This document shows positions 1-64,000 of a stretch of 64,000 bases of DNA, one piece after another. The stretch is taken from contig CP066225.1 of assembly GCA_016350165.1 (NCBI GenBank), positions 62,001 through 126,000 of the forward strand, read 5' to 3'. How positions within the stretch are numbered: the stretch's first letter is position 1; each line of letters opens with the position of its first letter. The translations under genes and the position numbers were made by a program. The notes under the pieces were generated by a model. That model made no database searches. It saw nothing but the letters and a program-made list of their open reading frames with translations, and was not told where the DNA came from. The stretch comes from Planctomycetota bacterium (GTDB lineage: Bacteria; Planctomycetota; Phycisphaerae; Phycisphaerales; Phycisphaeraceae).

Positions 1-727
1 TTCGATTCAAATCCGTATAAAACAGAAAGTAATCAGTTTCCACTTCAAACATTTCTGCGCCAACCTTTGCCAGCCCATCTTTGGCAAAGGTTCTTAGATT
101 CTCAAGAATCGCTTCATGCGAATCATCTTCAATATCCTCCCACAACAACTCTTCTGCTACAGGCGGCGCGTCAGGTACTGCTTTTTTTCGCTTTTGGCGT
201 TTACGTGGCGTCTCTTCCTCTGCCTCAATTTTCTTCACCGGATGCGCAGTTCGCCAAAGCTCGACCGCCGCTTCCTGTGCTGTTTTATTTTCGAATTCGT
301 ACTGAAATGCATCTGTATCAAGCGTTTCAGCTTTTGCCAACGCCATCCTCGCAAACCGTGTACCGTTCTTCATCGTCGCTAGCAACTTACCCAACTTCAC
401 CCAAGCGCCATACTCGTCATTTTTAAAAAAGTGCGAAGCAAATAACGAATAAATCTTCCCCTCTGGCACATGGTCCCATTTCACAAAAACGCGTTCACTT
501 CGCTGAGCTGATCGATCTTTCCTTACCACCATAACGCCATCCCAGAACCACGACATGATCTCCCCTCTGACATAATCTGGATTTTTCCCACCCACTTTCA
601 CCGCAATTGGCACTCGAGGCGACACCGTAACTCCATCCGTAACCTCTTGTGCACTGCAAACCTCATTAACAACCAACGACAAACCCATCAACAAAATAAA
701 AAACATAGCCCGGAATTTTTTTTGCAT
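1..727 (-). CDS. Secreted hypothetical protein, C-terminus cut by window edge
   Basis: This reading frame runs open from an ATG at 727 to the left edge (about 242 codons, no stop seen). The start has a hydrophobic signal peptide: MQKKF, then a stretch rich in Phe, Leu and Val, ending near a VCSAQE cleavage-like site around residue 23. The mature part is mixed alpha/beta-like, with a Lys/Arg/Glu-rich stretch near residues 165-185 (EEETPRKRQKRKK), and ends within a motif reading ETDYFLFYTDL, which could begin a peptidase-like or secretin-like domain outside the window. I do not recognise the family. The frame is convincing because it is long, has a signal peptide and has a GAGAGGAAAG ribosome binding site just upstream. 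Confidence 0.75.
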   Translation of the reverse strand, partial: MQKKFRAMFFILLMGLSLVVNEVCSAQEVTDGVTVSPRVPIAVKVGGKNPDYVRGEIMSWFWDGVMVVRKDRSAQRSERVFVKWDHVPEGKIYSLFASHFFKNDEYGAWVKLGKLLATMKNGTRFARMALAKAETLDTDAFQYEFENKTAQEAAVELWRTAHPVKKIEAEEETPRKRQKRKKAVPDAPPVAEELLWEDIEDDSHEAILENLRTFAKDGLAKVGAEMFEVETDYFLFYTDLNR

Positions 728-1086
728 GACTTTCCTCTCAAGAATGTCCAAGTTCTTTGCTTTTAAAAACTTTTGCACAGGCAAAATTTTTCCTTTCCAA
801 CCTTTTTCCTCCCCCCAAACACGCCAAACGACATAATTCCCCCTTTTTGCCTCAATTTACTGTCCGATATAACCGATTTTCTCCTTGACGAGGATGAAAT
901 ACAAGACAAAATCCACGTCTGAACCTTGTTGTGCTTAAATCAGTATAAAAAAGGTATTTGCGTATTTTCGCCTATACCCTCATAATTGACTTATACACCC
1001 ACATCGGCTCGACTTTTCGCCGCCCTCCGTGGAGTAATTTAACGCACACTTTGATATCCCACTACGCTTTTGTGACGAGGTAACTG
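728..1086. other. Divergent intergenic region upstream of pilB
   Basis: This 359-base spacer lies between the divergent secreted-protein gene and the GspE/PilB gene. It is pyrimidine-rich on the + strand to about 860, then AT-rich, with TATAAA-like (about 944) and TTGACT (about 987) elements that could be promoter parts for the pilus genes. No open frame, RNA gene or repeat was recognised. Confidence 0.4.
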
Positions 1087-2865
1087 ATGGCCCGTAAGCG
1101 ACGCCAAATCGGCGAAATCCTTAAACGCTGGGGACTGGTCGATGACCAGCAAATCGAAGAAGCAGCAAAAATCGCACAGGGTTCGCGCAAGCGTATCGGC
1201 GATGTGCTGACTGAACTCGGTTACGCACAGCAAAACGATGTTGCTAAAGCTCTTGCTTCTCAGTTCGACATGGAGTTTGTCGATCTCGATCAGCCCAACG
1301 TCGTCCACAAAGATAACCTATCTCTCATCCCGATGGACATCATCAAGAAGTACATCGTGCTGCCTCTCGGTAAAGAAGGCAACACGCTCAAAGTTCTTGT
1401 GCATGATCCCATGGACCTCGATCTAATCGATGACCTGCAATTCCGTCTCGGCGGGAAGATCGAACTCGCACTCGGCGCTAAAGCTAAAATCAAAGAATAC
1501 ATCGATAGCATGCTCTCGGAAACGAAAGCATCAATCGACGAAACCGTTCGTGAACTCTCCATGGACCAATCCATGGACCGTGGTGCCTCACTCGACATCC
1601 AGTTCACCGGCGAAGATGGCCAAGAAGAAGACGAAGATGAAGCAGGTGAAAATGATACACCTATCATCAAGCTCGTTAACCAGGTCATTGCTGAAGCCGT
1701 CCTCGCACGTTCTTCAGACATCCACATCGAACCATTCGAAAACCGCGTTCGTCTCCGGTACCGCATCGACGGTGTCTGTCACGAACGTAACGTCATTCCA
1801 AAACGTGTGCAGGCTTCTGTCACTGCTCGTATGAAGATCCTCGCTGGCATGAAAGTTGAGGAACGACGTATTCCGCAAGACGGTCGTATCAAGATGAAGA
1901 TCGCTGGCGATGTCATCGACTTCCGTGTTTCTGCCTGTCCGGTTTACCACGGCGAATCTATCGTTCTTCGTGTCCTGCGCCCAGACGCCGCTAACATCGG
2001 CCTCGAAAAACTCGGCATGCAGCCTGACACGCTCGAAACATTCAATGACATCATCACGCGACCAACGGGCATCTTCCTCGTCACAGGTCCTACCGGTTCT
2101 GGTAAAACCACCACACTCTACTCAGCCCTCTCTAAACTCAACCGCCCTGACCTCAAGATCATCACTGCTGAAGACCCAATCGAGTACAACTTCAAAGGCA
2201 TCAACCAGTGTCAAGTCAGTGAAGACACCGGCATGTCCTTCCAGATCATTCTCCGTGCGATGTTGCGTCAAGCACCAAACATCATTCTCGTCGGTGAAAT
2301 TCGTGACAAAGAGGTCGGCGAAGTCGCAGTTCAAGCTGCTCTCACCGGTCACCTCGTCTTCTCGACACTCCACACCAACGACGCACCTTCAGCCATCACA
2401 CGTCTCATCGACATGGGCCTCAAGCCATTCCTCGTCGCCTCTTCAATCCAGGCGATCTTGGCTCAACGTCTCGTCCGTATGCTTTGCCCACACTGTAAAG
2501 AGCCTGACGTAACGCCAAACCCACGTATGATGAACCTCTGCGGCCTCTCCAATGAAGACATCGCAGACAAAACTATCTACAAAGCCGCTGGCTGCAAACG
2601 CTGCTCCGGTACTGGCTATCGTGGACGTCGTGGTATCTACGAAATTCTCGTCATGAACTCAGAAATCCGTGACCTCGCATTCAACCGCGAGCCGGTCAGT
2701 AAGATCCGTGACGCCGCCGCAGTTTCTGGCATGCGTAACCTACTCGGTGACGGACGCCTCAAGATCCTCTCCGGCGAAACAACACTCGAAGAAATCAGCC
2801 GTATCACTCAGGTCGAAGGCCTCGTCGAAGAAATCGAAGAGGATGAAGACGCTGTCGTCGCTTGA
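1087..2865 (+). CDS. pilB: GspE/PilB-family secretion/pilus assembly ATPase (copy 1)
   Basis: This is a cytoplasmic hexameric ATPase that powers pilin or pseudopilin polymerisation. At 592 residues it is full length. The N-terminus (about 5-70) has two tandem MshEN-like motifs (QIGEILKRWG and RIGDVLTELG). An Asp/Glu-rich linker follows at about 178-192, then the SDIHIEP/RYRIDG N2 region, a Walker A GPTGSGKTTT near residue 334, the Asp box around AEDPIEY, a Walker B near ILVGEIRD, and two zinc-binding CxxC pairs (CPHC, CKRC) typical of GspE/PilB. It starts at ATG 1087 after an upstream GACGAGG. The partner pilT follows 113 bases downstream, so a type IV pilus role is more likely than pure secretion. 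No pilC or pilin gene is adjacent. A second, more divergent copy lies at 10990-12729. Confidence 0.93.
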   Translation: MARKRRQIGEILKRWGLVDDQQIEEAAKIAQGSRKRIGDVLTELGYAQQNDVAKALASQFDMEFVDLDQPNVVHKDNLSLIPMDIIKKYIVLPLGKEGNTLKVLVHDPMDLDLIDDLQFRLGGKIELALGAKAKIKEYIDSMLSETKASIDETVRELSMDQSMDRGASLDIQFTGEDGQEEDEDEAGENDTPIIKLVNQVIAEAVLARSSDIHIEPFENRVRLRYRIDGVCHERNVIPKRVQASVTARMKILAGMKVEERRIPQDGRIKMKIAGDVIDFRVSACPVYHGESIVLRVLRPDAANIGLEKLGMQPDTLETFNDIITRPTGIFLVTGPTGSGKTTTLYSALSKLNRPDLKIITAEDPIEYNFKGINQCQVSEDTGMSFQIILRAMLRQAPNIILVGEIRDKEVGEVAVQAALTGHLVFSTLHTNDAPSAITRLIDMGLKPFLVASSIQAILAQRLVRMLCPHCKEPDVTPNPRMMNLCGLSNEDIADKTIYKAAGCKRCSGTGYRGRRGIYEILVMNSEIRDLAFNREPVSKIRDAAAVSGMRNLLGDGRLKILSGETTLEEISRITQVEGLVEEIEEDEDAVVA

Positions 2866-2978
2866 TATACTGCTATTTCACACATAAACCAAGCAAACTC
2901 ATTAAACCGCTGACTTGATTTTAAAAATGACAAACTCAGGCAATTTGTTTCAGCCTGATCCATCAACGGGAGTTGTGA

Positions 2979-4097
2979 ATGTCAACCATCCATATTGACC
3001 GCCTTCTCGACACAGTCGTCAGACAGAACGCGTCCGACCTCCACCTTTCCGTCGGCAAACCACCGACACTTCGTATGCGTGGACGTCTCGTAGAACTGCG
3101 TACTAAAGTTCTTGAATCTGCCGACACTGTCGCACTCATGAAAGCTATTACGCCTGAACGTTCTCAGAACGAACTTCAGGAAGAAGGTGGCTCCGACTTC
3201 GGTTTTGCTTATGGCGACGCAGCCCGCTTCCGTGTCTCCATCTTCAAGCAAAAAGGCAACGTCTCACTCGTCCTACGTCAGATTCCTAACCGTCTCTTAG
3301 GTATGGAAGAAATTGGTCTGCCTCCGATCGTCTCAGACCTCATCCGTCGCCCGCAGGGTCTCTTCCTCGTCACCGGCCCAACCGGTTCTGGTAAGACGAC
3401 CACCCTCGCTTCGATGATTAACAACATCAACGAAACGCAGGACAAGCACCTCATCACCATTGAAGACCCCGTAGAGTATTATCACCCGCATAAGAAATCC
3501 ATCGTTAACCAGCGTGAAGTTGGTAACGACGTGCCTTCATTCTCCGAAGCTCTCCGTCGTGCGCTGCGTCAGGACCCTGACTGTATCCTCGTCGGCGAAA
3601 TGCGTGACCTCGAAACCATCGAGGCTGCAATCACCGCTTCCGAAACAGGCCACCTCGTTTTCGGCACCTTGCACACCACCGGTGCTTCCGGCACCATCAA
3701 CCGCGTGATCGACGCCTTCCCTGTTTCACAGCAGGCTCAGATCCGTGTGCAGCTTTCCGTTTCACTCATGGCCGTCCTCTCACAGCAACTCCTCCGCCGT
3801 ATCGACAAGAACGGCATGGTCGCTGCTTACGAGTTCATGGTCGTGACCCCTGCTATCGCTAACCTCGTTCGTGAAGGTAAGACCTTCCGTATCGACTCCG
3901 CGATTCAGACCGGTAAAAAGTTCGGCATGCAGCTCCTCGACGACCACCTTTGGGATCTCTACGAAAAGGGCTGGATCGACGCAGGCGATATGATCGACCG
4001 TGCAAAGAACGCTTCGACACTCATCGAGAAAGTTCACCGTGCAGGCGGGACCGTCGGCCGTGTCGAACTCGACGAAGCAGAAGAAGCTACCGCATAA
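2979..4097 (+). CDS. pilT: Twitching motility retraction ATPase PilT
   Basis: PilT is the ATPase that depolymerises type IV pili and drives twitching. The 372-residue length and the start (IDRLLDTVVRQNASDLHLSVG) match PilT closely, including the SDLHLS PAS-like module. Walker A GPTGSGKTTT lies near residue 133, followed by the IEDPVEY Asp box, the Walker B around ILVGEMRD, and the His box near GHLVFGTLHTTGA. PilT lacks the CxxC zinc pairs of PilB, as here. The start at ATG 2979 follows a GGGAG site. It is co-directional with the GspE/PilB gene 113 bases upstream and ends at a strong hairpin, so pilB-pilT probably form one transcription unit. Confidence 0.95.
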   Translation: MSTIHIDRLLDTVVRQNASDLHLSVGKPPTLRMRGRLVELRTKVLESADTVALMKAITPERSQNELQEEGGSDFGFAYGDAARFRVSIFKQKGNVSLVLRQIPNRLLGMEEIGLPPIVSDLIRRPQGLFLVTGPTGSGKTTTLASMINNINETQDKHLITIEDPVEYYHPHKKSIVNQREVGNDVPSFSEALRRALRQDPDCILVGEMRDLETIEAAITASETGHLVFGTLHTTGASGTINRVIDAFPVSQQAQIRVQLSVSLMAVLSQQLLRRIDKNGMVAAYEFMVVTPAIANLVREGKTFRIDSAIQTGKKFGMQLLDDHLWDLYEKGWIDAGDMIDRAKNASTLIEKVHRAGGTVGRVELDEAEEATA

Positions 4098-4117
4098 TCA
4101 TCTGCCAAATAAACAAA

Positions 4118-4152
4118 CAAAAAAACGCTGGTCTTACGATCAGCGTTTTTTC
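4118..4152 (+). terminator. Intrinsic terminator after pilT
   Basis: An inverted repeat AACGCTG-GTC / GAT-CAGCGTT with a short TTAC loop is flanked by an A-run on the left and a T-run on the right. It sits about 25 bases after the pilT stop and just before the stop of the convergent gene, so it could act in both directions. Confidence 0.85.
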
Positions 4153-4172
4153 TATTCAATTTTAAAGTCTAA

Positions 4173-6221
4173 CTATAGGTTAGATTTAAATTCTTTCTCA
4201 TCAGGCAATGAGATCAGGTAACCATTCTGTAATACCTGATACGTCTTCCCCTTCACCTTAGTCTCACCTGCAAGCACACCACCAATTACCAAATACCCGC
4301 CCAAATCTTTATCCACCATTCTGGGATTCGTTAAAGCCAATTGCACCTTCGGATAACTCAACGTAACAAAACGAACACTGGCATGCCCCTCGCTGCCATC
4401 TTGAATACTTTTCACCTTGCCCACCACAAACACAGGCTTACCAATATTCACCTTCACCTTAGCATCCAATTGATGTGCGCGATCACTCACTATCACACGA
4501 CGAATATCATTCACATGCTCAGCCATCGTCGACTGAACACTCTCCTTAAATCGCTCTAATAAATTAGACACACCATCTGTTTGCATATTCAGATTAGCGA
4601 TCTTCATTGTCGCAATATCCATGTTCCGTAGCATCACAGGATTTGAACGAAGCCCATTCCCATCACATGTTTTGCAATCAATCTCAGCTAAAACAATTTT
4701 CTTCTCGTCCTGTTTTTTCTTAGCTTGCTGTCTCAAACGTTCTTCACGTTCGCGATCATACGATGTTCTTCGACGATTACTACTTCGTGAAGACGTAGTT
4801 TGCTGCTCAATAATACGTGGTTCATTCGCAACAACCTTACGCTTCGTCAACACACCCTCACCATTACAAGCACCACAAATAATGCCCTGCTTGAAGTTCA
4901 TCGCTAAACGCAGCAACTGCTTCGCTGGCACATCCTCTTTAATCTTCAAAACAGGGAGGCGACCGCCATCCGACGTTTTATAAATAGTCGGTATCACTTT
5001 GAACGTCTCAGGCTTCTTCTTATCACATTTTTTAAGAACAGCCTTTACATGTTCAATTGAAATCGCATAGTACCCCTCCGCATTCTTCTCATAATTACGC
5101 GTTGCAATCCCCAAGCATACGCCTAGCCGATTAACCAACGGCCCACCAATGTTCCCTTCATTAACAACACTACTCGTCCGTATCACGCGGCCGTACTGCC
5201 ATTCAGGATTCACCTCAATCCCCTCGCACAGCCCCTTGATCATCATAAGTTCATCACCCTGAGCATACCCAGCCAACCACAACGCATCACCCACACTCGG
5301 CTCATCATCGCTCATCCTTAGCCACTCAAATGTATTTTTAATTAGCTGAGCACGCAGTCCTTTCTCTTCATCATCCCCCGTCTTTTTGGCCTTATCTTCC
5401 TTCACCATCATCACAGCAACATCGTACTGTTGCTCAACCCTCACTAGTTCAAGCGAATAACTGCGTTCTCGATGTCTAGCGACCGCACTTGCAGCACCTT
5501 CAATCCCTTTAAAACTAGTCACAAGATAATCACCACGCACAGCAAACCCCGTCACTGTACGAAGCGGCTTTCCAACCTTATCAAGCACGTCTATCTCCAC
5601 GATAGATCGCTCCACTTTACGTTTCAGATGACTCACCGCACGATCATCAACAAGCCGCGCCGCTTCCTCAGCTTCTTTCTGACCCGTTCTTGAAGAAATC
5701 AGATTCGTCTTGATACTGTTAATTGTCGCACTGAATTCAACCTTGTCTCGATACCCAATATTCAAATACTTTGCCTTCTCACAAACCACCTGAATCTTCT
5801 CACCTGAATCACGCATGATTCGAATCAACGCACCACGATACTTCGAGCCATCCTTACCATTCACTTCAATCGTTGACTTCTCACGATTGTCAAAAATGAT
5901 CGAGCATTTCTCACGAGCAGGCCGCAATTCTATCTCCCCCGAATCATTAAACAGCTTCACCTTCTTTGCATTAGTCTTCAAATCCAAAGCAAAGAGCTTG
6001 TCTTTAAGTTCCGATTTATTGATTGAAAAATAAATCGTCTCCCCATTCAAAGGCCCAATATAAATAAACTCACGCTCATCTTTATCGTGTTCCCAACACA
6101 CCTCTAAATCCGGCAAGTCCAACGTATCTGAAATACCTGCTCGAACCAATTGTCCCATACCCAATGCAATTATCATCGCGAGCAAATACACCAAACCAAA
6201 TTTCATGGACCTCAACATCAT
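4173..6221 (-). CDS. Secreted trypsin-fold pseudo-protease with DnaJ-type zinc motifs
   Basis: This is a 682-residue exported protein. ATG 6221 follows GAGGA at a 5-base spacing, and a hydrophobic signal segment covers about residues 8-30. Around residues 215-400 it has an S1C/HtrA-like trypsin fold: GFAV, VTSFKGIEGA, the YDVAVMMV strand, GDALWLAGY, and EGNIGGPLV. The usual catalytic His is Lys (about residue 238) and the usual Ser of GNSGG is Ile (residue 358); only the Asp is kept. Two CxxCxGxG motifs (CGACNGEG near 448 and CKTCDGNG near 514) resemble the zinc-binding repeats of DnaJ. A Lys/Arg/Gln-rich coiled stretch lies between them. It probably binds proteins rather than cutting them. 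It converges on pilT. Confidence 0.8.
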   Translation of the reverse strand: MMLRSMKFGLVYLLAMIIALGMGQLVRAGISDTLDLPDLEVCWEHDKDEREFIYIGPLNGETIYFSINKSELKDKLFALDLKTNAKKVKLFNDSGEIELRPAREKCSIIFDNREKSTIEVNGKDGSKYRGALIRIMRDSGEKIQVVCEKAKYLNIGYRDKVEFSATINSIKTNLISSRTGQKEAEEAARLVDDRAVSHLKRKVERSIVEIDVLDKVGKPLRTVTGFAVRGDYLVTSFKGIEGAASAVARHRERSYSLELVRVEQQYDVAVMMVKEDKAKKTGDDEEKGLRAQLIKNTFEWLRMSDDEPSVGDALWLAGYAQGDELMMIKGLCEGIEVNPEWQYGRVIRTSSVVNEGNIGGPLVNRLGVCLGIATRNYEKNAEGYYAISIEHVKAVLKKCDKKKPETFKVIPTIYKTSDGGRLPVLKIKEDVPAKQLLRLAMNFKQGIICGACNGEGVLTKRKVVANEPRIIEQQTTSSRSSNRRRTSYDREREERLRQQAKKKQDEKKIVLAEIDCKTCDGNGLRSNPVMLRNMDIATMKIANLNMQTDGVSNLLERFKESVQSTMAEHVNDIRRVIVSDRAHQLDAKVKVNIGKPVFVVGKVKSIQDGSEGHASVRFVTLSYPKVQLALTNPRMVDKDLGGYLVIGGVLAGETKVKGKTYQVLQNGYLISLPDEKEFKSNL

Positions 6222-6329
6222 GCAATTCCTCACAGCACCCGAAAGTTATTAAGCACTATAAAACACGCTTGTGTCCTCATTTTAATCACACCACATAAAC
6301 CCACAAGAACCTCTTGCTTCCCTGCTAAT

Positions 6330-6356
6330 AAAAAAAACGGCCAAACCGGCCGTTTA
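6330..6356 (-). terminator. Terminator for the 6443-6922 gene
   Basis: A perfect 8-bp inverted repeat AAACGGCC / GGCCGTTT (6336-6356) with a 5-base loop is followed, on the minus strand, by a run of eight or nine T. It lies about 90 bases beyond the stop of the minus-strand gene at 6443. Confidence 0.85.
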
Positions 6357-6442
6357 TTACATCCCATTCAATAAACCACTTCATAATTCATCCGACTCGC
6401 CTAATTTCATCTGTATAAATCTGCTGGTTTATACTCCCAACA

Positions 6443-6922
6443 TCAAATCAAACAGACTGCAACTGGGAACGAATCACATTCATATTCACCCTGCCCCTCT
6501 TCAACCAACTCATCAACCATCCCCCAATCATATCCTTGTGGCAACTTCGTAAAACACCACATATCCTTTGATTTACCCTTCAAATCAACAACTTTCCCAT
6601 CACACATCTTCACACCCAACGATACATCACCCGACCAACTGCGTTCATGTAATACATTCATGCGCATCTGAACAGTTTCCGGGACCGCGAAACGTGTCGG
6701 CCTAATCTTCACAATATGCCCTGCAGCAAGCGGTACCCATGGCAAATTAAACCCATCATACGCCTGCCTGATATCCGATTCCTTCACAAATACACACTGC
6801 ATCACCTCCCCACTTTTCAGCTCAACCTCACCTAATCGCATTTCTGGACGCCAGTGGGTTTGCTCGATTACCGCGCAATTGGCCAATTCTTCTGAAAATG
6901 TGCTGCTTACAAATGGGGACAT
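6443..6922 (-). CDS. Hypothetical protein, 159 aa
   Basis: I do not recognise this family. The frame is supported by a GGAG site 7 bases before ATG 6922 and by a strong terminator downstream. The protein has no signal peptide and no membrane span. It is rich in beta-prone segments (LGEVELKSGEVMQCVFV, HIVKIRPTRF, VQMRMNVL, VSLGVKMCDGKVVDLKG), with an acidic C-terminal part around VDELVEEGQGEYE and five scattered Cys residues. It could be a small cytoplasmic beta-barrel or binding protein. It stands alone between the pseudo-protease gene and a gene-poor stretch. Confidence 0.6.
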   Translation of the reverse strand: MSPFVSSTFSEELANCAVIEQTHWRPEMRLGEVELKSGEVMQCVFVKESDIRQAYDGFNLPWVPLAAGHIVKIRPTRFAVPETVQMRMNVLHERSWSGDVSLGVKMCDGKVVDLKGKSKDMWCFTKLPQGYDWGMVDELVEEGQGEYECDSFPVAVCLI

Positions 6923-7100
6923 GCGTGATCTCCTTCATGCTAAATCGAAATGATTAACCAGACCACCATATCGCGAGAAAGCTGAAGATTTAAATGTCTT
7001 TTTCACTATGTGTAAAACATCTAATGCATTACCCTTTCGCAAATCTGCAACTTCTCACGTCAGCCAAAACTTGTTTTTTAAGACTGGATGAAACACCGGT

Positions 7101-7179
7101 TTTGTGCGCACGAATGCGAAGCTCGCCGTCAGGTTTGCACGCATAAAATCAACGGCGCGTTCGCATTCGTGCGCGCAAA
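7101..7179. repeat. Long inverted repeat, 20-bp arms
   Basis: The arms at 7101-7120 and 7160-7179 are reverse complements with one mismatch (core GCGCACGAATGCGAA). Inner bases GCTCGCCG and CGGCGCG continue the pairing imperfectly, which would give a stem of more than 24 pairs around a loop of about 25 bases. It has no T-run and is not next to a gene end, so it is not an ordinary terminator. Confidence 0.75.
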
Positions 7180-7313
7180 CGCGTTTTTGATCCGTTTTTC
7201 GTCTCAAAAAGCAGCCTGAAAATCAATAAAACACACAGAGTTATACTTGTTTCATACAGTTTTAACGCAGTTTTGATTTATTCCGCGCGACTGAGAAAAT
7301 CGGCAAGTGCATA

Positions 7314-7384
7314 TTTGTGCGCCAAAATCAGCTTTTGTTGCCAAATATAGAACAGCGACTCCATACCTACTGTACAAACAGTAG
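7314..7384. repeat. GTGCGCC motif plus CTACTG/CAGTAG hairpin, copy A
   Basis: The string TTTGTGCGCCAAAATC (7314 onward) is followed by a TTTTGTTGCC stretch and then by the hairpin CTACTG-TACAAA-CAGTAG (7367-7384). A similar order of elements occurs at 45374-45424. It may be a small dispersed element or a paired regulatory site; its function is unknown. Confidence 0.4.
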
Positions 7385-7633
7385 AACAAATGCGCGAGTA
7401 AATACTAAGCGTGAAACGTGCGCTTACACATAAATTTATGATCATGTCGATTCAATAATGAAGCCGTAGATCAAACTCTCAGTTGAAAAACAATTGGTAA
7501 CATGATTGCAAAATTTGCATATCTCAGACGATGAGTAACTCAATAAACCAAATGCTGATATGACGATGTTATTGATTAGTTAATAGTTGAACCTGTCTCT
7601 AATCAACAAATAGTGATTGCATTTTTCATCTGG

Positions 7634-7656
7634 ATGTCGCGTCGCAAACGCGACAT
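7634..7656 (-). terminator. Stem-loop after the 7667-9472 gene
   Basis: A perfect 9-bp stem ATGTCGCGT / ACGCGACAT with a 5-base CGCAA loop starts 11 bases after the minus-strand stop. There is no clear T-run on the minus strand (only a weak TGAAAAATG downstream), so it may be a weak terminator or a 3'-end stabilising hairpin. Confidence 0.5.
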
Positions 7657-7666
7657 ATCAATCTAA

Positions 7667-9472
7667 TCATGCATTAGCATATCGCAATTGTCTGCATAAA
7701 AAATAGTTTAGCCACAACGTGTAGAGGATCGCAGGCAGTGCAACAACACCAACAATGAAGATCATTACATATTCTTCTTCAATCATAAAACCACCGATAT
7801 TCCAATCATTTCGTAAAAAGCCAATTAGACGATAATTAACTTCAAACCAAACCGAAATCGTTAATATCGCAGCTGGAATAAGCATCAAAAGAAACGAACC
7901 CAATAAATAAATGCTTACCTTGTAAGCAACATCCAAAACACGTACCCGATGTAAAACACGAAAAACCATTGCATTAAGAAATGAAATCACGTGATAAAGT
8001 GCTAAAAACCATATAACACTAACAACCATGGTTGCTGCAACATTAAATGCTAAATGCGATACTGATACAGATAGCGGTTGAGGGACATGTTCGACTGTTG
8101 ATGTGTATGGATTGTATTCGCGATACGTTGCATTAACCCAGAATGCATCATAGATCGCAATGAGTAACGTCACGCTAGTTACAAAAACGGTTGTCAAAAC
8201 CAAAAGCGTAAATGCGAAGCGTAAATGATGGTTCGTTGCATCGTAGATACGTAACCTGCTTGCAAATTTTCTTGGGCTAAATATAGGCTCTATCGAGGTT
8301 TTGATACATGTGGCGATGAGGTGAATGATGTGAGCGATTGAAGTTTTTCTGAATTCTGTTCCAACACGATGCACAGGTGGAATTGATTTTCCAACAGGCG
8401 TGCCACATTCAGTGCAGGTGTGCTTCGACGAACAAGTAGATGCGGTTGGATCACTGACCCAATTGCCGAGATTGCCTTTATAGGTGGATTGCATGGTTGA
8501 TTGAGGGAAGATGTGATAGCCACAGGCTTCACAACAGGCGGGCCAAGGTGAGCAGGCGCGGACTTGCCGATTGCGGAGTGCCATCATGATCACGGCTGTG
8601 CAAGCAAGAAATAAAACTGGAAACTCGAATACATCAAACAGCATGGTGAAATAACGTTGCAGATACCACGGCTGGGCTATTGAGAGTTTTTTGTAGGCAA
8701 CATTATTTTGAAGCTGAACCTCCTCCCATATTTTTCGCCTCTTCTCAAGTTCTGCTTCGAGCTCGATATGTGCTGCGGATGTTGAATCGAATTTGCCCTT
8801 CATCTTCAGTGTGCTGATTTCCATTTGCATCTGACTGACAGGCGTGTTGTATGTCTGGTAATCATTGTGTCGCTTTAGGTTATGATCCCCCCAATATTGA
8901 ATGTACAGGGCGTCCCTGCCAATATTTACTGCGGTGAACAAGACGATACATGTGATGAGGAAGGGGAAAAGGATCGCGAGCCGCTTGTAGGCATGCGTGA
9001 TTGCGGCTCGGAATTTCTGCTTCGGCAATGCGACACGCGGCGCGAGAAGAAGTGAGAAAATCAGATGTACGGCAATCATGAAAATGAAGTAATAGGTAAT
9101 ATTTGGAATTGGATCATTAATATTCGAGCCTAAGTTGTGAAACTCGCTGAAATACCATGCGGAAGTTGCGTCGAAGAATGCTTTTGTCCAAGATTCGATT
9201 TCATGAGCTTTGCGCAGCATACGGTGAGGCACTTCGGTGATGAAGGCCATGAATAGGGTTGAGAGGAATGTGAGTGGGATGAGAATCTTAAATGGAAGAA
9301 ATTTGGCTCGCTCAGCGGCGTAGATAGGGCGAACGAAGGCGAGGAGGATAAGTTTGGGCCATGTGACGGGTTTGGGAGAAGGTGCGGGTTGGGTGTTCAC
9401 GAGCTGTTCAGGCGACAACTGAAATGGGTTTGAGACAGGTCTTGATGGGAGCGAGTGTGATTGGGTGGACAT
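7667..9472 (-). CDS. Polytopic membrane protein with zinc-ribbon CxxC pairs
   Basis: This is an integral membrane protein of unknown family, 601 residues from ATG 9472 (preceded by a weak CGAGG). An in-frame ATG 30 codons upstream gives a longer form with no ribosome binding site. Hydrophobic segments occur near the start (LILLAFVRPIYAA, IPLTFLSTLFMAFI), at the YYFIFMIAVHLIFSLLLA and LAILFPFLITCIVLFTAV regions, and again after the middle (FPVLFLACTAVIMMAL, FTLLVLTTVFVTSVTLLIAIY, ATMVVSVIWFLALYHV, a LLGSFLLMLIPAAIL stretch and a final IFIVGVVALPAILY). Between them is a cytoplasmic zinc ribbon with CEACG near residue 312 and CTECG near 351. Such layouts occur in planctomycete membrane proteins of unknown role. 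It is probably monocistronic. Confidence 0.7.
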   Translation of the reverse strand: MSTQSHSLPSRPVSNPFQLSPEQLVNTQPAPSPKPVTWPKLILLAFVRPIYAAERAKFLPFKILIPLTFLSTLFMAFITEVPHRMLRKAHEIESWTKAFFDATSAWYFSEFHNLGSNINDPIPNITYYFIFMIAVHLIFSLLLAPRVALPKQKFRAAITHAYKRLAILFPFLITCIVLFTAVNIGRDALYIQYWGDHNLKRHNDYQTYNTPVSQMQMEISTLKMKGKFDSTSAAHIELEAELEKRRKIWEEVQLQNNVAYKKLSIAQPWYLQRYFTMLFDVFEFPVLFLACTAVIMMALRNRQVRACSPWPACCEACGYHIFPQSTMQSTYKGNLGNWVSDPTASTCSSKHTCTECGTPVGKSIPPVHRVGTEFRKTSIAHIIHLIATCIKTSIEPIFSPRKFASRLRIYDATNHHLRFAFTLLVLTTVFVTSVTLLIAIYDAFWVNATYREYNPYTSTVEHVPQPLSVSVSHLAFNVAATMVVSVIWFLALYHVISFLNAMVFRVLHRVRVLDVAYKVSIYLLGSFLLMLIPAAILTISVWFEVNYRLIGFLRNDWNIGGFMIEEEYVMIFIVGVVALPAILYTLWLNYFLCRQLRYANA

Positions 9473-9562
9473 GAAAGCTTGGCCTCGGAATAGCGTCGGC
9501 GATGGAATGACTTGCTTGCCTGCATTGGCGTCATCTTTGGGATGACAAGTCAATTGTGACAT

Positions 9563-10989
9563 GGGCGATCATTAATTATGACGTCTGAGATCCTGAGCGG
9601 TTGCAAGAATTTGTCGTAATGGCTGAAATTCAGATCAATTCTGGATGGCTGACTGAGGATGAACTTGGGGCGAATTTGTATACGAGATGGGATGAGAATG
9701 AGGCCTTTGAATTGATGATTTCTTGAGTTGATCGGTCACTGACCGAGTTATTGAAATTTGTAATAATTATGACACATCTGCACGATGCGCATAAGGCCTT
9801 TGCACATATGTGTGAATTGCTAAATTAAAGTGGATTTTCCTTCTCCAAATTTGTGCGAATGGTAAAATGAGCGCGATATTTCTCAGCAGGATGATATAAA
9901 AATGGGCCAATTTAGAGTTAGATTTCGACGAGATCAGGGTGAGGCCAAATGGACGATTTTGACTATTTTCCCAGAGAGAAATATCACACAAGAAAGAATT
10001 AGTCGCATTATCGGTCCTGCTAGCCGTATAACATTTCTCCATTTTCTAGGTGTCCTCTTTAATTATTGCGGTTTTAAGCGTTGCAGCGTAGGTTTTTTTC
10101 CGATAATATGGAAGTTGACTTATGAGGCTACCTGAATGTTCCGATTTTGACGATCGTAGCAACGCCCCGGATTGGGAAGAAATTCACTGATCTGTTTGGC
10201 AAATTCGGCAAGCTTCAGGGGAAGGGAAAAGTGGACATCTGGAGCATGGCACAAGTTAATGGGGGTGAGGGTAAGTTAGAAGCCGTGACGAAGAGGTCTG
10301 AGATGGTGCTGATGAAGGTCACAGGGATGGGATGAGCCGAGTTGAGGAACTTGGTTGAGACATTGAAAAGCACATCTAAAAAATGACTGGCTCTCAGATT
10401 CAGAAGTTGAGCGATCAACGGATGAACAACAAGCTGCAAGGCTTGATTATAAAAGTAGCACTCACCGCTCAAGAGAACTCAGAAACTCGAGGTCGCAAGT
10501 AGAGGATGAAGCTGATCCACTCAGTTTGGATCGGGACACTCAAATGCAGTGTCTATTCTAAAGCTTCGGGCTAGCCTACCTGGCCCACCGGTCTCAAAGC
10601 ATTGCCTGTTTATAGAAGTACAAGAAGTAGCCATGACTCTGATGAATTTGGAGTGATGGTCAGACGAAATGGTTCTTGATGTTATGTCGGAGTTGTTTCG
10701 GAAAGAATAAGTGCCCTGCCCTGTATGGCGACGGTCTGAAGGGAAGGGAATTGAGGGAGAGGGCAGGACAACGGGGCGTGAGGGATTTGAGAAATGAATA
10801 TTGAGGTTACTCCGAGAAGTTCGGTTCTGCAGGACTGGCTGACTCAAGAAAGAGGAGTGATCTGAGTATAGAGGCTGCGAGAGTGGCCAATCGTGCACGA
10901 ACTTACGTCGGCTTGCGAGTCGGCACTGACAATCGAAACACGGTCTTGATACTTAGTTGATAAGAAGACCACGCTGAACTGGAGTACTC
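9563..10989. other. 1.4-kb region without a convincing gene
   Basis: The stretch before the second gspE is purine-rich on the + strand, especially from 10260 to 10900. Open frames in it (for example 9902-10135 and 10147-10335 on +, 10521-10898 on -) lack family features and have atypical composition for this genome. It may be decayed coding DNA, a long leader for the secretion operon, or hold an unrecognised structured RNA. A possible tiny gene at 9619-9726 is listed separately. The operon start is marked by a GGAG site at 10981. Confidence 0.5.
9619..9726 (+). CDS. Possible small acidic protein, 35 aa
   Basis: A short frame from ATG 9619 to TGA 9726 has a protein-like, acidic, amphipathic sequence (for example SGWLTEDELGANLYTRWDEN). 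There is no good ribosome binding site, and no homology can be judged by eye. It could equally be a remnant of a larger gene. It is listed only because the surrounding 1.4 kb is otherwise empty. Confidence 0.2.
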   Translation: MAEIQINSGWLTEDELGANLYTRWDENEAFELMIS

Positions 10990-12729
10990 ATGAGCAGCGA
11001 ACTGAATGAGCTGAAGGGACGCCGCATTGGGCGCATCTTAAATAAGATGGGCAAGGTGACGCGCGATCAGGTTCAGGAAGCACTCGCCCTTCAGAAGGAA
11101 CAAAAGGGGTCATTGCCTCTCGGTCAACTTCTGGTGGATTTGGGCTATGTCACGCAGGACGATGTAAACCTCGCGTTGGCGGCTCAATCAGGGATGGAAA
11201 TCGTCGATCTGGACGACTACGACATTACCGAAGAGACGGCACATGTCATTCCAGCGGAAACAGCTGAAGCGTACCAGATTGTCCCCACTTCTTACGAGAA
11301 AGACACGAACACCATCACGATCGCATTGAAATCGGCGGACAACTTCCGCGCGATTGATGACTTGCGTTTGTTGATGGGTTTTAACGTTAATGCGGTCGTT
11401 GCTCAGTCTGAGCAAATCGACAAGCGATTGAAGGCGTTCTATGGCGAAGATGAAGAATCGCTAGCGTCATTGATTACGGACTTGGCATCAGATGAAGATC
11501 TGGAAATGCTGGATGACCGTGGTCAGTCGATCGACTTGGATGAGTTGTTGCAGGCTGCGGATGACAACAAGGTTAAGCGTTTGCTTAACTTGGTGTTGAT
11601 GCAGGCGATTAAAGATAAGGCATCGGACATTCACTTTGAGCCGTTTGAAGATGAATTCAAGATGCGTTACCGAATCGACGGTGTGTTGTATGAAATGATT
11701 CCGCCGCCACGTCACCTTGCGATGCCGATTGTGTCGCGTATTAAGGTTATGGCGAAGCTGAATATTGCTGAAAGGCGTATTCCGCAGGACGGTCGTATCG
11801 AGTTGATGGTAAATGGTGAGCCGGTCGACTTGCGTGTTGCTGTTTTGCCAACGATGTTTGGTGAATCAGTCGTTATGCGTGTTCTTGACCGTGGCAACGT
11901 TTCGCTTGACCTCGATAAGGTTGGTATGAGATCGGATGACTTGGACTCGTTCCGTCAGCTGATTAAGAAGCCTAACGGTATTGTGATTGTTACAGGGCCT
12001 ACTGGTTCTGGTAAAACGACGACGCTTTACTCGGCTTTGCAAGAGTTGAATGAGATTACAGAAAAAGTTCTGACGGTTGAAGACCCGGTCGAGTATGACA
12101 TTGATGGGTTGTGTCAGGTGCAGGTGAACTCAGAGGTTGGATTGACCTTTGCTGCTGCACTGAGATCGTTCTTGCGTCAGGACCCGGACATCATTCTTGT
12201 CGGTGAGACTCGTGACCTTGAGACTGCACAGATTGCTGTTCAGGCTTCATTGACTGGTCACTTGGTGTTCACGACATTGCACACGAATGATGCTCCATCA
12301 TCTATTGCTCGTTTGCTAGACCTTGGTTTGGAGTCGTTCCTTTTGACGGCGACAATCGAAGGTATTATTGCACAGCGGTTGATTAGAAAGGTGTGCCCAA
12401 GGTGTAAGACTGAGTACACGCCAAGTGAAGATGAATTAATGCGTTTGCAGTTGACACCTGAGGATCTGGGTAATCGTCAGTTGTATCGCGGCGTTGGTTG
12501 CGATTACTGCAATGCGTCTGGATATAAAGGCCGAATGGGTCTATTTGAGTTAATGATTTTGGATGATGGTTTGAGAGAGCTAATTATTCAGAATGCATCT
12601 ACTCAGGTGTTGGCGGCAGCTTGCCGTAAGCGTGGTATGAGGACACTGAGACAAGCAGGTTTATTGGCGTTGTATGACGGCCTGACCAGTATTGACGAAG
12701 TTGTCCGCGAAACTGTGCTTGATATGTAA
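10990..12729 (+). CDS. gspE: Type II secretion/type IV pilus ATPase GspE/PilB (copy 2)
   Basis: This is the assembly ATPase for the pseudopilin system encoded just downstream; 579 residues. Residues 10-72 form a tandem MshEN-like module (RIGRILNKMG, PLGQLLVDLG), a fold that in other family members binds cyclic di-GMP. The DIHFEPFEDEF/RYRIDG N2 domain follows at about 213-235, then Walker A GPTGSGKTTT near 336, the VEDPVEYD Asp box, ILVGETRD Walker B, and two zinc CxxC pairs (CPRC near 469 and CDYC near 504). ATG 10990 is preceded by GGAG. It opens a co-directional operon with gspF 82 bases downstream. It differs clearly from the copy at 1087-2865, so the cell probably runs two assembly machines, or one machine with alternative motors. 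Confidence 0.94.
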   Translation: MSSELNELKGRRIGRILNKMGKVTRDQVQEALALQKEQKGSLPLGQLLVDLGYVTQDDVNLALAAQSGMEIVDLDDYDITEETAHVIPAETAEAYQIVPTSYEKDTNTITIALKSADNFRAIDDLRLLMGFNVNAVVAQSEQIDKRLKAFYGEDEESLASLITDLASDEDLEMLDDRGQSIDLDELLQAADDNKVKRLLNLVLMQAIKDKASDIHFEPFEDEFKMRYRIDGVLYEMIPPPRHLAMPIVSRIKVMAKLNIAERRIPQDGRIELMVNGEPVDLRVAVLPTMFGESVVMRVLDRGNVSLDLDKVGMRSDDLDSFRQLIKKPNGIVIVTGPTGSGKTTTLYSALQELNEITEKVLTVEDPVEYDIDGLCQVQVNSEVGLTFAAALRSFLRQDPDIILVGETRDLETAQIAVQASLTGHLVFTTLHTNDAPSSIARLLDLGLESFLLTATIEGIIAQRLIRKVCPRCKTEYTPSEDELMRLQLTPEDLGNRQLYRGVGCDYCNASGYKGRMGLFELMILDDGLRELIIQNASTQVLAAACRKRGMRTLRQAGLLALYDGLTSIDEVVRETVLDM

Positions 12730-12810
12730 TTAACTGTAAAAAACGAAGAGCTAAAGACTCTAATCACAGAATAGTAAAGCATTCATTGCTCTGTATACAA
12801 GGATACGATC

Positions 12811-14109
12811 ATGCCAACGTACCAGTACGAAGCGTTAAATGACGCCGGCAAGCCTCACAAGGGCACCATCTCCGCTGCGAACAGCGAGGAAGCGATCGCA
12901 CGTATCCGCAGCCAGGGATATTTCCCGACTTCGGTTCGTGAGCAAAAGGTCAAGAAAAAAGGCGGCAGTGCAGGTGCACCGGGTAAAGGTGCAGCAGCAG
13001 CTAGTGCTCCGAAGAAAAAGGGTCAGACCTTTGCAATCGGTGGTGTTAGCGGTAAGCAGTTGACAACATTTACACGTCAATTGTCTACGCTACAAGACGC
13101 TGGTCTTCCGATTTTGCGTTCATGTGCGATTTTGGAACAGCAGGCAAAGCCAGGCCCACTGAAGAATGCACTGATTGATGTGCATGAAGATATTTCTTCA
13201 GGTTCATCGTTGTCAGACGCAATGGGTAAGCATCCAAAAGCGTTCGATACGTTGTACTGTAAGATGATTTCAGCTGGTGAAGTCGGCGGTGTGCTCGACC
13301 TGATCCTGCAACGTCTTGCAGACTTCCTAGAAAAAGCGGCGAGACTGAAACGCCAGATCATCGGTGCGATGATTTATCCTGCAGCGGTTATTTCTGTTGC
13401 GGCATTAATCGTTCTGGGGATTATGGTGTTCATCGTGCCTAAGTTCGAGGACATCTTCGAAGACTTCGACACGGATATGCCATTTGTTACGGTTTTCCTG
13501 ATCGACTTCTCGAAGTGGATTGGTGGTCGCCATCCGGTGTATTCAAACTTCACGGGTGAAGGTTTACTTTATCTGTTGATAATGCCGTTTGTTGCGTACT
13601 TTATATTCAAATTGTTCCGTAAGAGTTCATTCGGTAAATACATTACTGACTGGATTTTCCTACGTATACCTGTGATGGGCACGCTTGTTAAGAAAACAAC
13701 GATTGCTCGCTTTACACGTACACTTGGTACGTTGATCAATGCAGGTGTTCCAATTCTTGATGCTATCAATATTACTCGTGATACAACAGGTAATCAGATT
13801 TACGCGAATGCACTAAATCAAATTCATGACTCAGTGCGTCAGGGTGAATCATTTGCTGAGCCACTACGTGTTTCGAAAGTATGTGATGCTCTTGTCATCA
13901 ACATGATTGATGTTGGTGAAGAAACCGGTGACCTTGACAAGATGCTTCTTAAGATCGCAGACAACTACGATGAAGAAGTTGATGTTGCTGTTGCATCGCT
14001 GGTTTCACTGCTTGAGCCGATCATGGTTGTTCTGCTCGGTGGTATTGTCGGTTTCATCGTTTTGGCGTTGTTCCTGCCAATGATTAAGCTGATGCAGGCA
14101 GTTATGTAG
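12811..14109 (+). CDS. gspF: Inner-membrane platform protein GspF/PilC
   Basis: This polytopic platform protein couples the GspE ATPase to pseudopilin assembly. Its 432 residues hold the typical start (PTYQYEALNDAGKPHKGTI), an unusual Lys/Ala/Gly-rich linker at about 48-72 (KKKGGSAG, GAAAASAPKKKG), and two T2SF domains. Each domain has the conserved core (FTRQLSTLQDAGLPIL near 87; FTRTLGTLINAGVPILDAI near 299) and transmembrane helices (around AAVISVAALIVLGIMVFIVPKF, LLYLLIMPFVAYFIF, and the C-terminal IMVVLLGGIVGFIVLALFLP). ATG 12811 follows AAGGA. It lies between gspE and the pseudopilin genes, the usual order. Confidence 0.94.
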   Translation: MPTYQYEALNDAGKPHKGTISAANSEEAIARIRSQGYFPTSVREQKVKKKGGSAGAPGKGAAAASAPKKKGQTFAIGGVSGKQLTTFTRQLSTLQDAGLPILRSCAILEQQAKPGPLKNALIDVHEDISSGSSLSDAMGKHPKAFDTLYCKMISAGEVGGVLDLILQRLADFLEKAARLKRQIIGAMIYPAAVISVAALIVLGIMVFIVPKFEDIFEDFDTDMPFVTVFLIDFSKWIGGRHPVYSNFTGEGLLYLLIMPFVAYFIFKLFRKSSFGKYITDWIFLRIPVMGTLVKKTTIARFTRTLGTLINAGVPILDAINITRDTTGNQIYANALNQIHDSVRQGESFAEPLRVSKVCDALVINMIDVGEETGDLDKMLLKIADNYDEEVDVAVASLVSLLEPIMVVLLGGIVGFIVLALFLPMIKLMQAVM

Positions 14110-14161
14110 TACGTTGTTTATCCGAATCGGTTAAAGAACTCTAACTGAGTGATAGGCCGTT

Positions 14162-14695
14162 ATGAAGCGGATTAAAAGGATAAAAAACAGTTGTGTTAGC
14201 CAAGTTGAACATAATCGGCTTGGCCTAACACTGGCTGAAACAATATTTGCCGGAGTGGTGATAGCCGCGATTTTGGCAGTATTGGTCCTGATCAGTCAGA
14301 GTTTGCGAACGGATAACGAAGTAGAAGAGACCGAGTATCGTCTTTCAGTTTTGCATCATGCGTTGACTGTGTATCACGAGACGTATGACACATTGCTGCC
14401 GGAGGATACTTCACAAGCGTTGACAATTTTGCTAAGCGATTCGGCCACTGCCCCATTGTTACGAGGCATCACAGTCGAAGCGATTCCAGGTACGCCTGAA
14501 AAAGTTCAGGTATTAGATGGTTTTGGAAATTCGATTCGATACGTGCCGCCCCAAGAGAGGGGAAATGCAATAGGCGATTTTGTTTCGGCTGGCGTAGATA
14601 AATCTTTTGGTGATGTTAATAAACAGAACCCAGAAGGATCAAAGCAAGACATCGACAACATGTTCAGTTCAGAGACTGACACAAAGATGGAATAG
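14162..14695 (+). CDS. Pseudopilin-like protein (177 aa)
   Basis: The first of five pseudopilin-type genes after gspF. A basic leader of about 20 residues ends in Gly before LTLAETIFAGVV, which matches the prepilin peptidase site with Glu at position +5, followed by a hydrophobic helix (IAAILAVLVLISQ). The globular part has an amphipathic helix (LSVLHHALTVYHETY) and a pseudopilin-like ending with a DGFGN...YVPP motif also seen in GspG-type domains. It is probably a pilus-core or tip component. The stop is 2 bases before the next start, which implies coupled translation. Confidence 0.82.
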   Translation: MKRIKRIKNSCVSQVEHNRLGLTLAETIFAGVVIAAILAVLVLISQSLRTDNEVEETEYRLSVLHHALTVYHETYDTLLPEDTSQALTILLSDSATAPLLRGITVEAIPGTPEKVQVLDGFGNSIRYVPPQERGNAIGDFVSAGVDKSFGDVNKQNPEGSKQDIDNMFSSETDTKME

Positions 14696-14697
14696 TC

Positions 14698-15519
14698 ATG
14701 GCAGGTAAAAAAGAAAACAGACGCAGAAACTTTGGCTTTTCTGTAATGGAATTGCTGGTTGCTGTAGGCCTCGTCGGCATTTTGCTGGGTATTGTGTTTG
14801 CAGGCTATATGAAGCTTAAAGAAGGCGGCGAAGCTGCTACAGCAAAATCGCTGTTAGCAGGTTTGAATGGTGTTGCAACACAATATGAACTAAAAGTTGG
14901 TCGTGTTATTGATCATACAATCAATAAAGGTTCACATGTGCCATTTGTTAACGATAAAGCGATGCCAGGGAAGCATATTCCTTGGTGGAACGGCGGTGAT
15001 CCGGTACACAAGAATGCTGTTCCTCCTAATACTTCAGGTGCAGGCGCAGAAATTACACCTTCACGAAATAAAGAAATCGAACTGGTACTTGATCCGGCTG
15101 AAAATACACTGAATTTTGACAATAACACGAAATGTACGCTGGCTAATGGTTTCATCGAGCGTTTTGTATTTGCAACATACCGCATACCAGACATAAAAGG
15201 CTCACTCCAACGTTTAGGTGGCGATGCATTCGTAGATATTGATGAAGATGGAAGTGGCGATGGGTTCTATGAAATAAGAGATCCTTGGGGCCAGTGCATC
15301 ATTTATGTATACAAACCACAAGAGCTGAATGCTACGAGTTGGTTACCAACACATTCAACTCCTTATTTTGCTTCTGCTGGACCAGATGGTGTCTGGGGTA
15401 TCGACCCAAGATCAGTTCAATACACTAATTCAGGTTTATCGGCAACAGATCAAAATCGTGCAAAAGAGTTGTCGAACGACAATATTTATAGCTTTGAGTT
15501 AGAAGAAGCTGCCAAGTAA
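14698..15519 (+). CDS. Pseudopilin-like protein (273 aa)
   Basis: A class III prepilin signal is seen: basic leader (KKENRRRN), Gly, then FSVMELLVAVGLVG with Glu at +5, and a hydrophobic helix. The mature domain contains an Ala/Glu-rich helix, then a GspG-like DPWGQCIIYVYKP motif near residue 202 and a late SAGPDGVWG segment, typical of GspG/PulG pseudopilins (DPWG, SxGxDG). At 273 residues it is much longer than a standard GspG (about 140), with a large insertion between helix and DPWG. It is translated immediately after the previous gene. Confidence 0.85.
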   Translation: MAGKKENRRRNFGFSVMELLVAVGLVGILLGIVFAGYMKLKEGGEAATAKSLLAGLNGVATQYELKVGRVIDHTINKGSHVPFVNDKAMPGKHIPWWNGGDPVHKNAVPPNTSGAGAEITPSRNKEIELVLDPAENTLNFDNNTKCTLANGFIERFVFATYRIPDIKGSLQRLGGDAFVDIDEDGSGDGFYEIRDPWGQCIIYVYKPQELNATSWLPTHSTPYFASAGPDGVWGIDPRSVQYTNSGLSATDQNRAKELSNDNIYSFELEEAAK

Positions 15520-15553
15520 ATGAACTTTAACATCAGAAGACGGGATTGATCCC

Positions 15554-16696
15554 ATGCCTGATCAAAATTACAAACAAAAACAACATGCATTCACGATGAT
15601 CGAGCTCTTGGTTGTCGTAGGCATCATTGGCATCATCGCTGGAATCTCCTTCCCGATGCTCAAGATGATGACTCAGACAAGCAGTGGTCAACTTGGCGTG
15701 AATACCGTCTCAGTTGCGGTACAAGCAACTCAAGCGTATTCGTTTAAGGAGGATAATGTTCCTCTCTTGAATACTGACTTATATCCAAATCCTGCAACAC
15801 AACCTAATTTGATCTCTGATGATCCAACGACAGAGAAAGGTAATTTTTCAGGATATGCTGCAGTGTTTACACCCAGTGGCAAGATCATATTCATGGTGAA
15901 TGACCTTTCGGCATCAACAGGTGTCAATACGTTTACACCACGACGTTTCACTAATCCAGCTCTACCTGATCATCCAGTTGTAAGCTTAGAATTACGTGGT
16001 CCTGGTATTCTGCCTATTTTGGAATACAACCATACTGGTGCTGCTGCAACGAAGAATTATCCAACACGCCGTCTGAACGGATTCAAAGCTATTAGTGATG
16101 TTTCAAATAACTCATTAGATCCTTTGGACTTGCCCGCAGATACAGGGGTATGTGGCATTTTGAAACCAGTTGCAGGCCAAAAACCACGACTAATCGCACC
16201 TCCATTTGCTGTTTGGTATGACAATGGAAATTTGGTTATCAGTCACGAGCAAGGTTCAGGTACGGATAATCATGGCCCTACTGATTATTCGTATGTGTAT
16301 GTCAATGAAGCGAGATCAGATGGTTCTTCTACCCATTTAAATTATTACGACATTGATGTTGCTCGACCAACCGCTCCACAGGTTTACAACCCATACGTTT
16401 ATGATTCAAATGATTCTTCATTCAATAGCACAACCACAATGAATAGCACAACCAATCGACCCTATTTTCCTTTCGAAAAGATTGAGGCGGTCATTGGTGT
16501 ATTTACATATTCGAAATCAGACTTCCGTGAAGATTGTGAAGCGGGCAATAGCGGTATAGCAGGCCTCGAAGATTGGGGTGTCAGTGCTAATAGTGATGCT
16601 CGTAACAATGCACGTTGGGAATGGATGGAAGAGAACGGAAAGTTGGTAATGTTTAGCAAACAATCCGGCAACCCAATCCGGAGTGAAGCAAAATGA
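15554..16696 (+). CDS. Pseudopilin-like protein (380 aa)
   Basis: The N-terminus reads as a prepilin: a short polar leader (PDQNYKQKQHA), then FTMIELLVVVGIIG with Glu at +5. The residue before the cleavage site is Ala rather than Gly, which some prepilin peptidases accept. The body is a large, Asn/Thr/Pro-rich beta domain with no recognised motif. The final ATGA overlaps the start of the next gene by 4 bases, so the two are translationally coupled. It is probably a minor pseudopilin with an added surface domain. Confidence 0.8.
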   Translation: MPDQNYKQKQHAFTMIELLVVVGIIGIIAGISFPMLKMMTQTSSGQLGVNTVSVAVQATQAYSFKEDNVPLLNTDLYPNPATQPNLISDDPTTEKGNFSGYAAVFTPSGKIIFMVNDLSASTGVNTFTPRRFTNPALPDHPVVSLELRGPGILPILEYNHTGAAATKNYPTRRLNGFKAISDVSNNSLDPLDLPADTGVCGILKPVAGQKPRLIAPPFAVWYDNGNLVISHEQGSGTDNHGPTDYSYVYVNEARSDGSSTHLNYYDIDVARPTAPQVYNPYVYDSNDSSFNSTTTMNSTTNRPYFPFEKIEAVIGVFTYSKSDFREDCEAGNSGIAGLEDWGVSANSDARNNARWEWMEENGKLVMFSKQSGNPIRSEAK

Positions 16697-17883
16697 GCAA
16701 TAAACAACCACGCAGATATCGTATTTCTTTGAGTCACTCATCTGGCTTTACATTAATGGAAGTGCTGGTCGCTCTAGGCTTATTCGCCATGGGATTGATT
16801 GCAGTTGCAGCCGTATTTCCAACAGCGATTGCTGTACAACGAGAAACTGTTGAAACGACAGAAGCACGGCGTATTGCAGAGAGTGCTGAGATGTTCATGC
16901 AATCATTAGCGCGTTCAAATGGTCTGAATGCTGGTGATGATGGATTCTTTACTTATAAGTTTGATCCTAGCCGGACTGCGAATGCTAATGCACCTCATCT
17001 GGGCACGCTTGGTAAATGGTTATATACAGACAATGCTGGTACTTCAGATGATCAAGCTTCTGCAGCACGTAACAACCTGTTTTTGCAGAAGTATATTAGC
17101 AGCACAGTCCGACCAATGGTGTACGTCAATTACGTAAACAATCCAGTAACTGATCAGTTTGTTGTTGACAATCCGCAGGCCCCTTTACAACATCCTTGTG
17201 GTTACCGTTCTCAACTTAATTCAAGCTATCTTGGAACTGCAACACCACATGCACTAAATGCTTTTTCTTGGGGTAACAACGGAGGCGATCAAACACCAGA
17301 AGCTCAACGTGTGTTCACACCAGTTACTTTGACATACCCAACCTCTACGCCTCAACCAAGTGTACGTGATTATATTTGGTATCCATTTATAGCTAATGTA
17401 GGTGCATCTGGGTGGCAGGTCTACATTATGGTTGCGAATAACACATACGCACCTGATCTTGAGTATTTCCCTATACCAATGAAGTTGGATGTACGCAGGT
17501 TAGAAGGTGCGGATCATGTTGTCATACGAGACAATGCTGAAACACAGTTACTTTCTACTTCAGGTTCGGGCGAAGACGCTAACGATGTAGATAACGATGG
17601 TATTTCAGATTTAATTCAGATTGGTGACCAGATTTTGGATAGCATGGGTAACATCCACACAGTTACCAATACCTTGGGAAGCCAAATCTACACTGATAAA
17701 ATTGATGTCCTTCCTCAATATGTATCATCAAGCAATCTCAATGACTTTGACATTGCGTTCTACTTTATGGCTCGATTGGACAATCGATCCGGAACACCTA
17801 CAAGTCAGCGAATCCTTCGCGAACAACGTTCCCCAACGATTGGCATTCACTCGTTCCCTCTTTATGTATCAGAACCACGCTAA
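16693..17883 (+). CDS. Pseudopilin-like protein, GspI/PilV type (396 aa)
   Basis: The leader (KQPRRYRISLSHSSG) ends in Gly before FTLMEVLVALGLFAMGLIAVAAVFP, a GspI/PilV-like helix with Glu at +5. A helix with EARRIAESAEMFMQ follows. The rest is a long beta-rich domain with a Ca2+-ligand-like segment around ANDVDNDGISDLI near residue 297. It overlaps the preceding stop by 4 bases. It is probably a minor pseudopilin at the tip of the filament. Confidence 0.8.
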   Translation: MSNKQPRRYRISLSHSSGFTLMEVLVALGLFAMGLIAVAAVFPTAIAVQRETVETTEARRIAESAEMFMQSLARSNGLNAGDDGFFTYKFDPSRTANANAPHLGTLGKWLYTDNAGTSDDQASAARNNLFLQKYISSTVRPMVYVNYVNNPVTDQFVVDNPQAPLQHPCGYRSQLNSSYLGTATPHALNAFSWGNNGGDQTPEAQRVFTPVTLTYPTSTPQPSVRDYIWYPFIANVGASGWQVYIMVANNTYAPDLEYFPIPMKLDVRRLEGADHVVIRDNAETQLLSTSGSGEDANDVDNDGISDLIQIGDQILDSMGNIHTVTNTLGSQIYTDKIDVLPQYVSSSNLNDFDIAFYFMARLDNRSGTPTSQRILREQRSPTIGIHSFPLYVSEPR

Positions 17884-17905
17884 ATAAAAGTAAAGAACTG
17901 CAGCC

Positions 17906-19720
17906 ATGAAAACGAATCAAATAAAACATCAAGGTTTCACGCTGATCGAATTGATCGTTGTGCTGGGAATCACGAGCTTTGCGATTTTGGCAATCAACCA
18001 GTTGTTTCAGGAAGTCACTGTTACAGTTCGTCGAACGACTCAAACCGGTGAGATTCTGCAAAGAGCTAGGGCTGTATCCGATCAGTTAAAGCGAGATACA
18101 GAACTAACACAGATCCTTAACGGGACTGGTGGTGATGATTGGCAAGGGCGCATGGTGGGCCCAAAGGGCGTGGATAATGACATCGCACCTGAAGCTCCGG
18201 GTGGATTTTTGGTCATTGCGCAAAACTATGTTCGTGCATGGGAAAATGAAGACCAAAAGCTTGAAGCATTGAATCTCGATCCTGCCGCTACGAAGCCATT
18301 TATTCGCTCCGACCAAATATTATTCTTCGTGCAATCGAATAAAGATGATTACACGCCTTACCCTGCATTAGCACCATCAACGAACGGTAATTTTTCTGGT
18401 GATAATGCTAATTCTGAGAATGCAGAATATGCACGCATCTGGCTTGGTCACACTATGAAACTGCCTGAGGCGGGCATATCGGGGTTATCAGGGATCACGC
18501 TATCAAGCTTTGATTTGGGACAAGATTCTTCAGCGACTTTATACAACCCAAATGAATATGGCATTGAGTTGATGCTTGGACGTCAAGTGCTCTTGCTAAC
18601 AGGTCGTGATCTACAGAATCCACCAACATCGCCTGGTGGTGTAAATCTGTTCAAATACAAACCTCATGGCTACGCTATTGAAAGAGACGGAGCATATAAC
18701 GCAGCTGACATATTAACGCCGAGCACAATCTCGTCTGGTATTGAAACGGGTACAAACTCTGAGATCATTCGAGTAGAAAATGGTAATCCGGCAAACGTTT
18801 TCCATGAAAGTGACTACCACCTATTTCATGGTGTAACTGATGTTGCGGCTACGGAGTTGAGTAATATTACAGGTGAACGTAACCCATTAGGTAGCCCAAC
18901 TTTTGCATACTTGTCAGACAGTGGCGCAAAATTACCTAAGATGGGCGATTACAAGCGTAAGATTCTTGGTCATGCTGTCGTTAATGGCTCTGGCGTTCAA
19001 GGCGACTCGGTCATATTCAATAACGTTCGCCTATTTACTTCTATACAACCAACAGAAACAGACCTAAGAGCGATTGATGTTGCTCCTGGACATACGGCAT
19101 TCGCAAATGGCGTAAGCGACTTCATCGTTGAATTTGCAGGCGATCTTTATACTGCTGAGGTTAATCCTGTTTCAGGCGATCAGACATCACACGTTGCAGC
19201 AGCTGGTGACGCTGAAATTCCAGCGAATAATTTATTACCTTCAGTTGCAGGCAATATGAACCCTGATGGTCGTTTGGATATTGACCGACAAGGTCGCATT
19301 ATGTGGTACTCTGCCCGTGAGTTTGCAAACCACCCGGACATTCCAGCTGGAATTGGTTTGCCATTTGATCCTGATCAACCGATTGTTTATCCGACGCCAG
19401 ACGCACCAGCTAATCCGGATGCAAATCCTAACGATAGCGAATATTTCCCATTAGTATACAGCCCTATTCCCAACTATGCTCCAGCAGCTTTTGTATGGGA
19501 AGATGCATACAACACAAACACAACTCATGCGAGTGTTCCTGCGGTTGCTCAACGAACAACAAAATGGCCATGGTTAATTCGTATTCGCTACCGTTTACAT
19601 GACGAACGTGGTGAATTTGAAGGACGTCGTGTGCAAGCAGCGTCAAATGCCAGTGGTTCCACTGAACCTGAACGCGGCGAATGGTTTGAAGTTATTCTGC
19701 CAGTAAACCGTCAGCCATAA
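17906..19720 (+). CDS. Pseudopilin-like protein, GspJ/PilW type (604 aa)
   Basis: A basic leader ends in HQG before FTLIELIVVLGITSFAI, a standard prepilin site with Glu at +5. The following helix (VRRTTQTGEILQRARAVSDQLKRD) resembles GspJ/PilW, which carry a regularly spaced helix and then a large beta domain. At 604 residues it is about three times a normal GspJ, with a long Asn/Asp/Pro-rich middle. A final RIRYRLHDERGEFEGRR segment probably closes the beta domain. It lies between the GspI-like and GspK-like genes, the order of a GspI-J-K tip complex. Confidence 0.8.
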   Translation: MKTNQIKHQGFTLIELIVVLGITSFAILAINQLFQEVTVTVRRTTQTGEILQRARAVSDQLKRDTELTQILNGTGGDDWQGRMVGPKGVDNDIAPEAPGGFLVIAQNYVRAWENEDQKLEALNLDPAATKPFIRSDQILFFVQSNKDDYTPYPALAPSTNGNFSGDNANSENAEYARIWLGHTMKLPEAGISGLSGITLSSFDLGQDSSATLYNPNEYGIELMLGRQVLLLTGRDLQNPPTSPGGVNLFKYKPHGYAIERDGAYNAADILTPSTISSGIETGTNSEIIRVENGNPANVFHESDYHLFHGVTDVAATELSNITGERNPLGSPTFAYLSDSGAKLPKMGDYKRKILGHAVVNGSGVQGDSVIFNNVRLFTSIQPTETDLRAIDVAPGHTAFANGVSDFIVEFAGDLYTAEVNPVSGDQTSHVAAAGDAEIPANNLLPSVAGNMNPDGRLDIDRQGRIMWYSAREFANHPDIPAGIGLPFDPDQPIVYPTPDAPANPDANPNDSEYFPLVYSPIPNYAPAAFVWEDAYNTNTTHASVPAVAQRTTKWPWLIRIRYRLHDERGEFEGRRVQAASNASGSTEPERGEWFEVILPVNRQP

Positions 19721-19799
19721 TTTGAATGTTAATCGTGTACCAAGGCGGGTGGATTGATCATTGCATTACAGCTCCGTGATTAAACACGAGAGGGAAACC

Positions 19800-22700
19800 A
19801 TGACACAAAAAACAAGCCAACAACATCGTCAGCAGGGATCATTGCTGGTTTTATGCATAATTGTGCTTGTCATAATTGCATTGCTTGGACTTGCGACATT
19901 GCAGCAGGTCAAAATGGATGCATTTTCAGTACAAAGACAGAAACGTGAATATGCAGATCTTGTAATCAATCAAACACTTGATCATCTGAAGGGAATCTTG
20001 GGTGAAGATGGTGATGCGCAGATACGTGATAACGACGCGTATATTGATTATCCTGAAACAAACGCAACGTCAACTGATCGCGTTCCTATTCTTTGGGAAT
20101 ACCAAGATCCAAATGATGTCAATACAAAGAAAACGACTCGACGTGCTAATGCGGTTTATTTAAACCATCGTGCGGAATCACGCACCGTTGGTGCTGTAAC
20201 ACCAAATGATCGTGAGGATTATATTGAAGATGCTGCAAGCGCTGATCACTACCTCGCATCAACAATACCTGAAATTGGTTTTGGCGGTAACTCTTGGCTG
20301 GCTCGTATTGATTCTCAAGATCATATTTGGCCTCACCTAACAAACATCTCTGGCGCTTGGTTAGATTTGCCTGTGTACAATCCTGACCCTACTTTAGCAA
20401 TTCGATATAAGCGACCTTCTGAGCATTTGATCGATGCTGATGACACTGAATATGATGGGTATAACGTAACCGAATTAAATAGCCGAGATGTAAACATTCC
20501 ATTTGACTTCTTATTGCAATCAGCAGGAACAGCTTGGCAAAGGCGTGGTGTTGACACAGATAGTGATGGGATCCCTGATGCACGCTGGCAGTGGGCTCCG
20601 GAGGGTGTTCGTGATATTGGTGGCCGTAAGTATGTCATGGCTTTGCGTGTTGTTGACCTTAACTCTCTAATCAATATCAACACAGCAACCTACAACACTA
20701 GTGAGCAAGCTGGTGCTGTAGACGGTTATTTCCCAACACCTAATGCGGATGACGAAAGAACCTATTCATTCGGATATAACCCTGGGGCTGCTGATTTGTC
20801 ACGTATTTTGCATGCCGCCAATGTTGGTCTTCAAGGTACTATTCATGACAGTGGATCACGTGATGATCAGAGAGCAATTCGCAGCCTTTTGCTTAAACGC
20901 TATGGCTATATGAGTTCTACATCAGACAAACTTGATGCTGCAGATTTCACCGATACAGAGTTTTTAAGTTATGACAAACGCAATGAACTATGGGAAAGTC
21001 AATCCTATAACCATTCGAAAGTTGGCTTAAATTACTCGACAACTTCTGAGATGGAATTGCGCCGCTTTGGCGGTTTGAATGGTGATAAATCTCATGCTGA
21101 AGTTGAATCAAATGATTTCAATGCATTAGATAACACAGTGTCACTAGGGATGGCCAGCGTACTGCGTAATGATCCCACTGCTTCATTACCTTACCCAGAA
21201 TCCAGTATGATGCGTGTTTTGGGTATTTCTGACACGAGCGCCCTACCAACAGGTGATGCTTTAGCTCGTTGGTTTACAGGTGTTGATTACCGTGACGATT
21301 ATATTTGGGACGGTGCACCTTCTAATTCCTTTAGTCAAACATATCCATTGCCTGGCATTCGTCAGTCATTGACCACACAATCTGGTGCGACAATTGTCAA
21401 TCGACTGTTAGGTCGAAGTGAAGGTGCAACTGCTGGTACAAATCTTGGTAACGGTAGCACATTTAAGCATGACATTGTAAATGAAGCTGATGACGGTGAT
21501 CTAGAAAATATTGCTGACATGGTAGCTCAGGCATTTAAAAATCCTGCGAATGATCCCAACGATACTACTGGCTACCAATATGCTGATTATTGGTATCTAA
21601 GAGAAGTTTTCGGTCCACTAACATCTGTCAGTGATCGTGAAGATTTTGAAGATTTCCTTGATGACGTGGCATACCAATATGCACTAAATATCACAGACTA
21701 TGTTGATGATGACTTGAGTCCTGCAGTTGTCGATCTCCCTAGCGGTATTTTCTATGGCATTGAAAGTTTGCCATACATTAAACGTGTTTATGTTCAAGCG
21801 CTTTATGAAGACAACATTGATCCTGCTCATGAACATAATGACCTCAATAGCGATGGCATCATTGATGATGGTAGCGGCCCCGATCCAAATGAAATCATTG
21901 ATAATACAGACCCTCTTTTCGGCACAATGGATCCTCTCTATAACAGATGGTCGATTGTTCCAGAAACTGTTGGCTTAGCGATTGAAATTGGCAACCCTTT
22001 TTCTACCCAAATCAGAAGTGAAGATTTACTTCATGCAGATACAAATTTAAGAATTCGTGTTTATGTCGGGGCTAATGTCAGTGAATATGATGTAGATATT
22101 ACAGATATCAAAGCCAGTTCACTTGATACCAATTTCGATATCGATGAAAGAGATGATACGAGTGAGAGAGATTCTCTAATTCTTGTATTTGATCAAACAG
22201 GTATCGGTGATGATGAAGTTGACTCAGATAACAATGGTCTAAGTTCGGCGCCAAGTGCTGGCACTGAAACTGGCCATGAAAATTTATCACGGTATCTTGA
22301 ACTTAATAATACGAACGCGCGAGTTGTCACAATTGAAGGTGGAGCAGATGTTCGATTTGATCAGTTGCTAACGAGCAATGTGACAGCTGATTCGATTCGG
22401 ATCGCACTTGTTGTAGATGACGAAAATGGCGACGAACTTGAATATGACTACTTTGATAGTGCAATTCAGATTCCTGCAGGTCGTGATCGTGTTGCTATTG
22501 ATGGCAATGTCGGATACGCAACAGTCGCAGACGCAACTGCACGCGGTTTGAAGCTGTACGCACAATACGCATCAGCTCGTGGCACTTATAAGATTGATTA
22601 CATTTGGGATGACAATACCAGTGCGAATAAGTCATCTGAAACTAGTCATGACCTTGCAGCGTTACATACTGCTACTGATCGTTACGATAGTAGCACAAGC

Positions 22701-23822
22701 ACGCCATATAGCATGGGTGATGATGCTGGTACATCAGTTGTTCCTGCTGCATCAGTTTCCGACTACAGCATTGATGATTCGTTCCAATTACATTGCCCGA
22801 ATCAGGAAATTGCCAATGTATCCGAACTTTTCTTGATCCCACAATTTGCTCTTTACCGTGAGACTTTGGCTGATCCACTTACAATATTGCCTAGCCGTAT
22901 CTCACAACCTCTGGCAAATCCTACAGCTATGCCGCTGTACAATGTTGAACAAGGCCTACGTTTCTTGGTTGTAGACCCAGCCAACGCATGGATGACAGAC
23001 ATGGCAGGTGCGCCAACGACGGCACTCGGCATCCCTCATGCAGCAATTTTGATCGACCAATTTACTGTTAATAAAATCGACAATAACAAAGTATACGTAC
23101 CTGGTATGATCAACATCAATACTATGCCAATGCATCTCCTTGCATTGTCTTCACCACTACCAGAGCAATTCGACAATATTGAATTGCTCTCCAGAGCGAT
23201 GGCTTCGTATCGTGACGCACCACTGTACGAACTTTTCCACCGTCAAATAAGCAACCCAGGCTCAATTACGGACCACTCTTACGACACATCTGCAATTGGC
23301 CAAGATGAGCTTAGATATAATCAAGTTCGTGGAAGAATACAGGACCAAGCTGGTGCTGGTGCCGCAAGGATGATTAGTAATACCCATAGAGATCAAGCAG
23401 GTTTTGCTTCTGTTGGCGAATTGCTTTATGTAAATCCGATCCTAGGTGCTGGCGTAGTCTCTAGTAACTATATCAATATGGGTCATCTAGGCATGGATGG
23501 TGATGTATATAATATTGATAATGAAGCAGAAAGACACGATCTGGTTCCTGCACGTTCTAAGAGAAACCAGAGAATTGATACATCTGATTCTGTTGAAGAA
23601 TTTATTGCAAGATTCCAGTTCTTATCACAACTCTATACTGTACGTAGTGACCGGTTTGTTGTTTACGGTGTAATTCGTGGCTACGAAAATGACGCGTTCA
23701 ACCAATCACCTGCGGAAGAAGCCCGATTTATTGCGATTCTTGACCGTAGTAACGTCTACGTTGATGGGACAACAGCACCTGTTCAAACACCACAACTAAT
23801 TGATTACATCAGAATAGAATAG
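19800..23822 (+). CDS. Very large GspK/PilX-like pseudopilin-associated protein
   Basis: The last gene of the operon encodes 1340 residues from ATG 19800 (GAGAGGGA 6-7 bases upstream; an in-frame TTG 13 codons earlier is unlikely). The start QQGSLLVLCIIVLVIIALLG is a PilX/GspK-type helix, which lacks Glu at +5 as GspK does. Two D-x-D-x-DG calcium-loop-like segments are seen (DTDSDGIPDA near 252, DLNSDGIIDD near 681). An ININT motif (near 220 and again at about 1103, MININTMPMHLL) resembles the SAM-like helix-hairpin part of GspK. GspK is normally about 330 residues, so most of this protein is extra, probably extracellular, sequence. A strong terminator follows. Confidence 0.8.
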   Translation: MTQKTSQQHRQQGSLLVLCIIVLVIIALLGLATLQQVKMDAFSVQRQKREYADLVINQTLDHLKGILGEDGDAQIRDNDAYIDYPETNATSTDRVPILWEYQDPNDVNTKKTTRRANAVYLNHRAESRTVGAVTPNDREDYIEDAASADHYLASTIPEIGFGGNSWLARIDSQDHIWPHLTNISGAWLDLPVYNPDPTLAIRYKRPSEHLIDADDTEYDGYNVTELNSRDVNIPFDFLLQSAGTAWQRRGVDTDSDGIPDARWQWAPEGVRDIGGRKYVMALRVVDLNSLININTATYNTSEQAGAVDGYFPTPNADDERTYSFGYNPGAADLSRILHAANVGLQGTIHDSGSRDDQRAIRSLLLKRYGYMSSTSDKLDAADFTDTEFLSYDKRNELWESQSYNHSKVGLNYSTTSEMELRRFGGLNGDKSHAEVESNDFNALDNTVSLGMASVLRNDPTASLPYPESSMMRVLGISDTSALPTGDALARWFTGVDYRDDYIWDGAPSNSFSQTYPLPGIRQSLTTQSGATIVNRLLGRSEGATAGTNLGNGSTFKHDIVNEADDGDLENIADMVAQAFKNPANDPNDTTGYQYADYWYLREVFGPLTSVSDREDFEDFLDDVAYQYALNITDYVDDDLSPAVVDLPSGIFYGIESLPYIKRVYVQALYEDNIDPAHEHNDLNSDGIIDDGSGPDPNEIIDNTDPLFGTMDPLYNRWSIVPETVGLAIEIGNPFSTQIRSEDLLHADTNLRIRVYVGANVSEYDVDITDIKASSLDTNFDIDERDDTSERDSLILVFDQTGIGDDEVDSDNNGLSSAPSAGTETGHENLSRYLELNNTNARVVTIEGGADVRFDQLLTSNVTADSIRIALVVDDENGDELEYDYFDSAIQIPAGRDRVAIDGNVGYATVADATARGLKLYAQYASARGTYKIDYIWDDNTSANKSSETSHDLAALHTATDRYDSSTSTPYSMGDDAGTSVVPAASVSDYSIDDSFQLHCPNQEIANVSELFLIPQFALYRETLADPLTILPSRISQPLANPTAMPLYNVEQGLRFLVVDPANAWMTDMAGAPTTALGIPHAAILIDQFTVNKIDNNKVYVPGMININTMPMHLLALSSPLPEQFDNIELLSRAMASYRDAPLYELFHRQISNPGSITDHSYDTSAIGQDELRYNQVRGRIQDQAGAGAARMISNTHRDQAGFASVGELLYVNPILGAGVVSSNYINMGHLGMDGDVYNIDNEAERHDLVPARSKRNQRIDTSDSVEEFIARFQFLSQLYTVRSDRFVVYGVIRGYENDAFNQSPAEEARFIAILDRSNVYVDGTTAPVQTPQLIDYIRIE

Positions 23823-23849
23823 ATTGATTTAAACTAAGATATAAAAGAA

Positions 23850-23877
23850 AACCCCGTGGTAATTCACGGGGTTTTTC
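23850..23877 (+). terminator. Intrinsic terminator of the secretion operon
   Basis: A perfect 9-bp stem AACCCCGTG / CACGGGGTT with a 6-base loop is followed by T5. It lies 27 bases after the stop of the GspK-like gene. Confidence 0.92.
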
Positions 23878-23943
23878 ATTTGCTTATATGACTTTGATAC
23901 AATGCTGGATATACAATTGATAATGACATGAATGGAGATCTAT

Positions 23944-24375
23944 ATGGCTTCTCAACATGATGATAACTGTATTTTTTGCAAGATCATAAACGGAGATATT
24001 CCTTGCCATAAGATTTACGAGGATGATCGTGTACTAGCATTTATCGATATTGGGCCGATCTCAAAAGGTCATACGTTGATCATTCCCAAATATCATGCCG
24101 CTGAGATTGTTGATGTTCCTGAAGAATATGCTGCTGCTTGTGGTATGGCGATTCCTAAGATTGCTAAAGCAGTTCAAGGAGCGACAGGGTGTCCAGCATA
24201 CAATATTCTACAGAATAACGGACAACTTGCAGGGCAAGCTGTATTCCATGTGCACTTCCACATTATCCCACGTTATTCAGCGGAAACGGGCTTGAATTAT
24301 AAATGGATACCAGGCCAACTTGATGAAACTGATGCCGTGGAAATGAAAGCTGCAATCGCAAACAATCTCAAGTAA
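23944..24375 (+). CDS. HIT-family nucleotide hydrolase/transferase
   Basis: This is a 143-residue histidine-triad protein of the Hint/HinT branch, a purine nucleotide phosphoramidase or hydrolase. It shows the N-terminal zinc-type CIFCKIINGDIPCHKIYEDD start, the GHTLIIPKYH strand near 46-55, and the catalytic triad motif HVHFHIIPR near residue 102. GGAG 6 bases upstream supports ATG 23944 rather than the ATG four codons earlier. Likely cytoplasmic and monocistronic, between two terminators. Confidence 0.93.
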   Translation: MASQHDDNCIFCKIINGDIPCHKIYEDDRVLAFIDIGPISKGHTLIIPKYHAAEIVDVPEEYAAACGMAIPKIAKAVQGATGCPAYNILQNNGQLAGQAVFHVHFHIIPRYSAETGLNYKWIPGQLDETDAVEMKAAIANNLK

Positions 24376-24404
24376 TAATCTCTAAAATCTAATTCAAAAA
24401 TTGC

Positions 24405-24436
24405 AAGCACGCCTATCATTGTAGACGTGCTTTTTT
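24405..24436 (+). terminator. Terminator after the HIT gene
   Basis: An imperfect stem AAGCACG-C-CTA / TAG-A-CGTGCTT with a 6-base loop is followed by T6. It overlaps the end of the convergent acetyltransferase gene and could serve both sides if the A-run on the left acts as a U-tract. Confidence 0.75.
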
Positions 24437-25310
24437 AACCTACTTCTGCGAGCCATGTACCGAATACACAGCTCAAGTTAATGTCAGGTTTGCCACCCTT
24501 GTACATACGGCCAAGCACCCATGATGGTTCCATCCCCCATTTTTTTACTAACTGATTTCCAGCTTTGTTTTTATCTGGTACGTCAATATGTATTGAATGA
24601 CCCTGCTCTGCTTTTAACATTAAACCATTAAATATATGTGAAGCGACATCGTGATTGTATGCATACAACGGACCGATGCGATAACCTTCATATGTACGGC
24701 AAAGGCTACCATATGCTTGTACCCGTCCATTTTTCTCAATAATCAATCCTTGTACATTCTTACTGTTCTGCCAACCGGATAAAAAAACATCTCGATTCTC
24801 AGGTTCGAAATATTGAATAAAATTATTAACCTTCGAATAATCTGATTTATTAACAGCTACACAATGATTTGTCTCACTCATATTCTCAGGCACATCACAC
24901 TGATATCGTGTAATAAAACTATCTAAAGCAAAACCCTGCTGTTCGTACTTATGAAGATTTTGTGGTACGCCATCGCATGCAAGTATTTCTACGCCCCGAG
25001 ATTTTGCGTCATCTACAGCATAATCAGCAATACGATAGCCAATCAGTCCACCTCTGTAGGGTGGCTTAACTATGAAAAGTCCTATGAAGCCATAATGTTG
25101 TTGATACCGAACAATGGAAATACTGGCAACAATGTTGCCATCAATTTTTCCGACCCAAAAACCTTTTGGATCAATATTATAAACTGCTTTTGCAATACCT
25201 TTACACGGATTCCATCCCTCTGTTGCAGCATAATCATATATCTCAATGAGTTCCTGCAGTGTCATTCTTTCGATGACCATATCTTCAACAGAATAATTGT
25301 TATCCTGCAC
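24435..25310 (-). CDS. GNAT acetyltransferase, two-module (paralogue 1)
   Basis: A 291-residue protein of the YitH/HolE-like family, with an N-terminal GNAT acetyl-CoA domain and a C-terminal second GNAT-like half. The acetyl-CoA loop region reads FIVKPPYRGGLIGYRIADYAV near residue 77. The C-terminal half carries the YRIGPLYAYNHDVASHIFNGL motif typical of this family. The GTG start 25310 is preceded by AGAGGTGATC, close to an ideal Shine-Dalgarno. The gene starts 14 bases after the stop of its paralogue at 25325-26203; the two form an operon. Substrate unknown. Confidence 0.85.
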   Translation of the reverse strand: MQDNNYSVEDMVIERMTLQELIEIYDYAATEGWNPCKGIAKAVYNIDPKGFWVGKIDGNIVASISIVRYQQHYGFIGLFIVKPPYRGGLIGYRIADYAVDDAKSRGVEILACDGVPQNLHKYEQQGFALDSFITRYQCDVPENMSETNHCVAVNKSDYSKVNNFIQYFEPENRDVFLSGWQNSKNVQGLIIEKNGRVQAYGSLCRTYEGYRIGPLYAYNHDVASHIFNGLMLKAEQGHSIHIDVPDKNKAGNQLVKKWGMEPSWVLGRMYKGGKPDINLSCVFGTWLAEVG

Positions 25311-25324
25311 CGATCACCTCTGGA

Positions 25325-26203
25325 TTAACCCACTTTTACGGAGTATAGACCAAACATTTCATTCAGACGAGGTTGCAGTGCCTTACCTTTATACATGCGA
25401 GCTAATCGCCCGCAAGGCTCGCCACACCTGTTCTTCATGAGCATAATTCCTTTATCATTGGTCTCCGGAATATCAACGCACAGCCGTGCTCCAATTTGTG
25501 CTTTACTGCATAGTGCTTCAAATATTTCAGAGGCGACGGTCACATCGTGTGCATATAGTGGACCAACACGGTAGCCTTCAGCTGCTTCGCGGATAACACC
25601 ATAACCCATAATCTTTCCATGTATTCGATCAGACCAATAAACAGCATAAACGCCAGGTATTTGAAGCCATTTTTCTGCAAAACCTTCTCTTACTTCAGGA
25701 TGAAAGCCGGCATCATATTCACAAACATCCGTTTTGGATTCTTCTGTTACATCCCAAACCTTTGCGGTTTCACGCTCACCACCTGTGACGTGATAAACAA
25801 AACGATCATGAAAATAGCCAACTTCAAAACCTGATTTTTTAAAATGATCAATTTGCTCCATTGTCGCTTCCATTGCGATCATCTCTACATTCAATTCTTC
25901 TAACCGACGCATAGCCTCTTGCCACATAGCTATGCCATAGCCTTGACCTCGATATTTCGGATGCACGATATACATTCCCATGAACGCATACATTTTTTGA
26001 TATATCACAGCGGTAACACTACAAACAAGTTCATCGCCTATCTTGCCAATCAGAAAACCTTCCGGATCAACGCCGTATAAAACCTCAGCATCATTGATAC
26101 CGGGGTTCCAACCTTCTGTACGCGTCCATTTGATAACAGCTTTGAATTCATCAAGCGTCATACGCTCAATATGAAATGCTGGATCTAGATTATATTTTTG
26201 CAT
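25325..26203 (-). CDS. GNAT acetyltransferase, two-module (paralogue 2)
   Basis: This 292-residue paralogue of the downstream gene shares the same layout: acetyl-CoA loop (YIVHPKYRGQGYGIAMWQEA near 82-102) and a C-terminal YRVGPLYAHDVTVASEIFEAL motif. The RGQGYG loop is a better match to the GNAT consensus than the RGGLIG of its neighbour, so the downstream copy may have diverged. ATG 26203 is chosen because AAGGTGAT lies 5-6 bases upstream; an in-frame TTG two codons earlier lacks a site. It is transcribed first in the two-gene operon. Confidence 0.86.
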   Translation of the reverse strand: MQKYNLDPAFHIERMTLDEFKAVIKWTRTEGWNPGINDAEVLYGVDPEGFLIGKIGDELVCSVTAVIYQKMYAFMGMYIVHPKYRGQGYGIAMWQEAMRRLEELNVEMIAMEATMEQIDHFKKSGFEVGYFHDRFVYHVTGGERETAKVWDVTEESKTDVCEYDAGFHPEVREGFAEKWLQIPGVYAVYWSDRIHGKIMGYGVIREAAEGYRVGPLYAHDVTVASEIFEALCSKAQIGARLCVDIPETNDKGIMLMKNRCGEPCGRLARMYKGKALQPRLNEMFGLYSVKVG

Positions 26204-26381
26204 ACACAATCACCTTGAAAAGCTAAACACATAACCACGAGTCAACCGCTTGATACTCGTGATCCTCGCCCTTCAACCATATAACATATCGGCAATAATA
26301 TGCTGACACGTCACATGCCTGCGACATGTACGTACTAGGTATTCAACCGCAATACTCATTAGAATCCCAACGAAAAGTCTT

Positions 26382-27338
26382 CTAATCTGAGAGCTTAGAT
26401 AATTTATCGCCTACCCCAAGCTTGCGGCCTTTAGCAAAGTCTTCAACCTTCATGATCTTCGTACCGGCAGCTTGAACTTCCAATAACTGAATCGCCTGCC
26501 CTTCACCGACCACAACTCGGAATCTATCGATCAGTTCACCAATCTGCTTGCCACTTGTGCCGTTTTGCTCACAACGGTCTGATACACGCCTGAGAAACAG
26601 CATATCCTTCTTACCGGTCGCTTTACATTCCCATTGCACACGGCAGCCAGGCCAAGGCGTGAGGCCATGTATGCGGCTTCTGACGGCTTTGGCCGACATC
26701 TCAAAATCAACAGTACCATCTGATTTTTTAAATTTTGGAGCCCTCGTAGCTTGCTCATGATCCTGATGTATGGGTTTTAATGTGTCATTTTGCACATCTT
26801 GCAGAACTTTTGTGACCACACCCGGCCCCAATGCAGCCAATCTATCGTGCAACTCTCCAGCTGTTTCGATTGGATCTATACCCAAGCTATCTGCAGCATA
26901 AACTTCGCCAGCATCCATCCTTTGAGCCAGCCCAATGACGCTAACTCCTGTAACATCATCCCCCTCGATCATTGCCCAGTTGATTGGAGCTGCACCACGA
27001 TACTTGGGAAGTAATGATGAATGGAGATTGACTGCCAATTTACCTAAGTTGCCAATCAATTCGGGGGAAAGCTTTTGGCCGAATGCGATGACCACACTTG
27101 CATCTGCTCTGATAGCACCAACTTGCTCTACAAAATCTTTAGTGTTTACATCATCCGACTTTAGAACTGTTAAGCCCTGCTCGGTTGCCCACGATGCAAT
27201 GGGTGTTGGCGTCATCACACGCTTACGGCCTGCGGGCTTGTCCGGTTGAGTTATAACTGCAGCAATATCATGATCTTCATGAAGTTTTTGCAATGTCGGC
27301 AAACCAAACTCGCCAGCGCCCAGATATATCAACCTCAT
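26382..27338 (-). CDS. fmt: Methionyl-tRNA formyltransferase
   Basis: Fmt formylates initiator Met-tRNA with 10-formyl-THF. The 318-residue frame starts MRLIYLGAGEFGLPTL, with the catalytic VNLHSSLLPKYRGAAPINWAMI segment near residues 103-125 (family signature SLLPKYRGAAPI) and a C-terminal OB-like domain. It follows def 112 bases downstream of that gene on the same strand, the classic def-fmt pair. ATG 27338 has AGGTAGG about 9 bases upstream. Confidence 0.96.
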   Translation of the reverse strand: MRLIYLGAGEFGLPTLQKLHEDHDIAAVITQPDKPAGRKRVMTPTPIASWATEQGLTVLKSDDVNTKDFVEQVGAIRADASVVIAFGQKLSPELIGNLGKLAVNLHSSLLPKYRGAAPINWAMIEGDDVTGVSVIGLAQRMDAGEVYAADSLGIDPIETAGELHDRLAALGPGVVTKVLQDVQNDTLKPIHQDHEQATRAPKFKKSDGTVDFEMSAKAVRSRIHGLTPWPGCRVQWECKATGKKDMLFLRRVSDRCEQNGTSGKQIGELIDRFRVVVGEGQAIQLLEVQAAGTKIMKVEDFAKGRKLGVGDKLSKLSD

Positions 27339-27450
27339 CGTATAAACCTACCTGTTCTAATTTGCCGAACTTTTCACGTAACAAGTTTTTGCCCCTTAAT
27401 TTACAGTATATTTTTTACATACCATATTAAAAGGCCAACGCGCCATATTG

Positions 27451-27969
27451 CTATTTAGTGAACTGTTCCAATTCTTTGATTAACTTACGATTAGCCATCT
27501 TGTCCATCATTTTCATCTTATCGATGATTAGAATGCCATCCAGATGATCGTATTCATGCTGCCAAACTCGTGCTGGGAAATCATCTGAAATCACCGCAAA
27601 AGCTTTGCCTTTTTCATCAACTGCTTCAACCTTAATACCGATCGGGCGATTTACTTCACCTCGAATGTCTGGCAAGCTTAAACATCCCTCCTCCATCCAT
27701 TCCATTTCTTTTGTCGCATCAGACAGTACCGGGTTAATGAATACCATATCGTCGCCTGGCTCTGTAGTCGGGTTACACACGAACATTCGCCAGTTCAATC
27801 CGACCTGTGGGGCAGCCAATCCGACTCCTCGATTCTCATGCATCATCTCTATCATCCGCTTGGCAACCTCACGGACGTGGTCATCAATCACCTCGACAGA
27901 CTTCGCTCGCTCCCTGAGAATTGGGGCGGGATAGTTCACAATCTTCAATTTGGATGGTTCGACACTCAT
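27451..27969 (-). CDS. def: Peptide deformylase
   Basis: Def removes the N-formyl group from nascent proteins. The three metal-site motifs are present: GVGLAAPQVG near residue 52, EGCLSLP near 98 and QHEYDHLDGIL near 140. I choose ATG 27969 (172 residues, the usual length); a TTG 31 codons upstream would add sequence unlike the family. The gene is divergent from the HU/IHF gene, separated by a 217-base region that should hold both promoters, and is followed by fmt. Confidence 0.95.
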   Translation of the reverse strand: MSVEPSKLKIVNYPAPILRERAKSVEVIDDHVREVAKRMIEMMHENRGVGLAAPQVGLNWRMFVCNPTTEPGDDMVFINPVLSDATKEMEWMEEGCLSLPDIRGEVNRPIGIKVEAVDEKGKAFAVISDDFPARVWQHEYDHLDGILIIDKMKMMDKMANRKLIKELEQFTK

Positions 27970-28186
27970 GTCCACGATGTTAGAATGAACGCTCTGTGAC
28001 GGCAAGCAGAGAAGTAAATCTTCACCAATACAGGATTTGGGGCTTGACCCGGCCTTGGACAATTGGCATACTGCTATTAGAATTCAGGGTGGTCATTGGG
28101 AGAATGGGTCCGGCGGAAACCTGTCTTCGGGGCCGAGTACGCGTGTGAACCCTGCAAATTGTAACGCAGATTGAGAGGCTAGAGTC

Positions 28187-28522
28187 ATGGCCAGAACTGT
28201 AACAAAAAAAGAACTGGTAGATCGTATCGCTGACGCTACAGGTCAGAAACGCGTTGTCGTTAAGAGAATTGTTCAGACATTCCTCGATAACATCACAATC
28301 GAGCTGGGCAAAGGCAATCGCTTGGAATTCCGTGACTTCGGTGTTTTTGAAGTCAAACAACGCCAGGCACGCATGGCACAGAATCCTAAAACTCTTGAAA
28401 GAGTTGAAGTGCCACCTAAACGCACCGTGAAATTCAAAGTAGGACGCGTCATGAAACAGGTCCTCTCTGGTGAAATCTCAGAGAGCGAGTACATCAGCAA
28501 TATTGATGATCTCGACGCCTAA
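28187..28522 (+). CDS. HU/IHF-family DNA-binding protein
   Basis: A 111-residue nucleoid protein. The helical start MARTVTKKELVDRIADATG, the IVQTFLDNITIELGKGNRLEFRDFGVFEVKQR core and the RMAQNPKT beta-arm tip (with the Pro that intercalates DNA) match HU/IHF. It has a short basic then acidic C-terminal extension (SESEYISNIDDLDA). GAGAGG precedes ATG 28187. It is monocistronic, with its own terminator. Confidence 0.95.
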   Translation: MARTVTKKELVDRIADATGQKRVVVKRIVQTFLDNITIELGKGNRLEFRDFGVFEVKQRQARMAQNPKTLERVEVPPKRTVKFKVGRVMKQVLSGEISESEYISNIDDLDA

Positions 28523-28584
28523 TGATTGATTGCACTACAGCATTTGCTGTACATGCGCTAAATCATTACTAACAAGCATATTAC

Positions 28585-28609
28585 AACCCGTTTTTTAGCG
28601 GGTTTTTTT
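28585..28609 (+). terminator. Intrinsic terminator after the HU/IHF gene
   Basis: A 6-bp stem AACCCG / CGGGTT with an 8-base T-rich loop is followed by T6. It lies about 63 bases after the stop. Confidence 0.85.
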
Positions 28610-28725
28610 ATGTTTACACCAACAAATCTTCATTTTTATACGTATCAAAGCTCTGCAGGCCGTTTACCCGCCTGAACGCTTTGTGAGTTATACTGGACCC
28701 ATCAAAGCTCAATCACTCAAACTTG

Positions 28726-29991
28726 ATGAACAACATGCCTATACAAACAGAATCTAAGTTCAGACAAGAACTCAAGTTGGAGCTTGAGCATCGAGATCAA
28801 TTTTCAATGCGCCGCCAACTTCGCGTGATCAAAGGTAATGCGCGGATTATCGAATATGAAGGCAAATCATACATCAACCTCGCCAGCAACGATTACCTAG
28901 GACTGAGCAATCACCCACACATCAAAGAAGCAGCAATCAATGCCATCATCAAACATGGCACTGGAGCCGGCGCCAGCAAAATAGTAATCGGGCATCAAGA
29001 TATCCATCATCATGTGGAGAAACAATTTGCAGCATTCAAAGGCGCTGAATCTGCTCTACTTTTGCCCACAGGCTATGCAGCCAATTTAGCGGTACTGACT
29101 TCATTGGCTGCACCCGGCGATTTAATCTGTCTGGATAAATTGTCACATACCAGCCTGATTGATGCTGCAAAAACCAGTGGGGCGACTGTTAGAACTTTTC
29201 CTCATCTCCAAACAGCCAAATTACGCAAGCTTCTCCAAAGACACTCAGACGCTTCCTGTTGTATATCAAGCACCAATCCCTCAGATACCCCGAAAACCTA
29301 CTACACACCCCTAAACAGGCCTCCACGCCGCTTTATCGTCGCTGACAGCGTATTCTCAATGGATGGCGATGTCGCTCAACTACCTGAACTAGTAAGCATT
29401 GCAAAAGAATATGATGCAATCCTCATCATCGATGAAGCCCACGGGACGGGTCTGATGGGTAAAAATGGCTCCGGACTGTGTGAATCCCAAAATGTTAAAG
29501 GCCAAGTCGATGTCATTATCAGCACAGCAAGTAAAGCGCTTGGTAGCCTAGGTGGCATTGTCACTGCTGATCGTATAATCATCGATACGATCCTAAATCA
29601 CGGCAAAACAATCATTTATACAACTTCGATCCCCCCTGCTCAAGCTGCAGCTATTGGAGCAGCTATTGAAGTTATTCAGAACGATGAACATCGCCGACAT
29701 TACCTACAGCAGATTTCCCTCAAATTTCGACACGCACTATTAAATATGGGTTGGCAACTACCTGACTTAATCTCTGAAGACGAAATTACGCCAATTTTCC
29801 CACTCATTCTCGGATCACCCGAAAAAGCTATTAAAGCATACGAACTACTCAAAAAATCTGGCTTCTTAGCTTTCGCCAGCCGATATCCAGCCGTTCCTAG
29901 AGGTGAGGACCGAGTTCGAATCAGTCTCCGGGCTGATCTAGCCGAAAATGATCTGGATAAATTGATCACAGCCATCAACTCTCTGAATTAA
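28726..29991 (+). CDS. bioF: 8-amino-7-oxononanoate synthase or related alpha-oxoamine synthase
   Basis: A fold-type I PLP enzyme of the alpha-oxoamine synthase family; the likeliest activity is AONS, the first committed step of biotin ring assembly. The 421-residue frame has YINLASNDYLGLSNHP, GTGAGASKIVIG, DSVFSMDGDVA near 205-215, the DEAHGTG Asp motif, and the PLP lysine in STASKALGSLGG near residue 269. It stands alone without other bio genes, so glycine C-acetyltransferase cannot be excluded. Its start is uncertain: ATG 28726 or 28735, with no strong ribosome binding site. Confidence 0.82.
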   Translation: MNNMPIQTESKFRQELKLELEHRDQFSMRRQLRVIKGNARIIEYEGKSYINLASNDYLGLSNHPHIKEAAINAIIKHGTGAGASKIVIGHQDIHHHVEKQFAAFKGAESALLLPTGYAANLAVLTSLAAPGDLICLDKLSHTSLIDAAKTSGATVRTFPHLQTAKLRKLLQRHSDASCCISSTNPSDTPKTYYTPLNRPPRRFIVADSVFSMDGDVAQLPELVSIAKEYDAILIIDEAHGTGLMGKNGSGLCESQNVKGQVDVIISTASKALGSLGGIVTADRIIIDTILNHGKTIIYTTSIPPAQAAAIGAAIEVIQNDEHRRHYLQQISLKFRHALLNMGWQLPDLISEDEITPIFPLILGSPEKAIKAYELLKKSGFLAFASRYPAVPRGEDRVRISLRADLAENDLDKLITAINSLN

Positions 29992-30310
29992 CCTCTAATT
30001 CAGCTTTAATCATTAATTTGTAATCACTTACACACTTGATATTTGGGCCAAGTACCAAAATTCCACTTGTCAGTACATCACTAATTTTTAGAAATTAACA
30101 TATTTATTTAATCCTAACCTTGTTATATCACGATTCTTTGATATATTGATATGCGTAGATATTGAGGATTCCTTAAAATGTGTTTACATCTTTCACACAT
30201 TTGGTTTGAAGCATGAATAGCAACCAACCAATACCCAGCACTCGGAGATGCCTGTGCCATACGGATGTGAATACAAGCAGGATTAATTGACTGCGGAAAG
30301 GAAATCGACG
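29992..30310. other. AT-rich promoter region of the sulfur operon
   Basis: This 319-base spacer is AT-rich around 30070-30180 and contains repeated GATAT/ATATC elements near 30124-30161 that could be an ArsR-type operator, but no clean inverted repeat is visible. No gene is seen in it. The ArsR gene is preceded by AAAGGAAA at about 30296. Confidence 0.4.
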
Positions 30311-30631
30311 ATGCCCGAGCAAGCAACCAAACACGATGATCTTGAAATGAAAGTACTGGAAATGGCTGCAGATGTTCTCAAAGTCCTCGCCCATCCTTAC
30401 AGACTAAAGATTGTCGAACTTCTGACTGAAAATCGTCACAGTGTCGGTGACCTTGCTGAGCGTCTCGATCTTGCCCCCAATGCAGTGAGCCAACACCTAA
30501 ATCAGATGAAAGCTCATGGCATTCTCGACGTTGTTCGTGTTGGTCGTACAGCTTATTACCACGTAACCAATCCAAATGCATCCAACGTCATCAAATGCAT
30601 CAAACAACACGGCTGCGGCAGACAAGGCTAA
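30311..30631 (+). CDS. ArsR-family transcriptional regulator
   Basis: A 106-residue winged-helix repressor. The helix-turn-helix reads HSVGDLAERLDLAPNAVSQHLNQMK at about residues 45-69, followed by the wing VVRVGRTAYYHV. The only Cys residues are a C-terminal pair (IKCIKQHGCG), which might sense persulfide or a thiophilic metal. ATG 30311 is chosen over an upstream TTG because of the AAAGGA site. It precedes the CoA-disulfide reductase and rhodanese genes and probably autoregulates this operon in response to reactive sulfur; that ligand is inference. Confidence 0.88.
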   Translation: MPEQATKHDDLEMKVLEMAADVLKVLAHPYRLKIVELLTENRHSVGDLAERLDLAPNAVSQHLNQMKAHGILDVVRVGRTAYYHVTNPNASNVIKCIKQHGCGRQG

Positions 30632-30751
30632 CCCCCGCTTTCATCACAAACACGCACACTACCTGCTCAATATGCCAAATCTATATTGATTGTTGTTATA
30701 TCTACTGTCTCATTAGTTATCGACAATACACTCAGACATGAGGACAGAAAA

Positions 30752-32455
30752 ATGACAAACCGGGAACAAAATACAAAACGTATCGTCGTCATCGGCGGAG
30801 TAGCAGGTGGAGCAAGTGCTGCAACTCGCGCACGACGCATGAATGAACATGCTGAAATTATTCTGCTTGAAAAAGATGGATATGTCAGCTTTGCCAACTG
30901 CGGATTACCGTATTACATCGGTGGCGAAATTACTGACCGCGAAAAACTATTAGTTGCCAAACCCGAGTTACTTATAAACCGCTACAACATTGATGTGCGA
31001 ATTTACAATAAAGCAACTGCTATCGACAAGAACAATAAACAAATCACTGTTGAGAACACACAAGACGGTAACACATACACTCTGCAATACGACCAATTGA
31101 TTCTTTCCCCCGGCGCACGCCCAATCGTGCCTCCAATCGATGGCGTGAAAACTGGTAATGTTTATACACTACGCAATGTAGAAGATACTGACCAAATCAA
31201 AACATACTTAGACCTCAACCCTAACATCAAACATATCACCGTTGTCGGGGCGGGCTTCATCGGCCTGGAAATGGTTGAGCAATTACACCATCTGGGTATT
31301 CAGGTTTCATTGATTGAACTTCAAAATCAAGTTCTCCCATTACTTGACCCAGACATGGCAATTATGCTTGAAGATGAGTTAGTCAAAAATAATATTGAAG
31401 TTATCACAGGCGATGGTTTACGATCAATCTACAATACGGATGACAAAGTAAGTAGCGTCACTTTAACAAGTGGTAAGTCAATTGATACTGACATGGTTTT
31501 GCTAGGCATCGGTGTTACCCCTAACAATGAGTTAGCTGCTGACGCAGACATTGCCATTGGCGAAAGAGGTGGTATTAAAACTGATATAGCACATCGAACA
31601 TCCGACAGAAGTATCTACGCTGTTGGCGATGTTGCTGAGTATATTTATGGACCAACAGGTCAGTCCATGCGTGTTCCACTCGCAGGACCAGCCAATCGAG
31701 CAGGCCGTATAGCAGGCACCTATGCTGCAGCCAACGGACATTCACCTGCATTGGAAATGTCCCCTGTTCTTGGCACAAGCGCCGTTCGTCTTTTCAATCA
31801 AAGTGCAGCAATGACTGGCATGAGCTTAAAGATGGCGAAAAATCTTGACCAACATGTCAGTAGCGTCACGGTCACAGCTAATGACCATGTAGGTTACTAT
31901 CCCGGTGCAACGCCAATCACATTAAAACTTGTATATATCAAGGACAGTGGCAAAATTCTCGGCGCACAGGCCATCGGCCACAAAGGCGTCGACAAGCGCA
32001 TTGATGTGATTGCGACACTAATGCATATGAAAGGCACTGTACGCGACATGATCGGCCTTGACCTTGTATACGCACCACCTTTTGGCGCAGCAAAAGATAT
32101 AGTTCACCAGGCAGGCTTCGCTGCAACAAACGAATTAGACAATCTGATTAACGTTATTCAACCAAATGAAATAACTGACGACATGCAAGTATTAGATGTT
32201 CGTACGATGCCTGAACGTCAAACTACAGCAATACCGAACTCAGTTCACATTCCAGTCGACAATCTTCGTGAGCATTTAGATGATCTTGATAACACGAAAA
32301 CAACAGCAGTTGTCTGTGGAAGTGGACTACGTAGTTACATTGCTGCACGAATCCTCATGCAACGTGGATTCGTTAATGTACTCAATGTAAGTGGTGGTAT
32401 GTCCTCATGGATACGTCACCAAAAAGCATCACGCACCCAAACAATCGTCTCTTAA
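30752..32455 (+). CDS. CoA-disulfide/polysulfide reductase fused to rhodanese
   Basis: An FAD flavoprotein of the CoADR-RHD family, 567 residues. It contains the FAD-binding VVIGGVAGGASAATRARR, the active Cys50 in SFANCGLPYYIGG, the NAD(P) motif ITVVGAGFIGLEM near 165, and a C-terminal rhodanese domain with active Cys522 in VVCGSGLRSYIA. Such enzymes reduce CoA persulfides or polysulfides with NAD(P)H. ATG 30752 has GAGGA upstream; the in-frame TTG at 30686 does not. It sits between the ArsR gene and a second rhodanese. Confidence 0.9.
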   Translation: MTNREQNTKRIVVIGGVAGGASAATRARRMNEHAEIILLEKDGYVSFANCGLPYYIGGEITDREKLLVAKPELLINRYNIDVRIYNKATAIDKNNKQITVENTQDGNTYTLQYDQLILSPGARPIVPPIDGVKTGNVYTLRNVEDTDQIKTYLDLNPNIKHITVVGAGFIGLEMVEQLHHLGIQVSLIELQNQVLPLLDPDMAIMLEDELVKNNIEVITGDGLRSIYNTDDKVSSVTLTSGKSIDTDMVLLGIGVTPNNELAADADIAIGERGGIKTDIAHRTSDRSIYAVGDVAEYIYGPTGQSMRVPLAGPANRAGRIAGTYAAANGHSPALEMSPVLGTSAVRLFNQSAAMTGMSLKMAKNLDQHVSSVTVTANDHVGYYPGATPITLKLVYIKDSGKILGAQAIGHKGVDKRIDVIATLMHMKGTVRDMIGLDLVYAPPFGAAKDIVHQAGFAATNELDNLINVIQPNEITDDMQVLDVRTMPERQTTAIPNSVHIPVDNLREHLDDLDNTKTTAVVCGSGLRSYIAARILMQRGFVNVLNVSGGMSSWIRHQKASRTQTIVS

Positions 32456-32536
32456 ACAATTACACATGATCAGATAACGGGAGTCTGTCTGATCACTTAT
32501 TTACAAAACGCGAGAACCATCTGGGAGTTATTCAAG

Positions 32537-33106
32537 ATGAACAACACAATTATAAACCCAGCAGATTGCTATCAACATATTTCCGAATCACCAAACAACT
32601 GCCACCTAATTGATGTGCGCACACCCGGCGAATTCGAACAAATACATGCAACACAAGCTAAACTGTTTCCATTAGATTCTTTACAGCCAAACCAAGTGCT
32701 TGATGAAATTAAACATAAGCCAGGTGATACTCTTTACATCCTATGTCATTCAGGCGCACGCGCCCAGAAAGCACAAAGTAAGTTCAAATCTGCTGGGCAT
32801 GAAAATGTGATCGTTGTCGATGGAGGTACACAAGCTTGGGATACAGCCAATTTGCCTGTTATTAAAAGTGAACGCAAAGTAATTTCATTACAGCGTCAAG
32901 TACAGATATCAGCAGGCGTACTAATTACACTCGGCGTCATTCTAAGCCTCATTCACCCACTATTCATTGCAATCAGCGCATTCGTAGGTTGCGGTTTAAT
33001 TTTCGCAGGTCTTACCAATACTTGTGGCATGGCAATTTTATTAGCCAAAATGCCGTGGAATAAGCCAAAAAGTCCAGTAAAAAACTGTGCTTGTAGCATC
33101 AACTAA
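32537..33106 (+). CDS. Membrane-anchored rhodanese (YgaP-like, DUF2892)
   Basis: This 189-residue protein has an N-terminal rhodanese domain (HLIDVRTPGEFEQIH; active Cys in LYILCHSGARAQKA near residue 75) and a C-terminal two-helix membrane part (SAGVLITLGVILSLIHP and AISAFVGCGLIFAGLTNTCGMA), the YgaP arrangement. It probably accepts or delivers sulfane sulfur at the membrane. The last residues hold a further CAC pair. GGGAG precedes ATG 32537. It is the third gene of the ArsR-led operon and ends at a terminator. Confidence 0.88.
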   Translation: MNNTIINPADCYQHISESPNNCHLIDVRTPGEFEQIHATQAKLFPLDSLQPNQVLDEIKHKPGDTLYILCHSGARAQKAQSKFKSAGHENVIVVDGGTQAWDTANLPVIKSERKVISLQRQVQISAGVLITLGVILSLIHPLFIAISAFVGCGLIFAGLTNTCGMAILLAKMPWNKPKSPVKNCACSIN

Positions 33107-33132
33107 TACGCTATCTACAGCACCAATTAAAA

Positions 33133-33164
33133 AAGCTCAGAGATATAACTCTGAGCTTTTGTTT
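33133..33164 (+). terminator. Bidirectional terminator between rhodanese and mrp
   Basis: A perfect 10-bp stem AAGCTCAGAG / CTCTGAGCTT with a 6-base AT loop has T4-G-T4 on the right and A6 on the left, so it can end both the sulfur operon and the convergent mrp gene. Confidence 0.9.
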
Positions 33165-33178
33165 TATACTCATTATGT

Positions 33179-34321
33179 CTAGCTAATACTTATCGATGGC
33201 ATCCAATCATCTGGGCCACTCAAAGCTACTTGATTTTTCAATTGCTTTGCGACATTCATCAATTCCGACTCTAATTTTCCTTCATCAAAGTTCGCCGATG
33301 GATTACCAGCATCAGAATTTTTCCTCAGGTTCATGTTGATCGGAATCGAACCAAGGAACGGCACCGCATTCGCTTGTGCCATCATTTCTGCACCACCACG
33401 ACCAAAAATGTCGTACTCAACACCATCATCACCAATAAAGTATGACATATTCTCAACAACACCAAGAATGTTGATGTCTAGTTGCTGGAACATCTTCAGC
33501 GCACGAACAGCATCATCCTGCGCAACCTTTTGAGGAGTACAAACAACAACCGCACCAGCCAAAGGCAATAACTGTGACAATGTCAGCGGCACATCACCTG
33601 TTCCCGGAGGCAAATCGATAATTAAGTAATCCAGATCACCCCAATCTGTTTGTGTAGCCAATTGCTTGAATGCACCATGAGCCATCGGCCCACGCCAAAT
33701 CAATGGTTTATCATCCTCCACCAACGCACCAATCGTTGTGATCTTCACCCCATGAACTTCAAACGGCACAATCATCTGACCAACCGTTTTTAATTCCAAT
33801 TTATCTGTGCCCAACATCGTTGGCAGCGACGGACCATAGATGTCACCATCCATAATGCCAACCTTCTTACCACTTTTCGCAAGCGCAACTGCAAGATTAA
33901 CAGAGACTGTCGACTTACCAACTCCACCCTTACCAGCACCCACAGCAATCACATGCTTAACGCTCGGCAGCGGATTCGAAGCTCTCGCAATATCCTGCGG
34001 TGTTTGCTCTGCTTCTTCTGCTACTTGTTGTCTCACATCCCCTTTACTCTGGTCTGCAGCAGCCTGCTCAGTAGCCGTGAGTCGATACGCAAAACTTACA
34101 TTGACCTTCTGCAGTTCTAAGGATTGCAACGCCTCTAAAATTCGCTCTTTTAGCAAATTCTGAATCGAAGCTGCTGATTTCGGTATCGTTAAAGTAATAT
34201 CAGCCAAACCGTCACAATATGCGACATTCGTGACCATATTCAACGTCACAATATCACGATGCAATTCAGGGTCCTCGACCTTCTTCAACTGCTCAATAAT
34301 CTGCTCTTTGGAGATTGACAT
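33179..34321 (-). CDS. mrp: Mrp/ApbC-family Fe-S cluster carrier ATPase
   Basis: A P-loop scaffold or carrier for Fe-S clusters, 380 residues from ATG 34321 (AGGAG 7 bases upstream). It has an N-terminal MIP18/DUF59 domain (VEDPELHRDIVTLNMV), a linker, and the deviant Walker A GAGKGGVGKST near 128, followed by MDGDIYGPSLPTMLG and LPPGTGDVPLTLSQ. In many Mrp proteins a CxxC follows ENMSYF and binds the cluster; here that segment reads ENMSYFIGDDGVEYDIFG and has no Cys. A similar loss is known in some lineages. It converges on the sulfur operon. Confidence 0.92.
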   Translation of the reverse strand: MSISKEQIIEQLKKVEDPELHRDIVTLNMVTNVAYCDGLADITLTIPKSAASIQNLLKERILEALQSLELQKVNVSFAYRLTATEQAAADQSKGDVRQQVAEEAEQTPQDIARASNPLPSVKHVIAVGAGKGGVGKSTVSVNLAVALAKSGKKVGIMDGDIYGPSLPTMLGTDKLELKTVGQMIVPFEVHGVKITTIGALVEDDKPLIWRGPMAHGAFKQLATQTDWGDLDYLIIDLPPGTGDVPLTLSQLLPLAGAVVVCTPQKVAQDDAVRALKMFQQLDINILGVVENMSYFIGDDGVEYDIFGRGGAEMMAQANAVPFLGSIPINMNLRKNSDAGNPSANFDEGKLESELMNVAKQLKNQVALSGPDDWMPSISIS

Positions 34322-34562
34322 TCTTATGCTCCTGGCCTGTTTCAGCCTATTCCTCCACCCGATAACAACATAAAGAATCAATTTTACCCCAAAATTCCAC
34401 CTCATGCCCCTCTTCCCCCTACTTTATGGAAATTTGCTCATTCCTTGCAATATCACGTAATTCCGAGCGTTATTCGAATGGAAATAGTAATTCCAGTCGC
34501 TCAAGCACAACGTCTGTCATGAACCGATAAATCGAGCGACCATAAACAAAGGAATTTACACG

Positions 34563-35159
34563 ATGCAATTCAGCAAAATCGCACTTGCAGCAGCAATCGT
34601 ACTCACCGGTTCACTTTGCATAAGCAGTGCATTCGCAAATGAAGCACGCCCACGCAAAGAAAAACAAAAAACCCAACAACGCCAAGTTGACCGTGAAGCA
34701 CGCCAGCAAGACGGCTCACAAAAGGAAATGCACGATAAGCATGGCAACAAGCGTGGCAATGTCAGAAAGATCATCTTCAAAGACATCGAACTGACCGCAG
34801 ACCAGAAAGAACAAATTAAGGAAATTCATCAGGAAGCTACTGCCGAGCGAAAAGAGTGGAACGAAGAAAATCGGGATAAGCTCGATTCACTGAAAGAAAA
34901 ATTACGTGATGCTCGAAAAGCTGGCGACAAAGAAGAAGCAGCAAAGATCCACAAGGAAATCAAAACCCTCATGGAAACCGGCCCACGCAGAAGTGAAACC
35001 TTTGAAGCGGTTAAAAATGTTCTCACAGCTGACCAAGTTGAGCAATTCGAAAAGAACATTGAAAAATTGCGAGAAAACAAACCAAAGCACAAAGGTGATA
35101 AAGCTCAAAAGAGACATCGTGGCAACAAAGAAGAAGGCAAACGCGGAAATCGTAACTAA
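34563..35159 (+). CDS. Spy/CpxP-like LTxxQ periplasmic protein
   Basis: A 198-residue secreted protein. The signal peptide KIALAAAIVLTGSLCISSAFA is cut near residue 21-23. It has two LTADQ motifs (about residues 77 and 158) in a charged helical body, the pattern of Spy/CpxP envelope chaperones, and a basic Lys/Arg/Gly-rich tail (GDKAQKRHRGNKEEGKRG). The start follows AAAGGA. It is divergent from mrp, with a related larger paralogue directly downstream. The strong charge suggests binding to surface polymers or misfolded proteins. Confidence 0.8.
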   Translation: MQFSKIALAAAIVLTGSLCISSAFANEARPRKEKQKTQQRQVDREARQQDGSQKEMHDKHGNKRGNVRKIIFKDIELTADQKEQIKEIHQEATAERKEWNEENRDKLDSLKEKLRDARKAGDKEEAAKIHKEIKTLMETGPRRSETFEAVKNVLTADQVEQFEKNIEKLRENKPKHKGDKAQKRHRGNKEEGKRGNRN

Positions 35160-35177
35160 GTAAATTTAATTACCGAT

Positions 35178-35229
35178 ATTGTAGCTGTTTTTGTTACGCT
35201 TATGATAGCCGTGCAAAAGCAGCTACAAT
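35178..35229. repeat. 16-bp inverted repeat between the two Spy-like genes
   Basis: The arms at 35178-35193 and 35214-35229 pair over 16 positions with one G-U-type mismatch (ATTGTAGCTG / CAGCTACAAT outer parts). The loop is 20 bases and no T-run follows. It could act as a transcription attenuator, an RNA stability hairpin or an operator for the second gene. Confidence 0.7.
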
Positions 35230-35318
35230 CGTTTCAATAAAATCAGTGATCTTAGACCACATACCCAATGTTTTTCATGAACCGTAAAACAACGACCATG
35301 AATAAAGGAACTCAAACG

Positions 35319-36599
35319 ATGCAATACAGCAAATATGCATTTGCAGCCACAATCGTACTCACTAGCTCTTTCTTCATAAGCAACACTTTTGCAAATGAAG
35401 CACGCCCTCGCAGAGAAAGACAAAAAGCTCAACAGTGCGATGGCACCAACTGTGAAATTGCGGGCGCACAATGCGATGCTCCAAAAGCAAAGCAAGGCAA
35501 ACAAAAAAAACAAAGAAGCGGGCAGCAGGACGCGATTAAAAAACACCGTGCAAGTTTCGAGCAAGCACTGCTGAAAGATATCAAACTGTCAGCAGAGCAA
35601 AAATCTGAAATCAAAGATATTCAAAAAGAAGCTGCCGCAGAACGTAAAGAGTGGGGCAAAGACAACCACAAGCAAATGCAAGAACTCACGGAAGATATGC
35701 GTAATGCTAAGCGTTCTGAAGATAAAGATGAAGTCGCTAAATTACGCAAGCAAATGAGTGAACTTCGCAAAACTGCACCAAAGCCCGACGACACATTCAA
35801 AGCCATCAAAGAAATTCTCACTTCCAAACAACAAAAACAATTCGATGAAAACCTCAAAGGTATTCGCGAAGGCTGGTCAAAGCGTAGAGGTGAGCAAGCC
35901 AACAGAGGCCAACGTGGCCCTCATGGCGAAGGTAATCGCGGTGAAAATTCAGAACGTGGCAATCGCAACAAACGAGGCAACTCATTCACAGACGATTCTG
36001 ATAGGCCACGACACATGCGAGGCGAAAAAGGCGAAGAGCGTGGTCGTGAAGAAATGCAAGATAAAATCAAAAATCGCATTCATGAGGCATTTCTCGGTAA
36101 CCTTGACCTGACTGTTGATCAGGAAGCTGAAATCAAACAAATCTTAGAAGATACTCGTGATCAGCACATGAAATGGCGTGAAGAGAATGCTGAAGAATTA
36201 GGCGATATTCGCAAACAAATGACTGAAGCTCGTCGCGATGATAACCAGAAAAAATATAATAAGCTTCGTGCCAAAATGAGCGGACTTCTCGAATCTGCAC
36301 CGAAGCGTGAATCTGTAATCGACGAAGTTAAAAGTGTGCTCACCAAGAAGCAGAAAAAACAACTCGATGAAAATATCGAGAAAATGAAAAAACGTTCATC
36401 TGACATGATGAAGGAAAGACGTGGTCGCCGCGGTGGTCCTAACGAACGTGGCCATGACGACGATATGGATCGGGGCCCTCGTGATGGTCATGGCAATCGT
36501 GGGGAAATGCGACACGATGATGACGAAGATGCTGATCGCGAAGCGCCTCGTCGTCGAGGCAAACGTGGCCCAAGATATGACGAAAACCTTGATTTCTAA
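35319..36599 (+). CDS. Double Spy/CpxP-like secreted protein with Arg/Gly-rich linker
   Basis: A 426-residue secreted paralogue of the upstream gene. ATG 35319 has AAAGGA upstream and aligns with the paralogue's signal peptide (an ATG 17 codons earlier is less likely). Two helical Spy-like modules are present: about residues 75-190 (LSAEQKSEIKDIQKE ... LTSKQ) and 262-365 (LTVDQEAEIKQILED ... LTKKQ). An Arg/Gly/Asn-rich linker separates them (RGEQANRGQRGPHGEGNRG), and the tail is similar (DRGPRDGHGNRGEMRHDDD). It is unusually charged. The two modules may bind one partner side by side. Confidence 0.78.
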   Translation: MQYSKYAFAATIVLTSSFFISNTFANEARPRRERQKAQQCDGTNCEIAGAQCDAPKAKQGKQKKQRSGQQDAIKKHRASFEQALLKDIKLSAEQKSEIKDIQKEAAAERKEWGKDNHKQMQELTEDMRNAKRSEDKDEVAKLRKQMSELRKTAPKPDDTFKAIKEILTSKQQKQFDENLKGIREGWSKRRGEQANRGQRGPHGEGNRGENSERGNRNKRGNSFTDDSDRPRHMRGEKGEERGREEMQDKIKNRIHEAFLGNLDLTVDQEAEIKQILEDTRDQHMKWREENAEELGDIRKQMTEARRDDNQKKYNKLRAKMSGLLESAPKRESVIDEVKSVLTKKQKKQLDENIEKMKKRSSDMMKERRGRRGGPNERGHDDDMDRGPRDGHGNRGEMRHDDDEDADREAPRRRGKRGPRYDENLDF

Positions 36600-36620
36600 A
36601 AGCATATTTACAAATTAAAT

Positions 36621-36656
36621 AACCCCGACCTGATTATTCAGATCGGGGTTTTCTTT
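36621..36656 (+). terminator. Terminator after the double Spy-like gene
   Basis: A stem AACCCCGA-C-CTG / CAG-A-TCGGGGTT with a 6-base loop is followed by TTTTCTTTTT. It lies about 22 bases after the stop and also near the end of the convergent ABC ATPase gene. Confidence 0.88.
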
Positions 36657-36676
36657 TTGTCTTCTTATATCCTACT

Positions 36677-37612
36677 TTATTGCACAAGACCCTTAGTCAA
36701 TCGCATAAATGCTGTTTCAAGATTGACCTTCTCTTCTTCTAATCGTGTCATCGCAAAACCGCTTTCAATTAATTTTTGCGCAATGACTGGTGCACCACAT
36801 ATCTCCGGATTAATCTCAACACGAATATGATCATTATGCATTGCAGCTTCACTCACACCTGGCAACATCGACAGTAAATTTGCTGCCTCTGCTCGCCGCT
36901 CTGCTACATCAACATGCAAAATAGCGCCGGTCTTTGCACGCTCTATAATTTCATCAATCGTACCAACAAAACGCAATTGTCCCTGCTCAATAATCCCAAC
37001 CTTGTTACAAAGGTCAGCTAGTTCAAGCAGAATGTGCGATGAAATCAAAATCGTCTTACCCATACGATGCAATTCTTTAAGCAGTTCACGCATCTCAATA
37101 CGTGCACGAGGGTCAAGACCTGATGCAGGCTCATCCAACAGCAAAACCTTCGGATCATGCAACAAAACACGTGCCACCGACAAACGCTGCTGCATACCAC
37201 GTGAGAGTGAGTTCACTTCCGCTTCAATCTTGTATGACAAGTCAGTCAAATCCAAAACGTCACGAATAATCCGTTCACGCTGCTCGCCATTGATATCGTA
37301 AGACGCTGCGAAGAATTCCAAATACTCCTTCACAACCATGTCTTCATACGAACCAAAGTAGTCAGGCACATAACCTATAATCGATCGCACCTGTCTTGCG
37401 TTCACTGGCCCAACTGATAACCCATCAATACGTGCCTCGCCCCACGTCGGCTTCAACAGCGTTGCCAGAATCTTGATCGTCGTCGTTTTACCAGCACCGT
37501 TAGGCCCGATGAAACCAAAACAATCACCCTGCTCAATCTCTAGATTGAGGTTCGCTAACGCCATCAAATCACCATAACGTTTGGTGAGATTTATCGTCTG
37601 AATCATCGGCAT
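36677..37612 (-). CDS. ABC transporter ATP-binding protein (GldA/NatA-like)
   Basis: A 311-residue ATPase. It shows the Walker A GFIGPNGAGKTTTIK near residue 34-48, the Q-loop, the signature SLSRGMQQRLSVAR near 138, Walker B VLLLDEPASGLDP near 156, and a C-terminal regulatory extension. TGGAGATT lies 7-8 bases before ATG 37612. It is co-directional with the large membrane protein 67 bases upstream; its permease may be that protein or a gene elsewhere. Confidence 0.9.
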   Translation of the reverse strand: MPMIQTINLTKRYGDLMALANLNLEIEQGDCFGFIGPNGAGKTTTIKILATLLKPTWGEARIDGLSVGPVNARQVRSIIGYVPDYFGSYEDMVVKEYLEFFAASYDINGEQRERIIRDVLDLTDLSYKIEAEVNSLSRGMQQRLSVARVLLHDPKVLLLDEPASGLDPRARIEMRELLKELHRMGKTILISSHILLELADLCNKVGIIEQGQLRFVGTIDEIIERAKTGAILHVDVAERRAEAANLLSMLPGVSEAAMHNDHIRVEINPEICGAPVIAQKLIESGFAMTRLEEEKVNLETAFMRLTKGLVQ

Positions 37613-37679
37613 AACAGATAATCTCCATATTCCCTAAATCCGGAATCATTCATTTTCACCACACTTCACCCAATTCAAT

Positions 37680-40055
37680 TCACTCAGCCTCTTCTGGCTT
37701 CTTCAACATATGCGACCAACGAACAACAGTCATACCATTCGATGGAATCACTTCGCCATCAACCGTCAAAGGCATCGGTAAAGATTCATTGTCAACATAC
37801 CCAATAACAATCAGCCGCCTCTGCGACAACCAATCTGTAATATCAAATTTACGCCCAATAGGTCGTTGGAAAATCGTTACTGGGTTCTGGCCTTTAGACC
37901 TGAAGTCTGGTGGAGGTAACATCGTATAAAACGACATCATCTCAATCATTTGCGTCATACGGTCAGCTGAAAATCGTCTTTGCTGAGCAGTGTTCTGTTG
38001 TGGCAACCCACCAAACATTCCGCCATCACCACGTCGGCCATCAAACAGCTTCCCAAGAAAACCTTCAAGCTTAAATGATCTGTTTTTATAGTCATTTCTC
38101 GCCTGGATAACCATCTTTAAAGCCGCCGGATCTGAAATCGTAATCGTTTCACCCGCGAACCATTTCTTATCAGATTTATCCAAACGCCAAACAACTGGCA
38201 TCTCCCCGTCACCTTTAGCGTAAATAAACACCACATCACGCAACGGGAATGTGAAGTTATTCTTTAATGTGCCATACGGATACATTTCACTATCTAACTT
38301 CAAGTTAGCCGTTGGGGTCATCCAAGGTTCTTCTAAACCATTCTGCTTCTCATTCAGTACACCAAAGTAATCAGCCTCAAGAGTCTTGGTTGTAGAACGG
38401 AAAGGAACCGTCGCAACATGTGGCGAACTGGCCTTAACTTCATAAGTTTGCGGATCCAAGAAAGCTGACTTAATTTCTCTAACTTCAACACCCGGAGCCG
38501 AGATCGTATTACGGTTAATATCAATCGTTTGATCCGGTGCTAATTCAATCTTCACATCACCAAATGTTGGCAGATACAAACTAAACCAAGAATGCGAATG
38601 AACCTCATCAGTTGAAGTATTAATATCGAGAATTGAGAAGTGGGACACCTGAGCATCCGTCGGCCGCATCATGTACGCGCCACCCCAAGCAACTGCAATA
38701 AAGATGCCGATCACGCCAGTAAAAACCAGCCATGAAAACTTGTGTTTTCTCTTCGCTTTCAAGGCAAAGAAACTCACAGGACCAGCAATCACCCAATAAA
38801 CTGCAAACACCAACAACGCAAGCAGTAACGCCGGCCCTGTCGTGTTCTTCATCGTTATCAATGATGGTATAAACCGTGACAAATCCGCTGTATTACGCTG
38901 ACCATTGATACGCCCAGCATCAATCTCTTCTTTAATGTAATTCGGATCATATAGCGGTGTCTGCCACCCAATAATTTTGTTCCAAATCGAATCATATCGC
39001 GGTGGCTGAAGATTCATCATCCGCAACGTCGGCGAACTCAAATCCATACCCGACACTGTCACACGACCAAACCCATACATCTTCGTGGCAATCAAAGGAT
39101 TCTGCTTCCGATCCTTTGCAATGACCGAAATTTGTTCATCGTCAGGATTCACATCCAAAGCAAGCATGTCAATCTCAATAAGCTCTCGTCCTGCTCTCGG
39201 CCACCCCAACAAATGTGTCGGCGGCTTCTCATGCAACGCGCGCAACTGAGTCTTTGTCACAGGCAACATGTCACCCAACGGCGATGACGTCCACTGTTGA
39301 CCAGCAGGCGGCATCATAATCACCAAGTGACCACCACGTTCCACCCATTCACGCAATCCCATCAACATCGCGTCATTCACACGCGCATCATTCGGCGAAC
39401 CGCCATTCTGAGGGAGCCAAATCAACGTATCAAACAACGACAAACCAAACCAACGGTCAGGTAAGCGATCAAATTGCAACGATGCAATTATCTCAAAATT
39501 TTCATGCTGAGTTATATAAGGCTCACGCTGCCCCGGCGCTATAAACGTCTGACCTCGCTGATTGCGATATCGCTCCAACCCCATCATCCCACCACTTCGC
39601 CCCAACACACCAATCACCGATGTCAGCGGCGTCACAACCTCCTTCGGCACTTGAACCTCACGATCCAACTGCTTCCCAGATTCCTTATCAATCACATCAA
39701 CCACAAACGGCTTCTTACCCGACTGCGTCAGCGGCGGATGACCATACAACCAGATCGTCTGCTCAACCTGTGGCTGCAGTGTCACTTCACGCTGAGCAAC
39801 AACCGTATCACCATCAGCATCCTCGTATCGCCAGCGGCACAAAACCGTACGATGTTCCGCACCATTACTCAGCAGCGTCACACGCAACGGTGTCCATGTT
39901 CCACGACGAACCACACCCTCAATCCCCAAATCTGACGGCTCAAGCAATATCTCAACCGTATCCAGCTGTGCAAAAACTTGCCCACCTAAGCACAGAAGGC
40001 TAACCATCACGATCAAAAATAACGACTTTATCTTGTTCACTGGTATTCCCGGCAT
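37680..40055 (-). CDS. Large exported/membrane protein paired with ABC ATPase
   Basis: A 791-residue protein of unknown family. It has a signal peptide (LFLIVMVSLLCLGGQVFA near 11-28), a beta-rich exported domain with a WERGG-like motif (LREWVERGGHLVIMMPPAG near 230), then two membrane helices (TGPALLLALLVFAVYWVIAGPVSFFAL near 400-425 and FTGVIGIFIAVAWGGAYM near 438) and another large soluble domain. The GGHLVI segment resembles the glutamine-amidotransferase-like fold found in gliding-motility and ABC-export accessory proteins. Its position upstream of an ABC ATPase on the same strand suggests a shared export or envelope role. Confidence 0.7.
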   Translation of the reverse strand: MPGIPVNKIKSLFLIVMVSLLCLGGQVFAQLDTVEILLEPSDLGIEGVVRRGTWTPLRVTLLSNGAEHRTVLCRWRYEDADGDTVVAQREVTLQPQVEQTIWLYGHPPLTQSGKKPFVVDVIDKESGKQLDREVQVPKEVVTPLTSVIGVLGRSGGMMGLERYRNQRGQTFIAPGQREPYITQHENFEIIASLQFDRLPDRWFGLSLFDTLIWLPQNGGSPNDARVNDAMLMGLREWVERGGHLVIMMPPAGQQWTSSPLGDMLPVTKTQLRALHEKPPTHLLGWPRAGRELIEIDMLALDVNPDDEQISVIAKDRKQNPLIATKMYGFGRVTVSGMDLSSPTLRMMNLQPPRYDSIWNKIIGWQTPLYDPNYIKEEIDAGRINGQRNTADLSRFIPSLITMKNTTGPALLLALLVFAVYWVIAGPVSFFALKAKRKHKFSWLVFTGVIGIFIAVAWGGAYMMRPTDAQVSHFSILDINTSTDEVHSHSWFSLYLPTFGDVKIELAPDQTIDINRNTISAPGVEVREIKSAFLDPQTYEVKASSPHVATVPFRSTTKTLEADYFGVLNEKQNGLEEPWMTPTANLKLDSEMYPYGTLKNNFTFPLRDVVFIYAKGDGEMPVVWRLDKSDKKWFAGETITISDPAALKMVIQARNDYKNRSFKLEGFLGKLFDGRRGDGGMFGGLPQQNTAQQRRFSADRMTQMIEMMSFYTMLPPPDFRSKGQNPVTIFQRPIGRKFDITDWLSQRRLIVIGYVDNESLPMPLTVDGEVIPSNGMTVVRWSHMLKKPEEAE

Positions 40056-40124
40056 GTCAGTAGTTTACATAAACCTTCGAATTTTCATAGTCTTAACGCT
40101 ATTTACTCCGCGAGTTTGCGACAA

Positions 40125-40418
40125 ATGACCGATAAGACTGCACCTTTGAGACACCCTCTACTCTTCCCCCCTCCAATTACCGATAAATGTCTCGTGGACA
40201 GTACAGCATTCCAAATCGTCGTCATATGCACGCTCATAGGCTCATACCTATTCATTCATCGCATTCTCAGCCTCCTTGCCAAATTTTCAGCCCAAAATCT
40301 CAAACGGCACGACCTCATGGTTGACGCCCTGCAAATGCGTAAGGAATACGTCGAAGCCATGCAAAAATGGACTGAAGTCGATGATGAACACGAAGACGTT
40401 AACGTCGATATCATGTAG
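40125..40418 (+). CDS. Small single-span membrane protein, 97 aa
   Basis: An unrecognised short protein. It has a polar start with a Pro-rich stretch (RHPLLFPPPI), one membrane helix (FQIVVICTLIGSYLFIHRILSLLA at about 29-52), and an acidic helical tail (EAMQKWTEVDDEHEDVNVDIM). ATG 40125 is used rather than the TTG three codons earlier. It is divergent from the large membrane protein and lies 102 bases before pyrC, so it could be co-transcribed with pyrC. Evidence that it is expressed is limited to its protein-like composition. Confidence 0.5.
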   Translation: MTDKTAPLRHPLLFPPPITDKCLVDSTAFQIVVICTLIGSYLFIHRILSLLAKFSAQNLKRHDLMVDALQMRKEYVEAMQKWTEVDDEHEDVNVDIM

Positions 40419-40519
40419 TCCACCGCCTCCCCCCTCAATTCTTACGCCCCATCCCCCCTGCTCCCGTTGAAAACTGCGCTCAACGCGATTACTTCGTCGC
40501 TGTCTGATATCATGCCAAT

Positions 40520-41905
40520 ATGGCAACAATCACTATCCAGAACGGACGCGTAATCGACCCCCTCAACAATATTGACGAAACCAACGACGTCGTGATTCAC
40601 GATGGCGTCATAAAAAAAATCGGAAAAGAAGCATCACCCGCCACTGGCCCTGACTGTATGACCATTGACGCAGGTGGCTGCATCGTTGCCCCCGGCTTCA
40701 TCGACGTTCACGTCCACTTCCGCGAACCAGGCCAGGAAGAAAAAGAAACCATCGCAACAGGCTCCGCTGCCGCCGTCTCAGGTGGCTTCACCACCGTCTG
40801 CTGCATGCCAAATACCCAACCAACCCTCGATGACGACGTCCAGATCGACTTCGTCTACCAGCAAGCCAAGCGAGCCAACCTCGCAAATGTCTTCCCTGTC
40901 GGAGCCGCGACCAAAGGTCGACTCGGAAATGACTTAGCCGAAATGGGACTTATGAACCGCGCTGGCGCCGTTGCCTTTTCAGACGACGGCTGTGCAGTTG
41001 CCGACCCCAGCGTCATGAACAAAGTCCTCCAGCAATCCGTAATGCTCAACAAAGTTTTCATGCAGCACTGTGAAGACCCTTCACTTGGTGGTGGTGCCAT
41101 GAACGCCGGACTCACCGCCACACGCCTCGGCCTAGGCGGATGGCCACGTGTCGCCGAAGACCTCATCATCCAACGCGACATCCTTCTCAACAAATACATG
41201 GGCTTCAAAGCTCGTTGGCACGCACAGCACATGAGTTCCGCTGGAGGCATCGACATGATCCGCCAAGCCCGCAAGCACACCGACAACATCACCGGCGAAG
41301 CCTCACCCCATCACCTTCTCCTCACCGACGAAGATTGCGGCACCTACGACACCAACTACAAAATGAACCCACCACTCCGAGGCAAAGAAGACATCGCCGC
41401 AATCATTGAAGGCATCGTTGACGGCACAATCACCATCCTCGCCACTGACCACGCTCCACATACCCGCGAGGAAAAAGAACTCGAATTCGCAGCCGCCCCC
41501 TACGGCATCATCGGCCTCGAAAACGCACTCCCTTGCTACGTCAAAGCACTCATCGAATCCGGCGCAATCGATTGGCCGCACCTTCTCGCCATGATGACCA
41601 TCAACTCAGCTCAACTCGTCAACCTCACCAACAAAGGGCACCTCACGCCTGGCGCCGACGGCGACGTCGTCATCATCGACCCTGAAATGACCTGGACCAT
41701 TGATGCCAACAAGTTCGCCTCCAAAGGCCGCAACTGCCCATTCCATGGCTGGGATATCAAATCACAATCCATCGGCACCATCGTCGACGGCAACCTCAAA
41801 CTCCTACGCCAACCTGAACGACTCAAATCCGACGCTTCCTCACCAGTCGTCGCAGACGCACAACAACTCCTCGAAGTTCACTCAAGCAAATACTCAAGAA
41901 TCTAA
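40520..41905 (+). CDS. pyrC: Dihydroorotase
   Basis: A class I dihydroorotase of pyrimidine synthesis, 461 residues (class I enzymes are about 430). It has the metal site DVHVHFREPGQEEKE near residues 61-75, SGGFTTVCCMPNTQPT, a HLSSAGG-like HMSSAGGIDMIR, and the late ATDHAPHTREEKE near 311. The hydrolase-like order matches PyrC. A possible alternative is an allantoinase-like cyclic amidohydrolase, but the full motif set favours PyrC. Followed by a terminator. Confidence 0.92.
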   Translation: MATITIQNGRVIDPLNNIDETNDVVIHDGVIKKIGKEASPATGPDCMTIDAGGCIVAPGFIDVHVHFREPGQEEKETIATGSAAAVSGGFTTVCCMPNTQPTLDDDVQIDFVYQQAKRANLANVFPVGAATKGRLGNDLAEMGLMNRAGAVAFSDDGCAVADPSVMNKVLQQSVMLNKVFMQHCEDPSLGGGAMNAGLTATRLGLGGWPRVAEDLIIQRDILLNKYMGFKARWHAQHMSSAGGIDMIRQARKHTDNITGEASPHHLLLTDEDCGTYDTNYKMNPPLRGKEDIAAIIEGIVDGTITILATDHAPHTREEKELEFAAAPYGIIGLENALPCYVKALIESGAIDWPHLLAMMTINSAQLVNLTNKGHLTPGADGDVVIIDPEMTWTIDANKFASKGRNCPFHGWDIKSQSIGTIVDGNLKLLRQPERLKSDASSPVVADAQQLLEVHSSKYSRI

Positions 41906-41931
41906 AACATCCCCCAAACTGCAAAACCACC

Positions 41932-41962
41932 AAAGCATGGCCCTAAAAGCCATGCTTTTCTT
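41932..41962 (+). terminator. Intrinsic terminator after pyrC
   Basis: A perfect 10-bp stem AAAGCATGGC / GCCATGCTTT with a 7-base loop is followed by TTCTTTC. It begins 27 bases after the pyrC stop and separates pyrC from the ycaO gene. Confidence 0.88.
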
Positions 41963-42142
41963 TCACCATCACATTCTCCTTTTCTCTGCAATCCCTATAC
42001 AAGCTCCACCCACCACAGGGCTTTTCCCCTCTAAACCTCTGGTGGACACGTTGCCTAACGTCGCAAACAATCTTCTACTCACAGACTCCCCCTCTCTGAT
42101 CAAGCACGCAAACACTCACCACAAACAAAGAGATTCCCCTGT

Positions 42143-43435
42143 ATGAGCCATATAAACACGGTCCAACCTTCAATCAAACAAGATGAAGAAAGATCAGTTA
42201 ATGCCGAACAAGCGATAATCATCGCACAAAAAGACATCGAAGCACTAAACCTGCGACAAGAAACCTTCACCTTCGGCAATACACTGCCTATATACGAAAC
42301 ACGAATCTTCGATCAACAAAATAACCTGCTCGCTCGAGGTACAGGTAAAGGCATCTATCCCTTCAATAAAGCCGGAGCAATCTTCGAAGCAATCGAACAT
42401 CTCTTCGGCGTCTCACTCCCTCCATCCCCACATAACCTCATACCAAAAACTACTTCATTCCTCGCATCACAATCCATCACCGACCAGTACATCCCCTTCC
42501 AACTCTTACAAGACTTCCCAGATCAGCAAATCTATTGCACCGAATTTCATTGTTACGATAAACCCAACCAAACACTCTACCTCCCGACATTCTTATGGTC
42601 CCCACACCTTTGCTGCTCACCCGAATACTATCGCAGTGATGACAATCTCGAACTAAGCTCAGTACTTCTGAAATATGCCTGCAATTCAGGCGTCGCTTCA
42701 GGCCTCACCCCCGACGACGCAATCCTGCATGGCATCAACGAAGGCATCGAACGCGATGGCCACGGCCGCCTTCTATATAAGTACTTTTACAACGATCCTA
42801 ACCCTATAAACCCACTACCCATCATCGAAACCTCCACCCTGCCAGCAGAATTACTCAAAGAAATCCGAGACATCGAACATCAACTAGGCGACACATGCAT
42901 TCTCATCAACGCAACCTCCGATCTCGGAATCCCTGTCATCGGCGCAATCTTCAAAAACTATCACTTATCTCACAACATCCCCGCACCAGGCTTTGGTTGC
43001 TCACTCTTCCCGGAAATTGCAATCCGTCGCGCCGTTTACGAAGCCATTCAAATCATGAATGGTGCCGACTACTACCCCGAGCAACGCCGCGAAGCTTACG
43101 AAGAAGATTTACAACGTGTTCAAGAACACGAAGCATACACACGTTGCGTTACCTTCAACATCAGTGCATACGAGCAATACATCGGCTACGAACCTCAATC
43201 CTTTAACCGACTCTACAGCCACACCATTACCTGCGCACCAATCTCTGTACATAAACAAATCAAGCTTCTGACCGAACACCTTCAAGCATACAACCTCAAC
43301 ATTTATACACACACCCTCAAACAACTCAAGCACAACACCATCATCATCAGCACCCAAATTCCCGGCTTATCCCTCTTCTACCTCACCGCAAGCGGAATGA
43401 TGATCCCACCAACAGGAAGAACATCATGCCTCTAA
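42143..43435 (+). CDS. Stand-alone YcaO-domain protein (candidate RiPP modifying enzyme)
   Basis: A 430-residue YcaO-fold ATP-dependent enzyme. Family members activate peptide backbone amides to make azolines, thioamides or amidines. The three ATP/Mg helices are intact: GAIFEAIEHLFG near residue 78, INEGIERDGHGR near 202, and RRAVYEAIQIMNG near 295, together with CNSGVASGLTPDD. The C-terminus (PTGRTSCL) is not the PxPxP type of classical cyclodehydratases. No E1-like (ThiF/ocin) partner or TfuA gene is near. Its start ATG 42143 has a weak AAGAGA site. Two small peptide genes with a shared leader lie 500 bases downstream, which makes them the first substrates to test; function is inferred. Confidence 0.88.
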   Translation: MSHINTVQPSIKQDEERSVNAEQAIIIAQKDIEALNLRQETFTFGNTLPIYETRIFDQQNNLLARGTGKGIYPFNKAGAIFEAIEHLFGVSLPPSPHNLIPKTTSFLASQSITDQYIPFQLLQDFPDQQIYCTEFHCYDKPNQTLYLPTFLWSPHLCCSPEYYRSDDNLELSSVLLKYACNSGVASGLTPDDAILHGINEGIERDGHGRLLYKYFYNDPNPINPLPIIETSTLPAELLKEIRDIEHQLGDTCILINATSDLGIPVIGAIFKNYHLSHNIPAPGFGCSLFPEIAIRRAVYEAIQIMNGADYYPEQRREAYEEDLQRVQEHEAYTRCVTFNISAYEQYIGYEPQSFNRLYSHTITCAPISVHKQIKLLTEHLQAYNLNIYTHTLKQLKHNTIIISTQIPGLSLFYLTASGMMIPPTGRTSCL

Positions 43436-43838
43436 GCAAACATCATACACGAACAAATAAACACAGAACCCAGACACCAACTCCTAACATAACACTCTTG
43501 CCGCTAATCCTCATACCCACGCCTCTCATTCTCCCCCAACCTATAACAACCACATCACTAAAGCCCCTCAAAAAACGCTTAAAAACAATAAAATAAACAC
43601 AAAAAGAGCATGGACACACTAAGCAGTCTATATGCATGAGCAAAAAACTTAATATCACAACTGCATACACGAATCACTAACTCACACACTCATATTCAAT
43701 GCAACGTCACACCTTCCAAATCGCTATCAACACCGCGACATCTCTTCTTAATTGCAGCATGCTATCATTCGCCTATCTTTCTATTAGACCCAATCTAAAT
43801 ATCCATTAAAAAGTCAATAAGAAAACTAAAAATATTAT
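43436..43838. other. Intergenic stretch between ycaO and peptide gene 1
   Basis: About 400 bases are strongly C-rich on the + strand to 43560 and AT-rich after 43560. No open frame with a ribosome binding site, and no further copy of the IKWKGG motif, was found here. The end leads into the promoter of peptide gene 1. Confidence 0.5.
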
Positions 43839-43866
43839 TTGCCTTACAAAATTTCAGAACTAATAT
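43839..43866 (+). promoter_or_regulatory. Promoter of peptide gene 1
   Basis: A -35 element TTGCCT (43839-43844) and a -10 element TAATAT (43861-43866) are separated by 16 bases. The first nine bases TTGCCTTAC and the spacing are the same as at peptide gene 2 (44211-44238). Transcription would start near 43873, just before the palindrome. Confidence 0.65.
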
Positions 43867-43882
43867 CCATTGAACTTCATTT

Positions 43883-43904
43883 CAGTACAAAACGTTTTGT
43901 ACTG
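43883..43904 (+). promoter_or_regulatory. 22-bp perfect palindrome in the leader of peptide gene 1
   Basis: The two halves, CAGTACAAAAC and its reverse complement, meet without a gap. It begins 16 bases after the -10 element and ends 30 bases before ATG 43935. A matching but interrupted repeat is at the same place upstream of peptide gene 2. It may be a repressor operator or, since it lies inside the predicted transcript, an RNA hairpin. Confidence 0.7.
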
Positions 43905-43934
43905 CATCAACTATAAAACAACAAGGACATCGTC

Positions 43935-44081
43935 ATGAATATTAAATGGAAAGGCGGGATGATCGTCCCACGAGTCGTTAATAACTTGACGAATACCGAA
44001 AACAACTTAATCAACAACAAACATAACAACAATTGCAATAATAAAAAGAATTGCAACAACAATAACAACAAGGATAGCTAG
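43935..44081 (+). CDS. Candidate precursor peptide 1, 48 aa
   Basis: A short gene from ATG 43935 to TAG 44081. The first 13 residues, MNIKWKGGMIVPR, match peptide 2 at 11 positions. The rest is extremely Asn-rich (about 20 of 35 residues) and contains a C-x5-C pair inside Asn/Lys runs (NNCNNKKNCNN), His and Thr/Ser. AAGGA lies 7 bases before the start, with a strong terminator 18 bases after the stop. Conserved start and free C-terminus are typical of leader/core peptides; the Cys, Ser and Thr of the second part would be possible YcaO targets. Other roles (small regulatory or antimicrobial peptide) are possible. Confidence 0.78.
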   Translation: MNIKWKGGMIVPRVVNNLTNTENNLINNKHNNNCNNKKNCNNNNNKDS

Positions 44082-44099
44082 TTTTTCACACACCGAATG

Positions 44100-44124
44100 G
44101 GGCAGCCTCAGGGCTGCCCTTTTT
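44100..44124 (+). terminator. Terminator of peptide gene 1
   Basis: A perfect 8-bp GC-rich stem GGGCAGCC / GGCTGCCC with a 4-base loop and T5. It isolates peptide gene 1 as its own transcription unit. Confidence 0.95.
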
Positions 44125-44210
44125 CATGCGTACACAACAAATTCAAAACTCACTTTCATACTTCGCCAAAACGCTTGTTCACTATAGTAGATATATTTTC
44201 ACTAAACCGC

Positions 44211-44238
44211 TTGCCTTACTGAATATTCCGTCTACTAT
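44211..44238 (+). promoter_or_regulatory. Promoter of peptide gene 2
   Basis: TTGCCT (44211-44216), 16-base spacer, TACTAT (44233-44238). Sequence and spacing match the promoter at 43839-43866. Confidence 0.62.
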
Positions 44239-44253
44239 TCACTAACTTTTGAT

Positions 44254-44282
44254 TCAGCACAAACATTAATTTCCTGTGCTGA
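44254..44282 (+). promoter_or_regulatory. Inverted repeat in the leader of peptide gene 2
   Basis: The arms TCAGCACA and TGTGCTGA enclose 13 bases. It begins 15 bases after the -10 element and ends 34 bases before ATG 44317. The CAGYACA...TGTRCTG core is shared with the palindrome of peptide gene 1, with a compensatory-type change (T-A to C-G) in both arms. Confidence 0.65.
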
Positions 44283-44316
44283 CACCAACCCTAACGATTA
44301 AGATGAGGAATTCATC

Positions 44317-44424
44317 ATGAGCATTAAATGGAAAGGCGGACTCATCGTCCCACGTACAACAAACAATACTTCTAAAACAGAACGTGAACTTCTAAAAAAG
44401 ATTAAGAAGTCAAGCCAGAAATAA
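44317..44424 (+). CDS. Candidate precursor peptide 2, 35 aa
   Basis: The paralogue of peptide 1. It starts MSIKWKGGLIVPR, then TTNNTSKTERELLKKIKK and SSQK. The second part is unrelated to that of peptide 1: Lys/Leu-rich, probably a short amphipathic helix, with five Thr/Ser near the junction and two at the end but no Cys. GAGGA lies 7 bases upstream of ATG 44317. A terminator lies 37 bases after the stop. In the shared first part the DNA is nearly identical even at silent positions. Confidence 0.78.
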   Translation: MSIKWKGGLIVPRTTNNTSKTERELLKKIKKSSQK

Positions 44425-44460
44425 TCATTCAGTTTGTGTTCTCTAACAATACTAATTGTT

Positions 44461-44494
44461 AATAAAGCAGCTTACTCAAGCTGCTTTATTCTTT
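44461..44494 (+). terminator. Terminator of peptide gene 2 (bidirectional)
   Basis: A perfect 13-bp stem AATAAAGCAGCTT / AAGCTGCTTTATT with a 4-base loop, ending in a T-rich tail. It also lies 26 bases beyond the stop of the convergent acetyltransferase gene. Confidence 0.9.
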
Positions 44495-44519
44495 GCCTGC
44501 CATGACCCCTATCTATCGA

Positions 44520-45095
44520 TTAGTACTTCCAATCTTTCACTAGCATCGCATAGATACTCAAACTTACCTTGCGGTCCTGCCATCTCGCAACATCACGCAT
44601 CGTTCCCTCATAAACAAAACCCAACCGCTCCGCGACAGCAATACTCTTCTTATTCTCAGGTTCCGTCCTGATCGTCACACGATTGAGACCCAAATCACGA
44701 AACGCATAACTCACCAACTTCTCAACTGACTTACTCATCACCCCCTTTCCCGACGCGTTCTCAGCTAACCAATAAATCAAATCCACCGACGACACAATCG
44801 GATGCTCAAATGGATTCTCATGCTTCGACTGTTGCCAATACAGCCAGCCTACCTCACCAACAATCTTGTCATCCTCAACAATACACATCTGCAACTGTTG
44901 ACGTTTATCAAATCCCTCTAGCGATGACTTGGCAAACTTAATCGCATCCGCGTCATCGTAATTTTCTTTCGCCCAATCGAAGTAGTACGAAAGCGGCTCA
45001 TAATTCGCCGCAACAACCCTTGCCAATTCCTTTGAATCACGTTCCTGGATCTGTCTCAAAACAATATCTTCATCAACCGGAATGATCAGTCCCAT
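44520..45095 (-). CDS. GNAT acetyltransferase, RimJ/RimL type
   Basis: A 191-residue acetyltransferase. The N-terminal LRQIQERDSKELARVV, the acetyl-CoA loop GKGVMSKSVEKLVSYAF near 112, and NRVTIRTEPENKKSIAVAERLGFVYEGTMR near 136 are typical of the RimJ/RimL/SpeG group, which acetylate N-termini or small amines. ATG 45095 has AGGAG 8 bases upstream; an in-frame TTG seven codons earlier is less likely. It converges on peptide gene 2. Such enzymes are sometimes RiPP tailoring proteins, but a simple neighbour is as likely. Confidence 0.9.
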   Translation of the reverse strand: MGLIIPVDEDIVLRQIQERDSKELARVVAANYEPLSYYFDWAKENYDDADAIKFAKSSLEGFDKRQQLQMCIVEDDKIVGEVGWLYWQQSKHENPFEHPIVSSVDLIYWLAENASGKGVMSKSVEKLVSYAFRDLGLNRVTIRTEPENKKSIAVAERLGFVYEGTMRDVARWQDRKVSLSIYAMLVKDWKY

Positions 45096-45517
45096 ATGCT
45101 CTTCTCCTGAGTTCAAAACCAGTTCATTTCATGCGCGCACATTCACAATATCTGATCACACTTCATTTTTCGCTATCAGAATTATCTGCAATCACCATCC
45201 ACTTGCCCTACCCGATTCGTCGCTTTTGTGCGCGCGCTTTTTCGATTTTAGTGATTTACCCCTATTCAAAAATAGCTCAAAAAGAGCTGTTTTCGTCAAG
45301 AATCAACAAACTTTGATCAGAAACGATCAAGAATCATCCGGTTTTGAGTAGCAAAATGCCCCCCAAATGCGTGTTTGTGCGCGCAAAATATTTTTTTGCC
45401 CTCACCTACTGCCACCAACAGTAGTTACTTCTTCACCCCCTATGAAACAGATCAGTTATCATACGCTCTGCTTTTGAATCACAACGTGATAAAAATACCA
45501 GCATCCGGATCTGCAAT
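45096..45517. other. Gene-poor region upstream of the GGT gene, with GTGCGCGC motifs
   Basis: This 422-base spacer contains no gene. It holds several GTGCGCGC strings (about 45132, 45229 and 45378) and the copy B hairpin element. A small inverted repeat AGCTC-AAAAA-GAGCT is at 45272-45286. The region resembles 7.1-7.4 kb in composition and motif order. Confidence 0.45.
45374..45424. repeat. GTGCGCGC motif plus CTACTG/CAGTAG hairpin, copy B
   Basis: TTTGTGCGCGCAAAAT (45374-45389), then TTTTTTTGCC, then CTACTG-CCACCAA-CAGTAG (45406-45424). The same order of elements is found at 7314-7384, with a longer spacer there. Confidence 0.4.
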
Positions 45518-48500
45518 ATGCCAACGCAAAAAAGAACATACCTCACATGCTTCTTCACACTTCTGTTTTCAATAACCCTCATCATCACAACCGCTTATAG
45601 CCAGTCCCCGCCGCTTGAGTATTGGAAATCCGAAAACAGGGTTCACGTTACCGAAGGTACAGGTGGTGCAGTCTCAACCATCTGCCCCATCGCCACCCGC
45701 ATCGGACGCGACATCCTCGCTAAAGGCGGCAACGCTGTAGATGCTTCAATAGCAATAGCTTATGCTCTCGCCGTCACATGGCCTGAAGCAGGCAACATCG
45801 GAGGTGGTGGCTTCATGCTCGTCGCGCCGACTGGCAGTGAGCCAGTCTGCATTGAGTACCGCGAGAAAGCCCCTCTTGCTGCTCACGCGAACATGTTCGG
45901 CGGTAAACGTATCTACGGCACAGGTTTAGCGATCGGTGTTCCCGGCACAGTACGCGGCCTCGAACTCGCACATCAAACATACGGCTCCCTACCTTGGGCC
46001 GAATTAGTAGCACCTGCGATCGAATTAGCCCGCGATGGATTCGAAATCAAGGAACAGCTCGTCTATTCATTAAATAGACTTGTACGCAGTGGCAAAGTAA
46101 ATAATGATCCGAGATACGCAGAACTAAAGCGCACGTTCGTAAAACCAAATCGCGCACTCTGGAAAGTTGGTAACCGTCTCGTACAACCAGATTTGGCCAA
46201 AACCCTCACACTCATTGCCGAACAAGGTTCGACTGTCTTTTACGAAGGTGAAATCGCAAAAAAACTCGTCGCTCAAATGAGCAAATGCGACGGCCTCATC
46301 ACACACCAAGACATGCGCGCCTACACAGCCAACATCCGCCCCACAGTCAAAGGCAACTACCGCAGTTACGATATCTACGGTGCAGGCATGCCAACCTCCG
46401 GCGGCACCACTGTGATTGAAATTTTGAATATTCTTGAAAATTTCGAGCTATCTAATCATCCGCTGCACTCAACTGAGAGTATTCATCTGATCGCAGAAGC
46501 AATGCGATTTGCGTACGCTGATCGCGCGAAGTATTTGGGCGATCATGACTTTATTGGGGTCCCTAACTATTTATTAGACAAAGAGTACGCTAAATCAATT
46601 GCAGCGAAGATTGATATGGCAAGCGCAACGCGAAGCGAAGATATTGCATCGCCGATTAAACTAGCTGAGGAAAGCCAAGAGACGACACATTTTTCAGTGA
46701 TCGATAAAAACGGCATGGCAGTGTCGAACACATATACGATCGGGCGCAGCTGGGGTGAATGGATCATGGTCGAAGGCGCGGGTTTTGTACTGAACAGTGA
46801 AATGCTGGCGTTTAATTTAGCGCCAGGTGTGACGAATGAAAAGGGGTTAATTGGAACTAAAGCTAATCGGGTTGAGCCGGGCAAACGGATGTTGAGTTCA
46901 CTGGCGCCGACGATTGTGAAGAAGGATGGGAAAGTGGTGTTGGTAACGGGGTCGCCGGGTGGGCGGACGATAATCAATGTCGTTGTGAGTTTTTTAACGA
47001 ATGTGATTGATTATGACTTACCGTTGGATGTAGCGACGTCGATTGCACGAGTTCACCATCAATGGTTGCCTGACCGAATACTGTTTGAAGGATATGGTGA
47101 TCCGGCTTATGCGGATGTGATTGAGCAGTTGGAGGCCTATGGTCATGTCGTGAAGAAACAGGGATGGCCACTGGGGACGATCCACTCTATTCAAGTATTA
47201 GGCGATCGTGTGATTGGGGTTGCTGATTGGCGAAGAGGTGGAACGGCTGAGGTTGTTGAGCCTTTAGTTGTGAATAATAAAAAAGCGGATGTGGCAACGG
47301 GAACGAAGGGAATGGTCGTGTCAGTTTCCCCCGAAGCCAGCATGGTTGGAAAGGAAGTGATTGAAAAGGGAGGTAATGCGGTTGATGCTGCTGTTGCTGT
47401 TGGCTTTGCATTGGCGGTGACTTGGCCTGAAGCTGGGAATATTGGGGGCGGCGGATTCATGATGGTATCGCCTACAGATGGTGAAACGGTGATGATTGAT
47501 TATCGTGAAAAGGCGCCGTTGGCGGCGACGCGCGATATGTTTGTGGGGCAAACGGATCGTTGGAATTATTTAAATGTTGGGGTGCCGGGGACGGTAAGGG
47601 GTTTGGCGCTGGCGCATGAGAAATATGGGAAGTTGCCTTGGAAAGAACTGGTGATGCCTGCGGTGAAGCTGGCGAAGGATGGTTTCACGGTTGATCAGGA
47701 ATTGGCAGATTCGATCAATAGTGTGATGGCTGAAAAGCGCATTAAAGATGATGCACTCTATGCGCCGCTTAGAGATGAGTATGGTCGAGCAAATGGCAAA
47801 ATATGGCGTAAGGGTGATCGAATTGTATTACCTGAACTAGGTCAAACGCTGGAGCTAATTGCGAATCAAGGGTCTGATGCATTTTATGAAGATAAGATTG
47901 CCGACCAACTTGTCGCTGCAATGAAAGCGAATAATGGGATTATTACGAAAGAGGATTTGGAGAAGTACGAGGCGGTCGTACGTCCTGCGGTAATTGCGAA
48001 TTATCGTGGTTATGAGATTTATGGTCCGCCGCTTCCGAGTTCGGGCGGGATCGTATTGACGGAAGTGTTGAATATTTTGGAGAACTTTGATCTATCGAAG
48101 TATCCTCTTCATTCGCCTGAGAGTATTCATTTGATTACGGAAGCGATGCGGTATGGCTTTGCGGATCGTGCGAAGTATTTAGGGGATAGTGATTTTGTGG
48201 AGGTGCCGCGGTATTTGACGACGAAGGCGTATGCGAAAAAGATAGCTGCAAAAATTAAAATGAGGCAAGCAGCGAAGAGTGAAGATATTGCTGCTCCGAT
48301 CGTGCTTAAGAAAGAAAGTGATGACACGACACATTACTCGATTATTGATGGCGATGGGATGGCGGTTTCAAATACTTACACATTGGAGCAGTCGTGGGGC
48401 GCGAAGGTTGTGGTGAAGGGTGCGGGGTTTGTGCTGAATAATGAGATGGGGGATTTTAATTGGAATCCGGGTGTGACGAATCGTGGCTGGAAGATAGGAA

Positions 48501-48907
48501 CGAAAGCGAACACGATTGAGCCTGAGAAGCGGATGTTGAGTTCGATGACGCCGGTGATTGTGAAGAAGCAGGGAGAGGTTGTGTTAGTGACTGGTTCGCC
48601 GGGTGGCAGAACGATCATCAATACGGTTTTGAGCGTGTTGATTAATGTGATTGATTACAAGATGGATGTAGTACAAGCGGTTGAAAGTGAGCGAGTCCAT
48701 CATCAGTGGTTCCCGGATGTGCTGAATTTTGAGGGAAATTTGGAACCTGAGCATGTAGAGACTATGCGCGAGTTAGAGCAGTATGGCCACACTGTGCGTC
48801 AAGAGGAATGGGTGCAAGGTGATGCGCATTCGATTGGGATTGAGGGCGAGGAGATGACGGGAGTAGGTGATTGGCGACGGAGTGGTAAGGCGGAGGCTGT
48901 GGAGTAA
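45518..48907 (+). CDS. Exported tandem gamma-glutamyltransferase (two GGT units fused)
   Basis: A 1129-residue protein made of two GGT-like units (about 45-575 and 590-1125) after a signal peptide (LTCFFTLLFSITLIITTAYS). Normal GGTs are about 570 residues. Both units keep the nucleophile Thr in TTH (Thr389 and Thr937), the substrate-binding Arg in YREKAP, the oxyanion Ser pair in RMLSS, and GSPGGRTI. Unit 2 keeps the Asp of NEMGDF (Asp979) that binds the substrate amino group; unit 1 has Ala (SEMLAF, Ala431). Thus unit 2 is probably active on glutathione or another gamma-glutamyl compound and unit 1 altered. Likely periplasmic. GC bias flips inside unit 1 near 46.4 kb. Confidence 0.9.
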   Translation: MPTQKRTYLTCFFTLLFSITLIITTAYSQSPPLEYWKSENRVHVTEGTGGAVSTICPIATRIGRDILAKGGNAVDASIAIAYALAVTWPEAGNIGGGGFMLVAPTGSEPVCIEYREKAPLAAHANMFGGKRIYGTGLAIGVPGTVRGLELAHQTYGSLPWAELVAPAIELARDGFEIKEQLVYSLNRLVRSGKVNNDPRYAELKRTFVKPNRALWKVGNRLVQPDLAKTLTLIAEQGSTVFYEGEIAKKLVAQMSKCDGLITHQDMRAYTANIRPTVKGNYRSYDIYGAGMPTSGGTTVIEILNILENFELSNHPLHSTESIHLIAEAMRFAYADRAKYLGDHDFIGVPNYLLDKEYAKSIAAKIDMASATRSEDIASPIKLAEESQETTHFSVIDKNGMAVSNTYTIGRSWGEWIMVEGAGFVLNSEMLAFNLAPGVTNEKGLIGTKANRVEPGKRMLSSLAPTIVKKDGKVVLVTGSPGGRTIINVVVSFLTNVIDYDLPLDVATSIARVHHQWLPDRILFEGYGDPAYADVIEQLEAYGHVVKKQGWPLGTIHSIQVLGDRVIGVADWRRGGTAEVVEPLVVNNKKADVATGTKGMVVSVSPEASMVGKEVIEKGGNAVDAAVAVGFALAVTWPEAGNIGGGGFMMVSPTDGETVMIDYREKAPLAATRDMFVGQTDRWNYLNVGVPGTVRGLALAHEKYGKLPWKELVMPAVKLAKDGFTVDQELADSINSVMAEKRIKDDALYAPLRDEYGRANGKIWRKGDRIVLPELGQTLELIANQGSDAFYEDKIADQLVAAMKANNGIITKEDLEKYEAVVRPAVIANYRGYEIYGPPLPSSGGIVLTEVLNILENFDLSKYPLHSPESIHLITEAMRYGFADRAKYLGDSDFVEVPRYLTTKAYAKKIAAKIKMRQAAKSEDIAAPIVLKKESDDTTHYSIIDGDGMAVSNTYTLEQSWGAKVVVKGAGFVLNNEMGDFNWNPGVTNRGWKIGTKANTIEPEKRMLSSMTPVIVKKQGEVVLVTGSPGGRTIINTVLSVLINVIDYKMDVVQAVESERVHHQWFPDVLNFEGNLEPEHVETMRELEQYGHTVRQEEWVQGDAHSIGIEGEEMTGVGDWRRSGKAEAVE

Positions 48908-48908
48908 A

Positions 48909-49274
48909 CTATTGTTTATTCTGTTTGCTCGCCAGTTTACTGATTTGAAACTGCATTAGTTTGAGTTCCTTTTGAATACATAATTTACTTGTTATGCTTA
49001 TATTACGTATTGCACCAATCAAAAGTAAAAAAAGCATGACTGTAGCGTACATATCGTGATGAGAGGTATCATCAAATACGTACTTACTTATAAAAGCTGC
49101 TGATGCTCCTGCAATTACACAACCAAATGACCATACATATAACCAAAAGATTGCGATTCTTTTTTTCCTCTTGAACTCTTTGAGAATACTCTCATGCGTC
49201 AGATCATCAACATCTATTTCCATGTCAATTTCATCATGCAATAATCTTTGTAGTTTTGTTTCAAATTCCTGCAT
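48909..49274 (-). CDS. Two-span membrane protein, possible anti-sigma partner
   Basis: A 121-residue protein from ATG 49274 (AAAGGA 7 bases upstream). It has an acidic helical start (LHDEIDMEIDVDDLTHESI), two membrane helices (IAIFWLYVWSFGCVIAGASAAFI and MYATVMLFLLLIGAI), and a charged C-terminus. It overlaps the end of the ECF sigma gene by 14 bases, so it is translated together with it; that pairing suggests an anti-sigma or membrane sensor role. There is no zinc-binding HxxxCxxC motif. Its stop is one base from that of the convergent GGT gene. Confidence 0.65.
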   Translation of the reverse strand: MQEFETKLQRLLHDEIDMEIDVDDLTHESILKEFKRKKRIAIFWLYVWSFGCVIAGASAAFISKYVFDDTSHHDMYATVMLFLLLIGAIRNISITSKLCIQKELKLMQFQISKLASKQNKQ

Positions 49275-49815
49275 GGCGATTCCTTTCAAACTTTTGTTTG
49301 AACTTATTTCGAGCGTAATATAGGCGAGACTTTGCGGTGCCGGTGGGTATGTCTAGTGATTGTGCGATTTCGATGATCGACATTTCGTGAACATATTTCA
49401 TGAGGAGGATCGCTCGTGATTGGCCATCAAGTTGCTGCATCATTTCATCGAATGATTGCTTATCGCTGTCTTGATCCTTGAGTGATGATTCACAACTTTC
49501 ATGTTGTTGAATCAAGTGCTTTTGATGCGTTTCCTCTTTACGCCAATGGTCGCGACATTTGTTGTTGAGGATACGTAATACCCACGGCCTAAAACGATTG
49601 ATCTCCTGCAACTTTGTGAGTTTATTAATGACAGTGATCCAAGTTTCCTGCACGATATCATGCGCAAGATGCTCGTTGCGTGTCACTTTGATTGCGTATT
49701 GCAGAAGTTGCTTATGCCAACGGTTGATGAGTTTAGCCATTGCATCCTGATCGCCCTGCTGAGCTTTGATGATGAGCATTTCATCGATCAGGTTGTCCTG
49801 AAACTTTTCGCCCAT
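49261..49815 (-). CDS. ECF-type RNA polymerase sigma factor
   Basis: A 184-residue extracytoplasmic function sigma factor. Region 2 includes AMAKLINRWHKQLLQYAIKV and IVQETWITVINKL, followed by FRPWVLRILNNKCRDHWRK; region 4 includes LDGQSRAILLMKYVHEMSIIEIAQSLDIPTGTAKSRLYYAR. It overlaps the following small membrane protein gene by 14 bases. In planctomycetes ECF factors are numerous; the target genes here are unknown. Confidence 0.9.
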   Translation of the reverse strand: MGEKFQDNLIDEMLIIKAQQGDQDAMAKLINRWHKQLLQYAIKVTRNEHLAHDIVQETWITVINKLTKLQEINRFRPWVLRILNNKCRDHWRKEETHQKHLIQQHESCESSLKDQDSDKQSFDEMMQQLDGQSRAILLMKYVHEMSIIEIAQSLDIPTGTAKSRLYYARNKFKQKFERNRHAGI

Positions 49816-49943
49816 GGCACCTAAGAGACGTGTGTGAAGCGTGATTGGTTCAAACCTAAAGCTAATTTTTATCTAACATACGTTTTTTATCAATAAGTAA
49901 ATTGTAATTGTATGGGCAAGATGTGAGATTACTGGCACTTGTT

Positions 49944-50234
49944 TTAGTCGTTGGATTGATTTTGTAATTGTATTTTTTGAAGTTTGCTTTGCATTGTTAA
50001 CTGATAGCTGTTCTTCGTTTGCACGTACCCAATCCCTAAACCTATGGCGCAAACGAGAAACCCGACTGATGCGAGTTGAGGGTTGCTAGATGTAAATAGG
50101 GCGAGAATGTAAAGTAGGAATAGCGCCCAGTTTGTGATCGCTAATCGTTTTTTCAATGTCTTAGTTTTGTTTTCGCACTCTTTTTCGATTTCTTCTATTT
50201 GTTGCTTGATATTTGAGTTTTCAGATTCATTCAT
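49944..50234 (-). CDS. Small two-span membrane protein with coiled-coil start
   Basis: A 96-residue protein with an acidic coiled-coil-like start (IKQQIEEIEKECENKTKTLKKR), two helices (NWALFLLYILALFTSS and ASVGFLVCAIGLGIGYVQ), and a Gln-rich tail. The layout resembles the anti-sigma-like neighbour at 48909-49274 and it lies 128 bases upstream of the sigma gene on the same strand, so it may belong to the same system. A perfect palindrome lies 35 bases upstream. No family recognised. Confidence 0.55.
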   Translation of the reverse strand: MNESENSNIKQQIEEIEKECENKTKTLKKRLAITNWALFLLYILALFTSSNPQLASVGFLVCAIGLGIGYVQTKNSYQLTMQSKLQKIQLQNQSND

Positions 50235-50268
50235 TGGTTTTGCTCTATGTTTATTAGAAGAAAGGATT

Positions 50269-50284
50269 CGCTAATATATTAGCG
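50269..50284. promoter_or_regulatory. 16-bp palindrome upstream of the 49944 gene
   Basis: The perfect palindrome CGCTAATATATTAGCG lies 35 bases before the start of the minus-strand gene at 49944-50234. Its place and AT-rich centre fit an operator. A related but imperfect CGCT...AGCG site lies at 51851-51863. Confidence 0.5.
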
Positions 50285-50315
50285 TTTAATATTTTTGAAT
50301 ACAAGTTTGTAATGC

Positions 50316-50346
50316 AAAAAAAACAGCACCCTGTGCGGATGCTGTT
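50316..50346 (-). terminator. Terminator after hpnH
   Basis: A 10-bp stem with one mismatch (AACAGCA-C-CC / GG-A-TGCTGTT) and 5-base loop is followed by eight T on the minus strand. It lies 24 bases beyond the hpnH stop. Confidence 0.88.
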
Positions 50347-50369
50347 CTCATACTGTTCAATTGTGAGAT

Positions 50370-51533
50370 TTAGGCAGTTTGTTTTTTCTTGATGTCGTCT
50401 GCAGTTACTTTCTTGCCGTCGACTTCGATACCAAGCTGAACGATCTGGTTGAGCGGGCCGTGCGGTTTGCTGGCCTCTTCTTCAAGACGTTGCTTGGCTT
50501 TTTCAGATGGGTACTTGTTGAAGACCATTGCTTTGATGGTTGCAAACATGCCAATGGGTGAAGCGAAAGTATGGTCGACGGCTGAAGGTTCGTAGCCACA
50601 GTGAACCATGCATTGCTGGCAGTTGTGGTTGCCGGATGCTCGGCCATAGGAATCCCATTCGGTTGTTTCCATGAGTTCCTTGAAAGTTTCGACGTAACCA
50701 TCCTGAATGAGATAACAAGGTTTTTGCCAACCGAAGATGTTGAAGGTTGGATTACCCCAAGGCGTGCATTCGTAATCACGTTTACCCATGAGATATTCTA
50801 GAAAGAGTGGGGACTGGTTAAAGATCCAGCGTTTTTTGCGGTTTGAAAGTAGTGCTTCGAATGCGTCAGTTGTGTTTTTACGTTCACGTAGAAAGGAGGC
50901 TTGGTCGGGCGCTTTGGGATAAGCGTAGCCGGGCGAAACCATCATGCCTTCAACGCCGACGTCCATCATCTGGTCGAAGAACTTACGTGTTGCATTTGGA
51001 TCAAAGTTATCGAAGAGGGTTGTGTTGGTTGTCACACGGAAGCCCATCTCGACAGCGAGCTTGATGCCTGCGTATGCTTTTTCGAACGTACCCTCGCGGC
51101 AGACAGCGAAGTCGTGATGCTCTTCCTGGCCGTCCATGTGAACTGAGAAGGTGAGGTATTTGGAAGGCTTGATGCGGCCTTCTTTGAGTTTCTTTTCTAG
51201 AAGGATTGCATTGGTGCAGAGGTATATGTACTTACGACGTTCGACGAGTCCTTCGATGATTTCTTCCATATTTGGATGAAGGAATGGCTCGCCGCCTGGG
51301 ATGGAAACCATGGGTGCACCACATTCTTCTACCGCTTTGAAGCATTGCTCTGGTGTGAGTTCACGTTTAAGGATATGAGCGGGGTACTGGATCTTGCCGC
51401 AGCCAGCACAAGCGAGGTTACATCGGAAGAGTGGCTCAAGCATGAGAACGAGGGGGTACTTCTTGTTGCCTTTGAGGCGATTTTTGAGGACATAAGTTGC
51501 GACAGTCCACATTTGTGAGATCGGTACGCCCAT
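50370..51533 (-). CDS. hpnH: Adenosyl-hopene transferase HpnH (radical SAM)
   Basis: HpnH joins the adenosyl radical of SAM to diploptene in the synthesis of extended hopanoids. The protein shows the opening GVPISQMWTVATYVLKNRLKG, the radical SAM cluster C-x3-C-x2-C in LFRCNLACAGCGKIQYP near residue 38, IPGGEPFLHP, and a C-terminal Cys group (HNCQQCMVHCGYEPS). I choose ATG 51533 (AAAGGA upstream; 387 residues, matching family length) rather than a GTG 20 codons earlier. No other hopanoid gene is near, so the pathway must be encoded elsewhere. Confidence 0.93.
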   Translation of the reverse strand: MGVPISQMWTVATYVLKNRLKGNKKYPLVLMLEPLFRCNLACAGCGKIQYPAHILKRELTPEQCFKAVEECGAPMVSIPGGEPFLHPNMEEIIEGLVERRKYIYLCTNAILLEKKLKEGRIKPSKYLTFSVHMDGQEEHHDFAVCREGTFEKAYAGIKLAVEMGFRVTTNTTLFDNFDPNATRKFFDQMMDVGVEGMMVSPGYAYPKAPDQASFLRERKNTTDAFEALLSNRKKRWIFNQSPLFLEYLMGKRDYECTPWGNPTFNIFGWQKPCYLIQDGYVETFKELMETTEWDSYGRASGNHNCQQCMVHCGYEPSAVDHTFASPIGMFATIKAMVFNKYPSEKAKQRLEEEASKPHGPLNQIVQLGIEVDGKKVTADDIKKKQTA

Positions 51534-51895
51534 TTGAATGTAGTCCTTTAGTAGAGATCGAGCGAACAGGTCGCTCAAGGTTTGCAGTGTCACGTATCTT
51601 GGTGAAGCACTGCGAATTCACCATCCATGTTACCCAGACTGATCGCATAGCTCTAGGCATTAGCGAACAAAACAACACTGGTGTCGGGTTGTCAGTTTAA
51701 TACTGAGCAAAACAAGCTGCAAAGGTTTTGTAAGTCTTTTGTATAAATACAACTGTCGTCACCGACTGTGTTAGCCTGTAAAGGAGGATCAGGGGGATTT
51801 TTGCAACAAGACTGGCTGGGTCAAGTAAAAGGCGGCTAAAAGGTATATATCGCTTAATTAGCGTGGTTTTAATGAGCCAATATATTGAGATGGAT
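51534..51895. other. Intergenic region upstream of hpnH
   Basis: This region between hpnH and the end of rsmG has no gene. The CGCTTAATTAGCG half-palindrome is at 51851, with an AT-rich TATATAT at 51843. An AAGGAGGATC string at 51781 is not followed by a good start. The hpnH promoter, read on the minus strand, should lie here. Confidence 0.4.
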
Positions 51896-52630
51896 TTAGA
51901 GCGGACTTTGTTTGGGGAGGCCGGGCAGACGTGGATACTCTTTGGGGGTCGGACGATCTTTGATGACGGAAACAACGACGAGATTGTTGTCGAATGTTTC
52001 AGGGTATGCTTCAAAGATAAAAAGATCGCCGGCTCCGAGAATTGTAAGTGCCTCGGATGGTGCCGCGAGTTCTTGCTCGACAGATGGCCCCTTCATGGCG
52101 AGCATACGGCCACCAACTTGGAGGAGTGGGAGTGAGTATTCGAGGACTTCGGGGATCTTGCCAATGGCGCGTGATGTGGCGATGTCGTATTTGGCGCGAT
52201 GATCTTTGTCGTGGCCGATGGTTTCGGCGCGAGACTGAATGGACTGACAATTTTTTAGTTCGAGCGTTTCGATGACGGTTTTGTGGAAGGCGACTTTCTT
52301 GCCTGTAGCGTCGAGGAGTGTGAAGTTGAGGTCAGGACGAGCAATAGCAAGTGGGATACCAGGAAGACCGCCGCCTGAGCCGATGTCGATGATGCGTGAA
52401 CCTGCTTCGACGTTATCGAAGCCTGGGAGGAGGGTGAGTGAATCAATGATCATTCGTGACCAAGCAGCATCGCGATCGCGGATGGCTGTGAGATTCATAC
52501 GTGTATTTGCTTCCAAGAGCAGGTCGAGGAAATGTGCGAGCTTGAGTAATGTTGGCTCATCGACAGCAATCTCAAGGCGAGATAGGTCGTCACGTACGAA
52601 TTGTGGGATTGTGGGATTGGATTCAGTCAT
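51896..52630 (-). CDS. rsmG: 16S rRNA (guanine527-N7)-methyltransferase RsmG
   Basis: RsmG (GidB) methylates G527 of 16S rRNA. Start ATG 52630 gives 244 residues; longer frames extend into the next gene's tail. It has NLTAIRDRDAAWSRMIIDSL near 45 and the SAM-binding IIDIGSGGGLPGIPLAIARP near 74, with VAFHKTVIETL and the SRAIGKI motif following. The C-terminus ends in an extension (KEYPRLPGLPKQSPL). It is downstream of the secreted BNR-like gene, possibly co-transcribed, without a clear ribosome binding site. Confidence 0.92.
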   Translation of the reverse strand: MTESNPTIPQFVRDDLSRLEIAVDEPTLLKLAHFLDLLLEANTRMNLTAIRDRDAAWSRMIIDSLTLLPGFDNVEAGSRIIDIGSGGGLPGIPLAIARPDLNFTLLDATGKKVAFHKTVIETLELKNCQSIQSRAETIGHDKDHRAKYDIATSRAIGKIPEVLEYSLPLLQVGGRMLAMKGPSVEQELAAPSEALTILGAGDLFIFEAYPETFDNNLVVVSVIKDRPTPKEYPRLPGLPKQSPL

Positions 52631-52694
52631 GTGAGGGATTGTAAGGGAGGGTGAGGATGAAAGCGAACCGTGAGTATTTTGAGCTTGAATCTGC

Positions 52695-54125
52695 TTACTC
52701 GTATGCAATCTTGTAGAGAACGAGATTAGATGGAGCTGGGTATGGTGGGTCGCGTGGTTTATCACGGTTGCGGCCAAGCGTTTCCCAACGTAATACATAC
52801 TTCACATTTAGCTCACCACTATCTCCTTGATCGCTGGCCCAACGTACACCCATTTTCTGAAAGTCACTTTGTACGGACATTAATTCTTGCGGATACTTTT
52901 GGCCACGTATAAGTTTTCCAACGATTTCAAGGTCGTTATTAAGTAACCAACAGCCGGAGCCGTTCTTGCGATGACTGTATGTTAACTGAAGCAATTGACT
53001 GTCATTTTTCTCCATGCGTCCGATGTAGACTTCGCTGGAAATGCTACCACCGCCACTGAAATACCAACGATAATTCCAATCGGTTAGTTGTTTGATCTTC
53101 CATTGGTTGCCTTCAAAGCGAGCGGAGTATGCTTGTGTTTTGCCGCTCTTGTCGAACTTGTGATAAGTCAAAACAGCATTGTTATTCAGATCAAAACCCA
53201 CTTGCCCTGAGCCGTTGATGATTCCCCCCTTGACAGGGATTGGATCGACAATCACGCCTTTGGTTTTCAGTGTGATTGGCAAATTGATTGGTTTACCTGC
53301 TGCGGTTTCCCAGTTCACAAGATCTTTGCTGCGAGCGTAACTCAGATCGTGGTTGGTTGAACAATCGGATGTATCACGCCATACCCATGATGCGTGAAAA
53401 TAACCATCGGGACCTTTGATTGGGCCGAAAATGTAGGCGTTCATTTTGCCTTGACCATCTGCGAGTGGTTGATCAAGTAGGCGCTTCCATGTTTGGCTTT
53501 GGGTATCGTAGATGTTGTAAATTTCATTACCACTACCACTACTGCCATCACGGTAATGGTAAACAAGCTCTTCGTTTGGCCCGAAAACAAACTTGGGATA
53601 TGTACACATCAATTCGTTTGAGCCAACCATCGTATCGATCTGTTCGAACGATGAAATATCCCATGGCTTGCTTGATCGTAAATACGTCAGACGATTGCAG
53701 TGCATGTTTCCAGACAGATGAAGATAACCTTCAGCATCAAGTTCTAATGCGATGTAGTTATGACTATCCCAACCGAGAATCGTACTTGATTCAGCATCCC
53801 GATACTTGGGGGGACGATTCAGTTTTGACGGAATGATTGCGTGTTGGAATTGTTCATCACCAATCTTGCGCATTGCGATAACCATACGGCGATCTTTGTT
53901 GTAATAACCAACGAATTGTTTATTTCCAACGGTTTTCAATAAAAATCTTACAGGATGCCCAGCCCAAACCTGATCGATTAAAACACGTTCCTTAATAACA
54001 GGTTTGCGTTTTGATTCGTCTTTGATAACCATATTTGATCCCCCTGAATTAGCAGCCATAACAAAACCTGAAAAAACCATTGTTATGAATGCAAACACAA
54101 TCATCTTGCTAAACTTAATTACCAT
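52695..54125 (-). CDS. Secreted BNR/beta-propeller protein, possible polysaccharide lyase
   Basis: A 476-residue exported protein with signal peptide (FAFITMVFSGFVMAANS near 11-27) and BNR-type repeats (SYARSKDLVNW, QLTYSHRKNGSG). The sequence resembles the BNR_4 group that includes ulvan-lyase-like PL24/PL25 propellers: the pairs GNMHCNRLTYLRS (about 137) and YHYRDGSSGSGNEIYN (about 190) would be candidate catalytic His/Arg/Tyr segments. That match is from memory and tentative; a sialidase-like or simply binding propeller is possible. A planctomycete with algal polysaccharide use would fit. Confidence 0.75.
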   Translation of the reverse strand: MVIKFSKMIVFAFITMVFSGFVMAANSGGSNMVIKDESKRKPVIKERVLIDQVWAGHPVRFLLKTVGNKQFVGYYNKDRRMVIAMRKIGDEQFQHAIIPSKLNRPPKYRDAESSTILGWDSHNYIALELDAEGYLHLSGNMHCNRLTYLRSSKPWDISSFEQIDTMVGSNELMCTYPKFVFGPNEELVYHYRDGSSGSGNEIYNIYDTQSQTWKRLLDQPLADGQGKMNAYIFGPIKGPDGYFHASWVWRDTSDCSTNHDLSYARSKDLVNWETAAGKPINLPITLKTKGVIVDPIPVKGGIINGSGQVGFDLNNNAVLTYHKFDKSGKTQAYSARFEGNQWKIKQLTDWNYRWYFSGGGSISSEVYIGRMEKNDSQLLQLTYSHRKNGSGCWLLNNDLEIVGKLIRGQKYPQELMSVQSDFQKMGVRWASDQGDSGELNVKYVLRWETLGRNRDKPRDPPYPAPSNLVLYKIAYE

Positions 54126-54317
54126 ATACTCTCATACCCAATTGATGCCATCTAAAAGATACTGTTCTTGCTTTGACGATCTAAATTTACGTACACTCAA
54201 GATGAATCACAAGTGCTAATTCGGACATGTCGATGTAAATAGTCCGCCATGTTTGATTCGAAACACAATCTCTATGATTGTTTGTTAATTCGTCGCCTTA
54301 GGCATGTGAGCTACTGC

Positions 54318-54674
54318 CTATAAATCGGTGCCACAGAATGGGCAATAATGGATGACCTTATAGGCTGAACCACCATCGTGTATTGGCATTACATATTCAT
54401 CATCGAGCTTAATAATGATAAGATTTGGACAATCAAAAGGATCGGGATGCTGATCACATTTTTTTGTAACCTCATAGGCGATACATAGACATGGAAAATT
54501 TTCTGGCTTGTGACCTAATCTAATAATTTGCTGACGTGTACCCCAATCGGAGCACTCTTTGCAATCCATGCCATGCTCTTCCCATTCTTAAAATTCGTCT
54601 GTTTGCCAAACTTCATTAGGGATTGGGTAATCGGTATTTGCTTCGTATAAACGTAGGTACTCTTCGCAATTCAT
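54318..54674 (-). pseudogene. Zinc-ribbon small protein interrupted by an in-frame stop
   Basis: From ATG 54674 the frame reads 28 residues (MNCEEYLRLYEANT ... EVWQTDEF), then TAA at 54588-54590, then continues in the same frame for 6 residues and the internal ATG 54569, giving 83 more residues. The later part is a zinc-binding protein resembling the DUF6980 group (MDCKECSDWG, HPDPFDCPNLI, MPIHDGGSAY, CPFCGTDL). The join DEF-stop-EWEEHG reads as one domain, so the stop is probably a nonsense mutation; alternatively the shorter product from ATG 54569 is made. Function unknown. It lies between the lyase-like gene and rodA. Confidence 0.65.
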
Positions 54675-54715
54675 TGTCGATCACCTATCAATTAATCTGG
54701 ATACATAGAACTAAC

Positions 54716-55915
54716 TTACTGATAGATCGCGTCAGCATTGTCGTACTCGAAAGATGGGCGAGCAAGAATCGCATTAGGCCGAACTGCAAAGTTCATGACA
54801 AGACCCGTGATGATAAATAGGGAGAGTAGTGATGAGCCGCCGTAGGAGATGAATGGCAATGTGATACCCGTGATGGGAAGAAGACCGAGATGCATACCAA
54901 TATTGACGAAGGATTGCGTAAAGATCATCGCTGCAAAACCGACACACGATAGGCGCACAAATGGGTCTTTGGATCGTGCTGCAACAAGCAGTGCGGAGGT
55001 TATAAAAATAAAATACAAAGCAATCACAGAGAAGGCGCCGCTGATTCCCCAACGATTAACAACGACAGCAAAGATCATATCATTATGAGCTTCGGGGAGA
55101 CCTGAGTAACTGATGATGGTTTGAGAATTTTCTTTACCATAACCACTCATGCCACCAGCTGAGATCAAACGCATTGCTGTCGCTTGCTGAAAACCATCTG
55201 CATTTGCTGTACGATCATCACCTTGTGCAAGTGAAAATACAGAACGAATACGATCCTGTTGGTGTGGCTTGAGTAATTGTAAATTATCTGGTGCAAAGAG
55301 AGTCACAACGATGACTAATGCAATAGCAAAAACACCCAACGCGACGAGTGACAACAGATGACGTAATTTTGCTCCTGCAGCAACTAGAACAGCAAAAAGG
55401 GTTGGTGCAAAGAGAAGTGCTGTTCCAAGGTCTGGTTGTTTAAGGATCAGCAGCAGTGGCACGAACATCAAGATAAACGGCACAAACAGCCCCAAGAACG
55501 TTCTGTATGAATCGCGATAACGCAAATAACGAGCAAGACCGAGTACGAAGAATATTTTGACAAATTCAGCCGGCTGCAGGTTCATGCCGGGCAACGTGAT
55601 CCATGACCTTGCGCCGTTGATGGGGCGCACCATCGGTACGCCTGGTACAAGTAGATACACCAGACTAATCAATGATAAGATCAGCAGCGGATAGGTCATG
55701 TGCCCGATCCAACGTGGATGCGGAATCATCACCACCAACATTGCAACCACAGCAACAGGAAGCCACATTTTGACTTGCGTCTCACCATAGCCTGCTTCAA
55801 CTGTACCGATCGCCAATGAACCGAAGATCGTCAACATCACTGCAGCAAAAAGCGTGAACCATGCAATCGATGGTTTTAACAATGCACGTAAATTATCGAA
55901 CAGTGCGTCAGTCAA
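54716..55915 (-). CDS. rodA: Rod shape-determining SEDS glycosyltransferase RodA
   Basis: A 399-residue, about ten-span membrane protein of the SEDS family that polymerises peptidoglycan with PBP2. It shows the conserved LKQPDLGTALLF near 158, ISAGGMSGYG near 251, GLPEAHNDMIFAV near 271 and GITLPFISYGGSSLLS near 353. The ATG overlaps the pbp2 stop by 4 bases (55912-55915), coupling the two. Peptidoglycan genes of this kind fit current knowledge of planctomycetes. Confidence 0.95.
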   Translation of the reverse strand: MTDALFDNLRALLKPSIAWFTLFAAVMLTIFGSLAIGTVEAGYGETQVKMWLPVAVVAMLVVMIPHPRWIGHMTYPLLILSLISLVYLLVPGVPMVRPINGARSWITLPGMNLQPAEFVKIFFVLGLARYLRYRDSYRTFLGLFVPFILMFVPLLLILKQPDLGTALLFAPTLFAVLVAAGAKLRHLLSLVALGVFAIALVIVVTLFAPDNLQLLKPHQQDRIRSVFSLAQGDDRTANADGFQQATAMRLISAGGMSGYGKENSQTIISYSGLPEAHNDMIFAVVVNRWGISGAFSVIALYFIFITSALLVAARSKDPFVRLSCVGFAAMIFTQSFVNIGMHLGLLPITGITLPFISYGGSSLLSLFIITGLVMNFAVRPNAILARPSFEYDNADAIYQ

Positions 55916-58287
55916 CGAACATCCCCCTCATTTTCGCCGCCAAGATAGCCTTCTGCTTTCATCGCATGAATGACCTGATTAACGATTGGCCCTGATGCAG
56001 CACGACCTGAGCCGCCGTAATCGACAACAGACAATACAACATATTTGTAGTGCTTATCTTTTTTGCGTTTGACCAGTGCAATAAACCAACCGTGATCACC
56101 ATCTTTGAGAATCTTGCCGTAGGAATCGACATCTCCCTTGTCATCGTAGTAGATGAATTTTTGAGCTGCAGCATCAGCTGTACCAGTTTTACCAACGATA
56201 TCAAGATCAGGATGATTAAAAATCAGTTCCTTGGATTTGTCCGCATACTTCAAAAAACGACCACCACCATCACGCTCAGTCGTAACATGTTTCAAACCTT
56301 CCAATGCAATCATCACACCTGCTTGATTCAATCCGATGTTGCGCGTCACTTGTTTATTATCAAGTCGATCTTCCGGTTTCACAAAGGTTGGCGAAATATA
56401 TTCACCCCCACGCGCCAACGTTGCATACGCAGCTGCAGCTTGTATTGGCGTCCACGTCATCGGGCCCTGCCCAATCCCCATATTGATCGCAGTCCCCGTC
56501 ACGTACTGATCTTTACGTGGTAAATCACCTTTACTTTCACCAGTGATCAAAGAGTTGGGACGTGAGCCGATTCCAAATTTCTTGTACCACTTAACAAGAT
56601 TCTCAACCCCCATGCGTTTACCCAACGTATAGAAGAAGATGTTGCAAGACACACCAATCGCTTTACTACCATTAATCGATTCGTGCTTGCTCATAAACAT
56701 CTTATGAATCCAGCAACGAAATCGAGTCGGCGTCTTCGGATCAAAAACGCCGCCACAATAAATCATCTCGCCCGTACTCACCTGACCTTCAGTTACCGCA
56801 GAAGCATAAAGCAACGGCTTCACTGTTGAGCCCGGCTGATAGTGTAGAAATGCTGGCCTAAACCACATCGGGCGATTGACTTGATCCTGCACCAATTTCT
56901 TACGAGTCTTCGGATCACGATACTGTTTCAGTGTGTAGTTGGGTGCAGATACTGCAGCAAGTATTTCTGAGGTTTCAACATCAAGAACAACAACTGACCC
57001 TGCAAACGGCAAATTCTGCACCTCATTCGCATGCCATAACTGTGGCTTAAAGAAACCATACTCTTTCGATAGCAAGGCTTGTATACGTCCCTGCAAAAAG
57101 ATATCAATCGTCAGATTTACATCTTCACCACGAATCGGATCAACAGTCTCAATGACCTCACCCAACTTTTTCGTCTGAAAGCCACGCCATCCGCGTAACT
57201 TATCTTCCATCGTCGATTCAATACCCCAAAAACCTATCAAATCATTTGAGCGATAACCTTTGAGATCAACGTTGCCATCTTTATCACGATAAGGTTTACG
57301 CCTGGTTCCCTCGCCATAATCTTCAGCATAGACATCACGCATGATGCCCAGTATCGGTAAACCAACGCCACCTACCTCTACTTCTTGCACTTGATTAGAC
57401 CGAATTGGCTTAGGTAACGTCGATCGATCCATCGGCACGAGTTGTTCTTCAAACTTGTATACTCGTTGGCGTGGCCGCTGTATCTCAACACCTGACCATA
57501 CACTCAGCACTTCATAAATACCTCGCTTCTCAATCAGATCATCTGACTTCTTACTGCGAGCATATTTGTATTCAAGCCACGCATTTTCAGCTTCAGTGCG
57601 TAGCTCTTGAATTTTTCTCTGCATGTCCTTGTTGATATCACGGAATACGATGTGTTTGAACTTATCGCTTTCTTCAGCAATCGTGAACTCAGCCTCACGC
57701 CAATTCAGTTCCTCACCCCACAGCTCCTCAAGTCGCCGTTCTTTCCAATACACATTCAAAGACGACTGCCGCTGCACCTTCTTCAGGATTTCCTGCTTGC
57801 GTTCCTGAACTATCTCATTATCTACCCCAGCCAAATCAGTCAGGTTGTACCAGAACAAACTCTGCAGGTTATTGAACTCCGCAAGCTTCTCGTTATAGAG
57901 TTCAAACTCCTCAGCTTTCGTGAAATACTTCCCTGCTGGATTCGCGACATATCGAATGTGAAACTTTGTCGCAAACTGAGCATTCTTAATCGCCCAGTCT
58001 TCTGTAATCAGCTCAAATGAAATCGCAACGTCATACCCACCGATATCCTTCGCAAGTACCAAACCATTTCGGTCAAAAATTCTCCCTCTGACCGTAGGCG
58101 TGACTTTGGTGACTTCAAGCGACTTTGCGCAATCCAGTACTGCCTGATTCTTGGATTCTCCACTGGCCAGCATCGCTGTCCTAGCCAGCAGCAACATAAA
58201 AACAGCACAAGCGACAACGCCCAGCAATAACAGCCGTCGATGAAACATACTCGGTATCATCTGGCGCAGTGTGCGACGCATGCGCAT
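55912..58287 (-). CDS. mrdA: Penicillin-binding protein 2 (elongation transpeptidase)
   Basis: A membrane-anchored transpeptidase that works with RodA. It has a single N-terminal helix (HRRLLLLGVVACAVFMLLLA), the GRIFDRNGLVLA dimerisation motif, and the catalytic motifs SxxK in PGSTVKP near residue 484, SCNIFFYTLG near 540 and GKTGTAD near 697. At 791 residues it is longer than E. coli PBP2 (633). The extra part is a charged coiled-coil-like insert at about 105-270 (for example KKVQRQSSLNVYWKERRLEE) between the N-terminal motif and the transpeptidase domain. It starts at ATG 58287 or 58281. Confidence 0.93.
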   Translation of the reverse strand: MRMRRTLRQMIPSMFHRRLLLLGVVACAVFMLLLARTAMLASGESKNQAVLDCAKSLEVTKVTPTVRGRIFDRNGLVLAKDIGGYDVAISFELITEDWAIKNAQFATKFHIRYVANPAGKYFTKAEEFELYNEKLAEFNNLQSLFWYNLTDLAGVDNEIVQERKQEILKKVQRQSSLNVYWKERRLEELWGEELNWREAEFTIAEESDKFKHIVFRDINKDMQRKIQELRTEAENAWLEYKYARSKKSDDLIEKRGIYEVLSVWSGVEIQRPRQRVYKFEEQLVPMDRSTLPKPIRSNQVQEVEVGGVGLPILGIMRDVYAEDYGEGTRRKPYRDKDGNVDLKGYRSNDLIGFWGIESTMEDKLRGWRGFQTKKLGEVIETVDPIRGEDVNLTIDIFLQGRIQALLSKEYGFFKPQLWHANEVQNLPFAGSVVVLDVETSEILAAVSAPNYTLKQYRDPKTRKKLVQDQVNRPMWFRPAFLHYQPGSTVKPLLYASAVTEGQVSTGEMIYCGGVFDPKTPTRFRCWIHKMFMSKHESINGSKAIGVSCNIFFYTLGKRMGVENLVKWYKKFGIGSRPNSLITGESKGDLPRKDQYVTGTAINMGIGQGPMTWTPIQAAAAYATLARGGEYISPTFVKPEDRLDNKQVTRNIGLNQAGVMIALEGLKHVTTERDGGGRFLKYADKSKELIFNHPDLDIVGKTGTADAAAQKFIYYDDKGDVDSYGKILKDGDHGWFIALVKRKKDKHYKYVVLSVVDYGGSGRAASGPIVNQVIHAMKAEGYLGGENEGDVR

Positions 58288-58555
58288 GCTCCACAAATTG
58301 TGCTCAAATCATCCTGCCCCACCATGTGAGGACGCCCGTTGCAACGATGGACATACATCAGAAATAAACCCAAATCGCAACTTATCTATTGTCTGGTTAT
58401 CGGTCAGAAGATCAACTTCACTGCAGTTTGGTGGAAAGGTATATCGAGAGTTTGTCACCACCTCAGCCTCCCCGTTCCATCAGCGCACCAAAAGCAATGA
58501 AAAGCTTTGCAAAATCAGCTTTCTTCCATCAATGACAATTCAATTCTTGCAGTAT

Positions 58556-58963
58556 TTAGTGGCCCTTCGCGACCGCAACACGTGCTCGTGCTCGCTGAAC
58601 AGCTTTATCGTGCTGTTCCTTCTCAACACCTGTCTTCGCTTCAGCTGAGATCAGATCTTCAAGCTGCTTCTCAGCTTCATTCGCACGAATGTCAGCTGCT
58701 GGGCATGCTTCATCTGTAATGATCGACAACACATCATCTTTCATCTGCACGAAGCCACCGCCGACGAAATATGACTCAGATGATCCATCCGCAAGATCAA
58801 GGCGAAGATGGCCGTAACCAAGCTTCACCAGCATCGGAGCACAAAGATGCTCCACACCAATTTGGCCGTCATGAGCTGGAATCGATGCATAGACGATCTT
58901 CTCATCAAGCACCTGTGCGCCAGGCGTGACCAATGAACATTGAAAGGTTGCTGTTGATGGCAT
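58556..58963 (-). CDS. atpC: ATP synthase F1 epsilon subunit
   Basis: A 135-residue epsilon subunit: FQCSLVTPGAQVLDEKIVYASIPAHDGQIGV is the beta-sandwich start, with LVKLGYGHLRL following and a C-terminal helical hairpin (ANEAEKQLEDLISAEAKTG ... AVQRARARVAVAK). In most bacteria atpC directly follows atpD, but here the upstream gene is a SulP transporter, so it is detached from the rest of the operon. The ORF lies between pbp2 and sulP. Confidence 0.92.
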   Translation of the reverse strand: MPSTATFQCSLVTPGAQVLDEKIVYASIPAHDGQIGVEHLCAPMLVKLGYGHLRLDLADGSSESYFVGGGFVQMKDDVLSIITDEACPAADIRANEAEKQLEDLISAEAKTGVEKEQHDKAVQRARARVAVAKGH

Positions 58964-59113
58964 GGATGAATCTCCGTGTTCTTAAATTCAAACGTGAGTC
59001 GTATGATATCTTCATTAGTGCCAACGGTCTAGATCAGCTTCACACCCCGCCTATCTCCCCCTCATCGGCGATCATCAGATACCGCTATCGTCTTAATTAC
59101 TCACGCTCATCAC

Positions 59114-60937
59114 TCAGATGTTATAGCTCCACTTCCCATACCCAGCATCCGCTGTAACCAGCCCCTCCTCACTACCTATTTCAATCAGTTCCCTCGCATG
59201 ACGCATTGCCATGTGAGACGCATTGAACGTTTGATTCGAAGCCTTGAACACATTCTCCTCGCCCACCAGCTTCACCAGACCATACCCTTTCATCGTCTGA
59301 TAGATCCCAGGTTGCACGCCAGTAAACAGGACATGCTTACCTTGCCTATGCATATCAGTCACAAACTGCTCAATCACATTCATCGCCGACGAATCAATCG
59401 AGTGTGTCCGCTTGATCCTTAAAACCAAAACCTTCGCTGCCGACCGACCCATCTCACCCAATCTCACGTGCAATTCATCTGCCAACGCAAAATATAGATC
59501 ACCATCCAGCTGCATGAACACAATATCTTTACTGGATGGATCATCTTCGTAAGGCCGCTCATGAAACTGATCCGTATCCGGGTGATGAATAATCTCATGC
59601 ATTCGAAGCTGAGCAGTTGTTCTCAGGTACAAAGCAATATTAATCCCCACACCCACAAACACCGCATACGCCAAAGGCAGGAACAGTGTCGCAAGGAACG
59701 TTGCAATGAACACCATGAAATCAAATTTATTCGCCCGATACACCTTCGCCACAAACTTGAAGTCAATCAATCCGTAAGCCACAACAAACAACACCGCTGC
59801 AATCGCCGTCTTCGGAATATAAGGAACCACATCCTTAATCAGCAGAACAATCAAAAGCACAAATACCGCATTTGCCAAACCTGAAAAACAAGTCTTTGCA
59901 CCTGAAAACTCGTTCAATGCTGAACGGGAAAATGAGCCTGAACCCGGAATACACATAAAGAAAGATGAGATCAGATTAATCACACCCTGTGAAAACAATT
60001 CGTCATTAGCCGAGATTGTCCCACCACGTTTCGCAGTGATCGCGCGGCCAATCGAATACGCTTCAAGCATCCCCAACAATGCAAGAGCCGTCGCACCAAC
60101 AATCAACTGGTCAAACACATGCAGATCAATATGAGGTACGAGCACTCCAGGCAACGCAGCTTCAATTGGCGCAAACAGCGTCAAATGCTCGTCATGCGTT
60201 AACCCCAATACAAACACAACCCCCGCGCTCGCAAGCACTGCAATCAATGGACCCGGTATCAGTTTCGATAACTTCCTCGAACCGATCACCACCGCCAATG
60301 CAAAGCCACCAATAAATATTGCAGGCATCGAAATACCTTCCGCGATATGTGGCAACATCCGCTGCACAATCCCCACAATCCCCGGCCACGTCCCTTCAAT
60401 CCTCGGTGCATCAAACCCAAAGAAATTTGAAATCTGACCCGCTGCAATCAACATTGCCGCACCAGCAGTAAAACCAATAATCACAGGCGTCGACACAAAC
60501 TTCACAAGCTGCCCCAACCTCACCTCGGACATCAGAATCTGCACCACACCTTTAATCAACGTCAATGCCAACACCAGAGACAAGAACATCTCAGGATTAC
60601 CCGGTGCAACCAATGCACTCACAATCGAAGCCGTCAACAGCGACTGTGTATTAATCGGCCCTGGTGACAACAATGGATGTGCGCCAAACACCGTACCCAC
60701 AATGCACTGAATAATGATCGTATACAAACCATACTGCGCAGGCACACCAGCGATCAGCGCATACGCCATCGCCTGAGGCACCGCAACAAATGAAACCGTC
60801 AGCCCCGCCATCGAATCTGCACGCAATGACGCCATGTCATAACTACGAGCCGTCTGCTGCAGACGAACCAACGGCATTACAAATGGAGAAACGATCGAAC
60901 CTACGACACTACGCGTTGTGATAGAACTATTTGGCAT
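59114..60937 (-). CDS. SulP-family anion transporter with STAS domain
   Basis: A 607-residue SLC26/SulP transporter of sulfate, bicarbonate or other anions. It has an N-terminal SulP signature (AGLTVSFVAVPQAMAYALIAGVPAQYGLYT near 45), a long series of membrane helices to about residue 440, and a C-terminal STAS domain (DIVFMQLDGDLYFALADELHV ... RTHSIDSSAMNVIEQF). ATG 60937 is used; the GTG 13 codons upstream is possible. The substrate cannot be read from sequence. Bicarbonate or sulfate are the usual possibilities. Confidence 0.92.
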   Translation of the reverse strand: MPNSSITTRSVVGSIVSPFVMPLVRLQQTARSYDMASLRADSMAGLTVSFVAVPQAMAYALIAGVPAQYGLYTIIIQCIVGTVFGAHPLLSPGPINTQSLLTASIVSALVAPGNPEMFLSLVLALTLIKGVVQILMSEVRLGQLVKFVSTPVIIGFTAGAAMLIAAGQISNFFGFDAPRIEGTWPGIVGIVQRMLPHIAEGISMPAIFIGGFALAVVIGSRKLSKLIPGPLIAVLASAGVVFVLGLTHDEHLTLFAPIEAALPGVLVPHIDLHVFDQLIVGATALALLGMLEAYSIGRAITAKRGGTISANDELFSQGVINLISSFFMCIPGSGSFSRSALNEFSGAKTCFSGLANAVFVLLIVLLIKDVVPYIPKTAIAAVLFVVAYGLIDFKFVAKVYRANKFDFMVFIATFLATLFLPLAYAVFVGVGINIALYLRTTAQLRMHEIIHHPDTDQFHERPYEDDPSSKDIVFMQLDGDLYFALADELHVRLGEMGRSAAKVLVLRIKRTHSIDSSAMNVIEQFVTDMHRQGKHVLFTGVQPGIYQTMKGYGLVKLVGEENVFKASNQTFNASHMAMRHARELIEIGSEEGLVTADAGYGKWSYNI

Positions 60938-61164
60938 GATTAAAACTAATTTGTTAAACACATGACACAGGAACACACAGCATCACAACACGACAAAATT
61001 TCACGTAAAAATAGCGATGCTGATATGACAACATCGCCAGTCTAGCGTAATTCTATTTGAAATAAAAGAAATCCCCAGTTAACGAAAACTCATCATCCCT
61101 TTTCTGAATAAATAGCCATATTCCACTATTCGGAGCGTTCCGTTTTAGCCACTACGATTCAAGC

Positions 61165-64000
61165 CTACAAGTGATCTTTCAAGAACTGACCAGTGAACGA
61201 CCCCTTCACCTTAGCCACCTTCTCAGGCGTACCCTCAGCCACAACATTCCCGCCCTTATCACCACCCTCAGGCCCCAAATCAATGATCCAGTCAGCACAC
61301 TTAATCACATCCATATTGTGCTCAATCACAACAACCGTATTCCCAGCATCAACCAATCGATCCAGCACATGAATCAATTTCTTCACATCCGCAAAGTGCA
61401 AACCAGTCGTCGGCTCATCCAGCACATACAACGTTTTACCCGTCGATCGCTTACCCAACTCCGTCGCCAACTTCACGCGCTGTGCCTCACCACCCGACAA
61501 CGTCGTCGATGCCTGCCCCAACGTGATATACGATAAACCAACATCATTTAATGCTGTCAATATCCGCTTGATATCTGGGAACGAATCAAAGAAATCTAGT
61601 GCCTGCTCAACCGTCATTTCAAGCACATCAGCAATCGTCTTACCCTTGTAATGCACTTCCAATGTCTCACGGTTATAACGATGCCCCTTACACACATCAC
61701 ACTCAACATACACATCTGGCAAGAAGTGCATCTCAATCTTCTTTGTACCCTGCCCACCACAAGATTCGCATCGGCCACCCTTCACATTAAACGAAAATCT
61801 GCCCGGCTTATACCCACGAATCTTCGCTTCCTTCGTCTTACTAAATAGATCACGCACCGAATTAAACACATTCGTATACGTCGCAGGATTCGAACGAGGC
61901 GTTCTACCAATTGGACTCTGATCCACCTCAATAATCCGGTTGATATTCTCAACACCCTTCAACCCCGCATGCTCGCCCGGCTTCTCTTTCGAGCCCAACA
62001 ACTCACGCTTAGCCGACCGCAGCAAAATACGATTCACAAGCGTTGATTTACCCGAACCCGAGACCCCTGTCACGACAACCATACCGCCCAAGGGGAACTT
62101 CACATCAATTCCATTCAGATTATTCTGCTTCGCACCCTTAACAACCAACGCCTTCGAATTCCCATTCAATTTCCTGCGTCTGTCAGGCGTATGAATTTCT
62201 TCCTTACCATTCAAAAACTTCGCGGTCAGCGACTTCTTATTCTTCAACACTTCCGCAAGCGTTCCCTGCGCAATCACCTCACCACCATGCACCCCAGGCC
62301 CCGGACCAATATCAATCAAATGATCCGACGCACGAATCGTATCTTCGTCATGCTCCACCACCAGCACAGTATTCCCAATATCCGTCAAGTGTCGCAGTGT
62401 CGTAATCAGCTTCTGATTATCTCTCTGGTGCAACCCAATCGTCGGCTCATCCAGCACATAACAGCAACCCACTAATCCCGACCCAACCTGCGTCGCCAAA
62501 CGAATACGCTGCGCCTCACCACCCGACAACGTCCCCGTCCCACGATTCAGATTCAAGTACCCCAAACCAACCGACAACATAAACCCAAGCCTTGCTCTCA
62601 CCTCTTTCAAAATAGGCTCAGCAATCACAGATTCTTCATCAGACAACTTCAAATTCGCAAAAAACTCAGCCGCATGCTCAATCGTCATCGTCACAACATC
62701 ATCAACGTTGTATGACTTTATCGCATTCTTCCGCTTCACCTTCACAGTTGCATCAATAAACACATTCAACGACTCTTCACGCAACCGTGCACCATCACAA
62801 GTCTCACACGCCGCCTCTGACAAATACGACGCAATAAAGTGCTTAAAGTTCTCCGACTCCGTATTCTCAAGCCTTCTCTGCAAGTTCGGAATCACACCCT
62901 CAAAAAACGCCCCATACTTACTCTCATCACGCGAGTTCGTACCATGCAGCAAAATCCTCTGAATCGGCTTACCCAGCTTCTTCCAAGGCGTTTCCGCATC
63001 AACTTCAAAATCCTTACAGAACTTCCGTATCGCGCGAGCATAAAAAATCTTCATGCGTTTGCCACCAAAACGCCAAGGCTCAATCGCCCCTGTACTCAAC
63101 GACTTGTCCTTATCCGCAACCACCAACTCCGTATCAAACTCAAACCGAATCCCCAACCCCGAACACGCTGGGCAGGCACCATAAGGCGAGTTAAATGAGA
63201 ACAGCCGAGGCTCTAAATCCTCAAGCGAACACTCCGGATGAACAGGGCACGCATACTTCTCAGAAAACAACGTATCGTCCCACTTCTCACGATCATCCGG
63301 ATCATTGATCGTCACCACAACCAATCCATCCGCAAGCTTTAACGACAATTCAGTCGAATCTGCAACACGCGCACGCAACCCTGTATCAGGATCTTCCTTC
63401 CCTTCATCACGAATCACCAACCGATCAACCACTGCCTCAATCGTATGCTGCTGATACCTTTGCGTTTTCGTCGTAAACGGAGTCCCCGCCTTCGACTCAC
63501 TGATCTCACGCAAATCCATGATCTCCCCATCAACACGCGCCCTCACAAAACCTTGCCGCGTCATCGCCTCGAAAATCTCTTTATGATGCCCCTTCTTACC
63601 CCTAATAATCGGCGACAAAATCATCAACCTTGTACCATCCGCATTATCCAAAATATGATCAACGATCTGCGTTGCCGATTGCGATGTAATCGGATGACCA
63701 CACTTCTTCCCAGTCTTCTCATCACGATGCCAACAGCGTGGATGCCCTGCCCGCGCAAACAGCAATCGCAGGTAGTCATAAATCTCAGTCGTCGTCGCAA
63801 CTGTCGATCTCGGGTTATGCGACGCCGACCGCTGCTCAATCGCAATCGTCGGAGGCAAACCTTCAATCGACTCAATATCAGGCTTCTGCAACTGATCCAA
63901 AAACTGACGCGCATACGCCGACAGCGATTCCATATACTTACGCTGCCCCTCAGCATAAATCGTATCGAACGCCAAAGACGACTTACCCGACCCTGACAAA
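61165..64000 (-). CDS. uvrA: Excinuclease ABC subunit UvrA, N-terminus cut by window edge
   Basis: The damage-recognising ATPase of nucleotide excision repair. The visible 944 codons start inside the first P-loop (SGSGKSSLAFDTIYAEG), so only about the first 30 residues are missing. Both ABC signatures (GTGTLSGGEAQRIRLATQVG, ASTTLSGGEAQRVKLATELG), the second Walker A (GVSGSGKSTLVNRIL near 672), and zinc Cys groups (CPACSGLG, CETCDGARL, CESCGGQG with CDVCKG) are present. The first zinc-site segment reads HPRCWHRDEKTGKKCGHP. Its stop 61165 is followed by about 170 bases before the sulP gene. Confidence 0.97.
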   Translation of the reverse strand, partial: LSGSGKSSLAFDTIYAEGQRKYMESLSAYARQFLDQLQKPDIESIEGLPPTIAIEQRSASHNPRSTVATTTEIYDYLRLLFARAGHPRCWHRDEKTGKKCGHPITSQSATQIVDHILDNADGTRLMILSPIIRGKKGHHKEIFEAMTRQGFVRARVDGEIMDLREISESKAGTPFTTKTQRYQQHTIEAVVDRLVIRDEGKEDPDTGLRARVADSTELSLKLADGLVVVTINDPDDREKWDDTLFSEKYACPVHPECSLEDLEPRLFSFNSPYGACPACSGLGIRFEFDTELVVADKDKSLSTGAIEPWRFGGKRMKIFYARAIRKFCKDFEVDAETPWKKLGKPIQRILLHGTNSRDESKYGAFFEGVIPNLQRRLENTESENFKHFIASYLSEAACETCDGARLREESLNVFIDATVKVKRKNAIKSYNVDDVVTMTIEHAAEFFANLKLSDEESVIAEPILKEVRARLGFMLSVGLGYLNLNRGTGTLSGGEAQRIRLATQVGSGLVGCCYVLDEPTIGLHQRDNQKLITTLRHLTDIGNTVLVVEHDEDTIRASDHLIDIGPGPGVHGGEVIAQGTLAEVLKNKKSLTAKFLNGKEEIHTPDRRRKLNGNSKALVVKGAKQNNLNGIDVKFPLGGMVVVTGVSGSGKSTLVNRILLRSAKRELLGSKEKPGEHAGLKGVENINRIIEVDQSPIGRTPRSNPATYTNVFNSVRDLFSKTKEAKIRGYKPGRFSFNVKGGRCESCGGQGTKKIEMHFLPDVYVECDVCKGHRYNRETLEVHYKGKTIADVLEMTVEQALDFFDSFPDIKRILTALNDVGLSYITLGQASTTLSGGEAQRVKLATELGKRSTGKTLYVLDEPTTGLHFADVKKLIHVLDRLVDAGNTVVVIEHNMDVIKCADWIIDLGPEGGDKGGNVVAEGTPEKVAKVKGSFTGQFLKDHL

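Follow-up and report, generated by a model that had tools for sequence, protein, structure and literature searches.

What does a YcaO enzyme act on, and with which chemistry, when its gene stands alone beside two very short open reading frames (ORFs)? The question is raised by a locus in the window analyzed here, a stretch of 64,000 nucleotides from Poriferisphaera heterotrophicis ZRK32, which we compared with its congener P. corsica. A sequence-only reading had proposed a RiPP-like system in which the conserved first residues of the two peptides serve as leader and the variable remainder as core. A YcaO-dependent RiPP-like system is supported, since enzyme and peptides also occur together in another species, at a paralogous locus, and at related loci of two further phyla, but the leader-first layout is probably inverted.

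The YcaO gene and its surroundings

The YcaO gene (positions 42143 to 43435, plus strand; here, locus 1) encodes a protein of 430 aa. It belongs to the YcaO superfamily, passing the curated cut-off of the Pfam model (PF02624) with 94.2 bits versus 25.7. Residues E82, E85, E200, E203, R204, and Q303, which belong to the ATP site of YcaO enzymes, are invariant across nine aligned YcaO sequences (the window's enzyme included), in agreement with the intact ATP-binding helices described earlier. The P. corsica ortholog (L012:7459-8760) is 51% identical. A single-sequence AlphaFold model of the window's enzyme gave no usable fold (mean pLDDT, 37.1).

Downstream of this gene lie two precursor-like peptide ORFs, P1 (43935 to 44081, plus strand; 48 aa) and P2 (44317 to 44424, plus strand; 35 aa), both of which start with M-x-IKWKGG-[ML]-IVPR, as first read. 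In P. corsica, MNKWKGGFLASDNDDNKLTDSEREMIEDNNTD is found 143 bp past the YcaO ortholog, where the peptide gene (L012:8904-9002) has the same KWKGG start. Short precursor-like genes linked to YcaO in more than one genome, a criterion for RiPP systems, are thus present. The pattern M-x(1-2)-KWKGG matches three times in the two Poriferisphaera genomes (9.5 Mb), every time adjoining the locus-1 YcaO, while its backward control matches once; KWKGG starts beside this enzyme are therefore more frequent than chance. Peptides of the IKWKGG type without YcaO, which would have spoken against the system, did not turn up: among 201 genomes of the order, DNA with fewer than three mismatches was found in the window's genome only, a lower bound that misses the P. 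corsica peptide, which is without the I.

TfuA (PF07812) and the cyclodehydratase-partner model TIGR03882 (the sole partner model of this kind run) had no match in either Poriferisphaera genome at E ≤ 0.01, in line with the earlier remark that an E1-like or TfuA partner is lacking. A profile search of some of the neighbors recognized no protease or transporter gene next to locus 1. A convergent GNAT acetyltransferase gene (44520 to 45116, minus strand; PF13302), matched at the corresponding position in P. corsica by a 41% identical homolog, is a possible, weakly linked tailoring or self-protection enzyme; it was not accepted as a firm partner because 37% identical homologs exist in two genomes (G009 and G011) without such a YcaO match. 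Behind P1 is an intrinsic-terminator-like hairpin (44099 to 44120, plus strand), identified by consensus scan and folding, and behind P2 is a hairpin (44461 to 44490, plus strand) that is terminator-like by folding and absent from the consensus-scan output. Because no sigma-70-like promoter was found in 43300 to 44560 (3.5 expected), none is proposed for P1 or P2. The palindrome upstream of P1 is unique in the genome, so that no regulon can be derived from it.

A C-terminal block in the peptides of paralogous and related loci

Each Poriferisphaera genome has a second YcaO paralog (locus 2), unlinked to locus 1; the P. corsica copy is broken and was assigned through synteny and identity. In both species, the locus-2 enzyme is preceded by a peptide of the MGSCY[ST]GT type, whose ORF has a ribosome-binding-site-like sequence. 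The locus-1 peptides are located downstream of YcaO and are without the MG start. A tree of 20 rows unites all three Poriferisphaera enzymes that are intact (100/99) and pairs the locus-1 orthologs (95/88). The duplication predates the split of the two species, so that peptide type tracks the enzyme paralog in all four loci.

Within locus 1, the N terminus is better conserved than the C-terminal part, and the remainders of P1 and P2 had been read as sharing nothing. That statement fails once other loci are compared. While the N termini of the paralogs' peptides differ (KWKGG versus MGSCYxGT), both loci have in common a block in the C-terminal part, around L-[TSN]-x-x-E, with the Poriferisphaera consensus N-x-L-[TSN]-x-x-E-x-x-[LIM]-[IL] (P2 has T for L). 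Block scoring places this putative follower at residues 16 to 28 in both P1 (NNLTNTENNLINN; 43980 to 44018, plus strand) and P2 (NNTSKTERELLKK; 44362 to 44400, plus strand). When each peptide was scored only against blocks from other peptide groups, seven of eight outranked all other ORFs of 28 to 62 aa in their own locus; P1 was outscored by 1 of 260 ORFs, whose score equals that of P2. Likewise, the expression L[ST]xxExxx[ILMV] matched 7 of 719 ORFs of 30 to 60 aa from 11 loci, six of them candidate precursor peptides.

The block, together with an MG start, is also present in ORFs immediately upstream of related YcaO genes in Streptomyces, Nonomuraea, and Acinetobacter. An MG-starting ORF with GGAG or AGGAG upstream of YcaO was found in nine of nine family loci versus none of seven control loci (which include L033 and L035, also used in the block-absence comparison). 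Not every peptide of this YcaO group carries the block, since it is absent from three Vibrio peptides and one Mycobacteroides peptide, in which the MG start is present. Helices often start with a sequence of the LTxxE kind, and its occurrence in a double-glycine-type leader (L024) indicates that it can also function in leaders.

The window's YcaO falls with small-peptide loci, separated from YcaO-TfuA pairs and fusion cyclodehydratases with support of 97/94 in the 20-row tree, which has some long branches and includes L031, L032, and L034. Of 61 genomes screened for this YcaO, 2 have it, and these are the Poriferisphaera genomes. A three-row profile matched 5 of 392 genomes of the phylum, the four others (including G031) at 2.1e-11 or weaker; a nine-row profile matched 7 of 397 genomes of the class, two of them Poriferisphaera and five others (L031, L032, L033, L034, and L035) at 6.2e-18 to 4.5e-6. 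A tblastn search of phages brought up no additional relative of the Poriferisphaera YcaO; nor, as weak evidence of absence, did searches of genome and viral contig collections that were seeded with a few short peptide patterns. In plasmids, tblastn with three other family members gave no new family locus.

Proposed reaction and alternatives

The peptides are probably RiPP precursors with an N-terminal core and a C-terminal follower, a bottromycin-like layout. The putative cores are residues 2 to 13 of P1 (NIKWKGGMIVPR; 43938 to 43973, plus strand), common to locus-1 peptides and unlike locus-2 peptides, and residues 2 to 13 of P2 (SIKWKGGLIVPR; 44320 to 44355, plus strand), delimited by peptide comparison and block scoring. 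YcaO would bind the follower, which is probably helical, and, with ATP, activate one of the backbone amides of the core (about residues 2 to 13, KWKGG); an amine, either the N terminus or a Lys of KWK, would attack to form an amidine, as in bottromycin. A protease would then remove the follower, and the product may be exported. With Cys, Ser, and Thr all missing from the conserved KWKGG core, and with neither TfuA nor the cyclodehydratase-partner model matched in the genomes, amidine formation appears likeliest and thioamidation second. On these comparisons, we consider it likely that locus 1 is a minimal YcaO-dependent RiPP locus with P1 and P2 as substrates and amidine chemistry. Points against this reading are the better conserved N terminus within locus 1, the missing MG start and downstream position of the locus-1 peptides, the Asn- and Lys-rich end of P1, and the Vibrio and Mycobacteroides peptides that have no block.

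With the same core and follower, the enzyme might instead exchange O for S in the backbone at or near the Gly-Gly of KWKGG, with sulfide drawn from the surroundings or supplied by a housekeeping donor. Among solved structures, the archaeal YcaO MJ1094 is the best relative in a search with a three-enzyme profile, and the McrA glycine-thioamidation model TIGR03266 matches the window's enzyme (2.9e-14; 52.8 bits), although far below its cut-off of 365. ZRK32 is described as a cold-seep isolate, and sulfide may be plentiful in cold seeps. Moreover, E. coli YcaO is reported to thioamidate uL16 in an organism without TfuA (PMC13063428). However, P. corsica, which has the same locus, was isolated from a sponge off Corsica; neither genome has a TfuA match; and the N-terminal MG of related loci recalls Gly1 of bottromycin. 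Thioamidation is thus rather unlikely.

Less probable still is the conventional layout, in which YcaO binds the first 13 residues as a leader and modifies the variable C-terminal stretch. The first 13 residues of P1 and P2 are nearly identical, KWKGG recurs in P. corsica, and P1 has two Cys in a tail otherwise made up mainly of Asn and Lys. Against this stand the C-terminal block, not the N terminus, as the part common to the peptides of both paralogous enzymes, its recurrence in two other phyla, and the poor core candidates behind it: only IKKSSQK in P2 and only NNTD in P. corsica.

It is improbable that the target of YcaO is a housekeeping protein, as uL16 is for E. coli YcaO (PMC13063428), with the small ORFs encoding independent proteins. 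All three Poriferisphaera YcaOs that are intact have pI values on the mildly acidic side (5.30 to 6.52), but E. coli YcaO, with a reported pI of 4.4, is far more so. The restriction to 2 of 61 genomes, the tracking of enzyme paralogs by the peptides, and the fast divergence of YcaO (locus-2 pieces are 61 to 67% identical between species, versus 85 to 88% for five syntenic neighbors and 65% for one) also argue against it. Finally, chance frames within a regulatory RNA region, the least probable reading, would account for the hairpin directly behind each ORF and for the AAATGGAAAGGCGG stretch, identical at the DNA level in all three locus-1 copies, but hardly for the single codon, in frame, by which P1 differs from the P. 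corsica peptide and the three different codons for the second Gly of KWKGG (which favor conservation at the protein level), the lack of an Rfam match in 41900 to 45200 at gathering thresholds, or the ribosome-binding-site-like sequences of locus 2.

Relation to known YcaO systems

The amidine reading is closest to bottromycin, in which stand-alone YcaOs (BtmE and BtmF) work without a cyclodehydratase on a precursor (BtmD) with an N-terminal core and a follower (PMC7136475, PMC5103208), both putative in Poriferisphaera. These YcaOs have been termed partnerless (PMC7136475), while the amidine-forming BtmF is reported to cooperate with BtmI in vivo (PMC5103208), a point against the amidine reading. 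The MG start of related loci resembles Gly1, which has been proposed as the nucleophile in forming the bottromycin amidine (PMC5103208, PMC7136475). Poriferisphaera departs from bottromycin in having one YcaO per locus, not two, and two loci in the genus that are not linked; the KWKGG core is without Cys, and we recognized no gene for a methyltransferase, P450, or hydrolase beside the locus. NF033414, the bottromycin precursor model, had no match in the two genomes at E ≤ 1 and was not among the NCBIfam matches of nine scanned peptides.

The streptamidine family (ami), whose product is an amidine, resembles the Poriferisphaera system in its stand-alone YcaO, in having a follower, and in its short peptides, which have no Ser/Thr/Cys-rich regions. 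In its precursors, however, the core is central, flanked by a leader and a follower, ALV is common to motifs A and B, and its clusters, described from Actinobacteria and Firmicutes, include iron-transport, hydrolase, dehydrogenase, and ABC genes (PMC8442711). YcaO-TfuA thioamidation systems have the same catalytic domain but lie on the opposite side of the 20-row tree. The domain is also shared with the azol(in)e systems with discrete or fused cyclodehydratases, and the SagD model matches the window's YcaO below the model cut-off; the Poriferisphaera enzyme differs in having no PxPxP at its C terminus, TIGR03882 has no match in the genomes, and the conserved KWKGG has no heterocyclizable residue.

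A bolder proposal, which we regard as possible but doubtful, is a separate RiPP family of Planctomycetota, Actinomycetota, and Gammaproteobacteria in which a stand-alone YcaO acts on peptides with an N-terminal core and an LTxxE follower. Its locus-1 branch in Poriferisphaera, lacking heterocyclizable residues in the conserved core, would make an undescribed backbone amidine derived from lysine or the N terminus with one partnerless enzyme. Cluster finders can miss such loci in planctomycetes, since the P. corsica paper counts zero bacteriocin clusters (antiSMASH 4) despite the presence of the locus in that genome. Among the YcaO systems compared here, bottromycin is the case of an N-terminal core with a follower only. 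With two genes, one for a YcaO and one for a peptide of 32 to 53 aa, and a nameable recognition block, the Poriferisphaera loci may offer a very small test bed for follower recognition and for the reaction that a stand-alone YcaO performs where no Cys, Ser, or Thr is available.

Locus 1 in two Poriferisphaera species

The window covers positions 62001-126000 of the P. heterotrophicis ZRK32 genome (5,234,020 bp, a single contig), in which Pfam search recognizes two YcaO genes. For the one in the window, ORF and Pfam scans bore out the gene set of the sequence-only reading: a stand-alone YcaO (42143-43435, + strand, 430 aa) and two small ORFs, P1 (43935-44081, 48 aa) and P2 (44317-44424, 35 aa). 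The enzyme matches the SagD, McrA-thioamidation, and YcaO-kinase models, every one under cut-off. Among solved structures, a profile built from all three intact Poriferisphaera YcaOs matched archaeal MJ1094 best, followed by MusD, LynD, and TruD. A perfect 22-bp palindrome (CAGTACAAAACGTTTTGTACTG; 43883-43904) lies 30 bases 5' of the P1 start; allowing up to three mismatches, its central 20 bp have a single site in this genome (G000) and none in the comparison genome G001. It is a possible operator.

The sole congener compared, P. corsica KS4 (4,291,168 bp), carries an orthologous YcaO with 51% identity to the window YcaO. A 32-aa ORF, P3 (MNKWKGGFLASDNDDNKLTDSEREMIEDNNTD), is located 143 bp 3' of it, with a terminator-like hairpin behind. 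A degenerate M-x(1-2)-KWKGG pattern has three sites across the two genomes, every one beside a locus-1 YcaO, while the same pattern run backward as a control gave one match. Of 201 genomes of the order searched for IKWKGG-like DNA, four have matches with up to three mismatches, and those with fewer than three are confined to G000. This pattern missed the P. corsica peptide, and rarer variants may exist in other genomes of the order.

The 28-kb surroundings of the window locus and the 18-kb surroundings of its P. corsica equivalent have only two ORFs (at least 90 aa) in common, YcaO and a convergent GNAT gene (41%); this unit has been kept together while the flanks differ between the two species. 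GNAT is not exclusive to the YcaO locus, since homologs exist in 11 of 21 genomes searched, the two Poriferisphaera among them, versus 2 of 61 for this YcaO, both of them Poriferisphaera. Also in the window, a 1129-aa ORF (45518-48907, + strand) has two similar halves, a tandem duplication in one frame, both of which presumably resemble gamma-glutamyltransferase.

A paralogous locus and the shared C-terminal block

The second P. heterotrophicis YcaO (locus 2) shows 46% identity to the window YcaO and sits in a region syntenic with that of its P. corsica counterpart. Peptide ORFs Q1 (MGSCYTGTWNCCGRAGSNLKKNRLTKKEAEIIKKASKAELKKVSSKTR; P. heterotrophicis) and Q2 (MGSCYSGTGICCQLADSENNNNKLNEKEIRLIRNNNKSNVRANNKNTKVSDKS; P. 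corsica) lie 5' of these YcaOs. The P. heterotrophicis gene is intact; that of P. corsica (L013:7262-8552) is broken by in-frame stops and a frame change, with its peptide ORF still standing. In both species the locus-2 YcaO faces two convergent sulfur-transport genes (PF04143, domain tested on L011; L011:9149-10387 and L013:8756-10014, both - strand); any tie to sulfur-using chemistry is speculative. In a midpoint-rooted YcaO tree, in which five rows, including Mycobacteroides and Acinetobacter, have long branches and several deviate in composition, ten family YcaOs separate from ten others with 97/94 support. Because the locus-1 enzymes pair (95/88) within the three intact Poriferisphaera enzymes (100/99), the duplication predates the divergence of the two species, and each Poriferisphaera YcaO paralogue has retained its own peptide type.

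The two peptide types have unlike N termini (KWKGG in locus 1, MGSCYxGT in locus 2) and share a C-terminal block around L-[TSN]-x-x-E: NNLTNTENNLINN, NNTSKTERELLKK, NKLTDSEREMIED, NRLTKKEAEIIKK, and NKLNEKEIRLIRN. In P1, the block is followed by an Asn/Lys/Cys low-complexity run (44019-44078) absent from the other peptides. Each peptide was scored solely against the blocks of other groups, with block borders picked with all eight peptides in view, and ranked among the 28-62 aa ORFs of its own locus. P2, P3, Q1, and Q2 rank first (0 of 260, 80, 76, and 86 other ORFs score as high), and one of 260 ORFs, at P2's score, beats P1. The Streptomyces, Nonomuraea, and Acinetobacter peptides also rank first (0 of 47, 17, and 64), the Acinetobacter margin being thin (8.14 versus 7.86). 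Three Vibrio peptides (38 of 55, 4 of 44, and 1 of 25 other ORFs score as high) and the Mycobacteroides peptide (8 of 57) are without the block. The motif, whose first form was set before the search outside the genus, was later loosened by admitting S with T, and V and M with I and L; as L[ST]xxExxx[ILMV] it occurs in 7 of 719 ORFs (30-60 aa, 11 loci), six of them belonging to these eight peptides. P2 and Q2 fit only a still looser expression, and Q2 is outside the 719 owing to an earlier ATG in its frame.

Related loci on plasmids

A tblastn search of 72,556 plasmid records with the window YcaO returned 12 at E <= 1e-5. We assigned seven to the family (Acinetobacter, three Vibrio, Streptomyces, Nonomuraea, and Mycobacteroides), two served as controls, and two Pantoea records (YcaO identical to that of Acinetobacter) and record H10 were left out. 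An MG-starting ORF of 38-53 aa preceded by GGAG or AGGAG exists in all nine family loci (the seven plus both locus-2 loci), which amount to about seven independent ones, given two near-identical Vibrio loci and two orthologs. It ends between 187 bases 5' of YcaO and 14 bases within it. None of seven control loci (two YcaO-TfuA, three fusion cyclodehydratases, and two planctomycete YcaOs) has a comparable ORF, in a count for which some YcaO starts were chosen by us and some stretches hold further short ORFs. Methionine aminopeptidase would expose an N-terminal Gly on such peptides.

Neighbors vary among these loci (L025, L023, L024/L027/L042, and L028): a SagB-type dehydrogenase in Streptomyces, a methyltransferase and a FeeM-like protein in Acinetobacter, and an ABC transporter in Vibrio. 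V. lentus, V. europaeus, and Mycobacteroides have annotated GNAT genes within a few kilobases. One stretch of a Vibrio sp. 16 plasmid (L024) contains HlyD and peptidase-ABC genes and a small ORF whose leader is of the double-glycine type (MKRVICQQVPSLTDAELEMVVGG...); that ORF also carries LTxxE.

Folding placed a hairpin behind the peptide in 7 of 11 stretches (P1, P2, P3, Q1, Q2, Acinetobacter, and Streptomyces). In the last four of these it separates the peptide from YcaO, a position that would favor peptide over enzyme output. A terminator consensus scan of three stretches reported only the hairpins after P1 and P3.

Proposed layout and chemistry

The sequence-only reading took the conserved start as a leader and the remainder as a variable core. 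The peptides fit the reverse layout, in which the C-terminal block would be a follower and the N-terminal stretch the core, since the block is kept across paralogues and phyla, whereas the start is constant within, and different between, the peptides of each enzyme. Residue 2 of the locus-1 peptides is Asn or Ser. With two Lys but neither Cys nor Ser nor Thr, the conserved locus-1 core is an unlikely place for azolines, and amines are its natural nucleophiles; amine attack within the core could yield a backbone amidine. Model searches of both Poriferisphaera genomes gave no match for TfuA or for one cyclodehydratase-partner model, and we therefore tentatively rank an amidine ahead of a thioamide, although thioamidation is feasible without TfuA, as described for E. 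coli YcaO (PMC13063428). GNAT could perhaps acetylate the product, either to tailor it or to protect the producer.

In bottromycin, the product likewise derives from the precursor N terminus and the follower is removed (PMC5103208, PMC7136475). Its two YcaOs are termed partnerless (PMC7136475), whereas BtmF with BtmI jointly form the amidine according to PMC5103208. Neither Poriferisphaera genome matches the bottromycin precursor model. Streptamidine differs in layout and gene set (PMC8442711); actinobacterial members of the present YcaO group may figure in the supplementary networks of that paper. Bottromycin and trifolitoxin are stand-alone D-protein cases named in PMC4603692, which leaves many other YcaOs open, and a YcaO segment of a Pantoea ananatis genome has been likened to bottromycin by BAGEL (PMC8824727). 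Among the matches listed from the open-licence PMC literature, no title or abstract concerns this YcaO group or Poriferisphaera YcaO peptides.
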